From positions 1 through 64,000 of the forward strand of contig JAGWNA010000002.1 of the NCBI GenBank assembly GCA_028871555.1: a stretch of 64,000 nt of DNA. Direction: 5' to 3'. Shown piece after piece: positions 1-64,000 of the stretch. Numbering within the stretch: position 1 is the stretch's first letter; each line of letters opens with the position of its first letter. This stretch comes from Lysobacteraceae bacterium (lineage in GTDB: Bacteria > Pseudomonadota > Gammaproteobacteria > Xanthomonadales > Rhodanobacteraceae). The notes below the pieces were generated by a model. It made no database searches and was not told the DNA's origin. It saw only the letters and a program-made list of their open reading frames with translations. The translations under genes and the position numbers were made by a program.

Positions 1-827
1 CAGGTGGTGACCACGCTGTGCTCGGCCTGGCCCTTGTCGATCAGGCTCTTTTCCGACAGCGTGGCGGTGGGGCAGGCCTGCACGCAGGCGCCGCAGGACA
101 CGCACTCGGAATCGAGGAAGCGGTTGTCCTGGCTGGCCGCCACCTTGGATTCGAAACCGCGGCCCTGGATGGTCAGCGCGAACGTGCCCTGTATCTCGTC
201 GCAGGCGCGCACGCAGCGCGAACAGGCGATGCACTTGGACGGGTCGAAGGTGAAGTAGGGGTTGGATTCGTCCTTGGCCACGAACAGCGGGTTGGGGATT
301 TTCCCTTGTGATCGTCCCTGATCACCAGAATCAAGAACCGGCCATCCATGGCCGGACTTTTCAATATCCATCTCCGGATAGACGTGGTTGGCACCCTGGT
401 AGCCGTAGCGCACTTCGCGCAGGCCGACCACGCCGGCCATGTCCTGCAGTTCGCAGTGACCGTTGGCGGGGCAGGTCAGGCAGTCCAGCGGATGGTCGGA
501 GATGTACAGCTCCATCACGCCGCGGCGGATGTCGGCCAGCTTCGGTGTCTGCGTGCTGACCGACATGCCGGCGGCAACCGGCGTGGTGCACGACGCGGGG
601 TAGCCCTTGCGGCCTTCGATCTCGACCAGGCACAACCGGCATGAACCGAACGGTTCGAGCATCTCGCTGGCGCACAGCCGGGGAATGTTGATGCCGGCCT
701 GCGCCGCGGCGCGCATGATCGAGGTGCCTTCGGGTACGCGCACGGTCCTGCCGTCGATCTGCAGCGCGATCATGGTCCGGGAAGTTGCCTTGGGCGTGCC
801 GTGATCGATCTCGACGATGGACAACAT
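1..827 (-). CDS. fdsA: Formate dehydrogenase alpha subunit FdsA/FdhA, N-terminal part (runs off the window)
   Basis: The frame opens at an ATG at 827 and continues past base 1, so only about 275 N-terminal residues are visible. In order they show a plant-type [2Fe-2S] domain (CASEMLEPFGSCRLC, then a fourth Cys in YPASC), the NuoG-type His-Cys motif (HPLDCLTCPANGHC), and two [4Fe-4S] motifs (CIACSRCVRAC and CVSCGACVQAC). This is the electron-transfer head of NAD-dependent molybdenum formate dehydrogenases; the Mo-bisMGD catalytic domain lies beyond the window. The gene follows fdsB by 14 bp and is the last visible gene of the operon. Oddity: between REVRYGYQGANH and DESNPYFTF the protein carries an in-frame stretch of roughly 25-30 residues that I do not expect in the family. 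It is encoded around bases 285-375 and contains a CCGGCCAT...ATGGCCGG palindrome. Family assignment is firm; substrate is inferred from the operon. Confidence 0.93.
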   Translation of the reverse strand, partial: MLSIVEIDHGTPKATSRTMIALQIDGRTVRVPEGTSIMRAAAQAGINIPRLCASEMLEPFGSCRLCLVEIEGRKGYPASCTTPVAAGMSVSTQTPKLADIRRGVMELYISDHPLDCLTCPANGHCELQDMAGVVGLREVRYGYQGANHVYPEMDIEKSGHGWPVLDSGDQGRSQGKIPNPLFVAKDESNPYFTFDPSKCIACSRCVRACDEIQGTFALTIQGRGFESKVAASQDNRFLDSECVSCGACVQACPTATLSEKSLIDKGQAEHSVVTT

Positions 828-841
828 GGTGCGTTACCTCC

Positions 842-2401
842 TCAGGTCGCCGTCTTGTCGGCGGCGCCTGCAAAATCTTCGGGGAAATGGTCCAGGGCGC
901 TGAGCACCGGGAACGGCGCCATGCCGCCCAGGGCGCACAGCGAGCCGGCCAGCATGGTCTGGCACAGGTCGCGCAGCAGCACCTCGTTGCGTTCGCGCTC
1001 GGCGGCGTTGCCGGCGACGATGCGGTCGATCACCTCCACGCCGCGGGTCGAGCCGATGCGGCACGGCGTGCACTTGCCGCACGATTCGATCGCACAGAAC
1101 TCCATCGCGTAGCGGGCCTGGGCGGCCATGTCGACGGTGTCGTCGAATACCACCAAGCCGCCATGGCCGAGCATGCCGCCGATCGCCACAAAGGCTTCGT
1201 AGTCGATCGGCGTGTCCAGCTGTGATGCCGGGATATAGGCGCCCAGCGGACCGCCGACCTGCACCGCACGCACCGGCCGACCGCTGGCAGTGCCGCCGCC
1301 GTAGTCCTCGATCAGCTCGCGCAGGGTCAGGCCGAACGCGCGTTCGACCAGGCCCGGCCGTTTCAGGTTGCCGGCCAGCTGCAGCGGCAGGGTGCCGCGC
1401 GAGCGGCCGATGCCGTAGTCGCGGTAGTACGCCGCGCCCTTGTCCAGGATGATCGGCACCGAAGCCAGCGTGACCACGTTGTTGATCACCGTGGGCTTGC
1501 CGAACAGGCCCTCGATCGCCGGCAGCGGCGGCTTGAAGCGGACCTGCCCGCGTTTGCCCTCCAGCGACTCCAGCAGCGAGGTTTCCTCGCCGCAGATGTA
1601 GGCGCCGGCGGCCATGCGCACTTCCAGCCGGAACGGCCTGCCGCTGCCGCGCACGTCGTCACCGAGACAGCCGTCCGCCTCGGCGCTGGCGATCGCGGCC
1701 TCCAGCGCGTGCCGCGCATGCGGGTATTCGCAGCGCAGATAGATATAGCCGCGGCTTGCGCCCACGGCCAGGCCGGCGATGGTCATGCCCTCGATCAGCG
1801 CGAACGGATCGCCTTCCATGATCATGCGATCGGCATAGGTACCCGAGTCGCCCTCGTCGGCGTTGCAGACGATGTACTTCTGGTCGGCCGGCGCGTCCAG
1901 GCAGGTCTTCCACTTGATGCCGGCCGGAAATGCCGCACCGCCGCGGCCGCGCAGGCCCGAGTCGGTGACTGCCTGCACGATGTCGGCACCGCCCAGGCGC
2001 AGCGCCGCCTCCAGCCCGCGGTAGCCGCCATGCGCGCGGTAGTCGTCCAGGCTGCGCGGATCGACGATGCCGACCCGGGCGAAGGTCAGCCGTTGCTGGC
2101 TCTTCAACCACGGGATGTCTTCGGTCGGCCCCCATGCCAGCGGGTGAGTGCCGGCATGCAGGAAATCCGCGTCGAACAGGGCGGCGACATCACCGGCCTG
2201 CACCGGCCCATAAGCGACGCGACCGTCGGCCGTGCCGACCTCCACCAGGGGTTCCAGCCAATACAGGCCGCGCGAACCGTTGCGCACGATGCGCACGTCG
2301 ACATTGCGCTGCCGTGCTTCCCCGGCGATGGCCGTGGCCACCGCTTCGGCGCCCAGCGACAACGCACCGGCATCGCGCGGGACGTAAACCGTGATGCTCA
2401 T
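842..2401 (-). CDS. fdsB: Formate dehydrogenase beta (diaphorase) subunit, NuoF-like
   Basis: A 519-residue protein that passes electrons from the Fe-S chain through FMN to NAD+ in the soluble Fds complex. The N-terminal ~120 residues form a thioredoxin-like [2Fe-2S]-type extension. The NuoF core follows: GLRGRGGAAFPAGIKW (NADH/FMN loop), CNADEGDSGTYADR, GAGAY-type AAGAYICGEET, and the [4Fe-4S] motif ESCGKCTPCRIG near the C-terminus. I chose the ATG at 2401 because it overlaps the fdsG stop as ATGA (translational coupling); a seven-codon upstream extension is possible but lies inside fdsG. The length is normal for FdsB. Confidence 0.95.
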   Translation of the reverse strand: MSITVYVPRDAGALSLGAEAVATAIAGEARQRNVDVRIVRNGSRGLYWLEPLVEVGTADGRVAYGPVQAGDVAALFDADFLHAGTHPLAWGPTEDIPWLKSQQRLTFARVGIVDPRSLDDYRAHGGYRGLEAALRLGGADIVQAVTDSGLRGRGGAAFPAGIKWKTCLDAPADQKYIVCNADEGDSGTYADRMIMEGDPFALIEGMTIAGLAVGASRGYIYLRCEYPHARHALEAAIASAEADGCLGDDVRGSGRPFRLEVRMAAGAYICGEETSLLESLEGKRGQVRFKPPLPAIEGLFGKPTVINNVVTLASVPIILDKGAAYYRDYGIGRSRGTLPLQLAGNLKRPGLVERAFGLTLRELIEDYGGGTASGRPVRAVQVGGPLGAYIPASQLDTPIDYEAFVAIGGMLGHGGLVVFDDTVDMAAQARYAMEFCAIESCGKCTPCRIGSTRGVEVIDRIVAGNAAERERNEVLLRDLCQTMLAGSLCALGGMAPFPVLSALDHFPEDFAGAADKTAT

Positions 2402-2898
2402 GTCTTCTCCGCGGCCAGCCACGCATCGAACCCCGCGGGGGTCAGCCGGCCCTTCAGCTCGTCATCGACCATCATCGCCGGCGAGCACGCGCAGTTGCCC
2501 AGGCAATAGACCGGCTCCAGCGTGAACGCGCCGTCGGCGGTGGTCCCGTGAAAGTCCACGCCCAGCCGCTGCTTGACGTGCTTTTCCAGCGCACCGGCGC
2601 CCATCGCCTGGCACGATTCGGCCCGGCACAGGTAGATCACGCGGCGCCCGGCCGGCTTGCTGCGGAAATAGTGATAGAAGCTGATCACGCCATGCACGTC
2701 GGCCCGGGACAGGTTCATCTCGCGGGCGATCAGCGGCACACACGATTCCGGAATGTGCCCCAGCGCCTCCTGCACACCGTGCAGCACCGGAAGCAGGGCG
2801 CCGGGCTGGTCCTTCAGCCCGGCGGTGACCTTCAGTACCGCTGCGCGGACATTCTCCGGAATGTCCGGCAGCGACGCGGCATTGGCAGCACGTTTCAT
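2398..2898 (-). CDS. fdsG: Formate dehydrogenase gamma subunit, NuoE-like
   Basis: A 166-residue thioredoxin-like [2Fe-2S] protein, the NuoE equivalent of the NAD-linked formate dehydrogenase. The four cluster cysteines are visible as CRAESCQAMG and CLGNCACSP. The chosen ATG at 2898 is preceded by an AAGG Shine-Dalgarno and lies 10 bp after the transporter stop; an in-frame upstream ATG would overlap the transporter gene. Its stop codon overlaps the fdsB start (ATGA). Confidence 0.94.
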   Translation of the reverse strand: MKRAANAASLPDIPENVRAAVLKVTAGLKDQPGALLPVLHGVQEALGHIPESCVPLIAREMNLSRADVHGVISFYHYFRSKPAGRRVIYLCRAESCQAMGAGALEKHVKQRLGVDFHGTTADGAFTLEPVYCLGNCACSPAMMVDDELKGRLTPAGFDAWLAAEKT

Positions 2899-2908
2899 GT
2901 TGTGCCTT

Positions 2909-4570
2909 TCAGAACAGCGCGGCGGCCTTGGCGATTGCGATATACAGGCCGATGAGGAAAGGTACACCCACGGCCAGCCAGGCCAAAATGCCCGTGATGC
3001 CGAAGGCGCCGCGTGCCGCCGTCTCGGCGCTGGCGAAGACGCGATCGTCGTGCTGCAGCGAACGTTCGTGGGCCAGTTCCTCGTCGCTCATGAAGTGAGA
3101 CGGCTTGACCGGTTTCACCAGCGCATTGCAGATCAGGCCGCACAGCAGCAGAAACGCCATCAGGTAGAGCGTGCGGTCGTACACTAGGTTCTTCGCCACG
3201 CCGGCGTCGAGCTGGGCCTGGCGGATGGCGGCGATCACGAACGGACCCACCACGCCGGCGGCCGACCAGGCGGTGAGCAGCTTGCCGTGGATGGCGCCGA
3301 CCATCTGCGTGCCGAAGATGTCGGCCAGATAGGCGGGCACCGTCGAGAAGCCGCCGCCATACATGCTCAGGATGATGCAGATCGACACCACGAACATCGA
3401 CGCGAGTCCGAGATGGCCCCAGGTGGGCAGCAGGCTGTACACGATGATGCCCAGCACGAAGAACGTGTAGTAGGTGTTCTTGCGCCCGAGCATGTCCGAC
3501 AGCGAGGCCCAGAAGATGCGCCCGAGGCTGTTGAACAGGCTGATCAGGCCGACCAGTCCCGCGGCGGCGGCCACTATCGCGGCCTTCTGCGCGGCGGTGA
3601 GCGCCGCGGCCGCCTCCGTCACCCCCACCAGCTTGCCGCCGAATACATCCTGCAGCATCGGGCTGGCCATCGAGATCACCGCGATGCCGGCCGTCACGTT
3701 GAGGAACAGCACGCCCCAGATCAGCCAGAACTGCGGGGTCTTCCAGGATCTCTCCACATGCACGTGGCGATGGGTGATCATCTCGTTGGCGTGGCTGTCT
3801 TGCGGCGGCGTCCAGCCGGTCGGATGCCAGCCGTTGGGCGGCACGCGGAAGCCGAAGGCGCCGGCCGACATCACCACGATATAGATCGCGCCCATCACCA
3901 TCAGCGTCGGCGCCACGCCCTGCACTCCCGGAGCGGAGAAATGCTTCATCAGCGCCACCGCCAGCGGGGCTCCGATCATCGCGCCGCCGCCGTAACCCAT
4001 GATGGCGAATCCGGTGGCCATGCCGCGACGGTCGGGGAACCACTTGATCAGCGACGACACCGGCGAGATATAGCCCAGGCCCTGACCGATGCCGCCGAGG
4101 AAGCCGGCACCCAGATAGAGCAGCCACAACTGGTGCACCATCACGCCGATGCCGCCGAGCACCAGGCCACCGCCCCAGCTCAGTGCGGCGATGAAGCCTG
4201 CCTTGCGCGGGCCCGCATGCTCCAGCCAGCCGCCCCAGATGAAGGCGGAAATGCCCAGCATGGCGATGAAGGTCTCGAAGATGTGGGTGACCTGCGGCAC
4301 CGTCCAGTTGCAGCTGGTGCTGGTCAATGCCGCGAAGAAACTCAGCTTGGCGCAGACCAGCGGGTCGGTATTGTTCAACAGCTTGCTCATCGGCAGCCAG
4401 AACACCGAAAACCCGTAGGCCATGCCGATCGACAGGTGGATCGCCAATGCCGCAGGTGGCACCAGCCAGCGGTTGAAGCGCGGGCTGGCGATGGTACGTT
4501 CCCTGGCGAAGAATCCCGGCGTGCCTCGTGCCGCCGTCTGTGAAGCCATGGTCCCCGATATCTCAGCCAT
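2909..4570 (-). CDS. MFS transporter, oxalate/formate antiporter-like family
   Basis: A 553-residue major facilitator with about 12 hydrophobic helices. Family marks include the loop WFPDRRGMATGFAIMGYGGG between helices 4 and 6, and a long hydrophilic central segment. This type belongs to the OFA (oxalate:formate antiporter) group, whose members carry small carboxylates. It is the first gene of the fds operon (10 bp before fdsG), so formate uptake, or exchange of formate for another monocarboxylate, is the likely role; this is inferred from context. The promoter should lie in the 198-bp divergent gap to modA. Confidence 0.85.
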   Translation of the reverse strand: MAEISGTMASQTAARGTPGFFARERTIASPRFNRWLVPPAALAIHLSIGMAYGFSVFWLPMSKLLNNTDPLVCAKLSFFAALTSTSCNWTVPQVTHIFETFIAMLGISAFIWGGWLEHAGPRKAGFIAALSWGGGLVLGGIGVMVHQLWLLYLGAGFLGGIGQGLGYISPVSSLIKWFPDRRGMATGFAIMGYGGGAMIGAPLAVALMKHFSAPGVQGVAPTLMVMGAIYIVVMSAGAFGFRVPPNGWHPTGWTPPQDSHANEMITHRHVHVERSWKTPQFWLIWGVLFLNVTAGIAVISMASPMLQDVFGGKLVGVTEAAAALTAAQKAAIVAAAAGLVGLISLFNSLGRIFWASLSDMLGRKNTYYTFFVLGIIVYSLLPTWGHLGLASMFVVSICIILSMYGGGFSTVPAYLADIFGTQMVGAIHGKLLTAWSAAGVVGPFVIAAIRQAQLDAGVAKNLVYDRTLYLMAFLLLCGLICNALVKPVKPSHFMSDEELAHERSLQHDDRVFASAETAARGAFGITGILAWLAVGVPFLIGLYIAIAKAAALF

Positions 4571-4768
4571 AAACTGTTACCCCTGGTTCATCCGGCCCCG
4601 GCGCCGGACATCGCCGTTACATTTAATGGCTGTCGGAAATCGATACCACTCGACCAAAGTCGTATGCATCGGCGCATCGCGTGCGCTCGCCGGGCCTGGA
4701 TGCCATCATGAGCGGACGCCGATTTTCTTTGATGCAGCGCACTGCAACGCACAGGTTGGGAACACACG
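4571..4768. promoter_or_regulatory. Divergent intergenic region between the formate operon and the mod operon
   Basis: This 198-bp gap separates the MFS-fdsGBA operon (minus) from modABC-moe/moa (plus), so it must hold both promoters. I do not recognise a clear sigma-70 pair, a ModE operator or a molybdenum-cofactor riboswitch in it. Confidence 0.5.
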
Positions 4769-5545
4769 ATGCGCATGGTTTTCCGTTGCCTGATGGCCCT
4801 GGGCGTGCTGATCGCGCCGCTGCCCGCGCAGGCGGGAAACGGTCGCCACATCACGATCGCCGCCGCCGCGGACCTGCGTTTCGCGATGGATGCCATCGTC
4901 GCCTCCTACCGGCATGGGCATCCCGGCGATGCCATCGATGTGGTCTACGGTTCCTCCGGCAAGCTGCTGGCGCAGATCGAGCAGGGCGCGCCGTTCGAGC
5001 TGTTTTTCTCCGCCGACAGCAGTTACCCGCAGCAACTGGTCGCGCACGGCCAGGCCGGCGGACAGCCCGTGCCCTATGCGCTGGGCAGCATCGTGCTGTG
5101 GAGCGCCAGCATCGACATGCGCCGGGTGCAGCTCGGCGACCTGCTCCAGCCGCGCTTCGGCCGCATCGCGATCGCCAATCCGCAGCACGCACCGTACGGC
5201 AAGCGGGCCGAGCAGGCGCTGCGTGCCGCCGGGATCTGGGAGCAGCTGCAGCCGCGGCTGGTCTACGGCGAGAACATCGCGCAGACCGCCCAGTTCGCGC
5301 AAAGCGGCAACGCCGGGGTCGGCATCGTCGCGCAGTCGTCGATGCGGGATCCGGCGATGGCCGGGGGCAGCTACGTCGCGGTGCCGGCTGCGGCGTACTC
5401 TGCGCTGCGGCAAAGTTTCGTGTTGACCCGGCGCGGTGCCGGCAACCCGCTGGCGCGGGATTTCGCGCAGTACATGCAGGGTGCGCAGGCGCGCGGCATC
5501 CTGATGCGCTACGGTTTCCATCTGCCTGATGCAGCAGGAGGCTGA
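4769..5545 (+). CDS. modA: Molybdate ABC transporter, periplasmic binding protein
   Basis: A 258-residue exported protein that captures molybdate for ModBC. Residues 1-22 are a signal peptide with cleavage after PLPAQA. Family features include AAAADLRFAMD at the start of the mature protein, the first oxyanion loop VYGSSGKL, FFSADSSYP, and IANPQHAPYGKRAEQAL in the hinge. The length is typical. It heads the plus-strand operon and its stop lies 9 bp before modB. Confidence 0.94.
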   Translation: MRMVFRCLMALGVLIAPLPAQAGNGRHITIAAAADLRFAMDAIVASYRHGHPGDAIDVVYGSSGKLLAQIEQGAPFELFFSADSSYPQQLVAHGQAGGQPVPYALGSIVLWSASIDMRRVQLGDLLQPRFGRIAIANPQHAPYGKRAEQALRAAGIWEQLQPRLVYGENIAQTAQFAQSGNAGVGIVAQSSMRDPAMAGGSYVAVPAAAYSALRQSFVLTRRGAGNPLARDFAQYMQGAQARGILMRYGFHLPDAAGG

Positions 5546-5554
5546 CTGAACCCG

Positions 5555-6238
5555 ATGCCGTTGCTGTCGCCACAGGATCTGCAGGCGCTCTGGCTGACCT
5601 TGCGACTGGCCGCGACGGTGACCGCGCTGCTGCTGCTGCTGGGTACGCCGCTGGCATGGTGGATGGCGCGCACCCGTTCGCGCTGGCAGCGGCCGGTGGC
5701 CACGGTGGTGGCGCTGCCGCTGGTGCTGCCGCCCACCGTACTGGGCTTCTACCTGCTGCTGCTGCTGGGGCCGCACAGTGTGCTGGGCCGGTTGATGGCT
5801 GCATTGGGGTTGTCCGCGCTGCCATTCACTTTTGCCGGGCTGGTGGTGGCATCGATGCTGTATTCGCTGCCGTTCGTGGTGCAGCCGCTGCACAACGCCT
5901 TCGAGTCGATCGGCGTGCGGCCACTGGAAGCGGCCGCCTGCCTGCGTGCCGGCCCGCTCGACCGCTTTCTCTCGGTGGCGCTGCCGCAGGCCATGCCGGG
6001 CTTCGTGACCTCGGCGGTGCTGGGTTTCGCGCACACCGTCGGCGAGTTCGGCGTGGTGCTGATGATCGGCGGCAACATCCCGGGCCGGACGCGCGTGCTG
6101 TCGCTGCGCATCTACGATCACGTCGAAGCCGGCCAGTACCACGAGGCGCACATGCTGTCGCTGTGCCTGCTGGTGTTCTCGTTCAGCGCGCTGCTGGCGA
6201 TGTCGCTGCTGCGCCCACGGAGGCGCCGGCATGACTGA
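5555..6238 (+). CDS. modB: Molybdate ABC transporter, permease
   Basis: A 227-residue inner-membrane permease with five predicted helices. The cytoplasmic EAA-type loop, which contacts ModC, reads [32 protein letters not shown] and [19 protein letters not shown] are typical ModB segments. An AGGAGG lies about 15 bp upstream, further than ideal. The last 8 bp overlap modC (ATGACTGA). Confidence 0.94.
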
Positions 6239-7316
6239 ATCGGGCGGACTCGACGCCAGGCTGGAGTGGCGCCGCGGCACGTTGACGCTGGATATCGACA
6301 TCGCGCTGCCGCCGCGCGGGATCACCGCCTTGTTCGGTCCGTCCGGCGCCGGCAAGACCAGCTGCCTGCGCGCGATCGCCGGGCTGGAGCGCGACGGCAA
6401 GGGCACGGTGCGTTTCGGCGGCGAGCTGTGGCAGGACAGTGCGCGCGGCATCTTCGTGCCGCCGCATCGGCGCCGGCTCGGCTATGTCTTCCAGGAAGCG
6501 AGCCTGTTCGCGCACCGCTCGGTGGCCGGCAACCTCGACTACGGCTACCGGCGCGCCGGGCGGCCGGCGCACCTGGACCGCGAGGGGCTGGTCGACCAGT
6601 TCGGCGTGCGTCCGCTGCTGGCCCGGCGGGTCGACACGCTGTCCGGCGGCGAACGTCAGCGCGTGGCGATCGTGCGTGCGCTGGCGTCCGATCCCGCCCT
6701 GCTGCTGTTCGACGAGCCGCTGTCGGCGCTCGATGCGGCGGCCCGGGACGAACTGCTGGGTTGTCTGGAAACCCTGCACGCCTCGCTGGCGGTGCCGATG
6801 GTCTACGTCAGCCATGCCATCGACGAGGTCGCCCGGCTGGCGGATCATCTGGTGCTGCTCGATGCCGGCCGCGTGGTGGCGCAGGGGCCGTTGCAGGCGA
6901 CCTTGACCCGGCTGGATCTGCCGCCGGCGCTGTCCGGAGCGGTGGGCGCCGTGCTCGAAGGCATCGTGGTCGGCCATGATGCCGATGACCACCTCACCGA
7001 ACTGGCGTTCGCCGGCGGCACGCTGTTCGTGCCGCGCCGCGGCGATGCCGTGGGGCGAACGCTGCGCTGCCGCATCAGCGCCCGCGACGTGGTGCTGACC
7101 CGCGAGCGCCAGCACGCCAGCAGCGCACTCAACCAGATCCGCGCGCGGGTGGTGGCGATGGCCGCGGCGGAGCATCCTTCGCAGTGCCTGGTCCGGCTCG
7201 ATGCCGGTGGCTGCGCATTGCTGGCGCGCATCACGCGCCGTTCGTGGCAGGCGCTGGAGCTGGCCCCGGGCAGCGAGGTCTGGGCACAGGTGAAAGCCGT
7301 GGCGCTGGCCGGGTGA
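6231..7316 (+). CDS. modC: Molybdate ABC transporter, ATPase
   Basis: A 361-residue ATPase that powers molybdate import. Visible motifs are Walker [10 protein letters not shown], the signature [15 protein letters not shown], Walker [13 protein letters not shown], and the switch histidine in VSHAIDEV. Residues from about 290 on form a molybdate-binding TOBE/Mop domain, which in ModC proteins binds the anion and can feed back on transport. Overlap with modB indicates translational coupling. Confidence 0.95.
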
Positions 7317-7420
7317 GCGGCTGCCTGCGACCATGGCCGCGGTTGTCAAAGGCCATGCCTGCCACCATGCTTTCAGTCAACGGCGCGCAAGCGTCATGCC
7401 CGGCCCGGATCGTCGCATCG

Positions 7421-8620
7421 ATGAGTGAGTTGACCAGTGTCGCCGAAGCCGAAGACCTGATCGCCCGGCACATGCCGGCGTTCGGCAGCGAGCCGGTGGC
7501 GCTGGCCGAGGCGGGCGGCCGCGTGCTGCGCCAGTGCGTGCATGCCGAGCGCGACCAGCCGCCTTTCGATCGCGTGATGATGGACGGCGTCGCCGTGCGC
7601 TGGCGCCGGCCGCTGCCGCGCAGCTTCAGTGTGGCCGGTGTGCAGCTGGCCGGCATGGCGGCGCAGACCCTGGCCGACGACGATGGCTGTCTCGAGGTGA
7701 CCACCGGGGCCATGCTGCCGGACGGCTGCGATTGCGTGATACCGGTCGAGCAGACGCATCGCGATGGCGACCGCTGCGTGCTGGCCGACAGTTGCACGCC
7801 CGTCCGCGGTCAGTTCATCCATCCACGCGGTGCCGATTGCAGGGCAGGCGCATCGCTGCTGGATGCCGGCATGCGCCTGGATGCGCCGGCGATGGCCGTG
7901 CTGGCAGCCAACGGCATCGCCGAGGTGGAAGTGGCCATGCTGCCGTCGGTCGCCGTGATCGCCACCGGCGACGAGCTGGTAGGCGTTGCCGCGCCGCTCG
8001 GCGAAGGGCAGATCCGGCGCTCCAACGATCGCGCGCTGGCCGCCGCCCTGCACAGCCGCGGCTTCCATCGTGTGGCGCTGAGCCAGGTGGCCGACGATCT
8101 GGCGGCGACCACCGGCATGCTCGCCGCCTCGCTTGCCGCGCACCAGGTGCTGATCCTGTCCGGTGGCGTCTCGATGGGCCAGCGCGATCACGTCCCTGCC
8201 GCCCTCGACGCGCTCGGCGTGCGCCGCGTATTCCACCGCATCGCGCAACGGCCGGGCAAGCCGATGTGGTTCGGCATCGGGCCGCAGCAGCAGGCGGTGT
8301 TCGCGCTGCCCGGCAACCCGGTGTCGGCGCTGGTCTGCGGCATCCGCTACGTGCTGCCGGCGCTGCTGGCGGCGATCGGGGCACGGCGCGCGCCAGCGGA
8401 ACAGGTTTGCCTGGACGCGGCGGTCGACAGTCACGCCGGCCTGACCTGTTTCGTGCCGGTGCGGGTGCAATCCGATTCGTCCGCCCGGGCGATGGCGCAT
8501 CCCGTGCCGGTGCGCACTTCGGGCGATTTTTCCTCCCTGCCGCGCACGGATGGCTTCGTGCAGCTGCCGCCGGGCCGGGCGGCAGCTGCCGGCGACGTGG
8601 TGGCGTTCCATCGCTGGTGA
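7421..8620 (+). CDS. moeA: Molybdopterin molybdenumtransferase MoeA (first copy)
   Basis: Inserts molybdate into adenylated molybdopterin. The frame is open from 7184, but MoeA homology begins at MSELTSVAEAEDLI, so I use the ATG at 7421 (399 residues). ATGs at 7355 or 7367 remain possible, the former with a fair Shine-Dalgarno. The conserved MoeA motifs are VMMDGVAVR (most MoeA proteins have AMDGYA), TGAMLPDGCDCVIPVEQ, ATGDELV, LSGGVSMGQRD and ALPGNPVSAL. A second moeA sits at the far end of the same operon. The stop lies 4 bp before the moaA ATG. Confidence 0.9.
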   Translation: MSELTSVAEAEDLIARHMPAFGSEPVALAEAGGRVLRQCVHAERDQPPFDRVMMDGVAVRWRRPLPRSFSVAGVQLAGMAAQTLADDDGCLEVTTGAMLPDGCDCVIPVEQTHRDGDRCVLADSCTPVRGQFIHPRGADCRAGASLLDAGMRLDAPAMAVLAANGIAEVEVAMLPSVAVIATGDELVGVAAPLGEGQIRRSNDRALAAALHSRGFHRVALSQVADDLAATTGMLAASLAAHQVLILSGGVSMGQRDHVPAALDALGVRRVFHRIAQRPGKPMWFGIGPQQQAVFALPGNPVSALVCGIRYVLPALLAAIGARRAPAEQVCLDAAVDSHAGLTCFVPVRVQSDSSARAMAHPVPVRTSGDFSSLPRTDGFVQLPPGRAAAAGDVVAFHRW

Positions 8621-8624
8621 CACG

Positions 8625-9677
8625 ATGGACTCCCGCACCGTCATCAACCTTCCTGCCGCGGACGCGCCGCCACGGGATCGCCATGGCCGGCCGTTGCACG
8701 ACCTGCGCATCTCGGTGATGGATCGCTGCAATTTCCGCTGCCCGTACTGCATGCCCGAGTCGGCCTACGGCGAGCACTTCGCGTTCCTGCGCGACGACGA
8801 ACGGCTGAGCTTCGAGGAGATCGAGCGGCTGTGCCGGCTGGCCGTGTCGCTGGGCGTGTGCAAGCTGCGGCTGACCGGCGGCGAGCCGCTGCTGCGCCCG
8901 CGGCTGGCCGAGCTGGTGGCGCGACTGCGCCGCATCGAGGGCGTCACCGATCTGGCGATGACCAGCAACGGCGTGCTGCTGGCGCGGCAGGCGGCCGCAT
9001 TGCGCGACGCCGGACTCGATCGCGTCACGGTCAGCCTGGACACGCTCGACCCGGCCTTGTTCCATCGCATGAGCGGCGGTCGCGGCGACCTCGGCCCGGT
9101 GCTCGAGGGGATCGACGCGGCGCGTGCGGCGGGCTTTCCCGCCGGCATCAAGCTCAACACGGTGGTGCAGCGCGGCGTCAACGAACACACCGTCGGCGCG
9201 CTGGTCGAGCGCTTCCGCGGCAGCGGCATCGTGCTGCGCTTCATCGAGTACATGGACGTGGGCAACCGCAACGACTGGAATCCCGGCGCGGTGGTGCCGT
9301 CGCGCGAGCTGATCGCCGGCATCGACGCGCGCTGGCCGCTGGAGGCGCTGCCGCCGAAATACCCGGGCGAGGTCGCCACGCGCTACCGGTTCCTCGATGG
9401 CGCCGGCGAGATCGGGGTGATCTCCTCGATCAGCGAACCGTTCTGCGGCAACTGTTCGCGCGCGCGGCTGTCTTCCGAAGGTACGCTCTATACCTGCCTG
9501 TTCGCTGTCCGGGGCACCGACCTGCGCACTGCGCTGCGCGCCGGCAGCAGCGACGAGGCGCTGCTCGAACGCCTGCGCCAGGTCTGGCTGCACCGTACCG
9601 ACCGCTACAGCGAGGAGCGTGTGCAGCGGCGCGAGGTTTCCCGCCGCAAGATCGAAATGCACTACATAGGAGGCTAG
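8625..9677 (+). CDS. moaA: GTP 3',8-cyclase (radical SAM)
   Basis: Starts molybdopterin synthesis by converting GTP to 3',8-cyclo-GTP. The 350-residue protein has the radical-SAM motif CNFRCPYC near residue 30, the SAM-binding KLRLTGGEPLLRP, and the second Fe-S motif CGNCSRARL followed 13 residues later by YTC. It ends in the Gly-Gly tail known to matter in MoaA. The ATG at 8625 was chosen because it follows the moeA stop directly; the upstream open frame lies inside moeA. Confidence 0.95.
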   Translation: MDSRTVINLPAADAPPRDRHGRPLHDLRISVMDRCNFRCPYCMPESAYGEHFAFLRDDERLSFEEIERLCRLAVSLGVCKLRLTGGEPLLRPRLAELVARLRRIEGVTDLAMTSNGVLLARQAAALRDAGLDRVTVSLDTLDPALFHRMSGGRGDLGPVLEGIDAARAAGFPAGIKLNTVVQRGVNEHTVGALVERFRGSGIVLRFIEYMDVGNRNDWNPGAVVPSRELIAGIDARWPLEALPPKYPGEVATRYRFLDGAGEIGVISSISEPFCGNCSRARLSSEGTLYTCLFAVRGTDLRTALRAGSSDEALLERLRQVWLHRTDRYSEERVQRREVSRRKIEMHYIGG

Positions 9678-9681
9678 ACCC

Positions 9682-10263
9682 TTGCCGACCGAACCCGGAC
9701 TCTCCCACGTCGACGCCGCCGACCAGCCCAGGATGGTGGACGTCGGCGCCAAGCCGGCGACCCGGCGCTCGGCGCAGGCGCGGGCGCGGGTCACCTTTCC
9801 CGCCGAGGTCGCGGCGAAACTGCGCGCCGCCGGCTACGTGACGCCCAAGGGCGCGGTGCTCGCGGTGGCGCACATCGCCGGCGTGATGGGGGCCAAGGCC
9901 ACCGCGCAGCTGATCCCGCTGTGCCATCCGTTGAGCCTGGACAAGTGCGACATCGCGATCCGGATGGAGGGCAACGACGCGCTGATCGACTGTACCGTGT
10001 CCTGCCGCGGCAGCACCGGCGTGGAAATGGAGGCATTGACCGGTGCCGGCATCGCCGCGCTGACCATCTACGACATGTGCAAGGCGATGTCGCACGACAT
10101 CGTGATCGGCGAGATCCGCCTCATGCGCAAGAGCGGCGGCAGGCACGACGTCGATCACACAGCCGAGGGTACCGTTCACCGCGATGCCGGCACCGCCGGT
10201 ATCGATATCGCGCCGGTCGACACGGCCGATCTCGATGCCATTCCGAGCCGTCCGCCGTCATGA
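9682..10263 (+). CDS. moaC: Cyclic pyranopterin monophosphate synthase
   Basis: Acts after MoaA to form cyclic pyranopterin monophosphate. MoaC motifs are MVDVGAKPATRRSAQA, KGAVLAVAHIAGVMGAK, LIPLCHPL, GVEMEALTGA and YDMCKAM. The start is a TTG at 9682 with a strong AGGAGG ending 8 bp before it; that AGGAGG overlaps the moaA Gly-Gly codons and stop. An ATG at 9734 would leave no good ribosome site and cut upstream residues. The C-terminal ~30 residues after RLMRKSGGR are longer than usual. The stop overlaps mobA as ATGA. Confidence 0.94.
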   Translation: MPTEPGLSHVDAADQPRMVDVGAKPATRRSAQARARVTFPAEVAAKLRAAGYVTPKGAVLAVAHIAGVMGAKATAQLIPLCHPLSLDKCDIAIRMEGNDALIDCTVSCRGSTGVEMEALTGAGIAALTIYDMCKAMSHDIVIGEIRLMRKSGGRHDVDHTAEGTVHRDAGTAGIDIAPVDTADLDAIPSRPPS

Positions 10264-10895
10264 GCATCGAAAAAAACACGCCGCCGCGCCGCGCCGTGCC
10301 GCGCATTGCGCCATCGATCTACGGGCTGCTGCTTGCCGGCGGCGCCAGCCGGCGCATGCGGCGCGACAAGGCGCAGCTCGTCTATGCCGGCGAGCCGCAG
10401 TTGCTGCGCGCCTGGCGCCTGCTCGAAGCGGTGACCGAACGCGCCTTCCTGTCGGTGCGCGACCACCAGCGCCAGGATCCCCTGCGTGCCGGCCTGCCGC
10501 AGATCGTGGACAGCTACGATGCGATCGGTCCCGCTGCCGGCATCCTCTCGGCGCAGCAGGCCTGCCCGGAGGTGGCCTGGCTGGTGGTCGCCTGCGACCT
10601 GCCGCTGCTGGACGAACGCACGCTGCGCAGCCTGATCGATGCCCGCGATCCGGCCGGCGACGCCACCGCCTTCGGCAGCCGCTTCGACGGCCTGCCCGAG
10701 CCGCTGTGCGCGCTGTGGGAACCATCCAGCCACGCGCTGCTCAGGCAGCGCGTCGAGGCCGGCAACTACTGTCCGCGCAAGGCGCTGATGCTGGCGCGCA
10801 CCACGCTGCTGGCCGCACCCGGCGACGCCCTCGACAACATCAACACCCCGCAGGAATTCGAGCAGATGCAACGCCAGATCGAGCCGCTGTCATGA
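10260..10895 (+). CDS. mobA: Molybdenum cofactor guanylyltransferase
   Basis: Attaches GMP to Mo-molybdopterin to make the MGD cofactor, which the bis-MGD formate dehydrogenase next door requires. The 211-residue protein has the nucleotidyltransferase signature LLAGGASRRMRRDKA, ACDLPLLD for metal/GTP binding, and NINTPQEF at the C-terminus. It is coupled to moaC and moaD by ATGA overlaps at both ends. Confidence 0.92.
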   Translation: MSIEKNTPPRRAVPRIAPSIYGLLLAGGASRRMRRDKAQLVYAGEPQLLRAWRLLEAVTERAFLSVRDHQRQDPLRAGLPQIVDSYDAIGPAAGILSAQQACPEVAWLVVACDLPLLDERTLRSLIDARDPAGDATAFGSRFDGLPEPLCALWEPSSHALLRQRVEAGNYCPRKALMLARTTLLAAPGDALDNINTPQEFEQMQRQIEPLS

Positions 10896-11134
10896 CCACG
10901 GTCACCCTGCAGTACTACGCACAGCTGCGCGAACAGGCAGGTGCCGGCGGCGAGCAGCTGAGTACCGCTGCGACCACGTTGCGCGAGCTGTATGACGAAC
11001 TGCGTTCGCGCCACGGCTTTTCGCTGGCTAGCGATGCGCTCAAGGTGGCGGTGAACGCGCAGTTCAGCGATTGGGACACGGTGCTGCACGAAGGCGACAC
11101 CGTGGTTTTCATCCCGCCGGTGGCCGGCGGATGA
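10892..11134 (+). CDS. moaD: Molybdopterin synthase sulfur-carrier subunit
   Basis: An 80-residue ubiquitin-like protein ending in VAGG; the C-terminal Gly-Gly is adenylated by MoeB and thiocarboxylated before sulfur is given to the pterin. The fold is recognisable from VTLQYYAQLREQAG at the start and VFIPPVAGG at the end. It overlaps mobA (ATGA) and the downstream fusion gene (ATGA), placing the carrier next to its synthase and activator. Confidence 0.94.
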   Translation: MTTVTLQYYAQLREQAGAGGEQLSTAATTLRELYDELRSRHGFSLASDALKVAVNAQFSDWDTVLHEGDTVVFIPPVAGG

Positions 11135-12747
11135 GCCGCTTCAGCCTCAGTGCGGGACCGGTCGATCTCGTGCAGTTGCGCGCGGACCTGCAGCAGCCCG
11201 GCAGCGGCGGCTTCTGCAGCTTCGAGGGCTGGGTGCGCGACAGCAACGAGGGCCGCGAAGTCAGCGGCCTGGAGTACGAGGCCTACGCCGAACTGGCGCA
11301 GGCCGAGGGCGAGCGCATCGTCGCCGAAGCCATCGCGCGCTACGGCGTGCCGGCCGCGCGCTGCGTGCATCGCACCGGCGCGCTCGAGGTCGGCGATCTG
11401 GCGGTGTGGATCGGCGTGTCCGGCGCGCATCGCGACGAAGCCTTCCGTGCCTGCCGCTACATCATCGACGAGATCAAGCACCGCCTGCCGATCTGGAAGA
11501 AAGAACACTATCTCGACGGCGACACCGCATGGGTGGCCTGCTCGCACACCGGGCGTGCCCACGAAGGCGAGCACGGGCACGAGCCGTCAGCCGCGCATCG
11601 CGGGCATGCGCATCGTCACGACGCAGCCGCGCCCACGCCCACGTTCAGTCCCGACTACTCGCGCCAGACGCGATTGCGCGACGTGGGCGACGCCGGTCAG
11701 GCGAAACTCGCCGCCGCCCGCGTGCTGGTGATCGGTGCCGGTGGCCTCGGTTGCCCGGTGCTGAGCTACCTGGCCGGTGCCGGCGTGGGTACGCTGGGCA
11801 TCGTCGATGGCGATCTGCTGGACGCCAGCAACCTGCATCGGCAGACCATCTACGCCGCCCGCGACATCGGCCAGCGCAAGGTCGACCTCGCCGCCCGGCA
11901 CGTCGCACAACTCAACCCTGCGGTTGCCGTGCATGTCCGGGCGCAGCCGCTGCATGCCGGCAACGTGGCCGAAGTGTTCGCGCAGTACGACCTGGTCGTC
12001 GAATGCACCGACGACATGCGCAGCCGCTACCTCAGCAACGACGCGGCGGTGCTCACCGGCACACCGCTGATCCTGGCCAGCGTGTACCAGTACGAGGGCC
12101 AGTTGCAGGTGGTCAGCGCCAGATCCGGCGAGCCCTGCCTGCGTTGCCTGTGGCCGGATGAGCCGGCGCCCGGCGTCGCCGGCAGCTGCGTCGAGTCTGG
12201 CGTGCTCGGTCCGGTGCCGGGCGTGCTCGGCACCATGCAGGCCGTCGAGGCGCTGAAGATCCTGCTCGACCTGCCGCGCCCGGCAGGGTCGGCGCTGCTG
12301 CTGGTGGATCTGCTCGATCCCGGCGTCCAGCGACTGCCGATCGAGGTCTCGCGCGGCTGTGCGCGGCATGGCGGCTGCGCTGCGGTGGCGCAACGCGGGC
12401 TGGCGCAGGCACGCGATGCCGGCGAGGTGGACGTGGCCTTCGATTGCCTGGACGACGCCATCGCGGCCGGTTTCCGGCTGGTCGACGTGCGCGAACCGGA
12501 CGAGGTCGCCGCGCAGCCGCTGGATGCACCGTCCAGCCGGATGCCATCCGCGCAGCTCGCTGTCTGCGCCGCCGAACTGGCGCCCGGGCCACTGCTGCTG
12601 GTCTGCGCCAGCGGCCGGCGCAGCGCCCATGCCGCGCGCGAGTTGCGGGGGCAGGGCAGGCGGGACGTCTATTCGCTGCGCGGCGGCGTGCTGGCGTTGC
12701 AACCTTCGCGCGCACGCGCCATCGCCAAGGTTCGCCGCGGGCCATGA
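11131..12747 (+). CDS. Fusion protein: MoaE - MoeB adenylyltransferase - rhodanese
   Basis: A single 538-residue polypeptide with three enzymes of sulfur transfer to molybdopterin. Residues 1-140 are MoaE, the large subunit of molybdopterin synthase, with the active-site stretch KHRLPIWKKE at 116-125. Residues about 139-163 are a His-rich linker. Residues about 174-415 are MoeB/ThiF-like, with the nucleotide loop GAGGLGCPV, ASNLHRQTIY, the acidic ECTDDMRSRY and one zinc half-site CLRC. The second half-site appears as CARHGGC, wider than the usual CxxC. Residues about 430-530 are a rhodanese domain with the loop CASGRRSA; the persulfide Cys is near 492. The MoeB-rhodanese half resembles eukaryotic MOCS3; the added MoaE is unusual. 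ATGA overlaps join it to moaD and the second moeA. Confidence 0.9.
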   Translation: MSRFSLSAGPVDLVQLRADLQQPGSGGFCSFEGWVRDSNEGREVSGLEYEAYAELAQAEGERIVAEAIARYGVPAARCVHRTGALEVGDLAVWIGVSGAHRDEAFRACRYIIDEIKHRLPIWKKEHYLDGDTAWVACSHTGRAHEGEHGHEPSAAHRGHAHRHDAAAPTPTFSPDYSRQTRLRDVGDAGQAKLAAARVLVIGAGGLGCPVLSYLAGAGVGTLGIVDGDLLDASNLHRQTIYAARDIGQRKVDLAARHVAQLNPAVAVHVRAQPLHAGNVAEVFAQYDLVVECTDDMRSRYLSNDAAVLTGTPLILASVYQYEGQLQVVSARSGEPCLRCLWPDEPAPGVAGSCVESGVLGPVPGVLGTMQAVEALKILLDLPRPAGSALLLVDLLDPGVQRLPIEVSRGCARHGGCAAVAQRGLAQARDAGEVDVAFDCLDDAIAAGFRLVDVREPDEVAAQPLDAPSSRMPSAQLAVCAAELAPGPLLLVCASGRRSAHAARELRGQGRRDVYSLRGGVLALQPSRARAIAKVRRGP

Positions 12748-14024
12748 TCGACTATGCCGAAGCCTTGCAGCGCCTGCTCGCCGGGATCGTCCCGTTGCCG
12801 GCGGAAACCTGTCCGCTGGCGCAGGCGCCGGGTCGCGTGCTGGCCGGCGCCGTCCGCAGTCCGATCGCACTGCCCTCGTTCGATCATGCCGCGATGGACG
12901 GCTATGCGCTGGCCGCCCGCGAGCCGCTGTCCACCGGCTCGGAGCACGCGGTGCATGGCTCGCAGGCTGCCGGCGAGGCCGCCCGCGCATGCTCCGGCGG
13001 CGCCTGGGAAATCATGACCGGCGCACGCCTGCCCGATGGCCTCGATGCGGTGATTCCGGTGGAGCGCACCGAGCTGCTGGCAACCCGGGCAGACGGCATG
13101 CCGGCGCGTATCCGCCTGCTCGATGCGCTGGCAGCCGGACAGAACGTGCGCCTTGCCGCCAGCGATGTCGCGCCCGGTGCCGCCGTGCTGCCTGCCGGTA
13201 CCGCCATCGGTGCCGCCCAGGTGATGCTGCTGGCGGCGCTGGGCCTGGCCGGAATCGAGGTGGCGCGCCGACCGCGGGTGGCGATCATCTGCACCGGCAA
13301 GGAGCTGCAGGCCGATGCTGCCCGGCCGCTGCGGCCCGGACAGATCTACAACTCCAACGGCCCGTACCTCGCCGCTGAGCTCGCCGCCGCCGGCGCGCAG
13401 GTGCTGTCCTGCGACACCGTCGACGACAGCGCCGGCACCTTCGCCGAGGCGCTGCAACGCGCGCTCGACGCCGGCGCCGAGCTGGTGCTCAGTACCGGCG
13501 CGGTGTCGATGGGGCGCCATGATTTCGTGCCCGATTGCCTGCGGCGTTTCGGCGCGCGGATCCTGTTCCACAAGGTTGCGATGCGTCCCGGACGGCCGCT
13601 GTTGTGCGCGCGTCTCGCCGCCGGTCCGCTGGTGCTGGCGCTGCCCGGCACGCCGATGGCGGTGGCCGTCGGGCTGCGCTTCTTCGTCGTGCCCGCGCTG
13701 CGTGCGATGGCCGGGCAGCCTCGCGAGCCGGTCTGGCACGCCGTGCTCGATGCCGCGCAGCACCCGCGGCCCGGCCTGCGCCACTTTCTGCGCGCCACGC
13801 TGCAGCAGGCGCCGGACAGCCGCCTGCTGGCCAGCGTGCAAAGCCTGCAGCAGCCGTTCCGCATCCGGCCGTTCGCCGAGGCCGACGCATGGGTGGTGCT
13901 GGACGAAAACGCCGGCGACTGTGCTGCCGGTACGCAGGTCGAGATCGTCAGCCTGCAGCCCGGCCTGCCGCCGTACGGCTACCCGATGGCGGCAGGCCGA
14001 CCCGGACAGGAGACACGCCCGTGA
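12744..14024 (+). CDS. moeA2: Molybdopterin molybdenumtransferase MoeA (second copy)
   Basis: A 426-residue MoeA with the orthodox AMDGYALA motif, MTGARLPDGLDAVIPVERTE, and NSNGPYLAAELAAAGA. Two usually conserved stretches differ from the first copy: LSTGAVSMGRHDF instead of LSGGVSMG, and ALPGTPMAVAVG instead of ALPGNPVSAL. The second protein may therefore prefer a different step or partner (inference). The ATG at 12744 overlaps the fusion gene stop as ATGA. Confidence 0.9.
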   Translation: MIDYAEALQRLLAGIVPLPAETCPLAQAPGRVLAGAVRSPIALPSFDHAAMDGYALAAREPLSTGSEHAVHGSQAAGEAARACSGGAWEIMTGARLPDGLDAVIPVERTELLATRADGMPARIRLLDALAAGQNVRLAASDVAPGAAVLPAGTAIGAAQVMLLAALGLAGIEVARRPRVAIICTGKELQADAARPLRPGQIYNSNGPYLAAELAAAGAQVLSCDTVDDSAGTFAEALQRALDAGAELVLSTGAVSMGRHDFVPDCLRRFGARILFHKVAMRPGRPLLCARLAAGPLVLALPGTPMAVAVGLRFFVVPALRAMAGQPREPVWHAVLDAAQHPRPGLRHFLRATLQQAPDSRLLASVQSLQQPFRIRPFAEADAWVVLDENAGDCAAGTQVEIVSLQPGLPPYGYPMAAGRPGQETRP

Positions 14025-14365
14025 AATTGCAGATCGATGGCCAGAGGCTGCGCGTTCGCATCGACGAGGACGAGCTGGCGAGCCTGCTGGCGGGCGGCAT
14101 GCTCGAAGTCCGCACGCAGTTCGCGTCGGTGTTTGCGATACGTTGCGCATTGCGGCTGACGACAGGCGATGATGCGGCACTGGAGGGGAGCGCCGATGCC
14201 TGGCGGCTCGACTTGCCGGACACTGCCGTGCGCGCGCATGCGGCACGGTTGCCCACCCGCGAGGGCCTGCGCTTTGCATTGCCGGGGAAGGGCGACAGCG
14301 ACACGCTGGAGCTGTTGTTCGACGTGGATGTGCGCGACAGCGTGAGGCGCCGCCGGCCGGCGTGA
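14021..14365 (+). CDS. Small conserved protein, DUF7009-like, last gene of the molybdenum operon
   Basis: A 114-residue cytosolic protein of unknown function starting at a GTG (14021) whose stop overlap with moeA2 (GTGA) and a GGACAGGAG upstream support the start. The N-terminal MKLQIDGQRLRVRIDEDEL resembles DUF7009-type proteins. I infer a link to molybdenum-enzyme maturation from the operon only. Confidence 0.75.
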   Translation: MKLQIDGQRLRVRIDEDELASLLAGGMLEVRTQFASVFAIRCALRLTTGDDAALEGSADAWRLDLPDTAVRAHAARLPTREGLRFALPGKGDSDTLELLFDVDVRDSVRRRRPA

Positions 14366-14383
14366 GATCGTGCCGGCCGCCGC

Positions 14384-15802
14384 CTATCGCGGGCGCACTT
14401 CGATGACCTGCTCGGACAGGGTCTTGCCGTGGACGTCCCAGGCGCGCAGGCGATAGCGTCCCGGCGCCAGATACAGCTTGCTGGCGCTGTCGCCGTGCGT
14501 GAAGGTGTAGCGGTCGACGGCGATGGCGTCGTCGGGCTCGCCGATGGCATGCGCGTCGACGACGCAGGGTATGACGACCCTGCACAGCATCGTGCTGATC
14601 CTGACCGGAAAACGCCCACTCTGCCGGGCAAGCCAGACGGGACGCTGCGTATTGACGAAGTGTGCCAGCATCGGTTGCGTGCGCACCGTGTCGCTCACGA
14701 TCGCCAGCGGCTGGACGACACCGCTGTCGAGTGCGCCGCGGCCTGCGGCCGGAGGCAGGATCACGCTGATGTCGTGCTGTGCCGGGTCGTCGCTCCATGG
14801 CTTGCCGCTGGCGCGGTTGACCAGCACGGTGGGAACCTTGGGGTGAAAGTCGCCGATCAGTTTCCGGTAGGCGTCATCAGCGGCCGGGAGCTGTTCGAGG
14901 AACCGGGTCTGATCGATCGACAATGGTTCGAACCCGGTCAAGCGCCGCAACTGCATGGCCATGGGCCGGACGGTGCCCAGGCGTCCTGTCGCCTTGTCGA
15001 TGTGCGCATAGCCGGCGTGGACGAAAAGGCGGGCACCGGGATGGCCGGCAAAGACTCGTCGGTAAAGATTGTCGGCCTGTCCCGTTTCGCGCTGTTGTGC
15101 CGCGTCGGACGCCACGTCGTACGGCACGATCTTGAAGCCCAGTTTGATCGCTTCGCGCACGATCCTGCCGTAGGTGGGCTCGTGCAGATAGATGGTCCCG
15201 CTGGCCTCGGTCGGGTAGCCGCGTCGCATCAGGGCCGGATCCGTGTCGAGCAGCGCCTCGGCGGCAAAGTAGTCGAACCCGAGCTTGCGCAGCCGGGGCA
15301 GCAGGGCCAGCGTGAGCTGACGCGTGTGGGCGTCGTGGTGCGCCTCGTTGATCATCACGATGCGCCGGCTGGCGGCGAGTTTCGCGATGACGTCGACCGC
15401 GGCGGCGGACTGCCACTCATCGGGTCCGGGCAGCACGACATCCGCCGGCACGCGGCTCTCGAGCGGAAAATCGCGGATCGCCTCGTTGTAAAGGCCAAGC
15501 TCGTCCTCGCTCGAAGCCAGCATCTGCAGGGCGATCGCCCGGTCGGAGGCCGACAGCTGCGGCAGCAGGCCGCGCAGGTAGACGTAGCGGGCCAGATCGT
15601 TGGGCTGCCGATGCAGCGCATGGAACATCGCGGTCACGGCGGGGCTGAACGACTGGGCGACTGCGGCCGGTGCCGTCAGTGCACCGGAACCGGCCACGGC
15701 AAGCGCCATCAGCAGCGGCATGCTGCTGATCCACGAACGGCGCGAAGGCGGCGGACCCGCGAAAAAACCGCGGTGCGACGGTTCCGGAATGCCGATGGGC
15801 AT
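14384..15802 (-). CDS. Exported EreA/ChaN-like protein, paralogue of 52196-53686
   Basis: A 472-residue protein with an N-terminal Arg-Arg segment (SRRSWIS) and hydrophobic signal sequence ending near AAVAQS, so it is probably exported, perhaps by Tat. The central domain has MINEAHHDAHTR, FDYFAAEALLDTD, FKIVPYDV and LFVHAGYAHIDK. The His-Glu layout recalls the erythromycin-esterase/ChaN/TraB group of metal- or haem-dependent folds, but no family function can be assigned. The paralogue at 52196-53686 has the same motifs in the same order and a similar C-terminal beta-rich stretch. It is convergent with the molybdenum operon (18-bp gap). Confidence 0.75.
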   Translation of the reverse strand: MPIGIPEPSHRGFFAGPPPSRRSWISSMPLLMALAVAGSGALTAPAAVAQSFSPAVTAMFHALHRQPNDLARYVYLRGLLPQLSASDRAIALQMLASSEDELGLYNEAIRDFPLESRVPADVVLPGPDEWQSAAAVDVIAKLAASRRIVMINEAHHDAHTRQLTLALLPRLRKLGFDYFAAEALLDTDPALMRRGYPTEASGTIYLHEPTYGRIVREAIKLGFKIVPYDVASDAAQQRETGQADNLYRRVFAGHPGARLFVHAGYAHIDKATGRLGTVRPMAMQLRRLTGFEPLSIDQTRFLEQLPAADDAYRKLIGDFHPKVPTVLVNRASGKPWSDDPAQHDISVILPPAAGRGALDSGVVQPLAIVSDTVRTQPMLAHFVNTQRPVWLARQSGRFPVRISTMLCRVVIPCVVDAHAIGEPDDAIAVDRYTFTHGDSASKLYLAPGRYRLRAWDVHGKTLSEQVIEVRPR

Positions 15803-15828
15803 GGATCACCTCGCGTATGCTTTCCGAT

Positions 15829-15990
15829 GGATGCCCCACGCAGCGATGTACTGATCCTCGGCGTTGGCGTGATCGGCCTGGCCTGCGCACACTGTACCTG
15901 CTCAAGGCTGGCGCCGGCGTGTACATGCCCGAGCCAGGGCACGCCCGGTTGCGGCAGTTCGCACGGCAACTGCGGCACGCACCGTCACGC
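15829..15990 (+). pseudogene. Remnant of a DadA-like FAD-dependent oxidoreductase
   Basis: From the ATG at 15829 the frame reads MDAPRSDVLILGVGVIGLACA, a GxGxxG FAD-binding strand-helix. It then breaks; the next frame gives LYLLKAGAGV, and a third gives QGTPGCGSSHGNCG, all typical in that order of D-amino-acid dehydrogenase or glycine oxidase N-termini. At least two frameshifts and the loss of the remaining ~350 residues make this a dead fragment. The stretch 15991-16160 shows no gene I can support. Confidence 0.7.
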
Positions 15991-16161
15991 CCAGTCACGC
16001 GGCGCCGCGGGCCAGGCCGGGAATGATGGGCATGGCGCTTCGAACCTGCCGCCGGCCACGGCGCACGGCATGCCCGGGGTGAGCATGTCGGCGACCGGCG
16101 AGACGCGTCCGCGCAGATAAGCACCTGCGTGCCTGCGGCGGCGGGCCATCCATGGCCGGCA

Positions 16162-16186
16162 GGCACCTCGAAATTTTCGAGGTGCC
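16162..16186. promoter_or_regulatory. Perfect 25-bp palindrome holding the hutG Shine-Dalgarno
   Basis: Arms of 12 bp (GGCACCTCGAAA and its exact complement) flank a single T. The 3' arm contains GAGGTG, placed 8 bp before the ATG at 16192, so an RNA hairpin here would hide the ribosome site. It could instead be a DNA operator. There is no T-run, so a terminator is unlikely. Confidence 0.7.
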
Positions 16187-16191
16187 CTACA

Positions 16192-16980
16192 ATGCCCGGC
16201 ATGGCCAACTTCACCTTGCAGCGCGGCCGTGTGCCGTTGTTGATCAGCCTGCCGCACGACGGCAGTTTCATCCCTGCGGACATCGCCGCGCGGATGCACC
16301 CGGCGGCGCGGCGTTCGCCGGATACCGACTGGCATGTGGGGCGGCTGTACGAGCCGTTGGCGCATGCGCTGGGTGCCAGCCTGATCAAGCCGCTGGCGTC
16401 GCGCTACGTGGTCGACCTGAACCGGCCTGCCGATGATCACGCGCTGTATCCCGGGCAACGCGGGACGGGTCTGGTACCGACGATCGGCTTCGACGGCGAG
16501 CCGTTGTATCGGGATGGCGAGTCGTTGGATGGCGCCGAAGTTCAACGGCGGATAAACGCGTTCTGGCAGCCCTATCACCAGGCTTTGGCGCAGGAACTTG
16601 CGCGACTGCGCGCCGAGCATGGCCGGGTGGTGTTGTGGGACGGCCATTCCATCCGCAGCCGGGTGCCGATGCTGTTCGAGGGGCGATTGCCGGATTTCAA
16701 CCTCGGCACGGCAAGCGGGACGAGTTGCAGCGCGGCTCTGCAGGCACGCCTGCAGGCCTGTCTGGAGTCCCAGTCGCGTTTCAGTTTCGTTGTCAATGGC
16801 CGCTTCAGGGGCGGTTACATCACGCGTCACTACGGCGATCCCGGCGCTGCCGTGCAGGCGGTGCAACTGGAGCTGGCGCAGGTCAGCTACATGGACGAAG
16901 CGAGTTTCGAGTACGACGAAGCGCGGGCGCTGCCGGTGCGCGAATGTATCGGGCGCATGCTGCAGATATGCCTTGACTGA
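16192..16980 (+). CDS. hutG: N-formylglutamate deformylase
   Basis: A 262-residue enzyme of the N-formylglutamate amidohydrolase family, which releases formate from N-formylglutamate, the last step of one histidine-degradation route. Seen: SLPHDGSFIP near the start, DTDWHVGRLYEPL, YVVDLNRPADD, LWDGHSIRS and the C-terminal NGRFRGGYITRHYGDP, all zinc/substrate-site features of the family. The ATG at 16192 fits the GAGGTG spacing; ATG 16201 is the alternative. No other hut genes are in view. Formate release may link it to the formate operon (speculative). Confidence 0.88.
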   Translation: MPGMANFTLQRGRVPLLISLPHDGSFIPADIAARMHPAARRSPDTDWHVGRLYEPLAHALGASLIKPLASRYVVDLNRPADDHALYPGQRGTGLVPTIGFDGEPLYRDGESLDGAEVQRRINAFWQPYHQALAQELARLRAEHGRVVLWDGHSIRSRVPMLFEGRLPDFNLGTASGTSCSAALQARLQACLESQSRFSFVVNGRFRGGYITRHYGDPGAAVQAVQLELAQVSYMDEASFEYDEARALPVRECIGRMLQICLD

Positions 16981-17167
16981 TCGCAAGTTGTTGCAGCCTT
17001 CATCGCGCCGCTGATCAAAGTCGGGATCGTGCAAGCCCGCTGCACTGGGAGTCGGGACGTCGTTCAGCCGGGGTATCCTGTTCGCGCTGTAATGGTTGGC
17101 TTGTCGTGCCACCCGAGTTGCCGGGTTCCGGCCGGGTTCGCGATACCCTGATCATGCGAGGCTCAAC

Positions 17168-17440
17168 ATGATGATGCGTAAACTTGCGGTCGCTTTCCTG
17201 GTCGCGGCGGGCGTGGCGCTTTCCGGCTCCGCACTGGCCGATGCCGTTCCGCAGGCAGCGGCGGCGACCGGGCAGAGCGCTCCGGCGGCGGATACCGCGC
17301 CGAAGACGGCACCCATGAAACACATGACTCATCACAAGGTTCACCACAGGACCCACCACAAGACCCACCGTATGGCTCGCCATCACAAGGCAGCCGCGAA
17401 GAAGGCCAGTGCGCCGGCCGCCGGTTCCACGGCTGGCTGA
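17168..17440 (+). CDS. Small secreted His/Lys-rich protein
   Basis: A 90-residue product with a signal peptide (MRKLAVAFLVAAGVALSGSALA), an Ala/Pro-rich stretch, and a strongly basic segment with repeated HH-K/R units (MTHHKVHHRTHHKTHRMARHH). The composition resembles acid-shock or metal-buffering periplasmic peptides, but there is no domain to prove it. GAGG lies upstream of the ATG and a terminator follows at 17471. Confidence 0.75.
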   Translation: MMMRKLAVAFLVAAGVALSGSALADAVPQAAAATGQSAPAADTAPKTAPMKHMTHHKVHHRTHHKTHRMARHHKAAAKKASAPAAGSTAG

Positions 17441-17470
17441 CAGCCGGGCCGGTCGCCGTGAAACGGACCC

Positions 17471-17496
17471 CCGCCGGAACACCCGGCGGAGGTTTT
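17471..17496 (+). terminator. Rho-independent terminator after the His-rich gene
   Basis: Stem CCGCCGG/CCGGCGG of 7 bp with a 5-nt loop, followed by AGGTTTT. It sits 30 bp after the stop at 17440. Confidence 0.7.
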
Positions 17497-17535
17497 CATG
17501 GGCGAAACGCGGAACTCGCCCGGCGCGTCGGCACT

Positions 17536-17967
17536 TCACCGCCGTGCGCGGGCCGGGAGTGCCGCCACACATTTCAGTTCGATCGCGATCGGCGTCGGCA
17601 GTGCGCTGATGCCCACGGTGGTGCGGCAGGCGTCGACACCGGCGAAGTATTCCGCATAGAGCCGGTTGTACACCGCAAAATCACGCGGCAGGTCGGTCAG
17701 GTAGACGGTGACATCGACCAGATCGTTCCATGCCGCGCCGCTGGCTTCCAGGATGGCGCGCACGTTGGCGAATACCTGCCGGCACTGTGCCTCGATGTCG
17801 TAACCGGTCAGCCGGCCGTCGTCGGCGTGCACGTTGCCGGGGATCGCATTGCTGCCCGGCTGGCGCGGCCCCACGCCGGACAGGAACAGCAGGTCGCCCA
17901 CCCGGCGTGCGTGCGGATAGGCTCCGACCGGGGCGGGTGCCGCATGGGTGCGGATGATGCCGCTCAT
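17536..17967 (-). CDS. RidA-family protein, probable 2-aminomuconate deaminase
   Basis: A 143-residue member of the RidA/YjgF family: GVGPRQPGSNAIPG, QCRQVFANVRAILEASGA, LVDVTVYLTDL, and the C-terminal RTTVGISALPTPIAIELKC. In amino-aromatic catabolism such proteins deaminate 2-aminomuconate. The neighbouring semialdehyde dehydrogenase supports that role over the general enamine deaminase function. The ATG at 17967 overlaps the carbonic anhydrase stop (ATGA), so the two are co-translated. Confidence 0.82.
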   Translation of the reverse strand: MSGIIRTHAAPAPVGAYPHARRVGDLLFLSGVGPRQPGSNAIPGNVHADDGRLTGYDIEAQCRQVFANVRAILEASGAAWNDLVDVTVYLTDLPRDFAVYNRLYAEYFAGVDACRTTVGISALPTPIAIELKCVAALPARARR

Positions 17968-18632
17968 GGTTGCGTCAGCGGCATCTTCAGCAGTCGCTGC
18001 AGCGACTGCTCGTAGGCCGGCTGCAGCGCGCTGCGCGAGTCGACGTGCATGGCCAGGTCGCGCATGCGGCCATTGTCCAGGCTGTAGCACCATGCGTGCA
18101 CCGACAGCTGCTGGCCGCGCTCCCAGGCATCCATCACCATCGTGGTGCGGCAGACATTGGTCGCCTGCTCGATCGCGTTGAGTTCGCACAGCCGGGCATT
18201 GCGCAGCGACATCGGGTCCAGCCCGGCGAGCACCGCGGAATGTTTTTCCGCCACGTCGCCGACATGCCGCAGCCAGTTGTCGACCAGCCCCAGCCGGCGC
18301 TCGTCGAGGACTGCCTGGACGCCGCCGCAGCCGTAATGACCGACGATGATGATGTGTTCGACCTTGAGGACGTCCACCGCGAACTGGATCGTGCTGAGGC
18401 AGTTGAGGTCGCTGTGTGCGACCACGTTGGCCACGTTGCGCTGCACGAAGATCTCGCCGGGCGGCAGGTCGACGATCTGGGTTGCCGGCACGCGCGAGTC
18501 CGAACAGCCGATCCACAGGTATTTCGGCGACTGCTGTTTCGCCAACTGCTCGAAGAAATGCGGGTTTTCCGCATGCATCGCGGCGGACCAGCGGCGATTG
18601 CCGTCGAGCAGATTTTGCAGGGGATTGGTCAA
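17964..18632 (-). CDS. can: Beta-class carbonic anhydrase
   Basis: A 222-residue zinc enzyme interconverting CO2 and bicarbonate. Ligands and the Asp-Arg dyad are visible: C43, D45 and R47 in IGCSDSRVPA, then H99 and C102 in GHYGCGG. The length and spacing are those of the E. coli Can type. It lies 27 bp after the dehydrogenase gene and overlaps the RidA gene, so it is embedded in a catabolic operon. Confidence 0.95.
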   Translation of the reverse strand: MTNPLQNLLDGNRRWSAAMHAENPHFFEQLAKQQSPKYLWIGCSDSRVPATQIVDLPPGEIFVQRNVANVVAHSDLNCLSTIQFAVDVLKVEHIIIVGHYGCGGVQAVLDERRLGLVDNWLRHVGDVAEKHSAVLAGLDPMSLRNARLCELNAIEQATNVCRTTMVMDAWERGQQLSVHAWCYSLDNGRMRDLAMHVDSRSALQPAYEQSLQRLLKMPLTQP

Positions 18633-18659
18633 GGCGTGGTTTCCATCGGTGGGTTGTCG

Positions 18660-20126
18660 TCAGTAACGAATGCAGATGTTTTTCGCTTCGGTGAAAAAGT
18701 GCAGCGCCTCGTTGCCGCCTTCACGTCCGAGTCCGGATTGCCGGGCGCCGCCGAACGGCGTGCGCAGATCGCGCAGCAGCCAGCAATTGATCCAGACGAT
18801 GCCGAATTCGAGTCGGCCGGCGAGCCGGTGGGCGCGCGAGAGATCCTGCGTCCACAGCGAGGCGGCCAGGCCATAGCGGCTGTCGTTGGCGATCGCCAGC
18901 GCCTCGTCCTCGTCCTCGAACGGAATCAGGCTGACCACCGGGCCGAAGATTTCCTGCTGGTTGGTCGGCGCCGCCGAGGGCAGACCCTCGATCACCGTGG
19001 GCGCGACGAACCAGCCCCCGGCGCAGCGGCCGGGCAGGCTGAGCGCCGTGCCGCCGCACAGCACGAGGCCGCCATCGCTGCGTGCCTGCTCGATGCAGCC
19101 CAGTACCTTGGCGCAATGCGCACGGGATACCAGTGCGCCGAGATCGCTGTCCATGTCGTTCGGGTCGCCGACCCGCAACGCGCGTACCCGCGCCAGGTAG
19201 CGTTCGCGGAACGCGGCGTAGATCGAGCGCTGCACCAGCACCCGCGAGCCGCACAGGCAGATCTCGCCCTGGTTGGCGAAGCCCGAGCGCACGATGGCAG
19301 CCATGTTGGCGTCGCCCAGGTCGGCATCGGCGAACACGATCGCCGGGTTCTTGCCGCCCAGCTCCAGCGAGACTTTCTTGAACTGCGGCGCGGCGGCACT
19401 GGCGATCCGCGCTCCGGTCGCGGTGCTGCCGGTGAACGAGATCGCCTTCACCGCAGGGTGTTCCACGATCGTCTGGCCAACCGTCGGTCCGGGGCCGTGC
19501 ACGATGTTCAGCACGCCGGGCGGGAAACCCGCCGCGATGCTCAGTTCGCCCAGCAGCGCGGCGGTGCAGGGCGTCACTTCCGAGGGTTTGGCCACCACCG
19601 TATTGCCGGCGGCCAGCGCCGGTGCGATCTTCCAGGTGAACAGATACAGCGGCAGGTTCCAGGGGCTGATGCAGCCGACCACGCCCAGCGGCTGGCGCAG
19701 CGTGTAGTTGATCGCGCCGCTGCCGGTGATGCCGCTTTCCATTGCGTGCGATTCGCTGCCCCAGGTCATGATCGCGGCCGCGAAATGGCGCAGGTTGCTG
19801 ACCGCACGCGGGATGTCGAGCCTGCGTGCCAGGCTCACCGGCTTGCCGCTGTCGCGCGATTCCAGCGACGCGAATTCCTCGAGCCGCGATTCGATCATGT
19901 CGGCCAGCCGTGACAGCGCTCGTGCGCGCTCCTCGACCGGCGTACTGGCCCAGCCGGCGGCGGCGCGGCCGGCGGCGGCGACGGCCGCCTCGACATCGGC
20001 CGCGCCGGAATCGGGGCAGTGCGCGAACACGGCGCCGGTGGCCGGCTCGTGCACATCCAGCCATGCGCCGCGGATGGGTGCCTGCAGGCGACCGTCGATC
20101 AGATTGGCAAGGCGCTGGTTCGGCAT
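18660..20126 (-). CDS. Aldehyde dehydrogenase, probable 2-aminomuconic semialdehyde dehydrogenase
   Basis: A 488-residue NAD-dependent aldehyde dehydrogenase. N157 lies in SPWNLPL, K180 in VVAKPSE, the base E255 in LELGGK and the nucleophile C290 in GEICLCGS. The best guess at substrate, 2-aminomuconic (or hydroxymuconic) semialdehyde, rests on the adjacent RidA deaminase and overall style; other semialdehydes are possible. The ATG at 20126 was chosen over an upstream one at 20195 because family homology begins there. The upstream 158 bp to the SDR gene hold no gene. Confidence 0.85.
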   Translation of the reverse strand: MPNQRLANLIDGRLQAPIRGAWLDVHEPATGAVFAHCPDSGAADVEAAVAAAGRAAAGWASTPVEERARALSRLADMIESRLEEFASLESRDSGKPVSLARRLDIPRAVSNLRHFAAAIMTWGSESHAMESGITGSGAINYTLRQPLGVVGCISPWNLPLYLFTWKIAPALAAGNTVVAKPSEVTPCTAALLGELSIAAGFPPGVLNIVHGPGPTVGQTIVEHPAVKAISFTGSTATGARIASAAAPQFKKVSLELGGKNPAIVFADADLGDANMAAIVRSGFANQGEICLCGSRVLVQRSIYAAFRERYLARVRALRVGDPNDMDSDLGALVSRAHCAKVLGCIEQARSDGGLVLCGGTALSLPGRCAGGWFVAPTVIEGLPSAAPTNQQEIFGPVVSLIPFEDEDEALAIANDSRYGLAASLWTQDLSRAHRLAGRLEFGIVWINCWLLRDLRTPFGGARQSGLGREGGNEALHFFTEAKNICIRY

Positions 20127-20284
20127 TCCCGCAAGCTTAAGGCAACACTGATCAAGTATCACCGTCGTCACCCGTCCTGTCTGTCCGCAGACCACAGGGC
20201 CGTCGGCGAAGGCAGACTGGCCGTCTGTCGGGACGACGGACCGAACGCCGATGCTTGGTCGCGCTGGACGTGTGCTGGCGGCGA

Positions 20285-21073
20285 TTACAGCGAGTGCATG
20301 CGCCCGCCATCGACCGGCAGGCTGACGCCGGTGATGTAGCCCGCTGCCGGCGAGGCCAGGAACGCCACGGCGGCGGCGGTTTCGGCGGGGTCGGCGAAAC
20401 GGCCGAGCGGGATTTCGGCGGTCATCGCCTGTTGCACGTCCTGCTCGCTGCTGCCGGATTTCCGTGCGCGCGCGGCGATGATCTGTTCGATGCGCGGCGT
20501 ATGGGTGGAGCCGGGCAGCACGTTGTTGACGGTGATGCCGAACGGCGCCAGTTCCGTGGCCAGCGTCTTGGCCCAGCTGGCCACGGCGCCGCGGGTGGTG
20601 TTGGAGACGCCGATGCCGGGGATCGGTTCCTTCACCGAAGTGGAAATGATGTTGACGATGCGCCCCCAGCCGGCCGCCTTCATGCCGGGGATGACCGCCT
20701 GCGCCAGCACATGGTTGGCCAGCAGGTGCTGGCGGAAGGCGTCGAGAAACTCCGCCGGCGTCGCAGCGGCGACCGTGCCCGGCGGTGGCCCGCCACTGTT
20801 GTTGATCAGGATGTGCACCGGGCCGCCGGCAATCAGGCGGTCGGCGTGCACGCGCAGTGCGTCGGTGTCGCCGGCGTCGGCGACGACGAAGCCGTGCTTC
20901 TGCGCGTCGTGGGTGCGTGGCAGCGCCTGCACGAGCGCGGCCAGCACCTCGCTGCGTCGCGCCAGTACGGTGACATTGGCGCCGAGCAGCGCCAGTTCGA
21001 TCGCGCTGGCGCGGCCGATGCCTTGCGATGCGCCGCAGACCAGCGCGTGCCTTCCACCCAGATCCAGTTGCAT
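20285..21073 (-). CDS. Short-chain dehydrogenase/reductase-like protein with altered catalytic residues
   Basis: A 262-residue Rossmann protein with GASQGIGRA for NADP binding, NNSGGP, and the C-terminal GYITGVSLPVDGG. At the catalytic site the usual Tyr-x-x-x-Lys reads S-N-T-T-R (in GIGVSNTTRGAVASWAKTLA), so both Tyr and Lys are replaced. A divergent SDR subgroup with similar NTxR sequences exists, so this is likely natural rather than decay. It precedes the dehydrogenase gene in the same orientation and may belong to the same pathway. Confidence 0.85.
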   Translation of the reverse strand: MQLDLGGRHALVCGASQGIGRASAIELALLGANVTVLARRSEVLAALVQALPRTHDAQKHGFVVADAGDTDALRVHADRLIAGGPVHILINNSGGPPPGTVAAATPAEFLDAFRQHLLANHVLAQAVIPGMKAAGWGRIVNIISTSVKEPIPGIGVSNTTRGAVASWAKTLATELAPFGITVNNVLPGSTHTPRIEQIIAARARKSGSSEQDVQQAMTAEIPLGRFADPAETAAAVAFLASPAAGYITGVSLPVDGGRMHSL

Positions 21074-21092
21074 GTCCGCTCTCCGTCCGGTT

Positions 21093-21407
21093 TCAACGCA
21101 GCAGCATGCGCATCGCCAGCGCAGCCAGCCAGCACAACCAGCCCAGCCACGGGCTGTAAAGCCACAGACGCCGCCAGCCGTCGAGGATGGTGTCGCCCAT
21201 GGCCGGCAATGCCGGTGAGCGCAGTGCATGCTGCAGGCGGATCCAGGTGCGCCATGCCGATGCCCTGCCGTGCTCCGGCTCGGCAATGATCCGCCATTGC
21301 TGCGGATGGCGCTGGCGCAGCAGGGCGGCGAGGCGGAACTGGGCCACAAAGGACAGCACGAACAAACCGACGCCGCCGAGCAAGAGGCCGAGATACAGGA
21401 TGATCAT
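21093..21407 (-). CDS. Small two-helix inner-membrane protein
   Basis: A 104-residue protein with a hydrophobic N-terminal helix (ILYLGLLLGGVGLFVLSF), a basic cytoplasmic middle, and a C-terminal helix (LGWLCWLAALAMRMLL). The topology recalls UspB, but I see no diagnostic motif. The ATG at 21407 overlaps the lipoprotein stop (ATGA). Confidence 0.7.
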   Translation of the reverse strand: MIILYLGLLLGGVGLFVLSFVAQFRLAALLRQRHPQQWRIIAEPEHGRASAWRTWIRLQHALRSPALPAMGDTILDGWRRLWLYSPWLGWLCWLAALAMRMLLR

Positions 21408-22216
21408 TTGGGGTGGCTGCGGTTGTCTTTGTTGCCGTCTCCGCTCCATGGCAGCGTGGAGCGCAGCGTATTGATCACGCCATCACCCTGCGTGGCCTTC
21501 CGGCAGATGGCGTTGTCCACCGCATTGGCATACGTCTTGTCCATCAAGCCTATCCACAGGATGCCGTTGGGACCATGCGCAATGCTGAAATTGCCGGTGG
21601 GGTTCATGTCGAGCGAGGCATTGGTGGAAAACGCGGCGGGCGATTGCTCCCAGTAGGTCTTGCCCGTTTGCTGCGCGGCGGAGCTGTAGACCAGCAGGTA
21701 GCGGGCCTGCTTGCTGTCGATGGTGAAGCTGCCGAACGCGCCGGTGGTCTCGTCGCTCCAGCCCATGTGTTCGCACAGTGTGACGTCGGCGGAGCGGATC
21801 GGCTGGAACCCCCCGTCCAGCAGCACGATGGTGGGTGCGAACAGGTAGCTGGAATGCAGCCAGCGGCCGTTCAATTCCGATTTCAGCGCCACGCGGTAAG
21901 GCAGCTTCAGGTTGGCCGGCAGGCGGAACGCGAGGAAATAGCTGTGGGTGCCGCTCATGTTGGCCACCATGCTGCCGCTGCCGAGCGTGAATTTCCTCGG
22001 TTGCCACGGCAGCATGGTCTGATAGGAAAAATCGGCGAAGCTGCTGCAGCAGGGCGTGGCCTGCTGCAGTTGTTCACGGGCAAGTTTGAGTGCGTCGCCG
22101 CTGTCTTCCGACGGCGGCCGCAGGTTGGGCGGGATCAGCACTTTCACGCTGTGGCATCCGCCCAGCAGGACCGTCAGGACCAGTGCTCCGGCGATGGTGG
22201 CGAATCGGCTCGACAT
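21404..22216 (-). CDS. MalM-family lipoprotein
   Basis: A 270-residue lipoprotein with lipobox LLGGC at residues 17-21. The body resembles the MalM family of maltose-operon periplasmic proteins, with TPCCSSFADFSY, YFLAFRLPANL, LFAPTIVLLDG and RYLLVYSSAAQQTG. No maltose genes are nearby, so the role is open. It starts 14 bp after the asnS stop and probably shares its transcript. Confidence 0.75.
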   Translation of the reverse strand: MSSRFATIAGALVLTVLLGGCHSVKVLIPPNLRPPSEDSGDALKLAREQLQQATPCCSSFADFSYQTMLPWQPRKFTLGSGSMVANMSGTHSYFLAFRLPANLKLPYRVALKSELNGRWLHSSYLFAPTIVLLDGGFQPIRSADVTLCEHMGWSDETTGAFGSFTIDSKQARYLLVYSSAAQQTGKTYWEQSPAAFSTNASLDMNPTGNFSIAHGPNGILWIGLMDKTYANAVDNAICRKATQGDGVINTLRSTLPWSGDGNKDNRSHPK

Positions 22217-22230
22217 TGCGGGGACGATAC

Positions 22231-23661
22231 TCAGAATTCGGCCGTTCCTGCGGCACGGGGATAGGGGATCGCATCGCGGATGTTGGACAGGCCGCAAACG
22301 TAGACCAGCAGTCGCTCGAAACCCAGGCCGAAGCCGGCGTGCGGCACCGTGCCGTAGCGGCGCAGGTCGCGGTACCAGCCGTAGGCGGCGGGATCGAGGC
22401 CGAACTGGAGCATGCGGCGGTCGAGATAGTCCAGCCGTTCCTCGCGCTGCGAGCCGCCGATGATCTCGCCGATGCCCGGCGCCAGCACGTCCATCGCCGC
22501 CACGGTTTTCTCGTCGTCGTTGAGCCGCATGTAGAACGCCTTGATTGCCTCGGGGTAGTTCATTACGACCACCGGGCGGCCGATATGTTTCTCGGCCAGG
22601 TAGCGTTCGTGTTCGGTCTGCAGGTCGATGCCCCAGGCCACGGGATAGTCGAACTTCTGCCCGGATTTCCTGAGGATCTCCACCGCCTCGGTGTAGTCGA
22701 TGCGCTCGAACGGCTTGGCGATGAAGGCCTCGATGCGGCTGACCGCGTCGCTCTGCACGCGCTCGGCGAAGAACGCCATGTCGTCCGGGCGCTCGTCCAG
22801 CACGGACTTGAAGATCGCCTTGAGGAAGCCCTCGGCGCAGTCGGCGTCGGCGGCCAGGTCGGCGAAGGCGATTTCCGGCTCGACCATCCAGAACTCGGCC
22901 AGATGGCGCGGCGTGTTGGAGTTCTCGGCACGGAAGGTCGGGCCGAAGGTGTAGACCTTGCTCATCGCCAGGCAGTACGCCTCGACGTTGAGCTGGCCGG
23001 ACACGGTGAGAAACGCCTCGCGGCCGAAGAAATCCTGGCGGAAGTCGATCTTGCCGTCGGGCGTGCGCGGCAGGTTGGCCAGGTCCAGCGTGGACAGGCG
23101 GAACATGTCGCCGGCGCCTTCGGCGTCGGAGGTGGTGATGATCGGGGTGTTGATCCAGAAGAAGCCCTGTTCGGTGAGGTGGCGGTGGATCGCCGTCATC
23201 ATCGTGTGGCGCACGCGGGTGATCGCACCGAACAGGTTGGTGCGCGGGCGCAGGTGGGCAACCTCGCGCAGGAACTCCATCGAGTGCTGCTTCGGCTGGA
23301 TCGGATAGGTTTCCGGGTCGTCGACGAAGCCGGTGACGACGACCTCATCGGCCTGCAGCTCGAAACGCTGGCCCTTGCCCTGCGATGGCACCAGGGTGCC
23401 GCTGACGATCACGCCGGCGCCGGCGGTGAGGTGCTTCACCTCGCTCTCGTAATTGCCCAGCGTGGCCGGCACCACCGCCTGGATCGGGTCGAAGCAGGAA
23501 CCGTCGGTGACGTTGACGAACGACAGGCCGGCCTTGGAGTCGCGCCGGGTGCGCACCCAGCCTCGCACGGTGACCGTGCTGCCGGCTTCGAGCGTGCCGG
23601 AAAGCGCCTGCTTTACGCTGCATAAAGTCGGGCTGCATGCCGTCGGGCTGACCAATGCCAT
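22231..23661 (-). CDS. asnS: Asparaginyl-tRNA synthetase
   Basis: A 476-residue class II synthetase charging tRNA-Asn. The N-terminal OB-fold begins [14 protein letters not shown]. Class II motifs are visible as [38 protein letters not shown] (motif 2) and [16 protein letters not shown] (motif 3). The ATG at 23661 has CAGGAG 9-10 bp upstream. It is divergent from the iscA-type gene. Confidence 0.97.
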
Positions 23662-23845
23662 GAATGGAAACTCCTGATGAAAACCGCATATTCGGTAAGT
23701 GGGAAGTGAACGGCGCCGGCGCGCAGCGGCGTGCAAGGCCGAACATGCATGATAATGTAGCCGTTGCCCGGGCCGCGACTTTCCGGGCTGCGTGCGGCAA
23801 TCACGAGCACGGCAATCACGTGAGCAGCGAGGCTGGATCCCTGTC

Positions 23846-24172
23846 ATGACCATTACCATCACCCCCGCCGCCCGAGAGCGCATGCGCCATTTCCTGGCGG
23901 CGGCACCGGCTGCGGCGGGCGTGCGTTTTGGCGTCAAGCGCACCGGCTGTTCCGGTTTCGCCTATGTGGTGGATCTGGCCGAGGCGATCGGGGAGGACGA
24001 GCGGCTGCTCGAGGTCGATGGCCTGCCGTTGATCGTCAACGACAAGATCCGGGCCATGGTCGAGGGTACCGTGATCGATTTCCAGCGGCAGGGGCTCAAT
24101 GCCAGCTTCGTGTTCCACAACCCGAACGCCACCGGCGAATGTGGTTGCGGCGAGAGCTTCACCGTCAGCTGA
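23846..24172 (+). CDS. A-type iron-sulfur carrier (IscA/ErpA/SufA family)
   Basis: A 108-residue Fe-S carrier with the three conserved cysteines: GCSGF and, at the end, GECGCGESF. It delivers or holds clusters for apo-proteins; nearby clients include the Fds complex and MoaA. The exact subtype cannot be told from the sequence alone. Confidence 0.9.
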
Positions 24173-24204
24173 TCGCGCCTGGCGTCGCCCGTCAATTCAA
24201 TGAC

Positions 24205-24234
24205 TTGCGGTACTCTTCGCGGGTGTCGTACAAT
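24205..24234 (+). promoter_or_regulatory. Sigma-70 promoter for rpsF-rpsR-rplI
   Basis: TTGCGG at 24205-24210, an 18-bp spacer, then TACAAT at 24229-24234. The resulting leader of about 100 nt includes a GGCCGATTGGCC hairpin just before the rpsF Shine-Dalgarno, a possible site for S6:S18 feedback. Confidence 0.6.
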
Positions 24235-24339
24235 TCCGCTTCTGTCCGCGCCCGATCGGCGATGGACGGATACTTGCCTCACCGCGCCAGCGGGAGGCTG
24301 CCAGGCCGATTGGCCGCATCCACAAGGAGTCAACCCGAG

Positions 24340-24771
24340 ATGACGCTGCGTCATTACGAAGTCGTGTTTCTGGTCCACCCTGACCAGAGCGAGCAGGTTC
24401 CCGCGATGATCGAGCGCTACAAGGCGCTGATCGAGACCGACGGCGGCAAGATCCACCGCCTGGAAGACTGGGGCCGTCGCCAGCTGGCCTATCCGATCGT
24501 GAACCTGGCCAAGGCCCACTACGTCATGCTCAACATCGAAGTGAGCCAGAACGCGTTGAACGAGCTGGAGTCGGGTTTCCGCTTCAACGATGCCGTGCTG
24601 CGCCACCTGGTGGTGCGTCGCGACGAAGCCGACACCGAGCCGTCCTTCATCCTGAAGAGCAAGGAAAAGGATGATGCCAAGAGCACGCGCCGCCGTGACG
24701 ACGACAGCGACGGCGAAGGCGAGGGCCGCCCGCGTGGGCGTGACGACAACGATCGCGACAGCGACGACTGA
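24340..24771 (+). CDS. rpsF: 30S ribosomal protein S6
   Basis: A 143-residue S6 with [20 protein letters not shown] at the start and [12 protein letters not shown] in the core. The tail from residue ~115 is a run of Asp/Glu/Arg, a common proteobacterial extension (E. coli S6 is glutamylated at its tail). AAGGAG precedes the ATG. First gene of the ribosomal operon. Confidence 0.96.
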
Positions 24772-24786
24772 CAGGAACTCAAGACC

Positions 24787-25017
24787 ATGTCCAAATTTTT
24801 CCGCCGCCGCAAATTCTGCCGCTTCACTGCCGAAGAAGTGAAGGAGATCGACTACAAGGATCTCAACACGCTGCGCCAGTATGTCAGCGAGAACGGCAAG
24901 ATCGTGCCCAGCCGCATCACCGGTACCAAGGCGCGTTATCAGCGTCAGCTGGCCACCGCGATCAAGCGCGCACGCTTTCTCTCGCTGCTGCCGTACACCG
25001 ACAACCACGACGTGTGA
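24787..25017 (+). CDS. rpsR: 30S ribosomal protein S18
   Basis: A 76-residue S18 that pairs with S6 on the platform of the small subunit. Family marks are [29 protein letters not shown] and [23 protein letters not shown]. It follows rpsF by 15 bp. The 97-bp gap to rplI contains a CCCTCTCC/GGAGAGGG hairpin at about 25026-25047. Confidence 0.97.
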
Positions 25018-25114
25018 CAACAAATCCCTCTCCTCCGGGGAGAGGGAGCACGAAATTCGGACAGCCGTCCACGGCTGCGTCGGGCCACACCGGCGCTAAC
25101 GAACAGGAATCATC

Positions 25115-25561
25115 ATGGAACTCATTCTTCTGCAGAAAGTCCGCAACCTCGGCACGCTCGGCGACAAGGTCGTCGTGAAGCCGGGTTACGGCCGCAACTA
25201 CCTGCTGCCGCAGGGCAAGGCCGTGCGCGTCAATGCCGCCAATCTGGCTGCATTCGAGCAGCGCCGTGCCGAATACGAATCGAAAGCCAACGCCCTGCTG
25301 GCCGATGCCGAAGACCGCAAGGCCAAGCTCGACGGCGTGTCGGTGACCATCGCCGCGCATGCCGGCGCCGAAGGCAAGCTGTTCGGATCGGTCGGCCCGC
25401 GCGACATCGCCGAGGCCCTGCTGGCCGCCGGCCATACGGTCCACAAGGGCGAGGTGATTCTGGGCGAAGGCCCGCTGCGCCACACCGGCGAGTTCGAGGT
25501 GGCGATTCACCTGCACGCCGACGTGCACACCACCGTCAAGGTGGTCGTGGTCAGCGACTGA
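25115..25561 (+). CDS. rplI: 50S ribosomal protein L9
   Basis: A 148-residue L9 with the signature [21 protein letters not shown] in the N-terminal domain, the long connecting helix around residues 40-75, and a C-terminal domain starting near [16 protein letters not shown]. It is preceded by AGGAATC and followed by a strong terminator. Confidence 0.97.
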
Positions 25562-25590
25562 CGGTCGCACATCGCACGAAGCTGTACATG

Positions 25591-25621
25591 GACGGGCGCC
25601 TCAGGGCGCCCGTCCGTTTTT
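25591..25621 (+). terminator. Rho-independent terminator of the rpsF operon
   Basis: GACGGGCGCC and its exact complement GGCGCCCGTC, with a short TCAG loop, followed by CGTTTTT. It lies 30 bp after the rplI stop. Confidence 0.9.
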
Positions 25622-25680
25622 GGAAGTGGGACCGCTCCCACCCGCTTCCCACGCCTCTGCGCCCCCCTCACGCCCACTTC

Positions 25681-25710
25681 ATATCCACAACAAAACACAG
25701 CTTATCCACA
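25681..25710 (+). promoter_or_regulatory. DnaA-box-like pair upstream of dnaB
   Basis: A perfect DnaA box TTATCCACA lies at 25702-25710, with a second one-mismatch box ATATCCACA at 25681-25689, about 120-150 bp before the dnaB start. They could tie dnaB expression to DnaA. No AT-rich unwinding region is seen, so an origin is unlikely. Confidence 0.5.
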
Positions 25711-25830
25711 GGGTTGTTGTCTCGGCGGGTGAGATGGTGCCGCGTATGATGAGCGTCGGTGCCGCGATCCGTCAGGTGTCGGAATGCGCCGCGTTTTTCG
25801 TGAGGCAGTTGCTCCCCCCGAGGCAAGTCG

Positions 25831-27225
25831 ATGTCCTTTGTGCCAGAACGCAAACCCTCGTCCCCTGCCATCGAGGCATTGCGCGTGCCGCCGCATTCCA
25901 TCGATGCGGAACAGGCGGTGCTGGGCGGCCTGATGCTGGCACCCGATGCGCTGGACCGGGTTGCCGACCGGCTGGCCGAGCAGGATTTCTACCGCAAGGA
26001 TCATCGGCTGATCTGGCGCGCGATCAACGAGCTGGCGAACAAGGGCATGCCGTGCGACGCGGTGACCCTGGGCGACTGGTTCGAGAGCAACGGCCTGGCC
26101 GAGATGGTCGGCGGCGCCGGCTATCTGATCGAGCTGGCCAACAGCACGCCGAGCGCCGCGAATATCGGCGCGTATGCCGACATCGTGCGCGAGAAGTCCG
26201 TGCTGCGGCAGCTGATCGATGCCGGCACCTCGATCACCGAGGACGGCTACCGGCCCGAAGGCAAAAGCATGCAGGAGGTGCTGGAGAACGCCGAGCAGCG
26301 CGTATTCCACATCGCCGAGTCCGGTGCGCGCGGCAAGAAGGATTCCGTCTCCATGCGCGAGGCGGTGAAGGATGCCTTCCGCCTGCTCACCGAGCGCTAC
26401 GAGAACCGCGGCCAGCTCACCGGCGTCAGCACGGGATTCGCCGATCTGGACGCGCTCACCTCCGGCCTGCAGCCGTCGGACCTGGTCATCGTGGCGGCGC
26501 GCCCCTCAATGGGCAAGACCGCCTTCGCGCTGAACATCGCCGAGACCGCTGCGCTGGGCGGCAGGAAGGCGGTGGTGGTGTTCTCGATGGAAATGTCCTC
26601 CTCGCAGCTGGCGTTCCGCCTGATCTCGTCGGTCGGCCGCATCCATCAGCAGCATCTGCGCAACGGCACGCTGGAAGAGGAGGACTGGCCGCGTGTCTCC
26701 AACGCGATCGCGCTGCTGTCCGATGCGAAGATCTTCATCGACGACACGCCCAGCCTGTCGCCGGTGGAGCTGCGCTCGCGGGCGCGCCGGCTGCATCGCG
26801 AGCACGGCGGGCTGGGGCTGATCGTGATCGACTACCTGCAGCTGATGCAGGTGCCCGGCAATACGGAGAATCGCGCCACCGAAATTTCGGAAATTTCGCG
26901 TTCACTGAAAGGGCTTGCCAAGGAGCTGAACGTGCCGGTGATGGCCTTGTCGCAGTTGAACCGCTCGCTGGAACAGCGTGCCGACAAGCGGCCGATGATG
27001 TCGGATCTGCGCGAGTCCGGCGCGATCGAGCAGGACGCCGACGTGATCATGTTCATCTACCGCGACGAGTACTACAACAAGGATTCGCAGGACAAGGGGC
27101 TGGCCGAGATCATCATCGGCAAGCAGCGCAACGGCCCCACCGACATGTGCAAGCTGACCTTCCTGGGCCACTACACCAAGTTCGTGAACTACGCGTCCGA
27201 TTCGTTCGTGGGGAGTTTCGAGTGA
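25831..27225 (+). CDS. dnaB: Replicative DNA helicase
   Basis: A 464-residue hexameric helicase that unwinds DNA at the replication fork. The N-terminal domain begins with PPHSIDAEQAVLGGLM. The RecA-like domain has Walker A ARPSMGKTAFALNIA, Walker B LIVIDYLQLM and the arginine-finger region KQRNGPTD. GAGG precedes the ATG. Confidence 0.97.
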   Translation: MSFVPERKPSSPAIEALRVPPHSIDAEQAVLGGLMLAPDALDRVADRLAEQDFYRKDHRLIWRAINELANKGMPCDAVTLGDWFESNGLAEMVGGAGYLIELANSTPSAANIGAYADIVREKSVLRQLIDAGTSITEDGYRPEGKSMQEVLENAEQRVFHIAESGARGKKDSVSMREAVKDAFRLLTERYENRGQLTGVSTGFADLDALTSGLQPSDLVIVAARPSMGKTAFALNIAETAALGGRKAVVVFSMEMSSSQLAFRLISSVGRIHQQHLRNGTLEEEDWPRVSNAIALLSDAKIFIDDTPSLSPVELRSRARRLHREHGGLGLIVIDYLQLMQVPGNTENRATEISEISRSLKGLAKELNVPVMALSQLNRSLEQRADKRPMMSDLRESGAIEQDADVIMFIYRDEYYNKDSQDKGLAEIIIGKQRNGPTDMCKLTFLGHYTKFVNYASDSFVGSFE

Positions 27226-27361
27226 AGGCGGGGAACGGGCCGCATCCGCCGGTGCACCGTTGCCCGCCTGATGAAGTTTGCTTCAGGGCAGGGCGGCACA
27301 CGGCCGCGCGTGCGCGCCATGTTCCCCGTTCCCCGTTCCCCGTCTCCCGCCATCTGGCCCC

Positions 27362-28450
27362 ATGAGCCGCACCACGGTCGCCACCATCCACCTCGGCGCC
27401 TTGCGCCACAATCTGGCGCGGCTCAAGGCGCTGGCCGCGCCCGCGAAAGTGATGGCGGTGGTCAAGGCGGACGCCTACGGCCATGGGCTGGAGCGGGTCG
27501 CGCGCGCACTGGACGGCGAGGCCGATGCGTTCGCGGTGGCCGCGCTGGGTGATGGCCTGCGCCTGCGCGCCGCGGGCCACAGCCAGCGCATCGTGGTGTT
27601 GTCCGGCCCGGACGGCGCCAGCGACCTCGTCGAAATGCAGCGGCTGGGGCTGGAAGCGGTGATCCATCACGACGCACAGCTGCGCTGGCTGGCGCACGCA
27701 TCGCCTGCGCGCGGGCGCCTGCGCGTCTGGCTGAAGGTCGACAGCGGCATGCATCGGCTGGGCTTCGCGCCCGAACGCGTCGCCGAGGTGCACGCGCAAC
27801 TGCGCGCGATGCCGGGCATCGATCCCGAGATCGGCCTGCTGACCCACTTCGCCGAATCCGAAGTGTTCGATGGCGAGCGGACGGCCGCGCAGATCGCCCG
27901 CTTCGTGGAAGCCACGCGCGGTCTGCGCGGGCCGCGCTCGTTGTCCAACTCCGCGGCCGTGCTCGGCTGGCCCGACGCACGCGGCGAATGGGTGCGCAGC
28001 GGCGGCCTGCTGTACGGCCTGTCGGTGGTCGATGGCAGGAGCGGGGCGGATTTCGGTTTCCGCCCGGCGATGACGCTGGGCACGCAACTGATCGCGATCA
28101 ATCACGTGCGGCGCGGCGAGCACATCGGCTACAACAGCACCTGGACTTGTCCCGAAGACATGGCCGTCGGCGTCGCCGCGGTCGGCTACGGCGACGGTTA
28201 CCCGCGCAGCGCGCCGGCCGGCACGCCGGTGCTGGTCGGCGACCGGCGCGTGCCGCTGATCGGCCGGGTCTCGATGGACCTGATCACGCTGGACCTGCGC
28301 GGCGCGCCCGCGGCGAAAGTGGGCGATCGCGTCACCCTGTGGGGTCCCGGGCTGCCGGTGGAAACCATCGCCGCCCACGCCGGCACCATCGCCTACGACC
28401 TCACCTGCGGCATGACCCGCCGCGTGCTGTTCGTCGAGGACGAAAGCTGA
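27362..28450 (+). CDS. alr: Alanine racemase
   Basis: A 362-residue PLP enzyme making D-alanine for peptidoglycan. The PLP lysine lies in AVVKADAYGHG, the substrate-contacting KVDSGMHRLGF follows, and the second catalytic Tyr is in GYNSTW. The ATG at 27362 starts the conserved N-terminus; the longer open frame upstream crosses a TTCCCCG simple repeat (about 27321-27350) and is not coding. Confidence 0.95.
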   Translation: MSRTTVATIHLGALRHNLARLKALAAPAKVMAVVKADAYGHGLERVARALDGEADAFAVAALGDGLRLRAAGHSQRIVVLSGPDGASDLVEMQRLGLEAVIHHDAQLRWLAHASPARGRLRVWLKVDSGMHRLGFAPERVAEVHAQLRAMPGIDPEIGLLTHFAESEVFDGERTAAQIARFVEATRGLRGPRSLSNSAAVLGWPDARGEWVRSGGLLYGLSVVDGRSGADFGFRPAMTLGTQLIAINHVRRGEHIGYNSTWTCPEDMAVGVAAVGYGDGYPRSAPAGTPVLVGDRRVPLIGRVSMDLITLDLRGAPAAKVGDRVTLWGPGLPVETIAAHAGTIAYDLTCGMTRRVLFVEDES

Positions 28451-28537
28451 CGGCGTTTTGCGCCGCCGCGTCTCGCGCTTTGCGATGGCGGCAGGCTAAG
28501 CTCGCCGTCATCATCAGCCTTTCGATCGGGAACCCTC

Positions 28538-29923
<1,386 letters not shown>

Positions 29924-29930
29924 CCGCGGC

Positions 29931-30551
29931 TCAGTCCGCGGGCAGCGGCCAGGCGCGGAACGCCGGCAACTGTTCGGCGCGCGCGGCGAAGGCGACCAGC
30001 GCCGGGTAATCGCGGGCGGCCACCAGCTCCGGTACCACGAGCTGGATGAAGCTCCAGGCCACCGCGACCGTGACGTCGGCCTGGCCCGGTTGCGCACCCT
30101 GCAGCCAGGGCGACGCGAGCGCGCCGATTTCGCCATCCAGCATCGCGCAGGCCGAGTTCAGCTGTCCGGCCACCCGCTCCAGCCAGGGCTGGTAGCGCAG
30201 TTCGTCCGGGCGCTTGCGCTCGTAGACGATCTGCACGGATTTCTCCGCCGCCAGCAGCGCCACGGCGATCAGCCGCAGCGCGGCGCGGCGGCTTGCCGGC
30301 TCGGCCGGCAGCAGGCGCCGGTCCGGCGCGACGGTCGATTCGAGATAATCGATGATCAGGCCGGAGTCGACCAGCTGCACGCCGTCGTCGCAGATCAGGG
30401 TGGGTGCCTTCACCAGCGGGTTGATCCGGCGGAACGTGTCGAAGTCGCGGAACACCGACAGCGATCGATGCTCGAACGCGATGCCGAGCATCTGCATCGA
30501 AATCGCCGTGCGGCGGACGAAGGGGGAGTCGAGCATGCCGATCAGTTGCAT
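29931..30551 (-). CDS. Glutathione S-transferase family protein
   Basis: A 206-residue GST. The N-terminal thioredoxin-like half has MLDSPFVRRTAISMQMLG (Ser as the possible active residue), LVKAPTLI with the cis-proline, and DSGLIIDYLE. The helical C-terminal half starts near residue 85. The substrate is unknown. It converges on radA with a 7-bp gap and follows purU. Confidence 0.85.
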   Translation of the reverse strand: MQLIGMLDSPFVRRTAISMQMLGIAFEHRSLSVFRDFDTFRRINPLVKAPTLICDDGVQLVDSGLIIDYLESTVAPDRRLLPAEPASRRAALRLIAVALLAAEKSVQIVYERKRPDELRYQPWLERVAGQLNSACAMLDGEIGALASPWLQGAQPGQADVTVAVAWSFIQLVVPELVAARDYPALVAFAARAEQLPAFRAWPLPAD

Positions 30552-30574
30552 GGGATCACCGTTGCGATGGCCGG

Positions 30575-31438
30575 TCAGGAGAAGAAAACCACGGTCTTGC
30601 GGCCGTCGATCAGCACGCGGTCGTCCAGTACATGGCGCAGCGCGCGCGCCAGCACCCGGCGTTCGATGTCGCGACCGATGCGGATCATGTCCTCTGGCGT
30701 GTCGTGGTGGCTCACGCGCTCGATGTCCTGCTCGATGATCGGCCCCTCGTCCAGCTCGGGCGTCACGAAGTGGGCGGTGGCGCCGATCAGTTTCACGCCG
30801 CGGCGGTGCGCCTGATGATAGGGCCGCGCGCCCTTGAAGCCGGGAAGAAACGAGTGGTGGATGTTGATGCAGCGGCCGGCCAGCCGGCCGGCCAGTCCGT
30901 CGGAAAGCACCTGCATGTAGCGCGCCAGCACCACCAGTTCGGCGCGGCTGCGCTCGATCACCTCCCATACCTGCGCTTCCTGCGCCAGCTTGCTGTGCTT
31001 GTCGACGGGCAGGTAATGGAACGCGATGCCGTCGACATTGAGGTGCCGGAAAGTCTCGCGCGGATGGTTGGCGACGATGCCGACGATCTCCATCGGCAGC
31101 TCGCCGATGCGCCAGCGGTAGAGGATGTCCGCCAGGCAATGGTCGAACTTCGACACCATCAGCAACACCCGGCGGCGCTGGCCGCGGTCGCGCAGCGTCC
31201 ACTGCATGCCGAAGCGCTGCGCCACCGTCGTGAAGCCCTCGCGCAGGCCGTCCAGCGGCGTGTGCGCATCGCACGGGTGGAACACGATGCGCATGAAGAA
31301 ACGCATGGTTTCCGGGTCGCCGTACTGCTGTGCCTCGAGGATGTTGCAGCCCTGCGCGGCGAGATGGCCGGATACCGCGTTGACGATGCCGGGACGGTCG
31401 GGGCACGACAGCGTCAGGACGAATTGCAGGTGGCCCAC
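30575..31438 (-). CDS. purU: Formyltetrahydrofolate deformylase
   Basis: A 287-residue enzyme hydrolysing 10-formyl-tetrahydrofolate to formate and tetrahydrofolate. An ACT domain occupies residues 1-85 ([20 protein letters not shown]). The formyltransferase fold follows with [11 protein letters not shown], the catalytic [16 protein letters not shown] and [18 protein letters not shown]. The formate released could feed the Fds system at the left end of the window (inference). Confidence 0.95.
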
Positions 31439-32236
31439 TCACACCCCCCGGTGCAGCACCAGCTCCAGCACCGCCTTGGAGCCGAAGAACGCCAGCAGCA
31501 GCACGGCCATGCCGATCAGGGTCAGCTTCACGGCGCGCTGGCCGCGCCAGCCGTGCCGCCAGCGTCCGTAAAGCAGCACGCCGAACACCAGCCACGCCAC
31601 GATCGACAGCAGCGTCTTTTGCGCCAGATGCTGGCCGAACAGGTTGTCCACGAACAGCGCGCCGGTGAGCAGGGTCAGCGAAAGCAGCGTGAAGCCGGCG
31701 CCGATCAGCCGGAACAGCAGGGTCTCGGTCAGCGTCAGCGGCGGCAAGGCGCGCAGCCACGGACCGAACTGGCGATGGCGCAAGGCGCGCTCCTGCACCG
31801 CCAGCAGGATCGCCAGCGCGGCGGCGATCGACAGCACGCTGAAGGCGATCAGCGCCACCGTGACATGCAGCTTGATCTGCCAGTCCATCGGCTGCGGCAA
31901 GGTCGGCGGCGCCAGGAAACTGTCCACCGCGATCAGCACGGCAGTGAGCGGAAACACGATCACGCCCAGTGCGGCGACCGGGCGCGAAAGGTTCACCAGC
32001 AAGGTCAGCGTGGACACCACGAAGGCGGTCAGCGACAGCGCCGCGAAAAAGTGCAGGTCCAGCGCGCCGCGGTGCATGCCCAGCAGGATTCCGGCATGGA
32101 CCAGCACCGCCACGCCGGCCAACCCCAATGCCAGCCGGTTCAGCGGCGGGCCGCCACTGAGCAGGGGGCGCGCCAGCCCTCCCGCGGCGGCGAGATAAAG
32201 CACGATGGCAAGCAGGGCGAGCGCGTGTATGACCAT
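31439..32236 (-). CDS. ypjD: CcsA/YpjD-type inner-membrane protein
   Basis: A 265-residue integral membrane protein with about eight helices, of the cytochrome c assembly (CcsA/HemX-like) family, ending in the usual WRHGWRGQRAVKLTLIG segment. It is adjacent to and divergent from ffh, the usual position of ypjD in gammaproteobacteria. Its stop is directly beside the purU start. Confidence 0.85.
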   Translation of the reverse strand: MVIHALALLAIVLYLAAAGGLARPLLSGGPPLNRLALGLAGVAVLVHAGILLGMHRGALDLHFFAALSLTAFVVSTLTLLVNLSRPVAALGVIVFPLTAVLIAVDSFLAPPTLPQPMDWQIKLHVTVALIAFSVLSIAAALAILLAVQERALRHRQFGPWLRALPPLTLTETLLFRLIGAGFTLLSLTLLTGALFVDNLFGQHLAQKTLLSIVAWLVFGVLLYGRWRHGWRGQRAVKLTLIGMAVLLLAFFGSKAVLELVLHRGV

Positions 32237-32309
32237 AGTCGTTCAGTGTCGCACAAGGCTGGCCGATCGTGCATGCGCAGTGTGCGGGCTCGGCCGCCAT
32301 GCCGTCCGC

Positions 32310-32315
32310 TATAAT
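32310..32315 (+). promoter_or_regulatory. -10 element for ffh
   Basis: A perfect TATAAT 29 bp before the ffh ATG. No convincing -35 hexamer lies 16-18 bp upstream. Confidence 0.55.
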
Positions 32316-32344
32316 CGGCCACTTTCCCGTACGCCGGTCCCGTC

Positions 32345-33733
32345 ATGTTCGAGTCGCTCAGCCAACGCCTGTCCACCACCGTCAATCGTCTGCGCGGCCG
32401 AGGCCGGTTGACCGAGGAAAACATCCGCGATGCCCTGCGCGAGGTGCGCATCGCACTGCTCGAGGCCGACGTCGCGTTGCCGGTGGTGCAGGCGCTGATC
32501 CAGCGGATCAAGGTGCGCGCGGTCGGCCAGGACGTGCTGAAAAGCCTGACCCCCGGCCAGGCGCTGATCAAGGTGGTCAGCGACGAGCTGACCACGGTGA
32601 TGGGCACGGCCAATGCCGAGTTGAACCTGGCCCAGCAACCGCCGGCGGTGGTGCTGCTGGCCGGCCTGCAGGGCGCCGGCAAGACGACCACGGTGGCCAA
32701 ATTGGCGCGCTTGCTGACCGAGCGCAGGAAGAAGCGGGTGATGGTGGTCAGCTGCGACGTCTATCGTCCGGCCGCGATCGAGCAGTTGCGCACCCTGGCC
32801 GAACAGGTCGGGGTGAAGTTCTTCCCGTCCGGGGCCGGCGAGGATCCGGTCGCCATCGCCAAAGCCGCGGTTGCCGCGGCCCGGCGCGAAGTGATCGACG
32901 TGCTGCTGGTCGATACCGCCGGCCGGTTGCACGTGGACGAGGCGATGATGGCCGAGATCAAGGCCCTGCATGCCGCGATCACGCCGATCGAAACCCTGTT
33001 CGTGGTCGATTCGATGACCGGCCAGGATGCCGCCACCACCGCCAAGGCGTTCGCCGAGGCACTGCCGTTGACCGGCGTGATCCTGACCAAGACCGACGGC
33101 GACGCCCGCGGCGGCGCGGCGCTGTCGGTGCGTTACGTCACCGGTCGGCCGATCAAGTTCCTCGGCGCCGGCGAGAAGAGCGATGCGCTGGAACCGTTCC
33201 ACCCCGATCGTCTCGCGCAACGCATCCTGGGCATGGGCGACGTGCTGTCGCTGGTCGAGGAAGTCGAGCGCAAGGTCGACCAGGAAAAGGCGCAGAAGCT
33301 GGCACAGAAGGTGATCAAGGGCAAGCGCTTCGACCTCGACGACATGAAGGATCAGCTCGAACAGATGGGCAACATGGGCGGGCTGGCCGGCCTGATGGAC
33401 AAGCTCCCCGGCGTGGCCAACCTGCCCGACAGCGTCAAGTCGAAGGTCAACGACGGCGAGATGAAGCGGATGATCGCGATCATCTGTTCGATGACCAAGA
33501 AGGAGCGTCGCCATCCGGACCTGCTGAACGGCTCGCGCCGCGCCCGCGTGGCGCGCGGTTCGGGCACCCAGCCCGCCGACGTCAACCGCCTGCTCAAGCA
33601 GTACATGCAGATGGAAAAAATGATGTCCAAGCTGTCCAGGGGCGGCAGCAAGGGGCTGTTGCGGCAGATGCGCGGCGCCATGAAAGGCATGGGCGGCATG
33701 GGCGGCATGGGCGGTTTGCCGCCGCCGCGCTGA
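32345..33733 (+). CDS. ffh: Signal recognition particle protein Ffh
   Basis: A 462-residue SRP GTPase that targets membrane proteins with 4.5S RNA. The NG domain has GLQGAGKTTT, DTAGRLHVDE and LTKTDGDARGG; the Met-rich M domain occupies the C-terminal ~150 residues and ends in repeated GMGGM units. Normal length. Confidence 0.97.
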   Translation: MFESLSQRLSTTVNRLRGRGRLTEENIRDALREVRIALLEADVALPVVQALIQRIKVRAVGQDVLKSLTPGQALIKVVSDELTTVMGTANAELNLAQQPPAVVLLAGLQGAGKTTTVAKLARLLTERRKKRVMVVSCDVYRPAAIEQLRTLAEQVGVKFFPSGAGEDPVAIAKAAVAAARREVIDVLLVDTAGRLHVDEAMMAEIKALHAAITPIETLFVVDSMTGQDAATTAKAFAEALPLTGVILTKTDGDARGGAALSVRYVTGRPIKFLGAGEKSDALEPFHPDRLAQRILGMGDVLSLVEEVERKVDQEKAQKLAQKVIKGKRFDLDDMKDQLEQMGNMGGLAGLMDKLPGVANLPDSVKSKVNDGEMKRMIAIICSMTKKERRHPDLLNGSRRARVARGSGTQPADVNRLLKQYMQMEKMMSKLSRGGSKGLLRQMRGAMKGMGGMGGMGGLPPPR

Positions 33734-33968
33734 GGCCTTGCCGGTGCGGCATAACCCCGGGTGAATGTTCCGGTTGCCATCATCCGCACGAACCGATCGA
33801 TCCCGTTCGCCTGCCGCCACGGATTTACCACACGCCAGCCCGTCGGCGTGCGCACCAGCCGCCACCCGCCAGGGAACGCCCACCGGCCATGGAGACCTCG
33901 ATGAGCCAGTCCGCCGATTCACCCTCCACGGCATGCCGGGCCTTAACGACCCGCGGCAGGGTCGCCGC

Positions 33969-35747
33969 ATGAGTTGGCAGGCATGGGCCGTCGTGGCGGT
34001 CATCGTCTTCGCGATGGTGCTGTTCGCCAGCGAGAAGGTACGCATCGACCTGGTCGCCCTGATGATGCTGGCCGTGCTGACGATCCTGGGCATCGTCAGC
34101 CCGGTCCAGGCGCTCAGCGGTTTCAGCAACGAGGCCACGGTGACGGTGGCGGCGATGTTCGCGCTGAGCATGGGGATCGAGCGCTCCGGCGCGCTGGAGC
34201 CGCTGAGCCGCCTGCTGATGGGGATCAAGCGCCCGTGGCTGCTGACCCTGGCGTTGATGCTGGCGATCGCGCCGCTGGGGGCGTTCATCAAGAACATCGC
34301 GCTGGTCGCCACCTTCCTGCCGCTGGCGCTGAAGGTGTGCCAGCGCACCGGCACCTCGCCGGCGCGGGTGCTGATGCCGATGGCGTTCGCCGCGCAGATG
34401 GGCGGCGTGTGCACGCTGATCGGCACCTCGTCCAACCTGCTGGCCGATACCCTGGCGCAGAAGGAGGGCATGCCGGCATTCGGCGTGTTCGAGTTCACCG
34501 AGATGGGCGCGGTGCTGGCGGTGGTCGGCATCGTCTATCTGATGCTGATCGGCCGCTGGCTGCTGCCGCGCCACGTCGAGACCGACATGCCCGCCGAGGC
34601 GGACATCGGCAAGTACGTCACCGAGCTGGAAGTCACCGGGCAGTCCCTGCTGCTCGGCAAGAGCATCGCCGATGCCCGGCTGGGCGAGCGCTTCGGCGTC
34701 TATCCGCTGGAGCTGCTGCGCGGCGAGCGCCGCATGTGGTCGCCGCGCTCGCAGTTGCTGGCGGTGGGCGATGTGCTGCTGATCCGCGGCGACTGGGACA
34801 AGATCGAGGAGTTTCGTCGCCAGACGCATCTGCGCAACGCGCCCGGAAGCCACTACCCGCGCACCGACCATCATCCGCGGGTGATGGTCGAGGCCATGGT
34901 GGCGCCGGCCAGTCCGGCGCAGGGGCGGCGCTTCAGCGAAACCGGCATCGGCTGGCGCTACAGCGCGGCGGCGCTGGCGATCCATCGGCGCGGCCAGGTG
35001 CTGCGCGACAAGCTCAGCGAGGTGCCGCTGGCGGTCGGCGACGTGCTGCTGATGCTGGTGGACGAGGAGGCGATGGCCAACCTGCGCAACGACGAGACGC
35101 TGATCGTGCTGAGCGAGCGCGAGGATGCGCACCGCACGCCGCGCAAGGCGCTGTATGCGGTGGCGATCATGGCGGCGGTGGTGGTGACCTCCGGCATGCA
35201 CTGGCTGCCGATTCCGATCGCCGCGATCTGCGGCGCCCTCGCGATGGCGCTGGCCGGCTGCTTCGGGCGCAAGGACGTCTACGAGGGCATGGACTGGAAG
35301 ATCATCATCCTGCTCGGCGCGATCCTGCCGCTGGGCATCGCGGTCGAGAAGAGCGGGCTGTCGGCCATCGTGGTGCACGCCGGCATGGCGCTGGTCGGCA
35401 GCCACGACCCGCTGGCGGCGCTGCTGATGGTGTACCTGCTGACCGCCCTGCTGACCGAGCTGATGGGGCACAACCCGTCGGTGGTGCTGATGGTGGGCAT
35501 CGCCGCCTCGGTGGCCCATGCGCTGCACGTCGACCCGCGCCCGTTCGTGGTGGCGGTGGCGTTTGCCGCGGCCACCTCGTTCGCCACGCCGGTGGGCTAC
35601 CCGACCAACACCATGGTGTATTACGCAGGCGGCTACCGCTTCACCGACTTCATGAAGGTGGGCATACCGCTGATCGCGCTGTTCTGCACGCTGTCGATGT
35701 GGCTGATCCCGCAGTTCTGGCCGTTCCATCCGGCGTTGCCGCACTGA
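33969..35747 (+). CDS. SLC13/DASS-type transporter with two TrkA-C domains
   Basis: A 592-residue transporter. Residues 1-200 carry the first half with the hairpin GGVCTLIGTSSNLL; residues about 215-380 carry two RCK/TrkA-C regulatory domains (GKSIADARLGERFGVYPLEL and a second after HHPRVMVEAMVAP); the second membrane half follows with FATPVGYPTNTMVY. Related proteins move sulfate, dicarboxylates or other anions; the substrate cannot be told. The 235-bp gap upstream holds no gene. Confidence 0.9.
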   Translation: MSWQAWAVVAVIVFAMVLFASEKVRIDLVALMMLAVLTILGIVSPVQALSGFSNEATVTVAAMFALSMGIERSGALEPLSRLLMGIKRPWLLTLALMLAIAPLGAFIKNIALVATFLPLALKVCQRTGTSPARVLMPMAFAAQMGGVCTLIGTSSNLLADTLAQKEGMPAFGVFEFTEMGAVLAVVGIVYLMLIGRWLLPRHVETDMPAEADIGKYVTELEVTGQSLLLGKSIADARLGERFGVYPLELLRGERRMWSPRSQLLAVGDVLLIRGDWDKIEEFRRQTHLRNAPGSHYPRTDHHPRVMVEAMVAPASPAQGRRFSETGIGWRYSAAALAIHRRGQVLRDKLSEVPLAVGDVLLMLVDEEAMANLRNDETLIVLSEREDAHRTPRKALYAVAIMAAVVVTSGMHWLPIPIAAICGALAMALAGCFGRKDVYEGMDWKIIILLGAILPLGIAVEKSGLSAIVVHAGMALVGSHDPLAALLMVYLLTALLTELMGHNPSVVLMVGIAASVAHALHVDPRPFVVAVAFAAATSFATPVGYPTNTMVYYAGGYRFTDFMKVGIPLIALFCTLSMWLIPQFWPFHPALPH

Positions 35748-35823
35748 CATCTCCCGGCCGGCTTGAACGGTCCGGGCCGGGCGGCAGCTGCGCGCGAAAC
35801 GCCCTTTGCCGGAGCAGCTTTTG

Positions 35824-36207
35824 GTAGGAGCCCACCCTGTGGGCGAACGCTCTTCGCCGGCACCCCGACAAGGGCAGCGCGCACAGGGTGCGCTCCTACC
35901 GGCGTCGCGCAACCCGTCTGTAGGAGCCCACCCTGTGGGCGAACGCTCTCCGCTGGCACCCCCACAAGAGCATCGCGCACAGGGTGCGCTCCTACCGGCG
36001 TCGCGCAACCCGTCTGTAGGAGCCCACCCTGTGGGCGAATGCTCTTCGCCGGCACCCCGACAAGGGCAGCGCGCACAGGGTGCGCTCCTACCGGCGTCGG
36101 GCAACCCGTCCGTAGGAGCCCACCCTGTGGGCGAACGCTCTTCGCCGGCACCCTGACAAGAGCATCGCGCACAGGGTGCGCTCCTACAGGCATTGCGCAA
36201 CCCGTCT
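35824..36207. repeat. Array of four 96-bp REP units
   Basis: GTAGGAGCCCACCCTGTGGG recurs at 35824, 35920, 36016 and 36112, exactly 96 bp apart. Within each unit it pairs with an inverted partner (ACAGGGTGCGCTCCTAC), so each unit is a long imperfect palindrome. A degenerate fifth start at 36208 is replaced by a GGAGCCCGC/GCGGGCTCC hairpin. The stretch from 35748 to 36405 contains no gene; open frames on both strands are by-products of the 96-bp (multiple of 3) periodicity. Confidence 0.95.
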
Positions 36208-36405
36208 GGAGCCCGCGATGCGGGCTCCTTGAAACGTCGTGCACGGGGTGCGCTCCTGGGCCTGCGAGTCTTGACGGATCGCCGCGACCGGGTCAGGTTG
36301 GGCATCATGCTGCGGCATCGGCGTCCGCCAGTGGCGCAGGCGAATGAACGAATCACGCCCGCACAAGTCAGAACCCATAACGGGGCGCGGGCGAGGAGGT
36401 TGGCG

Positions 36406-37266
36406 ATGGGCAGGCAATCATCAACGGGAAGCTGGGTGGCGGCGGTGGTCGTGGTGCTGGCGGTCGTCGCGGCCGGCGTGTACATGGCGCGCAAGGCCTT
36501 GCACGAAAGCACGCCGGCTCCGGCTCCCGCACCGGCAGCGGCTTCCACTGCCGCCGCGGCGCCGGCGCCGGCCATCCGGCATCCGATCGCGCAGGCGTCC
36601 GGTCCCGCGCCGGCCTCGACGGCGCCGCTGCCTTCGCTCGAAAACAGCGACGCCGCCGTGACCGATACGCTCGCCGCGCTGGCCGGCGGCAGCGGGCTGC
36701 GGTCGCTGCTGGTGTCCGCGCAGATCATCCCGGACATGGTGGCCACCATCGATGCCCTGCCGCGCCGGGTGGTGGCCCCGCGCATTCTTCCGCTGCGTAC
36801 GCCCAAGGGCGGCTTCCTCACCGCCAGCGTCGACGGCAAGACGGTGATGAGCGCCGCGAACGCCGCGCGCTACGCGCCTTACATGCACGTGGTGGCAAGC
36901 GTCGATCCCAGGGCGCTGGTCGGCTGGTACGTGCGCTACTACCCGCTGTTCCAGCAGGCCTATGTGCAGCTGGGCTATCCCAAGGGCTACTTCAACGATC
37001 GCCTGATCGCGGTGATCGACAACCTGCTGGCCGCGCCGGATCTGTCCCGGCCGGCGGCGCTGGCGCAGCCGAAGCCGCCGTTCTTCGTCTACGCCGATCC
37101 ATCGCTGGAAGCGCTGTCGGCCGGACAGAAGATGCTGCTGCGCGCCGGCCCGGCCAACGAGGCCGTGCTCAAGGCGAAATTGCGGGCCATCCGCGCGCAA
37201 CTGGTCGGCGCGGTCCTGCCTGCGGCAGCGGCCCCGGCACCGGCGTCCTCACGCACGGCGCAATGA
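36406..37266 (+). CDS. DUF3014-like membrane-anchored protein
   Basis: A 286-residue protein with one N-terminal helix (WVAAVVVVLAVVAAGVYMA), an Ala/Pro-rich linker, and a soluble domain from about residue 80. That domain shows RSLLVSAQIIPDMVATIDAL, VGWYVRYYPLFQQAYVQLGYP and FNDRLIAVIDNLLAAP, as in DUF3014. Function unknown. GAGGAGG precedes the ATG. Its stop overlaps thpR (ATGA). Confidence 0.82.
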   Translation: MGRQSSTGSWVAAVVVVLAVVAAGVYMARKALHESTPAPAPAPAAASTAAAAPAPAIRHPIAQASGPAPASTAPLPSLENSDAAVTDTLAALAGGSGLRSLLVSAQIIPDMVATIDALPRRVVAPRILPLRTPKGGFLTASVDGKTVMSAANAARYAPYMHVVASVDPRALVGWYVRYYPLFQQAYVQLGYPKGYFNDRLIAVIDNLLAAPDLSRPAALAQPKPPFFVYADPSLEALSAGQKMLLRAGPANEAVLKAKLRAIRAQLVGAVLPAAAAPAPASSRTAQ

Positions 37267-37844
37267 GTTCGGTGCCACCGGGTGCCCGGGCGCGGCCGGC
37301 GGCAACCCATCGGCTGTTCTTCGCGCTGGTGCCGGACCCGGCCACACGCGAGCGGCTGGCGCATGCCGGCGAAACCTTCGCGGCAAGCCGGCCGGATGCG
37401 CGCCTGCGCCGGGTGCATCCGGCGCGCTATCACGCCACGGTGCATTTCCTCGGCAGCGACACGGCGCTGCGGCCCGACCGGGTCGCTGCCGCCGTGGCGG
37501 CGGCCGATACCGTCCACAGTGCGTCCTTCACGTGGACGCTGGACCGCGTCGCGAGCTTCCACGGCCGCCAGCCGCCGTGCGTGCTGTGCAGCGCGGCAGT
37601 CCCCGCGGCGCTGCAGGAGCTGTGGCATGCGCTGGGCCACGCGCTGCGGCTCACCGGTCCGGGTGGGCCGCCGGAGCGCGGATTCATTCCGCATGTCACC
37701 CTGGCCTACAGCCAGGGTCCGGTGCCGGAGCCGGCGGCGATCGCGCCCATCGTGTGGCCGGTGACGGATTTCGCGCTGCTGCATAGCGTGGCCGGGCAGG
37801 GCGGTTACCGCAGCCTCGGGCGTTGGGCGCTGGCGCAGGAATAG
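37263..37844 (+). CDS. thpR: RNA 2',3'-cyclic phosphodiesterase
   Basis: A 193-residue 2H phosphoesterase opening cyclic phosphate ends of RNA. The two catalytic motifs are HATVHFLG and HVTLAY. Coupled to the DUF3014 gene. An imperfect GCCGCC/GGCGGC hairpin followed by GTTTGT at 37852-37881 may be a weak terminator, separating this gene from the borosin locus. Confidence 0.92.
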   Translation: MSSVPPGARARPAATHRLFFALVPDPATRERLAHAGETFAASRPDARLRRVHPARYHATVHFLGSDTALRPDRVAAAVAAADTVHSASFTWTLDRVASFHGRQPPCVLCSAAVPAALQELWHALGHALRLTGPGGPPERGFIPHVTLAYSQGPVPEPAAIAPIVWPVTDFALLHSVAGQGGYRSLGRWALAQE

Positions 37845-37963
37845 CCGGCCGCCGTGCGGGCAGGGCGGGCGGCGTTTGTCGAACTTGCATCAGGCCCGCT
37901 CCGTGTGCGTAACTCGGTATGCGTGGTGATGCGGACGCAGGGTCTGGGGCAGGAAGGCGAAAG

Positions 37964-38785
37964 ATGGATTCGTTGAACCGTGAATCGGGCAGCCTGGTGT
38001 GCGTGGGGCTCGGCATGACGCTGGGCTCCCACCTCGGTCCGCTGGCGCGCAGCCACATCGAGCAGGCGGACGTGGTGTTCGCCGGGGTTTCCGACGGCAT
38101 CGTCGAGCTGTGGCTGCAGCGCATGCACCGGGACGTGCGCAGCCTGCAGCCGTTCTACCGCGAAGGCAAGTCGCGCATGCAGACCTACCGGCAGATGGTC
38201 GAGGCCATCCTGGCCGAGGTGCGTGCGGGCAAGAAGGTCTGCGGGGTGTTCTACGGGCATCCCGGCGTGTTCGCGTGGGCGCCGCACAAGTCGATCGAGA
38301 TCGCCCGCCGCGAGGGCTACCCCGCGCACATGGAGCCGGGTATTTCCGCCGAAGACTGCCTGTACGCCGACCTGGGCATCGACCCGGGCACCTATGGCTG
38401 CCAGCACTACGAGGCCAGCCAGCTGTTGTTCTACCGGCGCCGCATCGACTCCAGCGCCTACCTGGTGCTGTGGCAGGTGGGGCTGGTCGGCGACCGGTCG
38501 CTGGCGCGCTTCTCCACCGGGGCGTCCTATCGCCAGCTGCTGGTCGACGTGCTGGCGCGCGACTACCCGCTGCAGCATGAGGTGATCATCTACCGCACGC
38601 CCACCTTGCCGATCCAGCAGGCGCGGATCGAGCGGGTGGCGCTGGGCGACCTGCCGCAGGCGGACGTCGGCATGGCCGACACGGTAGTGATCCCGCCAGC
38701 GCAGCCGCTGCTGGCCAACCCGGAGATCCGCGCGCGGCTGGATGCGCTGGACATGGCCGCCGCCGGCGAGGTCTCGGCCGCATGA
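37964..38785 (+). CDS. Borosin-type peptide backbone alpha-N-methyltransferase, split (SonM-like)
   Basis: A 273-residue SAM-dependent enzyme of the tetrapyrrole-methylase fold, in the borosin branch that methylates backbone amides of a precursor peptide. Hallmarks shared with fungal OphMA and Shewanella SonM: SLVCVGLGM at 10-18; R71 and Y75 in SRMQTY (matching OphMA R72/Y76); FYGHPGVF at 96-103; PGISAEDCLYADLGIDPGT from 125; LWQVG; HEVIIYRTPTLPIQ. There is no fused core or clasp, so the substrate must be separate. The ATG at 37964 has AGGAAGG 7 bp upstream; the ATG at 37919 has none. The stop overlaps the GNAT gene (ATGA), and two precursor genes follow. I see no other porphyrin or cobalamin genes that would suggest a precorrin methylase. 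Confidence 0.93.
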   Translation: MDSLNRESGSLVCVGLGMTLGSHLGPLARSHIEQADVVFAGVSDGIVELWLQRMHRDVRSLQPFYREGKSRMQTYRQMVEAILAEVRAGKKVCGVFYGHPGVFAWAPHKSIEIARREGYPAHMEPGISAEDCLYADLGIDPGTYGCQHYEASQLLFYRRRIDSSAYLVLWQVGLVGDRSLARFSTGASYRQLLVDVLARDYPLQHEVIIYRTPTLPIQQARIERVALGDLPQADVGMADTVVIPPAQPLLANPEIRARLDALDMAAAGEVSAA

Positions 38786-39381
38786 GCGATATCGAGCCGT
38801 CGATGTTCGAGTGCGAGACGGGGAGGCTGCGCCTGCGAACGTTGCAGGCGGATGACGAAGCCTTGTTCCACGCCCTCTACACCGATCCGGAGACCATGCG
38901 TTTCATCGGCACGCCGCTGTCCGCGGAACAGGCGTCGGGCAAGTTCCTGAAAATCGTGCGCCGACAAGCCGAGCCAGTCCTCGATGGCCGCTACTTGGTG
39001 ATGGTGGAAAAAAACACGCGCAAATCTCTGGGTATTTGTGGTACGGGGCACTATGATCAGGAGGCCATGCGGATCGAGGTAGGCATGGTTTTGACGTCTG
39101 CGGGGCGTGGACAGGGCTTTGCGACCGAGGCACTGGCGGCTCTGGTCGACCAAGTGTTCGAGCAGCATCCGATGGAGGTCGTGTACGCGCGTTTCGATGC
39201 AGGCAATGCCGCAGCGTGGAACCTTGTCAGCCGCCTGGGATTTGCTCCGGAGGTTGTGGCAGAGGGATTGGAACAGGCTTCAACCAATTGCCGCTGGTCA
39301 GTGCAACGATCAAGGTGGCATGCAAGCAACATAACCAACAGTCAGGGGATTACCGATGTCCAATGTGATCGACTTTCTTGA
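38782..39381 (+). CDS. GNAT-family acetyltransferase (RimJ/RimL-like) of the borosin locus
   Basis: A 199-residue acetyltransferase with the N-terminal ETGRLRLRTLQADDEALFHA, the central beta strand IEVGMVLTSAGRGQGFATEA (acetyl-CoA loop GRGQGFA) and NAAAWNLVSRLGF. It overlaps the methyltransferase stop (ATGA), so the two are made together; acetylation of the mature peptide or of an immunity target is an inference. The last ~25 residues run into the first precursor gene (26-bp overlap) and look unlike a normal GNAT end, so the 3' end may have been altered. A+T content rises inside this gene. Confidence 0.82.
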   Translation: MSDIEPSMFECETGRLRLRTLQADDEALFHALYTDPETMRFIGTPLSAEQASGKFLKIVRRQAEPVLDGRYLVMVEKNTRKSLGICGTGHYDQEAMRIEVGMVLTSAGRGQGFATEALAALVDQVFEQHPMEVVYARFDAGNAAAWNLVSRLGFAPEVVAEGLEQASTNCRWSVQRSRWHASNITNSQGITDVQCDRLS

Positions 39382-39733
39382 ACGGGTGGGACAGGACGCG
39401 CGGTTGCGCCATGCCTCGCAGGACGTAGTGCAACTTGCGCTGGCGGATGCGCAGATCGATCCGGAGTTGCGGGTGGCGATCCACGCCAAGGACCAACGGC
39501 GACTGGAAGCGCTGCTGGGGAAAAGTACGCTTTGCTGTGCATTCATGGCTCCAGAGACGGAAGATGAGGGTGAAGGGATGAGTCCCGCGATGCTGGGAGC
39601 GATTTTTTGCGGAGACCAACCGAAGCTGCAGGCGTTGTTGGGTTTAGATCATTTTTGCTGCATGTTTTTTGCAGACGATGGGGACGAGGAGGAGAGCAGG
39701 GAGAAAGCGGAATTTTGTGTAGCCGGAGTTTGA
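39356..39733 (+). CDS. Borosin precursor peptide 1, two predicted cores
   Basis: A 125-residue peptide. Residues 1-55 form a helical recognition domain (MSNVIDFLERVGQDARLRHA ... AKDQRRLEALLG) of the SonA type. Two predicted core regions follow: STLCCAFMAPE with Cys60-Cys61, then an acidic stretch; and, after a repeated helix GDQPKLQALLG at about 86-96, a second core DHFCCMFFADD with Cys101-Cys102 and another acidic run. An internal duplication of helix plus core is therefore visible. CAGGGGA precedes the ATG. Methylation sites cannot be fixed from sequence. Confidence 0.85.
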   Translation: MSNVIDFLERVGQDARLRHASQDVVQLALADAQIDPELRVAIHAKDQRRLEALLGKSTLCCAFMAPETEDEGEGMSPAMLGAIFCGDQPKLQALLGLDHFCCMFFADDGDEEESREKAEFCVAGV

Positions 39734-39734
39734 G

Positions 39735-40150
39735 TTACCACTGAGGAAGCCGCTCCTCGAACTGGATCGCAAAACGGTCCAGTTCGGCTTTCCGGTCGCG
39801 AATCGGCATGGCCCATTTCCTACTGATGTTGCGCGGGTTCATGTTGACCGAATCGATGACGTTGGTCGTGTCCCACGGGGGCTTGCTTCGGTCGTAGGGC
39901 ACCTTGCGGATCTCAGGCGGATAGTCGAAAAGTGGGGTGGTGTGATCAGTTGTGCCGGCACGACTACTCGTTCGGCAGGTGCTCCTTGTCCCACTTCGCC
40001 TCGAACTCGCTGAGCCATTGCTCGGCCTCCGCAGCGGCGGAAAATCGGGGCGCCGGACAAGTGGCCATCAGCTGGAGGTACGCATAGTGCTGGCGAGGCA
40101 AGAGAACAGGGAATGTTGTCCGAACGCAGGTGGTCGGTTTATCGATCATC
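39735..40150 (-). pseudogene. IS256-family transposase remnant between the precursor genes
   Basis: Read on the minus strand, the upstream part ends AAEAEQWLSEFEAKWDKEH, matching the helix before the third catalytic region of IS256 transposases. After a stop and frameshift come FDYPPEIRKV, then DTTNVIDSVNM (normally YTTNxIESxN), then, after a deletion, NISRKWAMPIRDRKAELDRF and AIQFEERLP, the family C-terminus. The open frame from 40150 to 39964 is only part of it, and its first ~30 residues match nothing I know. I did not find intact terminal repeats. Confidence 0.6.
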
Positions 40151-40191
40151 GTGGTACGTAGCCGCAACAACCAATAATCAGGGGAAACATC

Positions 40192-40488
40192 ATGTCGAAC
40201 GTTGTCGATTTGCTTGAACGGATGGGACGGGACGCGCAGTTGCGTCATGCATCGCAGGGCGAAGTGGAGCTTGCGCTGGCAGAAGCGCAGATTGATCCTG
40301 AGTTGCAGGCGGCAATTATCGCCAAAAATCAACGGCAGTTGGAGGCATTGCTGGGGCGGGGGAGTCTCTGCTGTTTGATGCTTCCGGCCAAGGAGGGTGA
40401 GGACGACGACAGCGAGGAAAGTCCATCGCAAGATGGCGAAGAGATTACCTTGCATCACGCGTTTCGCACTGCGACATCGGCCGGCTAG
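40192..40488 (+). CDS. Borosin precursor peptide 2, one predicted core
   Basis: A 98-residue paralogue of precursor 1. The recognition helices align without gaps over residues 1-55 (MSNVVDLLERMGRDAQLRHA ... AKNQRQLEALLG). The predicted core is GSLCCLMLPAK with Cys60-Cys61 at the same positions as in precursor 1, followed by an acidic stretch (EGEDDDSEES) and a tail ending TATSAG. The leader DNA upstream (ACCAATAATCAGGGGAAA) resembles that of precursor 1 (ACCAACAGTCAGGGGATT), so the gene and its leader were duplicated together. Confidence 0.85.
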   Translation: MSNVVDLLERMGRDAQLRHASQGEVELALAEAQIDPELQAAIIAKNQRQLEALLGRGSLCCLMLPAKEGEDDDSEESPSQDGEEITLHHAFRTATSAG

Positions 40489-40491
40489 TCG

Positions 40492-42321
40492 ATGTTCCGC
40501 TCGGGCAGTCGGTACCGGGTGTTCTTTGTCGGCTGGACCCTGCCGGCGCTTTTGCTGATAGGCACAGCCGTAGCGGCCGTGTCTGTGTCAGACGATCCTG
40601 CTCAAATGCTCAGGCAGGCTGACGCTGCCAAGACATCCAACCATGCTGAGTTCGCTGCGTTGATGCAGCGGCTCAGCAACGGCACGATGAAATTGTCTGC
40701 GCAGCAGCAACTGTATCTACATTACCTTCAGGCATGGCGGATGGGTTATAGCGGCGATTACGATTCAGCCATTCCGCAGTTGAATTCAATTATAGCCGAA
40801 TCTAGAAATGCTACCTTACGATTTCGCGCAGGCGTCACTTTAGTCAATCTGCTTGGCATCGGAGCTCACTATGAGGAGGCTTTTTCACGCCTGAATCAAC
40901 TCCTCGATCACTTGCCGGAAGTGGCCGACAAGGATGCACGCATACAAGTTATAGGTATTGCCTCACAACTTTACATCGAGGCAGGGCAATACGATCTGGC
41001 CACGAAATATGCGGATCAGATGCTCAAGGAAAATCCAGTTGGCGCAAATGCGTGCAAGGCCAACACTTTCAGACTTCAGTCGTTATACAAAAGCCAAAAA
41101 CTGCAGTCGCTTGGCACGCAGTTTCAGGCCGGTATCGAGACCTGCGTTAGAGCGGATGAGCCCCTGTTCGCCAACGCGATACGGTCCTATGTAGCGAGTT
41201 TTTATCTTCAGCAAAGTCAGCCTGAGGCTGCGATCAGTTTGTTGCAAAATAATTATGCTGGGGTCAAGGCTACTCGTTATCCGGCCATGATTTCGACTTT
41301 CGATGCATTGTTGGCGCAGGGGTACTGGAACGTTGGTGATTTAGCGAGAGCCAGGCAATTTGGCCTTGATGCGATCGACAGTGGTGTCAAGAACGCATAC
41401 ACCGAATCGCTTACTACCGCCTATGGACTGCTCTATCGGATCGAAAAGAAGCAAGGCGATCTGGCGGAAGCACTCGCCTATCACGAAAAATACATGGCCG
41501 CCAACAAAGGCTATCTGAACGAGGTCAGCGCCAAGGCATTGGCGTACCAGATCGTCAAGCAGCAGGTGCTGGCGAAAAAGCAGCAGATCGACACGCTGAG
41601 CAAGCAGAACCAGATCCTCACACTGAGGCAGTCGCTCGACCGGAAGGCGGTCGAGACCAGCCGGCTGTACATCACCTTGCTGCTGACGGTGCTGGCGTTC
41701 ATTGCGCTGCTGACCTACCGGATCAAGCGCTCGCAGCTGCGTTTCATGAAGCTGGCCCGCCGCGACGGCCTGACCGGGGTTTACAACCGCCAGCATTTCC
41801 TCGCCGAGGCCGAACGCGAGCTGCAGTACTGCAGGAAATCGGCGCGTGATGCCTGTCTGGTGCTGATCGACCTGGATCATTTCAAGGATTTCAACGACAC
41901 CTATGGCCATGCGACCGGCGATCGCGTCCTGATGCACGCCGTCCAGTCCTGCCAGACGCACCTGCGGTCGACGGACATCTTCGGCCGCCTCGGCGGCGAG
42001 GAGTTCGGCGTGCTGCTGCCCGAGTGCTCGCTGGCCCAGGTCGTCGGCCGCGTCGAGCAGCTGCGTTTGGCGATCGCCACGGTGGCCGATGCCGACGTGC
42101 TCGACGTGGTGGTGTCGGCCAGTTTCGGCGTGGCCACCACGGCCTGCTCCGGCTATGAGTTGCGCGAACTGCTGATCCATGCCGACGACGCGCTGTACCA
42201 GGCCAAGAATACCGGCCGCAACCGTGCCGTGGTGTTCGACAGGACGGAAAACCTGGCACGCGAAAAGCTGCGCAAGTCCCGTGTGGGGACGCCCGCTGCT
42301 GCTGCCCAGCCGAATGCCTGA
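40492..42321 (+). CDS. TPR-sensor diguanylate cyclase (GGDEF protein)
   Basis: A 609-residue protein. Residues 1-30 form a signal or membrane anchor; residues about 60-360 are TPR-like helical repeats in the periplasm; a coiled coil (KQQIDTLSKQNQILTLRQSL) and one helix (LYITLLLTVLAFIALLTY) lead to a C-terminal GGDEF domain with LARRDGLTGVYNRQHF, LIDLDHFKDFNDTYGH and GRLGGEEFGVLLPE. The intact GGEEF site predicts c-di-GMP synthesis. It starts 3 bp after precursor 2. The TPR half is clearly A+T-richer than the GGDEF half, with the change near 41500. Confidence 0.9.
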   Translation: MFRSGSRYRVFFVGWTLPALLLIGTAVAAVSVSDDPAQMLRQADAAKTSNHAEFAALMQRLSNGTMKLSAQQQLYLHYLQAWRMGYSGDYDSAIPQLNSIIAESRNATLRFRAGVTLVNLLGIGAHYEEAFSRLNQLLDHLPEVADKDARIQVIGIASQLYIEAGQYDLATKYADQMLKENPVGANACKANTFRLQSLYKSQKLQSLGTQFQAGIETCVRADEPLFANAIRSYVASFYLQQSQPEAAISLLQNNYAGVKATRYPAMISTFDALLAQGYWNVGDLARARQFGLDAIDSGVKNAYTESLTTAYGLLYRIEKKQGDLAEALAYHEKYMAANKGYLNEVSAKALAYQIVKQQVLAKKQQIDTLSKQNQILTLRQSLDRKAVETSRLYITLLLTVLAFIALLTYRIKRSQLRFMKLARRDGLTGVYNRQHFLAEAERELQYCRKSARDACLVLIDLDHFKDFNDTYGHATGDRVLMHAVQSCQTHLRSTDIFGRLGGEEFGVLLPECSLAQVVGRVEQLRLAIATVADADVLDVVVSASFGVATTACSGYELRELLIHADDALYQAKNTGRNRAVVFDRTENLAREKLRKSRVGTPAAAAQPNA

Positions 42322-42372
42322 CTTCAGCGGGCAGTGGTTGAAGCCATCCCGTTCGAATGGTATTGCAAAGCC

Positions 42373-42399
42373 CGTCATTTCCGTTTCGCGGGAATGACG
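42373..42399. repeat. CGTCATT-type hairpin
   Basis: CGTCATTTCC and GGGAATGACG form a near-perfect stem. It belongs to the same type as the sequences in the 44283-44546 element and lies in the otherwise empty gap between the GGDEF and M28 genes. Confidence 0.6.
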
Positions 42400-42533
42400 T
42401 AAACGAGGCTTCCAGCTCAAGTCAGCGCCGTTCGGCTCGAAGCCTGCCACGCTCCAGATCCGTGGACGAACGGTTACTGAAATTCGGTGCTTGATCAGGC
42501 AAGATGATCGTCTGCCACTGCTGGAGCTGTCCG

Positions 42534-44261
42534 ATGCGCGTCGCGACCATCGTTTCCCTGCTTGCCTTGAGCGTGGCCGCCGGTCCATTGCTGGCGACAT
42601 CTCCGCCGCCGGCGGCGCACCCGCCGCTATCCGCCGCGGAATCCGGCACGCCGGTGGCGCTGGCGCCGCAGATCAACGCCGCGGATTTTGCCCTGTTCGA
42701 CAAAACCCTCGCTTCGGACGCCTTCGGCGGGCGCAAGCCCGGCACGCCGGGTGCGCAGCGCACCACCGACTGGCTGGTGGCGCAGTTCAGGCGGATGGGA
42801 TTGCAGCCGGGCAACCACGGCTCGTTCTTCCAGGCCGTGCCGGCCGACTCGACCCTGCTGCTCAATACCGATGTCACGCTGGATATCGCCAGCCACGGCA
42901 GGCACGCAACATTCGCCTACCGCACCGACATGATGGCGCAGACGCTGCAGGCGAAGGCCAGGGTCGACCTGAAAAACTCGCCGGTGGTGTTCCTCGGCTA
43001 CGGCGTGGATGCGCCGAACTGGCACTGGAACGACTACCGGGGCGTCGACGTGAAGGGCAAGACGGTGATCGTGCTGGTCAACGATCCGGGCTTTGCCAGC
43101 GGCGATCCGAAGCTGTTCCAGGGCCGCACCATGACCTACTACGGCCGCTGGACCTACAAGTACGCCGAGGCCGCGCTCGAGGGCGCCGCCGCCTGCTTCA
43201 TCGTGCACACCAGCGACGCGGCGGCCGGCTATCCGTTCAGCGTGCTGCAGAACAGCGGCAGCGGACCGCAGCTGAGCCTGCCGCCGAGTGTGGATCCGGC
43301 GCCGCGCTTGCCGGTGGCGGGCTGGTTGACGCATGCCGCCGCCACCCGGCTGTTTGCCGCGGCGGGCAAGGACTTCGACCAGCTTGCGGCCGCCGCGGCG
43401 AAGCCGGGCTTCCGGCCGGTGCCGCTGGATGCCACCGCTTCGATCAGCCTGCGCAACCGGATCGGCCACTTCGAGTCGAAGAACGTGCTGGCGATGGTCA
43501 AGGGCAGCCGCAAGCCCGGCGAGGCGGTGGTGTTCACCGCGCACTGGGATCACCTGGGTACCGATCCCACGCTGAAGGGGCACCAGGTCTACAGCGGCGC
43601 GATCGACAACGGCACCGGGCTGTCCATGCTGCTGGAGATCGCCGACGCGTTCGCGCACCAGAAGGTGCCGCCGCAGCGCAGCGTGCTGTTCTTCATGCCC
43701 ACGCTGGAGGAGTCCGGCCTGCTCGGTTCGCAGTACTACGCGGCCAGGCCGGTGTTCGCGCTGGACAAGACGGTGGCCGACATCGCGGTCGACGCGCTGC
43801 CGATCATCGGCCGCGCCCGCGACATGACGGTGATCGGCAAGGGCCAGTCGCAACTGGAGGACATGCTGGCCGACGTGCTGAAGACCCAGGGACGGGTGAC
43901 CGCACAGGAAACCACGCCGGAAAACGGCTTCTATTTCCGCTCCGATCATTTCAATTTCGCCAAGGCCGGCGTGCCCGCGATGCTGGCCAGCTCGGGCCTG
44001 GACCTGTTCGATGGCGGTCGCGCGGCGGGCGAGAAGGCCGCCGCCGACTACACCGCGCACCGCTATCACACGCCGAACGACGTGTTCGATCCGGACTGGG
44101 ATTACTCGGGCATCCTCGAAGACACCCAGGCGCTGTACGAGCTGGGCCAGCGCCTGAGTCACACCGGCGTGTGGCCGCAGTGGTATGCCGACAGTCCGTT
44201 CAAGGCCCGGCGCGAGGCGATGATGAAGCCGGCCGCTGCGGCCGGTGCAACGGTGAAATAA
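42534..44261 (+). CDS. Exported M28-family metallopeptidase
   Basis: A 575-residue secreted zinc aminopeptidase-type protein. It has a signal peptide (MRVATIVSLLALSVAAGPLLA), a PA-domain-like insert (residues about 140-240, KGKTVIVLVNDPG) and the M28 core with likely metal ligands His and Asp in FTAHWDHLG, Asp in AIDNGTG, Glu-Glu in PTLEESGLLG, Asp in VDALPIIG and His in YHTPNDVFD. The ATG at 42534 starts the signal peptide; the upstream in-frame ATG at 42504 is less likely. Confidence 0.92.
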   Translation: MRVATIVSLLALSVAAGPLLATSPPPAAHPPLSAAESGTPVALAPQINAADFALFDKTLASDAFGGRKPGTPGAQRTTDWLVAQFRRMGLQPGNHGSFFQAVPADSTLLLNTDVTLDIASHGRHATFAYRTDMMAQTLQAKARVDLKNSPVVFLGYGVDAPNWHWNDYRGVDVKGKTVIVLVNDPGFASGDPKLFQGRTMTYYGRWTYKYAEAALEGAAACFIVHTSDAAAGYPFSVLQNSGSGPQLSLPPSVDPAPRLPVAGWLTHAAATRLFAAAGKDFDQLAAAAAKPGFRPVPLDATASISLRNRIGHFESKNVLAMVKGSRKPGEAVVFTAHWDHLGTDPTLKGHQVYSGAIDNGTGLSMLLEIADAFAHQKVPPQRSVLFFMPTLEESGLLGSQYYAARPVFALDKTVADIAVDALPIIGRARDMTVIGKGQSQLEDMLADVLKTQGRVTAQETTPENGFYFRSDHFNFAKAGVPAMLASSGLDLFDGGRAAGEKAAADYTAHRYHTPNDVFDPDWDYSGILEDTQALYELGQRLSHTGVWPQWYADSPFKARREAMMKPAAAAGATVK

Positions 44262-44282
44262 GTCGCGGACCCGGGCTCCTTC

Positions 44283-44546
44283 CCGAATGGCACTTGCTTG
44301 AGCGCCGTCATCCCCGAAGCGCCGTCATCCCCGCGAAAGCGGGAAGGGCTTTACAACGGCGAAGCCGGTCATCCAGTACCTTCAAGCGCCGGGAGGCCAC
44401 GAAAGATACTGGATAACCGGCATGCGCCGCTGAAAAGCGCCTCCCGCTCGACCAGCTTTGCTGTCGTGACGCTTCAGAAGCGCTTCGCGGGAGTGACGGA
44501 AAACAGGATTTCGCGCTTGGCAGACTGCTAAGCAAGTGCCGTTCGG
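44283..44546. repeat. Nested-palindrome element, MITE-like
   Basis: Outer inverted arms of 17 bp (44283-44299 and 44530-44546, one mismatch, core GGCACTTGCTT/AAGCAAGTGCC) enclose an inner pair (44365-44382 and 44403-44420, two mismatches in 18, CCGGTCATCCAGTACCTT). CGTCATCCCCGCG-type hairpin parts lie between. No coding capacity. The remaining gap 44547-44653 holds no gene. Confidence 0.65.
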
Positions 44547-44653
44547 TTTCCCTCCCTGCATGCAGGGTGGGAGCCTCACATCCGCAAACCGTTCGCCCCC
44601 ACAATTCGCGCTACGATGCCGGTATCGATCCCGATTTCGGCGGAAGGTGGACG

Positions 44654-46048
44654 ATGGCGCGCTGGCTGTGGCTGGGATGGTTCGTGGTCTGCTGCACGCT
44701 TTCGACGCGCGCCGCCGCGACCGTTGCGGCGACCGCACCCGATCACGCGCAGGGCACGGCCGTGGTGGCGCAGATCGCGCTGGACGGGCCGATCGGGCCG
44801 GCCGCGGCGGAGTATTTCGACGATGCCTCCCGGCGCGCGGTGGCCGATGGCGCGGTGGCGATCGTGCTGCGGCTGGATACGCCGGGCGGGCTGTCCGATT
44901 CGATGCGGCAGATCATCGCGCGCATGCTGGCCAGCGAGGTGCCGGTGCTGGTGTACGTGGCGCCGGGCGGCGCACGGGCGGCCTCGGCGGGCACCTACAT
45001 CCTGTATGCGGGGCAGATCGCCGCGATGGCGCCGGCCACGCACGTGGGTGCGGCCACGCCGGTGAGCCTGGGCGGCGGCACGCCGTTGCCGTTGCCGAAA
45101 ACCGGCGCCAGGCAGCCCGCCGCGGCAGGTTCGTCGGCTGCGCCGGCGGTGGGTGATGGCGGCGACGCCGAGTCGCACAAGGTACTCAACGATGCGATCG
45201 CCTATATCCGTTCGCTGGCGCAACTGCGCGGGCGCAATGCGGCCTGGGCCGAGCAGGCCGTGCGCGGCGCGGCCACATTGACCGCCAGCGAGGCGGCGCA
45301 GCGGCACGTGATCGATTTCGTGGCGAACGACGTGCCCGATCTGCTGGCCAGGGCCGATGGCCGGCAGGTGCAAGTGGGCGACCGCACGGTGACGCTGCGG
45401 CTCAAGGGACTGTCCGTGCGCGACTACGCGCCGAACGCGCGCGCCCGTTTCCTGGCGATCATCACCAACCCGACCATCGCCTACCTGCTGTTGCTGGCCG
45501 GCATCGGCGGACTGTTGCTGGAGGCGACTCATCCCGGCGCGATGCTGCCGGGCATCGCCGGCGGCATCAGCCTGCTGGTCGGCCTCTACGCGCTGCAACT
45601 GCTGCCGGTGAACTATGCGGGGCTGGCGCTGATGGCGCTGGGCCTCGGCCTGCTGGTGGCCGAGGCGGCCAATCCGACGGTCGGTGCGCTGGGCATCGGC
45701 GGGGTGATTTCATTCGTGCTGGGATCGGTGATGCTGATGAATACCGCGGTGCCGGGCTATGCCGTGAATCTGGGCGTCATCGCAGGTATCGCGGTGTGTG
45801 CCGCGGGCCTGCTGGGCTTGCTGCTGTGGCTGGTGTTCCGGGCGCGGCGTTCGCGCCGGGTCACCGGGGACCCGGCGATGCTGAGCGAGACCGCCCAATT
45901 GCTGGAACCGGTGGCCGCCGGCGGCGAAGCCTGGGCGCTGGTGCACGGCGAACGCTGGCGCGTGCATTGCGAGACCGCGCTGCCGGCGGGCGCGCGGGCG
46001 CGCATCGTGCGCCGGCAGGGCCTGTTATTGTGGGTGGCGCCGGAGTGA
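44654..46048 (+). CDS. NfeD-type membrane serine protease
   Basis: A 464-residue membrane protein of the long NfeD class. Residues 1-22 are a signal sequence; residues 35-230 form a ClpP-like domain with [17 protein letters not shown], the nucleophile S111 in ASAGTY and the likely base K176 in SHKVLND. Five or so helices occupy 285-415, and a C-terminal OB-fold follows. Such proteases are thought to clip the stomatin partner encoded 40 bp downstream. GGAAGG precedes the ATG. Confidence 0.92.
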
Positions 46049-46088
46049 AAAACCCGCTGGTTCACAACACGATTCACGGGAGACAGTC

Positions 46089-46865
46089 ATGATCGGATTC
46101 GTCGGAATGCTGGTGATACTCGGGGCGATGCTGCTGTTCTCCTCGATCAAGGTGCTGCCCGAGTACCAGCGCGGCGTGGTGCTGACGCTGGGTCGCTACA
46201 CCGGCACCAAGGGGCCGGGACTGGTGATCCTGATTCCGGTGGTGCAGCGGATGATCCGGGTGGATCTGCGGGTGACGGTGATGGACGTGCCGCCGCAGGA
46301 CGTGATCTCGCGCGACAACGTGTCGGTGCGGGTCAACGCGGTGGTGTACTTCCGCGTGGTGGAGCCGGACAAGTCGGTGCTGCAGGTGGAAAATTTTCTC
46401 CAGGCGACCAGCCAGCTGGCGCAGACGCGGCTGCGCTCGGTGCTCGGCCAGCATGAGCTGGACGAGATCCTGTCGCAGCGCGACTCGATCAACCGCACGC
46501 TGCAGACGATTCTCGACGAGGCCACCGATCCGTGGGGCATCAAGGTCGCCAACGTGGAGATCAAGGACGTCGATCTCAACGAAACGATGGTGCGGGCGAT
46601 CGCCCGCCAGGCCGAGGCCGAGCGCGAACGCCGCGCCAAGGTGATCCACGCCGAGGGCGAGATGCAGGCCGCCGAGAAACTGCGCGACGCCGCCGCGATG
46701 CTGTCGCAGCAGCCGCAGGCGCTGCAGTTGCGCTACCTGCAGACGCTGGCCGACATGTCCAGCAACGGCAAGTCCTCGACCATCGTGTTTCCGCTGCCGC
46801 TGGACCTGATCCGGCCGCTGATGGAAGCGTTGCCGTCGAAACCGGCAACGCGGCCGGAGTTGTAG
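46089..46865 (+). CDS. Stomatin-like SPFH-domain protein (slipin)
   Basis: A 258-residue membrane-anchored SPFH/band-7 protein. It has an N-terminal helix, SPFH core ([20 protein letters not shown]), [16 protein letters not shown], and a coiled-coil region ([20 protein letters not shown]). It oligomerises at the membrane and pairs with the NfeD protease upstream. The stop codon TAG lies inside the first bases (GTAGGAG) of a REP sequence. Confidence 0.93.
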
Positions 46866-46986
46866 GAGCGCACCCTGTGCGCGAATGCCCTCATCGAATG
46901 TCGCCAAAAGCCGCAGGAGCGTGCTTGCGCGCGATGCCCTTGGCTCTTGTGACCCCACACGAGCATCGCCCGCAAGCGCGCCTCTG
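46862..46986. repeat. REP sequence and a second palindromic pair
   Basis: GTAGGAGCGCACCCTGTGCG starts at 46862 and includes the slipin stop codon. From 46912 a different pair follows: GCAGGAGCGTGCTTGCGCGC and its inverted partner ending at 46986 (GCCCGCAAGCGCGCCTCTGC). The region to 47000 contains no gene. Confidence 0.8.
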
Positions 46987-47000
46987 CAGACAGGCCGGGG

Positions 47001-49754
47001 TTATTCGAGGGGCTTGTCCAGCTGGTCGAAATGCACGATGGCGTTGATCACCAGCGGGTAGCTGCCGATGGTCTCGCCGCGCCAGATCGGGTTGCCGGCG
47101 AACAGCAGCACGTGGCCCTTGCCGTAGCGGGCGTCCACCACGGCGGCACGCTCGGCCATCTGATCGGCGCCGTCGAGCAGGCCGGCGATCAACAGGTGTT
47201 TGGCATCGGCAAAGCGCAGGATCACCTGCGGGCGCTGGTCGGCCGGAATCGCCCATGGATTGTTGCGCGTCTGCTCGGCGTTCAGCGGCAGGGCCTGCCA
47301 CGGCTTCACGTCGGGCAGCGCCGGCGGTTCGGCTGCGGCGCGGGCTTCGGGCATGTCGATGTCGTGCGGGCCGCCGCGACCGGTTGGGCGCTGGTAGTCC
47401 TTGGCGTTGGGCAGCTCCTTGTCGCCGGTGACCAGGTTGGACACGGTGAACGATTGGCCCGCGGCGCTGTAAAGCGCAAGGTCGTCGCTGGCATAGCCTG
47501 CCGCAATCGGGCTTTGGCGATCGACGAACTTCGCCTGCAGCACGCTGCCGACCACCTTGAGCTTGCCGGTGGCGGGCGTGATGAAGACGCCGGGCGCCAG
47601 GCCTTCGTCGATGGCGAATTTCGCGGTGTCCTCCGACGTGACGAGCAGGCCGCCGCTGCGCACGAATTGCCGCAGGTGTGCGACGCCGTTTTCGCCCAGT
47701 CCGGGGCGGATGTCGTCGGTGCTGTCGATGCGGCCGATGTTCGGGGTCAGCCGGGTGGTCTTCCACGGCATCGGGTTGCCCCACATCGGCAGGCCGTCGA
47801 CGATCTGCCGTGTGCTCACGTCGCCGACGGGGCCGAACAGGATCACGTCGTACTTCGCGCGCAGGTTGCCGATGCGTGCCGCGTCCTGGGTGCTGATGTA
47901 GTCGTACGGCACGTGCAGCCTGTCCAGCGCCATGCGCCACCAGCCCTCGGTCTGGGTATCCAGCCAGGTGTGCATCAGGGCGATCCGCGGCAGCCTGGCC
48001 TGCGGCAGGTCCACCGCGGCCAGCCCCGACGGCACCGCAACGGGCTTGTCGAGCAGGCTCATCGGCGCCTTCAGGATGCTGCTGTCGGTGACCCGCACGA
48101 CCTGCACGTCGAACAGGTCGCCCATCGACCAGCCGGTATCGTCGTAGGGGTGGTGCTGCGGATCCTTGGGCGACCAGTACTGGCGATCGAGCAGCGCATC
48201 GGCAATGCGCGAATACGGCTGGTCCATGCGCACCACGTAGCTGCCGGCGGGGAATGCGCGCCGGGCAGCGGGTATCGGCTTGCCGTCGGCGTCCTTCGAT
48301 GCCGGTATCGCCACCGTGGCCGGCGCGGCGAGACGGCTGATCTCGGCGTGCTGCCGCTGCAGTATCCGCAGCAGCTGGGCCCGCGATCCGTTGCGCTTGT
48401 CGTCGGCGGGAAACACGTAGGCGGCCGGGCCGGCCAGCTGCGGTTTCTCGATCGAGCGCTTGCTCTTCAGGTAGAAGTTCTTCAGGAACAGCTGGCTGTT
48501 GCCGGAAAAGTAATGCAGCGCGGTCAGCAGGCCGGTTTCCTCGTAGTTGTTGTTGTCGCGCTGCGACCAGATCACCTCGGGCAGCGGCGGGTTGGGCTTG
48601 TACCAGGTGCGCGCATATTCTTCGGGCGCGAGCATGCGCTTGACGGTGTCGGCGCCGCCGTTGCCGAAGGTCTCGTACAGCCGGCTGATGCCGTTGTGCA
48701 TGGCGGCGATGAACATCAGGTAGCCCGGGCTCCAGGTGTCGAAGTCGCCGTGGGTGAACACGCCGAGCATGCCGAACCGGGTCATCTGCTGCACGTTGTC
48801 CCAGCCCAGCTGCTGCCATTCGCCGGTGAGGATCGGATCGATCCATACGTTGTAGGGGCCGTCGCCGACGGTGTTGTCGTAGAAGAACGGCACCGACTCG
48901 TGCAGGTCGTGCAGCACCTGCGCATGCCAGCCGATGTAGGTGTCGGCCACGTTGCGCGTGAGATCCAGCGTCATCGCCATGGCGTCGCGGTTGTTGTCGT
49001 GCGCCACGTAATGCCCCCAGTACATCAGCGGCGGGTGGTTCTTGCCGGGGTGCGCCAGGTGCCAGTTGTACAGGTCCACCATGCGGTCGCGGCCGTCGAC
49101 CTCGACGATCGGCGTGATCAGGGTGATCACGTGCGAACGGATGTGCCGGATGTAGGGCGCATTGTCGACCGCGAGGCGATAAGCCAGTTCCATCAGCGCG
49201 GTCGGCGCGCCGGTCTCGGTGGAGTGGATGGTGCCGGTGATGTAGTAGATCGGCGTGGATTGCGCGATCAGCCGGTCGGCGGCGGCGTCGTCCATACCGA
49301 TGCGGCGCGGATCGGCCAGCCTGGCCAGGCGTGCCTTGTCGGCATCGAGGTCGGCCAGCAGGTTTTCGTCGGCGACCGCCACCGCGATCATCTCGCGGCC
49401 TTCCTCGGTCCTGCCGATGGTGAACACCTTGACCCGCGGGCTGGCCGCGGCGAGCGCGCGGAAGTAGCGGTAGACGTCGGCCGAGTAGGGCAGGTAGTCC
49501 GGTGCGCCGGCGATGTGGCCGAGCACTTTCTCCGGCGTCGGCACCGTGGCCGAAGCCGGCAGGTAATCGGTCAGCGGCGAGTCGAGCGACGGATCGGTGG
49601 TGTCCTTGAGGATCTGCGCGGTGTAGGCCTGATCGACCGGCTGGCCCGGGTCGCGGGCATACGGCACCGGGCCGTTCGGGGCGGTTGTCGCCAAGGTGCT
49701 GGCGCTGCCGAGCGCCAGCAAGGCGGTCAGGGATAGCTGGACGGATACGTGCAT
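47001..49754 (-). CDS. Exported M14-family zinc carboxypeptidase-like protein
   Basis: A 917-residue secreted protein with a signal peptide (VSVQLSLTALLALGSASTLA). The M14 domain has TGTIHSTETGAPTALMELA (zinc His and Glu), VEVDGRDRM, and YVAHDNNRDAMAM, and further family features up to about residue 400. The C-terminal half (after ~500) includes a glutamine-amidotransferase-like/beta-rich segment seen in large M14 proteins. The ATG at 49754 was chosen because the signal peptide starts there. Confidence 0.9.
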   Translation of the reverse strand: MHVSVQLSLTALLALGSASTLATTAPNGPVPYARDPGQPVDQAYTAQILKDTTDPSLDSPLTDYLPASATVPTPEKVLGHIAGAPDYLPYSADVYRYFRALAAASPRVKVFTIGRTEEGREMIAVAVADENLLADLDADKARLARLADPRRIGMDDAAADRLIAQSTPIYYITGTIHSTETGAPTALMELAYRLAVDNAPYIRHIRSHVITLITPIVEVDGRDRMVDLYNWHLAHPGKNHPPLMYWGHYVAHDNNRDAMAMTLDLTRNVADTYIGWHAQVLHDLHESVPFFYDNTVGDGPYNVWIDPILTGEWQQLGWDNVQQMTRFGMLGVFTHGDFDTWSPGYLMFIAAMHNGISRLYETFGNGGADTVKRMLAPEEYARTWYKPNPPLPEVIWSQRDNNNYEETGLLTALHYFSGNSQLFLKNFYLKSKRSIEKPQLAGPAAYVFPADDKRNGSRAQLLRILQRQHAEISRLAAPATVAIPASKDADGKPIPAARRAFPAGSYVVRMDQPYSRIADALLDRQYWSPKDPQHHPYDDTGWSMGDLFDVQVVRVTDSSILKAPMSLLDKPVAVPSGLAAVDLPQARLPRIALMHTWLDTQTEGWWRMALDRLHVPYDYISTQDAARIGNLRAKYDVILFGPVGDVSTRQIVDGLPMWGNPMPWKTTRLTPNIGRIDSTDDIRPGLGENGVAHLRQFVRSGGLLVTSEDTAKFAIDEGLAPGVFITPATGKLKVVGSVLQAKFVDRQSPIAAGYASDDLALYSAAGQSFTVSNLVTGDKELPNAKDYQRPTGRGGPHDIDMPEARAAAEPPALPDVKPWQALPLNAEQTRNNPWAIPADQRPQVILRFADAKHLLIAGLLDGADQMAERAAVVDARYGKGHVLLFAGNPIWRGETIGSYPLVINAIVHFDQLDKPLE

Positions 49755-49815
49755 GGTCGAGGATTTTCCTGGGGCCGATGGCAGTGCCACGCACTTTGCC
49801 AGAACACGCTCTCTT

Positions 49816-49890
49816 GTAGGAGCGCACCCTGTGCGCGAATGCTCTTGCGTCTGCTGGCGAAGAGCATTCGCGCACAGGGTGCGCTCCTAC
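49816..49890. repeat. REP palindrome with perfect 31-bp arms
   Basis: Arms at 49816-49846 and 49860-49890 are exact inverted copies (starting GTAGGAGCGCACCCTGTGCG) around a 13-nt loop. It sits between the S9 peptidase stop and the M14 start, both on the minus strand, and could act as a terminator or mRNA stabiliser. Confidence 0.95.
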
Positions 49891-49898
49891 GGGTTGTC

Positions 49899-51890
49899 TC
49901 AGTGGCCGGTGCCGGCCGGGCTTGCGTCGGCTGCGCCCTTGCCGATGTTGGCGTCGAGGAACTGCAGCAGCTTCGTGTAGAGCTCGGTCCGGTTGGCTTC
50001 GTCGTAGAAACCATGCATTTCGTCGGGTTTGAACAGCCATTCGTGCGCGATGTGCCGGGCGGTCAGCGCCTGGTGCAGGCTCAAGCCCTGGACCGGCGGA
50101 ACCCGCGTGTCACGGCCGCCGACGACCAGCATCACATGGGCTTTGAGCCGGTCGAGCTGGTTGATCGGCGAGCGCTGCGCCAGCACGGCCATGTCGTCGC
50201 CCAGTTGCCGCTTGAGGTAGGCATCGCCGTAGGAGGATTGCGGGATGTCGCCGCGGCGGTACATCAGCGGCAGGTCGTAGACGCCCACGTAGCCGATCGC
50301 GCACTTGTACAGATTCGGCTCCTTCACCGCGCCTTCGAGTGCCGCATAGCCGCCGTAGCTGCCGCCGAAGATGCAGATGCGATCCGGATCGGCGATGCCT
50401 TGCGCGATCGCCCAGCGGGTGGCGTCGGTGACGTCGTCCTGCATCTTGCCGCCCCACTCGCGCCAGCCGGCCTGTTCGTAGGCGTAGCCGTAACCGCCGG
50501 AGCCGCGGTAGTTCACCTGCAGCACGACATAGCCGCGGGTCGCCATGGCCTGCACGTCGGGATCGAAATTCCAGTCGTCGCGTATGCCGAACGGGCCGCC
50601 ATGCACGAACACCACGGTCGGCAGGTGCTTCGCGCTTTCCCGGCCTGGCGGATAGCTCACGTAGCCATGCAGCTTCATGCCGTCGCGCGCGGAAAAATCG
50701 AACGGCTGCTTGCTGGCCATCTGTTCCGGATCGATCCACGACTCGCGGGCCAGCAGCGGCGTGAGCTTTTTCGCTTTCGCGTCGTACAGCACGAACGTGC
50801 CCGGATCGGCGTCGGCCTCCACCAGCACCACGCTGCGGCTGCCGTCGCGCGTGCCGGAGACGAAACGGACGCTTTCGCCGGGAAACTGCTTCATCAGCGC
50901 CAGCAGGGTTTGCGCGTCGATCGACTGGGCATCGAACAGCGCGGTGCCGGTGCGGCCGTCCATGAAACCCACACCCATGACGCTGCCGTCGGCCAGGCCC
51001 TGCAACAGGCCGCGCGCTTCCACGGTGGGGTTGCTCCACACGACGGCCAGCGACTTTTTCGCCGGGTCCCAGCGGCAGATGCCGTAGGCACCCGGTGCCG
51101 GGCAGCTGAAGTACGCCGCACTGTCGTCGCGATTGAACGCGATCGGCGTGGACCGGTTCGCGCCCAGCTCCGGCAGCAGCTGCCAGCCGTCGCCGTCGAC
51201 CGGAAGCAGGTACACCTTTTCGTTGCCGTCGTTGTCCTCGCCATAGGCGAAGCGGATCCGGCCATGATGGTCGGCAACGAACTGCATGCCGCGCATCGGT
51301 GCGGTGATGATCTTGCTTTTCATGCCGTCGCGAACGTCCATGCGGTAGGCCACCGGCAGAGCGCGCTCGAACCCGGCGGCATCCCACAGGCTGACGGCGA
51401 CCAGCATGTGCTCGGGATCGTCGGGAATCGCCGCGATGAAGTCGGCACTGCCGCGCTCGGACACCGCGTGCTGGATGTGCGAACCGGTGCTCATGCCGTT
51501 CATGCGGTAGCCGTAGAGCATGTCGGTGCCGCTGCCGTCGGCATTGGCCGCGAACAGTTCGCCGGTGGCCAGCGGCGAGTCGTAGCCGCCGACGCGGGTA
51601 CCCACGGCATAGACCACCCGCGTGGGCGACACCCACCAGAAGTCGGTGACGTCGTCTTCCTCGCGCGGGCGCACGATGTTGCCCTTCTTGTCGGACAGGC
51701 GGATCAGCGCCAGCACGGTGCGCCCGTCGACCACGGCAGTGGCGGCCAGGTACTTGCCGTCGGGCGAAATCTTCACGTCCTTGTACTGCGCGTGCCGGGC
51801 CAGGTCGGCCAGGGACACCGGCTGCGCATGCAGCGCGGCAACACACAGCAGCAACGAAACCGCAAGCATCCAGCGTGGCCAGGCGATCAT
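49899..51890 (-). CDS. Exported S9-family prolyl oligopeptidase-like peptidase
   Basis: A 663-residue serine peptidase. It has a signal peptide (MLAVSLLLCVAALHA), an N-terminal beta-propeller of WD-like repeats (residues ~30-390) and an alpha/beta-hydrolase domain with VFVHGGPFG, the nucleophile S511 in GGSYGG, D594 in GGRDTRVP and H626 in EMHGFY. The ATG at 51890 follows AGGGGA with 6-bp spacing; the ATG at 51926 is unlikely. Confidence 0.92.
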   Translation of the reverse strand: MIAWPRWMLAVSLLLCVAALHAQPVSLADLARHAQYKDVKISPDGKYLAATAVVDGRTVLALIRLSDKKGNIVRPREEDDVTDFWWVSPTRVVYAVGTRVGGYDSPLATGELFAANADGSGTDMLYGYRMNGMSTGSHIQHAVSERGSADFIAAIPDDPEHMLVAVSLWDAAGFERALPVAYRMDVRDGMKSKIITAPMRGMQFVADHHGRIRFAYGEDNDGNEKVYLLPVDGDGWQLLPELGANRSTPIAFNRDDSAAYFSCPAPGAYGICRWDPAKKSLAVVWSNPTVEARGLLQGLADGSVMGVGFMDGRTGTALFDAQSIDAQTLLALMKQFPGESVRFVSGTRDGSRSVVLVEADADPGTFVLYDAKAKKLTPLLARESWIDPEQMASKQPFDFSARDGMKLHGYVSYPPGRESAKHLPTVVFVHGGPFGIRDDWNFDPDVQAMATRGYVVLQVNYRGSGGYGYAYEQAGWREWGGKMQDDVTDATRWAIAQGIADPDRICIFGGSYGGYAALEGAVKEPNLYKCAIGYVGVYDLPLMYRRGDIPQSSYGDAYLKRQLGDDMAVLAQRSPINQLDRLKAHVMLVVGGRDTRVPPVQGLSLHQALTARHIAHEWLFKPDEMHGFYDEANRTELYTKLLQFLDANIGKGAADASPAGTGH

Positions 51891-52195
51891 TCCATTCCCC
51901 TTGTCGGTGAATCGCGTGAACACCATGTCCGCGCGACTGCTTTCCGTCGTCCTTATATAGCAGCAGATCCGTCGGGCGGCGAGTACACATTGCCGGGATT
52001 CGCTGGCGGCTGCCGGTTCAACAGCGCCGTCGGCCGGTCGAGTCGCGCGCGATGGCGGTCGAGCACCGCGGCGGTAACGGCGGCGTAGTGATCGGCTCGT
52101 CCCAGCGGCGCGCCTCGATCGCCCCGCGCACGCCGGTCACGGTCCTGACGCCGTAGCCGTTCGGCTGCAGGCAGTGCGGCGTCGCCCGCGTGGAT
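51891..52195 (-). other. Gap with possible gene remnant of unknown origin
   Basis: On the minus strand one frame gives VTGVRGAIEARRWDEP and, after an apparent frame change near 52080, another gives HYAAVTAAVLDRHRARLDRP and runs to a stop at about 51958. The joined reading looks protein-like but matches no family I can name. Otherwise the gap contains only the S9 gene leader. Confidence 0.3.
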
Positions 52196-53686
52196 TCAGG
52201 GAATCTGGCACGCCGCTGCGCTGGACTGAAACTGGCTGGGCACCGCGCCGACCGGCGCACAGGCAACCAGCGGTTTGCGCACCGTCCGTGGCCGGTCCGG
52301 AACCGGCCGGTCCGAGCCGGGCGGATCGTCGGCCAGCGTGTCGTCGCTCTTGTCGGTCACCGCGATGTCCTGCTGGAACAGCACGTTGGCATAGGAATCG
52401 CTGTAAGTGAGCTTGTACTTGCCCGGCCGCAGATAGAGGTCGCTGACCGGGATGATCAGGCCGTTGCCCACGCGGTCGCTGGTCACGGCATTGAGCGGCA
52501 GGGGGTCGAGGATCAGGCGGTCGGCCGGAATCGCATCCTTGCCCTCGTCGGCATAGCGTGCTTCGACGAGGCAGGGAAAGGTGCGGTCGCAGCGGTTGCC
52601 GCTGACGAAATAGGGCTTGCGCAAGCCACCGAGGCTGAGCCAGGTGGGGCGGTCGCGGCGGATCTTCTGCGGCGGAAAGAACACGCTCACGTCGTACCCG
52701 GGGCGCAATGACCATGGTTTTCCCGCCCGGTTCACGAACACGATCGGCTGTTCCGGATGCAACTGCCGCATGACGGCGGCGTAGTAGGGGTGATCGTCGG
52801 CCGCGGATTGGTGCGGGAACAGCATGGTCTGCTCGACGGTGAGCGGATCGATGCCCGAAAGCTGGTGCAGGTGTTCGGCCATGCTGGAGCCGCCCAGGAA
52901 GACACCCGACTCCTGGATGTGCGCATAACCGGCGTCGAGCACCAGCCGCGCCTTGGGATCCTTCCGGAATACCTGGTTGTAGATGTTGCGCGCCTGCTCG
53001 GCTTCGCGTGCGTCGCCGGTGGCGTCCGACAGCGCCTCGTAGGCGATCACCTTGAAGCCGAGCTTCAGTGCGGTGCGCACCATCTCGGCGCAGATCGGCT
53101 CCTCGGTGTAGAAACCGCTGCCCTTGATCGGATAGCCGCGCGATTGCAGCTTGGTATCGGACTGGTACAGCGTTTCAGCGGCGAAGTAATCGAAGCCTTC
53201 GGCACGCAGTTTGCCGAGCAGTTGCACGGTGAGCGTGCGGGTGAGCGGAATGTTGTGCGCTTCGTTGAAGAACACCGCCCGGTAAGGTCTGGCCAGCTCG
53301 GGGATGGCGTCCAGCGCCGGGCGGGCGGTGTAATCGGGGTTGGACAGCGGCGACGGCCGGTCGTCCGGCAATGCCGGCTCCTTGATCGAGAAACTTACCG
53401 CCGCATGCGGGTAGTCGCCGACGAAGGTCTGGTACCAGCTCAGGTACTGGCCGAAGATGACGCGGAACGCCGGATCGGTGTCGCTGACGTAGGCATCGCG
53501 CATCACCAGATACTGGGACAGCAACCCCTTGTGCGTGTCGGCCTCGCGCATGATCTGCTCGGACTTGCGCGAGGCTTCGAGCTGACGTTCCATCCACGCC
53601 GAAACCCGTTGCGCGCGGCCGGCAGTGCAGCTGCCGGCCAGCAGCAGTGCGCAGACGAACATGATGCGTGTGCGTGATGACGGCAT
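52196..53686 (-). CDS. Exported EreA/ChaN-like protein, paralogue of 14384-15802
   Basis: A 496-residue protein with a signal/lipoprotein-like start (MFVCALLLAGSCTAGRAQ; the LAGSC could be a lipobox). The shared domain has FFNEAHNIPLTRTL, FDYFAAETLYQSD, FKVIAYEALSDATG and LVLDAGYAHIQES, in the same order as the paralogue. The long C-terminal region ends in a Pro/Asp-rich tail. AGGAAAG precedes the ATG at 53686. The function is unknown; the fold suggests a hydrolase or metal/haem binder. Confidence 0.78.
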   Translation of the reverse strand: MPSSRTRIMFVCALLLAGSCTAGRAQRVSAWMERQLEASRKSEQIMREADTHKGLLSQYLVMRDAYVSDTDPAFRVIFGQYLSWYQTFVGDYPHAAVSFSIKEPALPDDRPSPLSNPDYTARPALDAIPELARPYRAVFFNEAHNIPLTRTLTVQLLGKLRAEGFDYFAAETLYQSDTKLQSRGYPIKGSGFYTEEPICAEMVRTALKLGFKVIAYEALSDATGDAREAEQARNIYNQVFRKDPKARLVLDAGYAHIQESGVFLGGSSMAEHLHQLSGIDPLTVEQTMLFPHQSAADDHPYYAAVMRQLHPEQPIVFVNRAGKPWSLRPGYDVSVFFPPQKIRRDRPTWLSLGGLRKPYFVSGNRCDRTFPCLVEARYADEGKDAIPADRLILDPLPLNAVTSDRVGNGLIIPVSDLYLRPGKYKLTYSDSYANVLFQQDIAVTDKSDDTLADDPPGSDRPVPDRPRTVRKPLVACAPVGAVPSQFQSSAAACQIP

Positions 53687-53872
53687 CGAGCTTTCCTGTG
53701 TCCGTTTCCGGTGTGATTGCCTGCCTGTCCTGCCGGAGTGAATCCGTTGCGAAGCAAAGCGAATATACCCCTGCATCGCGAGGGTAGCAGCACCATGCAT
53801 GCGACATGACCCCTGCCGGTTGGCACAGGACGGCTGCGGCGATCGGGCGGCACAATCCGGGGCGCCCTTGCC

Positions 53873-54070
53873 GTGAATGCGGAGCACGTCATGCAGAACG
53901 ACTGCACGCCCGGGGGTGCGGCCGCCGATCCCCCGCCGCTGCGGCCGCCCGAACCGGATGCCGCCGAGTGCTGCGGCGAAGGTTGCCCGCGTTGCATATT
54001 CGACGTCCATCAGGAAGCGCTCGAACGCTATCGGGTCGCGCTCGCCGCGTGGCAGGCCCGCCATCCATGA
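53873..54070 (+). CDS. Small Cys-rich protein, oxidoreductase-like domain
   Basis: A 65-residue protein with PPPLRPPEPDAAECCGEGCP followed by RCIFDVHQEALERY. The Pro-rich entry and ECCGxGCxxC-x-D-x-Y/H motif fit the oxidoreductase-like N-terminal domain family of small proteins of unknown function. An alternative ATG at 53891 shortens it by six residues. Confidence 0.7.
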   Translation: MNAEHVMQNDCTPGGAAADPPPLRPPEPDAAECCGEGCPRCIFDVHQEALERYRVALAAWQARHP

Positions 54071-54144
54071 TTCAATGCCGATATGCCGCCGTGAATCGGG
54101 GCGCTAAACTCCCGAATGCAGGTACCTCGAAATTACCCCGATTC

Positions 54145-54246
54145 GTAGGAGCGCACCCTGTGCGCGATGGCTTTTGGCTTGGTCAGCGCAAAAGCATCGC
54201 GGCTGAACGCTCCCACAAGGGCATCGCGCACAGGGTTCGCTCCTGC
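54145..54246. repeat. REP pair upstream of the dimethylargininase gene
   Basis: GTAGGAGCGCACCCTGTGCG from 54145 and an inverted partner (ATCGCGCACAGGGTTCGCTC) ending near 54246 flank a partly degenerate middle. Same family as the array at 35824. Confidence 0.85.
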
Positions 54247-54295
54247 GAATGCCGGGAACCGGGTTATTCGAGATTCTCGTCGACCAAGGAACCCC

Positions 54296-55447
54296 ATGTG
54301 GACCGCCATCACCCGTGAAGTCAGCCCCGCGCTTGCCGGCTGCCAGTTGTCGTTCATCCCGCGCGACGCGATCGATGTCGCGCTGGCCGGCGCGCAGCAC
54401 CAGGAGTACCGGTCCGCGCTGGAAGCGCTCGGTTGCCGCGTGCTGGCACTGCCGGCGGAGCCCGCGCTGCCGGATTCGGTGTTCGTCGAAGACGTGGCGA
54501 TCGTGCTGGACGAAGTGGCGATCCTCACCCGTCCGGGTGCGCCGTCACGGCGTGGCGAAGTGGCCGGCATCGCGGTGGAACTGCGCCGGCATCGGCCGGT
54601 ACTCGCGATCGAGGCGCCCGGCACCATCGATGGCGGCGACGTGCTGCGGCTTGGCCGCACGCTTTACGTAGGCCAGTCGGCACGCAGCAACGCCGACGGC
54701 ATCGCCCAGCTCGGCCAGCTGCTGGCCGGTTTCGGCTACGTCGTGCACGGCGTGCCAACCCACGGTTGCCTGCATCTGAAATCCGCGGTGACCCAGCTGG
54801 ACGACGACACCCTGCTGCTGCAGCCGGCGTGGGTCGATCGCGAACGCTTCGCCGATTTCCGCATCATCGAGATCGACCCCGCCGAACCGCACGCGGCGAA
54901 CGTGCTGCGCATCGGCGATGCGCTGCTGATGCCGGCCAGCTTCCCGCGGACCCGGCAGCGATTGATCGACGCCGGCTACAAGGTCACCGCCGTCGACGTC
55001 AGCGAACTGCAGAAGGCTGAAGGCGCCGTGACCTGCTGCAGCCTGGTGTTTCGCGATATGGGGCAGCGCGACGGCGAAGGTCCGGGCTGGAATCGCCGAT
55101 GGGCGGCGGCGCGAGACCAGGACTGGACGCCCGGGTCCGGCACTTTCAGTGCGGGCTGTTGCCCGACCTTGGCTCGGCATGGGACAGGTCCGAATCGGAG
55201 GGGGTCCCAAGCTGGTGCATCAATTGCTGCTGCTTGGACAGGGCATCGGGAATGTTTCCGTAGCGCAAGGAGGTATCGCAGTCGTCCAGCGCCGCCTTCG
55301 GATGCCCGAGCTTCATTTTGTCGTAGCAGCGGTTGTTGTAGTAAGCGGCCAGGTCGGGGTGCGTTACCCGGCCCGCAACGAACAGGTTGCCGAACCCATT
55401 CATGGAATCGAGCGCATCCTGGAATTTGTTCTCCTTGTCGTAGATGA
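54296..55447 (+). CDS. Dimethylargininase / arginine-deiminase-type amidinotransferase with abnormal C-terminus
   Basis: The first ~260 residues form a complete DDAH-type guanidine hydrolase: DSVFVEDVAIVLDE, RPGAPSRRGE, GTIDGGDVLRLG, THGCLHLKSA with the catalytic His, and the nucleophile Cys in AEGAVTCCSLVF. These enzymes turn dimethylarginine into citrulline and dimethylamine. At base 55080 the sequence departs from the duplicate at 59028-59180, which would end seven codons later; here the frame instead runs on for about 120 residues antisense to the next gene. That tail is probably not native. ATG 54296 has AAGGA 6 bp upstream. Confidence 0.85.
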   Translation: MWTAITREVSPALAGCQLSFIPRDAIDVALAGAQHQEYRSALEALGCRVLALPAEPALPDSVFVEDVAIVLDEVAILTRPGAPSRRGEVAGIAVELRRHRPVLAIEAPGTIDGGDVLRLGRTLYVGQSARSNADGIAQLGQLLAGFGYVVHGVPTHGCLHLKSAVTQLDDDTLLLQPAWVDRERFADFRIIEIDPAEPHAANVLRIGDALLMPASFPRTRQRLIDAGYKVTAVDVSELQKAEGAVTCCSLVFRDMGQRDGEGPGWNRRWAAARDQDWTPGSGTFSAGCCPTLARHGTGPNRRGSQAGASIAAAWTGHRECFRSARRYRSRPAPPSDARASFCRSSGCCSKRPGRGALPGPQRTGCRTHSWNRAHPGICSPCRR

Positions 55448-56966
55448 TCGAGATGGCAAGGGCGGAGTAGGTCCTGAACTCCATGGACGCCTGCGAATCG
55501 GCCACGGCCTGGTAATCGGCAATGGCTTCCCTGCCGCGCCTGATCGCGTCATACACCCGCGCCCGGAAGAAACGGGCCTGCCAGTCTTCACTCGCATCGA
55601 TGATGGCGGAACAGACTTTCAGCGCCCGTGGGTAACGTTTCAGGCGGAACAAGGCTTCGCACGACAAGCGGTCGAACCCGGGATCTGCTCCGAAACCTCC
55701 CGAGAGTTTGGCGGCTGCTTCCCCATAGGCAGCGACCTGCTGATAATTGCTCAACCGGGCGTAAGTCGATGCCAGTTCGCGGTAGGTCTGCGCCTTGGCA
55801 TCATTGGCCTCTGCCTCGCTCGCAAAGCGCGTATTGGGCAGGTCCTCGATGGCGCGCCTGCCCCATGTCAGGGCATTGGCATAGTTGCCCTGCTTGTACC
55901 AGATGAGCGACGCAACCCGGTCGATGGCATAGTCGTTGCCCCCGGCTTTGTGGGTGGCGAGCTGGGTGTCGCTGTGAAGCGCATCGGTGGCAGATTGCAG
56001 GAAGCGGTTCGCGAACGCTCCGCCGCCAGGCGCCATCACCATCGCGTCGAGAGCAGCTTCGATTTCCCCGACGGCATTTGCATCGTCGCGCTTGGCAAAT
56101 GTCCGGATGACGTCGCGTGCGTCCCGGGTCGCCGTGCCGTCGGCGAGTCGCCCCATGGCCCGTTCGACGCATCCATCCTGCCCATCGCTGCCCGGGTAGG
56201 TGCGGCAGTCCAGCGAAGCCGCACCCAGCAAGTCGGCGTACAACTTCAGGTGCAGCATCTTCAGGGGAGAGCCGGATGGCGCGGCAGCGGCGTACCGTTG
56301 CACGAACGCCTTCATCGCGTCGGTGGAGCCGCCCCATTTGGGTTGCAGGCCGCTCAGTCGCACCTCATACAGCGGATAGTAGTTCGGGAACCTGGCGATG
56401 GCTTTTCTGAAGGTGGCCTCCTGCACGGCGTCGCTCTGCGTATCCCTTGCGATCAACAGCGCCAGATAACGGGCGTACGGGTTGTCCGGTGCCAGTTGGA
56501 CAACGTCGTCGATGTCCCGGGCCGCGAGTTCCAGCTCGCGCTGGAAGCGGTTGGCATGAGTGGAATCGACGTCGTTGGCAAAGCCATGCCCGCGAATCCA
56601 CCAGCCCAGGTTGTAGTGATAGTCCGCCCGGATCAGGCGCGCGAGCAGAGACTTGGGGTTTCCGCCGACCCATGCATTCAGCCGGTCGGCAAATGCCTTG
56701 TCGGACGGGGCCGCTGCATAAGCGACGAATGCCGCAAAAGGGGCAAAGTGCCAACGCCCCATATGGCTTTGCGCCAGCACCTCGTCTGCCTGTTGTTTCG
56801 CCCTGGAGAAATGGCCCTCGCGAATCTCGAGCCGGACACTTTGCGCCCTTTCGAACACGGTAGGCTGGTGGTGGTGGGCGTATCCGCACCCGGAAATCGC
56901 GAGCGCCAGCAGTGCCATGGGCGACAGCGAGACCATGAGAAGGGAGCACAGGCGCAATCCGTTCAT
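55146..56966 (-). CDS. DUF4034-like TPR lipoprotein
   Basis: A 606-residue lipoprotein (lipobox AISGC near residue 27) rich in TPR-type helices: RAKQQADEVLAQS, ARDIDDVVQLAPDNPYARYL, YPRALKVCSAIIDASED. It has the motif LQPKWGGSTDAM, also in the next gene, as in DUF4034 proteins. The role is unknown; such proteins are probably scaffolds in the periplasm. First gene of cassette A reading from the left, on the strand opposite the dimethylargininase gene. Confidence 0.75.
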   Translation of the reverse strand: MNGLRLCSLLMVSLSPMALLALAISGCGYAHHHQPTVFERAQSVRLEIREGHFSRAKQQADEVLAQSHMGRWHFAPFAAFVAYAAAPSDKAFADRLNAWVGGNPKSLLARLIRADYHYNLGWWIRGHGFANDVDSTHANRFQRELELAARDIDDVVQLAPDNPYARYLALLIARDTQSDAVQEATFRKAIARFPNYYPLYEVRLSGLQPKWGGSTDAMKAFVQRYAAAAPSGSPLKMLHLKLYADLLGAASLDCRTYPGSDGQDGCVERAMGRLADGTATRDARDVIRTFAKRDDANAVGEIEAALDAMVMAPGGGAFANRFLQSATDALHSDTQLATHKAGGNDYAIDRVASLIWYKQGNYANALTWGRRAIEDLPNTRFASEAEANDAKAQTYRELASTYARLSNYQQVAAYGEAAAKLSGGFGADPGFDRLSCEALFRLKRYPRALKVCSAIIDASEDWQARFFRARVYDAIRRGREAIADYQAVADSQASMEFRTYSALAISIIYDKENKFQDALDSMNGFGNLFVAGRVTHPDLAAYYNNRCYDKMKLGHPKAALDDCDTSLRYGNIPDALSKQQQLMHQLGTPSDSDLSHAEPRSGNSPH

Positions 56967-57038
56967 AACATCATTCCTTCCCGTCGTGGCAGTCGTACCC
57001 GCTTCAAACCGCGCTTTCGCTGCATCGTCGCGCCCCGG

Positions 57039-58628
57039 CTATTGTGGGCGCATCGCCCGCATCCGAGCCACCGCACCCTGCTGGCCCGGGACGTCGCCAA
57101 AGCGCGCGACGAAATCGGAAATTGTTTGATCCAGACCGTCGCGAGGCTGGTTTTTTTGGATGCCCGCCCGGAGAAACCAGCCTTGAGGATTGTCGGGGTC
57201 GATCTGGATCAGCCGATTGGCCACTGTCCAGCCTTTGTTCCAATCGTGACTTGAGTGAACGTAGATATGTCCAAGTTCGGCCAAGGTCCACCGGTCCGTA
57301 GGATTCAGCCGTAGCGCCTGTTCGTAGTCGCCGATGGCCCCGGCGATGTTTCCGGTCGATTCGTAGGCCAGGCCACGCACATCGAATGCGTTCTCGTCTT
57401 GCGGGGCAATGGCAATGAGGGCATTGCCCTCGGCCAGCGCCCAGTCCGGGTAGCCTAAGGCGGGCAATTCGAATGCGCGCCCTTCGCGCTGCTCGAGTCG
57501 ACCTGGATCGAAACGGACGACCTCCGAGCGGTAAATCACCGACAGCGCCGGAGAGTTGCGATTCTGCGCCGCCCATCCCCCGCTCATCAGCATGTTCACC
57601 GGGGCTGCTTCGCCAAACACATTTCGATAGAGCTCAAGTTCGGTGACCGGGTTGCAGTCGCAGTCCTCGACATAGGCCTCGCCGCCGCTGTTTTCCGAAC
57701 GAAGCAGCCTCAACAACGGGTTCTTGCCGGCGTGGAGCCGGGCGCTGGCGATGATGCGCTGCATCTCCTGCACCGAGCCGCCCCATTTGGGCTGTGCCAT
57801 CCAGACAAGGCGCGCGTAGATCGTGTAGTTGGCTGGATCGACGGCGAGGCCGCGTCTCGCCGCGTTCGTTGCGTATGCGCCGTCGCCTTCCAGCGCAGCC
57901 GCGTAAATCATCGCGGCGTAAGCCGCGGTCAAATTCGGCTGCAGTGCTGCGGCCCGGTCGAGATCCGTGCGGGCAAGCCGGAGCAGGCGGCCCATCGATT
58001 CGAACGAATTCCGGGATGTTTTCTGCACGTAGTCGGAGCCGCGCGCCTGCTGTGCCATCTGCACGTAGGCGGTACCGCTGGCCGCCAGAGCGAAGGGGCT
58101 CGCGGGCGATTGGCGTTTCCACGCGTCCAGGAGCGCGCGGGTCTCCTCCGACCCGTTCCTGAAATCGATGTTGAACGTCCGGTCCAGTTCCCCCTGTGCG
58201 TTCGGTTGCGACAACTGCGCATGCAGCGCTGCGGCAAGGTGCCGATCCAGTTCCGCCGCGTGCCCGGACTGTATGAGCTGACGCGCGTCGCCTGGCGTGA
58301 CCGCCGGATCGAATTGGTAGCGGCAGTATGCGGAGGTCACTGCCTTCGACCACGCAACGCCCGGGGGATCCGGATAGGTGAGGCAACGTTTCAGTGGGTC
58401 GGCCACGGTTTCCGCCTGCCGGGCCTCCGCCAGGAAGCGGGCGAGCTGATCGTGGCTGACAGGCTGCGCGTCGGGCGCTGCCAGGGGCGCGAATCGTCTG
58501 ACGGGGCTGACCAGGGTCGTCGTGGCAGTTGGCCGGGTGTTGCCGGGCGGCGGGAGCAGCGACAGGACCGCAACAACGGCAATCAGCAAAATTCCGATCG
58601 CCAGCAGCCAACGCGCGCGTGACGGCAT
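57039..58628 (-). CDS. DUF4034-like TPR protein with N-terminal membrane anchor
   Basis: A 529-residue protein with an N-terminal helix (WLLAIGILLIAVVAVLSLL), a family region with MAQPKWGGSVQEMQRIIASA, and TPR units near the C-terminus (GNIAGAIGDYEQALRLNPTD). A cysteine cluster (CDCN) lies in the middle. It shares PKWGGS and domain order with the neighbour 72 bp downstream, so the two are distant paralogues. Confidence 0.75.
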   Translation of the reverse strand: MPSRARWLLAIGILLIAVVAVLSLLPPPGNTRPTATTTLVSPVRRFAPLAAPDAQPVSHDQLARFLAEARQAETVADPLKRCLTYPDPPGVAWSKAVTSAYCRYQFDPAVTPGDARQLIQSGHAAELDRHLAAALHAQLSQPNAQGELDRTFNIDFRNGSEETRALLDAWKRQSPASPFALAASGTAYVQMAQQARGSDYVQKTSRNSFESMGRLLRLARTDLDRAAALQPNLTAAYAAMIYAAALEGDGAYATNAARRGLAVDPANYTIYARLVWMAQPKWGGSVQEMQRIIASARLHAGKNPLLRLLRSENSGGEAYVEDCDCNPVTELELYRNVFGEAAPVNMLMSGGWAAQNRNSPALSVIYRSEVVRFDPGRLEQREGRAFELPALGYPDWALAEGNALIAIAPQDENAFDVRGLAYESTGNIAGAIGDYEQALRLNPTDRWTLAELGHIYVHSSHDWNKGWTVANRLIQIDPDNPQGWFLRAGIQKNQPRDGLDQTISDFVARFGDVPGQQGAVARMRAMRPQ

Positions 58629-58846
58629 GTCCTGTATCCCCTGTGGGAAATCGGCGAAGTATCTGGTGCATCGATCCCTGCGGCGCCTGGCTGCCCGACG
58701 GATCGACCTGCGCCGGGTCGTACCTGCCGGGCAGACTCCGGCTCGGATCGTCCCACATCAAACCCGGCCTGTCATCGTTCTCGAGGTTGAACCCGTACGC
58801 CCCGGGGTTGGATCGCCGCCTGTGACGCCATGCGAACGGCGCGTCG

Positions 58847-59026
58847 TCAGCCCGACGCGCGCCCCACCATGCCTTCACTCCGCATCCAGTCGAGGGTGTC
58901 GGCGAGCAGGGTGTCGAGCGGGGTTTCGAGGTAGTCCAGTTCATGCCGGGCCTCGGAGGAATCCACGCGCAGCGCGTGGCAGGTCAGGGTGGCGGCTTCG
59001 GGGGTGATGTCGGGCTGCTTGCCGCG
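58847..59026 (-). pseudogene. 3' fragment of the NAD-dependent epimerase gene
   Basis: Encodes GKQPDITPEAATLTCHALRV and on to the stop, matching the last ~58 residues of the gene at 62840-63823 with about six amino-acid changes. DNA similarity extends past the stop to about 58826. The 5' part of the gene is missing; the break is at 59028, where a dimethylargininase fragment begins. The gap 58629-58846 holds no gene I can support. Confidence 0.9.
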
Positions 59027-59027
59027 C

Positions 59028-59180
59028 ACCCGGCAGCGATTGATCGACGCCGGCTACAAGGTCACCGCCGTCGACGTCAGCGAACTGCAGAAGGCTGAAG
59101 GCGCCGTGACCTGCTGCAGCCTGGTGTTTCGCGATATGGGGCAGCGCGATGGCGAAGACCGGCAAACCGGCGGGACGTGA
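59028..59180 (+). pseudogene. 3' fragment of the dimethylargininase gene
   Basis: Bases 59028-59157 match 54950-55079 with one mismatch in 130 bp. The fragment encodes RQRLIDAGYKVTAVDVSEL through TCCSLVFRDMGQ and ends naturally at TGA 59180. It lacks the first ~215 residues. It probably preserves the original 3' end that the intact copy has lost. The gap 59181-59311 holds no gene. Confidence 0.92.
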
Positions 59181-59311
59181 TGATCCGGGCAGGGATCATC
59201 CGATGGGTGTCGGACGAGGTGTGATCGAACGAGCTTGATCGGCCAAGAGCGGCTGGTCGCCCGGTGCGCCCGGTCGGCAAGGTGTCCACGAAACCGTCAG
59301 CGACCCACCCA

Positions 59312-59704
59312 TCATCTTTCTTGCGAGTGCCTTGCGGTGTATTTGCCCATCAGCATTTCCAGGCCACAGCACGCCAGAACAGCTCCGGCTACCGCTATCC
59401 CGGAAATCCAGTTCCAGCCATGTCGTCCCAGTGGCAGGATGCCCAGGCCGTAAAGCACGGACAACAGTGCCGCCAGCAGAAAAAGCGGACCCGTATAGAA
59501 GCAATGTCTGCGTCCACAGCGCCGGGCGTTGACCAGGCAGGCCATCCCCATCACCGTGAAGCTGATGGTCCAGACGGCGGTATGGACGACAGTCCCGGCA
59601 TTGGCGCCGAGCACGATCAGCACCCACGGCGCTATCCACAGAAGTCCCGTAGCCCAACGCGAACCAAGCAGGTCCTTGTCACAACTCCTTGCATAGTGAC
59701 TCAT
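59312..59704 (-). CDS. Four-helix membrane protein of unknown function
   Basis: A 130-residue integral membrane protein with about four helices (LLWIAPWVLIVLG, AVWTISFTVMGMACLV, LFLLAALLSVLYGLGIL, IAVAGAVLACCGLEML). The cytoplasmic or lumenal motif NARRCGRRHCFYTGPLFL with Cys-x3-His-Cys may bind a metal. I see similar small proteins in many proteobacteria, but no function can be given. The stretch 59705-60008 holds no gene I can support. Confidence 0.7.
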   Translation of the reverse strand: MSHYARSCDKDLLGSRWATGLLWIAPWVLIVLGANAGTVVHTAVWTISFTVMGMACLVNARRCGRRHCFYTGPLFLLAALLSVLYGLGILPLGRHGWNWISGIAVAGAVLACCGLEMLMGKYTARHSQER

Positions 59705-60008
59705 GGTCAAACTCCGCTGAACCGATCACAAAGACGGGCGGCCTTGAACGGCGAGCTCGGGTCGGCTGGCGCCCTTTGCAGCTTGCTCGGTCAGCTTTGG
59801 GTCCGCAAGCGCCGAGGCCGGCCGGGAGCTGTCGGTCATCGTGATCGAGCGAACGCTGACCAGCTGCGGCCCGAAAGCCCCGGGGAAAAACATCATTCGC
59901 CTGGTGTTGGGCAGGAAGTTTCCTGCTCTGGTCAAGCCTCTTGCCCAACGAACCAACGACCGATGACCGTAACAAGGCTCATGCCCAACCAATGCCGGAA
60001 TCTATCAA

Positions 60009-60842
60009 TCAGGCTGAGCGCGCTTCCCAGCGCTCGACAAGTGTCTTTCTGTGGCTTCTGCTGACATTCAGCTCCTGACCATCGGTGAGCCTCAGCAAGG
60101 CATCACCATTAGCGATGGGTTGCAGGTCCTTGATACGGTCAATGGCAACGATGGCCCGGCGATGGATTCGTACAAAAAGGGCCGGATCAATTTTGGCCTC
60201 GAAAGCCACGGACGTCTCCCGAATCAAGTGCACTGATGCTCCTACATGCAGTGCCAGATAATTTCCAAGCGTCTCGATCCAGTCAACATCAATCAGATGG
60301 ATGACGCTGATCCGCCCGCGCTGCTTAACCGTGACTCGATCGAGATGATGGTGCTTCGTTTGAGCTCCGGAAGGCATCGTGTGGCGTGGAATAAAGTCAA
60401 TCACATGGGCGAGAGCGCTCAGAGAACAAAGCGCATAGACCAGCAACAGCCCATTGCTGGTCAGATTGCTGGAGAGGTCTGCCAGGTCGGGCACCCACTC
60501 GTGCTTCAGCGCCCAGGCGACCAGTACGCAGGAAATGAGAATCAGCAGAACCGAGAGCACAGCAGCAGCGGCGAGATGGAACGTTGCATGACGCAGGATG
60601 CGCGATCCGGTGACGGGAAAGCGACGCGTCAGATATAACAGAAGCGTTGCCGTGGGTGCGCCAAGCAGGCCCGCTACCCCGATGCGCAGGGTCTCGAGTG
60701 GCCAAGTCAGCGGATGTCCCGCTTGGCGGGCGCGCAACACATTGTCTGGCTCAAGGACAAGCAGGAAGGCTATCCAGTAGAGAAAGCCAAGGGTGACCTG
60801 GCACACCCAGGCGGGCAACACTCGCGTGCTGGAAGTATTCAT
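60009..60842 (-). CDS. Membrane-anchored LytTR-family transcription regulator
   Basis: A 277-residue protein with four N-terminal helices (through about residue 140) and a C-terminal LytTR DNA-binding domain: RISVIHLIDVDWIETLGNYL, FVRIHRRAIVAIDRIKDLQP, LRLTDGQELNVSRSHRKTL. No receiver domain is present, so the membrane part may sense the signal. Divergent from the carboxylesterase across 172 bp, which it may control. The ATG at 60842 follows GAGGAG. Confidence 0.85.
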   Translation of the reverse strand: MNTSSTRVLPAWVCQVTLGFLYWIAFLLVLEPDNVLRARQAGHPLTWPLETLRIGVAGLLGAPTATLLLYLTRRFPVTGSRILRHATFHLAAAAVLSVLLILISCVLVAWALKHEWVPDLADLSSNLTSNGLLLVYALCSLSALAHVIDFIPRHTMPSGAQTKHHHLDRVTVKQRGRISVIHLIDVDWIETLGNYLALHVGASVHLIRETSVAFEAKIDPALFVRIHRRAIVAIDRIKDLQPIANGDALLRLTDGQELNVSRSHRKTLVERWEARSA

Positions 60843-61014
60843 CGGTATGACGCTCCTCATCGTGCTGAATTCTGACCAGTTACGGGTTCAGGCGTCCATC
60901 ATCTGGGCAAGCAACTGTTTTTGTGACGAACTGGGGCGAAGTGGTGACGAACCGGTCTGGCCATGCAGGGCAGCGGCATCCAGACTCTTGGCATCCTCGA
61001 TCTGAAATATCCCC

Positions 61015-62667
61015 ATGCGATTACGGCACTACCTCATCCTTGGCTTCCTCACATTGCTGTATGCGGGCAGTGCCTGGGCGGCAACCATCCGCACGGCATC
61101 CGGGTTAGTGGAGGGAGAAAAGTTCGGCGACCTTACGGTGTTCAAAGGCATGCCGTTCGCCGCGCCTCCCGTCGGGAGGCTTCGCTGGCGGGAGCCACAA
61201 CCAGTGCAGGCGTGGTCCGGCGTGAAACTGCTGAACCGTTTCGCACCGCGATGCATGCAACAGGGCATGTATCCCACGAACGCTCCGGTCGAGCCGATGA
61301 GTGAGGATTGCCTTTACCTGAATCTTTGGGTGCCCCCGCATGCCGTTGGTGAGAAATTGCCAGTCATGGTGTGGATCTATGGTGGCGGCCTGGCCAACGG
61401 CTCAGGTTCTACGCCACTCTACGCCGGTGACGTGCTTGCGCATCAGGGCATTATTGTTGTTACCTTCAACTATCGTCTTGGTGTGCTCGGCTTTCTCGCT
61501 CGCACTCAACTTGCGCAAGAATCGCCGCGACACACAACCGGTAACTACGGCCTTCTCGACCAGATAGCCGCGCTGCAATGGGTTCAAAGGAATATCGTCG
61601 CCTTCGGCGGCGACCCTTCCCGTGTCACGGTATTCGGACAGTCTTCCGGCTCGATCTCGATCAGCGCATTAAGCGTGTCTCCATTGGCAAAGGGGCTGTT
61701 TCGCTACGCTATCGGTGAAAGCGGCGGTCTATTCGAACCGATAGGGCTATCTCCGGATCTGACCAAAAGCGGAGCGGAAAGAAATGGCGCTACTTTTGCG
61801 AAGCGCGCAGGGGCCTCATCCATCGCGGCACTGCGGCAAATGTCCGCCGCGGCACTAGTGAAAGTGCCATTCACTCCAGCCATCATCATGGACGGTACTG
61901 TCATCGACAGGCCTCCCGCCGACGCATACCGACAGGGTCGAATCAATCCATCGGCTTTTATGATTGGCTCCAATCAGGATGAAGGCGTGATCTTCCTGGC
62001 CGGAAAGCATGTCACACCAGAGAAATTCGACCAGATCCTGGGTCTTGATTTTCCGTCATGGCTGATCGAATTGGCCGCGCCATCTCCTGGCAATACACCT
62101 GCGACAGCCTACGCCGCGGCCAAGCGTTTCGAAGGTGATGTGCGGTTTCATTGGGATATGTGGACTTGGGCACGGTTGGCTACGCACGCAGGAAAGTCCG
62201 CTTATCTCTACAGCTTCGATCATCCAACGCCGTGTTCGACGATAGAGGGCTGTGTAACAGCGACTCGGCACGGGGATGAAATGCCTTACGTGTTCGGGCA
62301 CGACCTGGGGAACCCATGGTCCATCCAGGATCGTGATCTGTCGAGACTGATCGTCGGGTGCTGGACACATTTTGCCAAGACAGGTTCTCCCGATGGCTGT
62401 GGACTTCCCGTCTGGCCGAGCTATGGTGATCGAGCAACCATGATGTTGCTCGACAACCATCCGCATCTCTCACGGATGCGCCCTGACCATGCGCTACGGC
62501 GACTGGATAGAATCTATCGTTGGGCCTCAGTCCTAGTGCCGCATCCAATCGTCTCGCTTGTCGTCGCGTTTCTTGTCCTTTGCGCTCTATTTTTGATGCT
62601 CGCGATGTTGGTGCGATGGTGCATGCGCCGTGCACGTCTACATCGGGCTCGGCCAGCGGCAGCCTGA
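61015..62667 (+). CDS. Type-B carboxylesterase with C-terminal membrane helix
   Basis: A 550-residue exported alpha/beta hydrolase. It has a signal peptide (LILGFLTLLYAGSAWA), the oxyanion loop YGGGLANGSG, the nucleophile Ser in FGQSSGS (the usual motif is GESAG), Glu in IGSNQDEG and His in TRHGDEMPY. The end carries a hydrophobic helix (VSLVVAFLVLCALFLMLAML) followed by basic residues, which would anchor it in the inner membrane. Lower G+C than its neighbours suggests transfer. Confidence 0.88.
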   Translation: MRLRHYLILGFLTLLYAGSAWAATIRTASGLVEGEKFGDLTVFKGMPFAAPPVGRLRWREPQPVQAWSGVKLLNRFAPRCMQQGMYPTNAPVEPMSEDCLYLNLWVPPHAVGEKLPVMVWIYGGGLANGSGSTPLYAGDVLAHQGIIVVTFNYRLGVLGFLARTQLAQESPRHTTGNYGLLDQIAALQWVQRNIVAFGGDPSRVTVFGQSSGSISISALSVSPLAKGLFRYAIGESGGLFEPIGLSPDLTKSGAERNGATFAKRAGASSIAALRQMSAAALVKVPFTPAIIMDGTVIDRPPADAYRQGRINPSAFMIGSNQDEGVIFLAGKHVTPEKFDQILGLDFPSWLIELAAPSPGNTPATAYAAAKRFEGDVRFHWDMWTWARLATHAGKSAYLYSFDHPTPCSTIEGCVTATRHGDEMPYVFGHDLGNPWSIQDRDLSRLIVGCWTHFAKTGSPDGCGLPVWPSYGDRATMMLLDNHPHLSRMRPDHALRRLDRIYRWASVLVPHPIVSLVVAFLVLCALFLMLAMLVRWCMRRARLHRARPAAA

Positions 62668-62839
62668 CTTGTCGAAGCAGCCGTATCAGCCAAAAGTCGG
62701 CGTATCTTCCGGAGATATTCGTGTGGATGCCCGGCCGGTTTGGCTCGTCCCGTGACGGTCGTGGGGGCCGGGAACTTCCCGCTGCCCAGATCTCCCGGAT
62801 ACTGCCGCCACCGATGGCGCAAGCGCGAACGGCGCTCCA

Positions 62840-63823
62840 TCAGCCCGCCGCGCGTCCCACCATGCCTTCGTGCCGCATCCAGTCGAGGGTGTCGGCGAGC
62901 AGCGTGTCGAGCGGGGTTTCGACGTAGTCCAGTTCGCGCCGGGCCTTGGAGGAATCCACGCGCAGCGCGTGGCAGGTCAGGGTGGCGGCTTCGGGGGTGA
63001 TGTCGGGCTGCTTGCCGCTGACCCGCGACCAGGCGTCGGCCAGCCGGGCGAAGGCCATCAAGGCGAAGGCCGGCGTGGCGCTGCGCGGGGTGCGTTTGCC
63101 CAACGCCGCGCCAACGCGATGCACGAAGTCGACGAAGCTGGCCTGCTCGCCGCCGAGCAGATAGGCCTGTCCGAACCGCTGCCGCTGCCAGGCGCGCACC
63201 TGGGCTTTGGCGATCTCACGCACGTCGGCGAACGCGCCGATGCCGGGCGGGATGCCGGGCAGCTTTTCGCGGTCCACCAGCATGATCAGCCGTGCCCAGT
63301 TGTGGCGATCGCCCGGACCCAGGATGTGCGAGGGGTTGAACACGATCCACGGCACGCGGGCATGGCGCACGGCCTGTTCGGAGAGGAATTTGCTGCGTTC
63401 GTAATTGATCCAGCTTTCGCCGCCGCGCTGCGGCAGCGATTCGTCCATCACGCCGTGCACCAGATGCGACCAGGCCGACACCGAGGAGGTGTGCATGAAG
63501 GCGGGCACGCCGGCCGCTTCGCTGGCACGCAGCAGGTTTTCGGTGCCCTGCACGTTGGTGGCGGTTTGCGCCGCCGCCTGCGGACGCCACATGCTGGTGT
63601 CGGCCGCGGCATGGAACACCGCGTCGCACCCGTTCACGGCTGCCTGCAGGCTGGCCCGATCCGCCAGTTCGGCACGCACCGGCACCGCCCCCGCGGCGGT
63701 GATGGCGGCATCGGATCCGGCACGGCGCGACAGTGCCTTGACCGTACAGCCGGCGGTACGCAGTTCGTGCAGCAAGTGTCCGCCCAGAAATCCGCTGGCG
63801 CCGGTGAGAAACACGGTGGTCAT
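62840..63823 (-). CDS. NAD-dependent epimerase/dehydratase family protein
   Basis: A 327-residue extended SDR with FLTGASGFLGGHLL for NAD binding, the catalytic set in HTSSVSAWS and NYERSKFLSE (Tyr-x-x-x-Lys), and NPSHILGPGDRHNW. The substrate is unknown; the type is close to dihydroflavonol-reductase/steroid-like groups. The ATG at 63823 follows AGGAAA. Its 3' end recurs at 58847-59026. The remaining 177 bp to the window end hold no gene. Confidence 0.9.
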   Translation of the reverse strand: MTTVFLTGASGFLGGHLLHELRTAGCTVKALSRRAGSDAAITAAGAVPVRAELADRASLQAAVNGCDAVFHAAADTSMWRPQAAAQTATNVQGTENLLRASEAAGVPAFMHTSSVSAWSHLVHGVMDESLPQRGGESWINYERSKFLSEQAVRHARVPWIVFNPSHILGPGDRHNWARLIMLVDREKLPGIPPGIGAFADVREIAKAQVRAWQRQRFGQAYLLGGEQASFVDFVHRVGAALGKRTPRSATPAFALMAFARLADAWSRVSGKQPDITPEAATLTCHALRVDSSKARRELDYVETPLDTLLADTLDWMRHEGMVGRAAG

Positions 63824-64000
63824 GCTGTTTCCTGTCATGAACTGGCCGGTATGAACGGGAGCAGGCGCCCCATGGATGGCCATGCGGCATGCCCGGACGA
63901 ATCGGGATGCGTTCGATGCCGTCGCGCGCGGACGGACCCACCTCGGGTACGGGTGTGCGGCGCGCGGCGATCCGTCGGCTACTGGCTCTTTTGCTACTGG

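Follow-up and report, generated by a model that had tools for sequence, protein, structure and literature searches.

We propose, at a probability of roughly 60%, that the genes described here form a type IV split borosin operon and that the peptide it makes cooperates with a c-di-GMP sensor encoded alongside, tuning c-di-GMP synthesis. Borosins are an uncommon class of peptides with methylated backbones. The biosynthetic identity of the locus as a borosin is near certain, and comparison with many relatives suggests that its peptides partner, and possibly signal to, a membrane sensor that makes c-di-GMP. The locus was found in positions 1 to 64,000 (forward strand; this whole stretch of 64,000 nucleotides is called the window) of contig JAGWNA010000002.1, assembly GCA_028871555.1, from a Lysobacteraceae bacterium (Rhodanobacteraceae in GTDB) of the Rhodanobacter group, whose own genome is 91% complete. 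The locus was compared with 80 related loci from genome contigs, 68 of which extend for 3 kb or more downstream, and co-occurrence was counted in 233 genomes of the family.

The methyltransferase and its precursors

The methyltransferase (273 aa) is encoded on the plus strand by a reading frame that opens at 37919 or 37964 and ends at 38785, with a ribosome-binding-like GGAAGG ahead of the ATG at 37964. Its best PDB match is SonM (phmmer, E 5e-75 over residues 9-259), followed among the solved structures by the fungal dbOphM, MroMA1 and OphMA (E 9e-51 to 2e-47). The borosin hallmarks listed in the first-pass annotation (R71, Y75, FYGHPGVF and PGISAEDCLYADLGIDPGT) are all found in the sequence, and the residues Y58, R67, Y71 and Y93 of SonM are present as Y65, R71, Y75 and Y97, each kept in 112-113 of 114 aligned sequences. 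Could the enzyme nevertheless methylate corrins or other small molecules, with no relation between it and the peptides? Its Pfam family, TP_methylase, is broad and NCBIfam gives corrin, siroheme and YabN matches, which are weak and all far below the cut-off. On the other hand, the sole corrin enzyme among the PDB matches listed, a precorrin-2 methylase, reaches E 0.0014 as opposed to 5e-75 for SonM, and both the fold of precursor 1 and the conserved pairing of the enzyme with the borosin-binding domain (BBD) gene, described below, point the other way. This reading is hardly credible and was dropped; the closest solved structures are not the precorrin methylases that the first-pass annotation had named among the outcomes that would contradict it.

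The same annotation placed two small peptides, each with a leader and a single tail, behind the enzyme. The order is borne out, although a GNAT gene lies in between, and both reading frames exist, but precursor 1 has two core-like segments. Precursor 1 (39356-39733, plus strand, 125 aa) consists of a BBD with five predicted helices (39356-39520), a predicted core KSTLCCAFMAP (39521-39553) in the register that follows the BBD in SonA, a duplicated second half of the BBD (39578-39646; profile match E 0.001), a second predicted CC core LDHFCCMFFADD (39647-39682), placed by the same duplication, and an acidic tail. The two halves align at a score of 68, and the best of 2000 shuffles scored 45. Precursor 2 (40192-40488, plus strand, 98 aa) has a BBD, the single CC core RGSLCCLMLPA (40357-40389), assigned from the precursor alignment, and an acidic tail; it matches the BBD profile at E 8e-29, the profile including precursor 2 itself.

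In terms of sequence, precursor 1 matches SonA weakly (E 0.037) and precursor 2 gave no match to SonA. The AF2 model of precursor 1 has its helices within residues 2-54 and is poor beyond about residue 60. The nine best Foldseek matches are SonA chains (best probability 0.97, TMt 0.78, E only 0.48), and the VIA comparison with SonA gives Z 6.3, which is middling among helical folds; the predicted fold appears closest to the SonA binding domain, at modest scores. SonM as best match, the conserved catalytic residues and this nearest fold all favour the original borosin reading of the locus.

BBD homologues occur in 77 of the 80 related loci, the remaining three ending 130 bp or less from the enzyme match, so the small reading frames are more than chance. 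Within the genome of the locus the BBD profile finds the two precursors, the third half-copy inside precursor 1 and nothing else, and in a phylum-wide sample of 299 genomes it has matches in 6, this one among them. The cores differ widely among aligned precursors: vicinal cysteines and acidic tails are common, and 42 of 103 have no cysteine within 14 residues behind the BBD. Tandem cores also occur, with one array of 12 BBD matches. The double-core precursor is closer to the enzyme than the single-core one in three further loci (L005, L017, L020) and lies directly upstream of the enzyme in a fourth (L024), which makes it seem unlikely that precursors 1 and 2 are just two recent paralogues. Between them, on the minus strand at about 39735-40075, we read by eye an unconfirmed transposon remnant, which we take to be IS256-type from its motifs; the PF00872 profile gave no match over this region.

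The GNAT acetyltransferase gene (38782-39381, plus strand; Pfam Acetyltransf_3, 1.2e-26) shares its first 4 nt with the end of the methyltransferase gene, and its 3' end extends into precursor 1. A GNAT match is found somewhere in 21 of the 80 related loci, and we regard the protein as a putative optional tailoring enzyme.

A discrete SonM-homologous enzyme with the Y58/R67/Y71/Y93 residues and a separate precursor with a predicted helical BBD are features of a type IV split borosin. Judged by sequence the architecture is of this known kind, and enzyme and precursors very probably form a functional split borosin pair. The products had been called undescribed, a statement that needs context: the class is common in the family, the enzyme itself occurring in 162 of 233 genomes.

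The adjacent TPR-GGDEF gene

The next gene (40492-42321, plus strand), overlooked in the first-pass annotation, starts 3 nt past the precursor 2 stop. It encodes a 609 aa protein with a signal sequence, a TPR domain, a membrane helix and a GGDEF diguanylate cyclase (Pfam GGDEF 2.2e-43, 148 bits, and TPR; AF2 mean pLDDT 92), and a fold search gave GGDEF structures, and nothing else, among the matches listed. The cyclase has an intact GG[D/E]EF catalytic motif, GGEEF (41992-42006), with an RxxD inhibitory site just upstream; these are present in 140 and 106 of 142 homologues, respectively. Two cysteines of the TPR domain (40597-41526), C188 and C218, are invariant in 102 of 102 aligned homologues. 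A hydrophobic segment precedes GGDEF in 142 of 142 homologues, here the membrane-spanning helix at about aa 393-409 (41668-41718), and an N-terminal one is found in 136 of 142. From such features the TPR domain is most likely periplasmic.

The pairing of this gene with borosin genes is widespread. Among the 68 loci that extend for 3 kb or more downstream, 67 have the TPR part behind the enzyme, no further than 4.2 kb from its start, and the gene next to the 105 BBD matches in the 80 loci is TPR in 85 cases, another BBD in 13, the enzyme in 5, GGDEF in 1 and nothing scored in 1. In 117 of 129 pairs, with the TPR-GGDEF start chosen by rule, the precursor stop is 50 nt or less away, and two loci examined afterwards had the same gene order. 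Among the 233 family genomes, 161 have both enzyme and TPR-GGDEF, 1 the enzyme only, 2 the TPR only and 69 neither; in the genome counted as enzyme only, the enzyme is itself fused to a divergent TPR-GGDEF. We consider it likely that borosin and TPR-GGDEF belong to a single pathway. The earlier description of a complete split borosin unit was right as to the borosin genes and too narrow in extent, because the TPR-GGDEF gene belongs to the unit, which runs past 40488.

There are also TPR-GGDEFs and enzymes outside this arrangement. A separate census of 23 genomes found a BBD 700 bp or less upstream of only 33 of 47 TPR-GGDEFs, 5 of the others standing behind another TPR-GGDEF without a BBD of their own and 9 having neither. 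Two loci with precursors have no TPR-GGDEF match (L082, enzyme and two precursors; a locus of G112, three precursors), and seven distant enzyme loci (L123, L126-L130, L162) have no TPR match. In the order that contains SonM, the full set is present in 13 of 20 stretches. These cases count against the proposal, as does the wide variation of the cores.

One may suppose that the borosin is a secreted natural product of the ordinary kind, e.g. an antibiotic or a metal-binding compound, and that TPR-GGDEF merely regulates its production or is expressed alongside. Regulators are frequent in RiPP clusters, and the vicinal cysteines and acidic tails of many precursors would suit such a product. We find this improbable on several grounds. 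When TPR-GGDEFs were picked away from the listed enzyme positions, a BBD was found upstream in 19 of 20 stretches, and in 15 of the 16 without enzyme; precursor and TPR-GGDEF are duplicated together as cassettes in eight loci, seven of these with a single enzyme; and in three loci a TPR-histidine kinase replaces TPR-GGDEF, so that the output is swapped and the TPR part retained. The 42 precursors without a nearby cysteine also speak against it. In the sole picked stretch without a BBD match (L217), a seemingly decayed precursor start was seen by eye. In 98 cassettes, precursors below 68 aa and three duplicate loci being left out, precursor distance tracks TPR distance over enzyme distance (partial r 0.44 vs 0.14; 0.22 with TPR for the 13-residue core alone), a result to be read with the caveat that physical linkage by itself can yield correlated distances.

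Proposed mode of action

By homology to SonM and SonA, the methyltransferase would dock both precursors by their BBDs and N-methylate amides of the peptide backbone in the hydrophobic, CC-containing stretch that comes directly after; the GNAT protein may acetylate the product. We propose that the TPR domain in the downstream protein, the putative receptor and output of the unit, has the methylated peptide as its cognate ligand, and that the peptide thereby tunes c-di-GMP synthesis. For this role as TPR ligand we put the odds at even to slightly better. The peptide would have to be exported or permeate, and probably also be processed, because the TPR domain is most likely periplasmic. Nothing was found to explain this route from the cytoplasm, which counts against the ligand model. 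An M28 peptidase (42504-44261) was considered as maturation protease; close homologues (E <1e-50) occur in just 10 of the 80 related loci, and it was therefore left outside the unit.

No exporter or peptidase for the peptide was recognised as linked to the locus, as would be expected if the precursor stays whole and the methylated BBD protein is a regulatory subunit that binds methyltransferase and cyclase at the membrane, N-methylation being regulatory. The closeness of the precursor and cyclase genes and the TPR-GGDEF-methyltransferase fusion (L160) fit this idea too. It is less easily reconciled with a TPR domain that is probably extracytoplasmic, given the conserved hydrophobic segments, and has two invariant cysteines, or with tandem cores and the array of 12 BBD matches, which resemble multi-product precursors; we judge it unlikely. 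Extending the ligand model, we tentatively suggest, at somewhat less than even odds, that bacterial type IV split borosins, SonM-SonA included, are peptide signals, each methylated peptide being the cognate ligand of the adjacent periplasmic TPR receptor, with c-di-GMP or, in some lineages, a histidine kinase as output and one methyltransferase serving several peptide-receptor cassettes.

Comparison with known systems

It is useful to compare the locus with characterised systems. The fungal fused borosins OphMA, dbOphM and MroMA1 share a homologous methyltransferase domain, but the window encodes the core apart from the enzyme, which ends soon after this domain. A published scheme of borosin architectures already includes a GGDEF domain (Figure 1 legend, PMC11395268), and the L160 fusion resembles it; the cyclase of the window, in contrast, is a separate gene, and the portion of that paper available to us gives no role or pairing rule for the domain. 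In RcbA-RcbB of Vibrio vulnificus, as described in the accessible part of PMC12282931, a TPR domain represses the GGDEF cyclase to which it is linked, and a partner from the same operon lifts the repression; there, unlike in the window, both proteins are predicted to be cytoplasmic, and a TPR protein takes the place of a borosin precursor as partner. Our literature search found nothing on borosins with di-GMP, N-methylated RiPPs with diguanylate cyclases, split borosins in Lysobacter, or SO1480. We do not claim that the borosin/TPR-GGDEF pairing is unpublished, as the ACS Chem Biol borosin surveys of 2022 and 2024 may describe this neighbourhood.

The closest system is SonM-SonA of Shewanella oneidensis, a type IV split borosin (PDB 7ltc and relatives; PMC8429565). 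The main text of that paper does not contain the terms 'GGDEF', 'diguanylate', 'di-GMP' or 'acetyltransferase'. The window differs in its two precursors, one with an internal half-BBD duplication and second core, its CC-containing cores, long acidic tails and GNAT gene. In both systems enzyme and precursor are separate, a leader BBD of five helices precedes the core, and the catalytic residues are the same (PMC8429565). In addition, the order enzyme, SonA-like gene, TPR-GGDEF recurs in a genome, presumably of Shewanella, where the enzyme shares 93% identity with SonM; a laboratory model organism is therefore probably available, and the conserved receptor-like partner makes the purpose of bacterial borosins directly testable through TPR binding and c-di-GMP change.

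The borosin methyltransferase and its precursors

The first-pass annotation had placed a methyltransferase and two small peptide genes within 37964-40488, and all three are present there. The enzyme (37964-38785, + strand) matches the structure of SonM, the methyltransferase of the Shewanella oneidensis type IV split borosin pair SonM-SonA, at E 5e-75, and the fungal dbOphM, MroMA1 and OphMA at E 9e-51 to 2e-47; one corrin enzyme matches at E 0.0014. In the alignment, SonM Y58, R67, Y71 and Y93 correspond to Y65, R71, Y75 and Y97, each of which is conserved in 112-113 of 114 aligned sequences. PMC8429565 reports that the kcat of SonM falls 15-fold in Y58F, 43-fold in R67K and 84-fold in Y71F.

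The leader MSNV(I/V)D(F/L)LER(V/M)G(Q/R)DA of a borosin-binding domain (BBD) is common to precursor 1 (39356-39733, +) and precursor 2 (40192-40488, +); in both, a hydrophobic CC segment and then an acidic tail lie C-terminal to it. Compared with the SonA sequence, precursor 1 gives a weak match (E 0.037) and precursor 2 none. The AF2 model of precursor 1, made from an alignment of 103 homologues, places five helices between residues 2 and 54; its mean pLDDT is 68, rising to about 90 for residues 1-50. When this fold was checked against the PDB, SonA chains were the nine best matches, with modest Foldseek E-values (best 0.48; probability 0.97) and a VIA Z of 6.3 over 54 residues at 2.0 A, which is middling for helical folds.

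Precursor 1 carries two copies of the leader's second half and of the CC segment (the two halves align with a score of 68, while none of 2000 shuffles exceeded 45), and in some other Rhodanobacter loci the core alone is duplicated, e.g. NVCCMMLPATVCCMMLPG in L027. Other arrangements were seen in related loci. In genome G112 (L233, oriented 2322-5607) 12 BBD matches stand in tandem from one methyltransferase to one TPR-GGDEF gene, 10 of them beginning with MLDT, one with MSDT and one partial, with short, varying tails. By eye, the tail of a Tahibacter precursor (L066:7355-7774) holds about four DEEEIR.A..GGDK-like units, as in multi-copy peptide precursors.

An acetyltransferase gene (GNAT, 38782-39381) overlaps the enzyme ORF by 4 nt at its start and extends into precursor 1, and 3 nt separate precursor 2 from the gene of a 609-aa TPR-GGDEF protein (40492-42321). 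The stretch between the precursors (39735-40075, - strand) resembles by eye a decayed IS256-type transposase end, for which a profile search of the same stretch gave no confirmation. A 96-bp tandem repeat (four copies, 92% matches) lies at 35824-36208. GNAT accompanies 29 of 57 cassettes with a cysteine core and 5 of 80 without cysteine, a count in which short or shifted precursors (e.g. L156) are misread because the core was cut at fixed residues. A proline at most three residues before the first core cysteine is found in 1/29 cassettes with GNAT and in 22 of the 27 scorable ones without it (28 listed), a contrast noticed post hoc among related sequences; it might show where the mature peptide has its N-terminus.

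Association with the TPR-GGDEF protein

The 609-aa protein combines TPR repeats with a GGDEF domain (AF2 model, mean pLDDT 92). Among 142 homologues (139 distinct), a simple hydropathy rule finds an N-terminal hydrophobic segment in 136 and a membrane helix ahead of GGDEF in all 142; GG[D/E]EF is kept in 140 and the RxxD site in 106. Cysteines C188 and C218 of the TPR part, invariant in 102/102 aligned homologues, would be compatible with an extracytoplasmic disulfide.

The related loci, for which the best 80 of 172 relatives were kept, belong to Rhodanobacter, Dyella, Frateuria, Luteibacter, Rheinheimera and other genera. A TPR part lies downstream of the enzyme in 67 of the 68 first-set loci in which 3 kb or more follows it, the exception being L082, and in 19/29 second-set loci, i.e. 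16/26 independent ones, since L131, L135 and L139 repeat first-set loci; one of the 19 (L125) is a TPR-histidine kinase. Among the 10 second-set loci lacking a downstream TPR part, TPR-GGDEF is upstream of the enzyme in L159, L160 and L161, and L160:6041-8503 (-) encodes a single TPR-TM-GGDEF-methyltransferase fusion of about 820 residues, uninterrupted by stop codons and directly preceded by a precursor. No TPR match was found in the other seven, L123, L126-L130 and L162 (28-46% enzyme identity). At L127:7172-7912 and L128:4535-5764, distant SonM-like enzymes (34-37% identity to the window enzyme) are followed by an MFS transporter gene in the place of the TPR sensor.

Enzyme, BBD or SonA-like peptide, TPR and GGDEF occur together in 13 of 20 stretches from the order with SonM-like genomes, four of them with enzymes 72-93% identical to SonM. 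The remaining seven include two TPR-histidine kinases (L201, L204), two TPR proteins without a recognised output domain (L198), TPR-GGDEF with no peptide match (L208), peptide and TPR with no GGDEF match (L211), a weak peptide match without TPR (L212) and neither peptide nor TPR match (L209). The three TPR-histidine kinases (L125:7071-10328, L201:7064-9916, L204:6745-8730), two of them with receiver domains, replace TPR-GGDEF 3' of a methyltransferase and a small peptide; the peptides look SonA-like by eye, and in a search that of L201 alone scores, weakly, at 13 bits.

Co-occurrence and covariation

Of 233 family genomes, 162 have the enzyme and 163 the TPR part; 161 have both and 69 neither (Fisher 1e-55, although the genomes share ancestry and the absences are concentrated in certain genera). 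In two genomes from the genus of the window itself, enzyme, TPR part and BBD are all absent. A phylum-wide search found BBD in 6/299 genomes, and the surroundings newly examined in two of these both show the order enzyme-BBD-TPR-GGDEF, one of the two enzymes being already listed in the earlier enzyme search.

In a census of 23 chosen genomes, with TPR-GGDEF defined by at least 500 bits (a cut we chose because no score fell between 272 and 502 bits), all 47 TPR-GGDEFs fall within the 18 genomes that have the enzyme; the 5 lacking it have none. BBD lies within 700 bp upstream in 33/47; of the others, 5 stand behind another TPR-GGDEF and 9 have neither. Conversely, TPR-GGDEF follows within 6 kb for 49/52 BBD matches and 26/27 enzymes. 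The 20 TPR-GGDEFs hand-picked as distant from listed enzyme positions do better than the census (BBD upstream in 19, and in 15 of the 16 without enzyme, as 4 stretches contained one after all) and are to be read with care.

Precursor distances follow TPR distances with the enzyme distance removed (partial r 0.44 over 98 cassettes; largest of 300 permutations 0.15), and enzyme distances with the TPR distance removed at partial r 0.14. The corresponding values with TPR and enzyme are 0.28 and 0.01 for the tail alone, and 0.22 and 0.05 for the 13-residue core. Eight loci carry two precursor + TPR-GGDEF cassettes, behind a single enzyme in L008, L009, L010, L011, L012, L014 and L023 and with a second enzyme in L072; tail and TPR agree on cassette matching in 22/28 comparisons between such loci. 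Genetic linkage accounts for at least part of these correlations and of the matching.

Comparison with known systems

The analysis establishes the order of the genes, homology, conserved residues, predicted folds and co-occurrence. Judged by every testable defining feature, this is a type IV split borosin locus and hence belongs to a known kind. By homology, the BBD would guide backbone N-methylation of the precursor; the peptide would then be released and pass to the periplasm, where the TPR domain may bind it, and such binding could alter c-di-GMP. Nothing on a general pairing of borosin and TPR sensor turned up in the literature searched, a selection leaving out the main borosin surveys; a GGDEF domain is already drawn in a published borosin scheme, as its figure legend indicates (PMC11395268). 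Control of a cyclase through TPR by an operon partner has a precedent in RcbAB, which is predicted to be cytoplasmic; for V. parahaemolyticus, the same paper mentions cyclases whose TPR domains are predicted to be periplasmic (PMC12282931).
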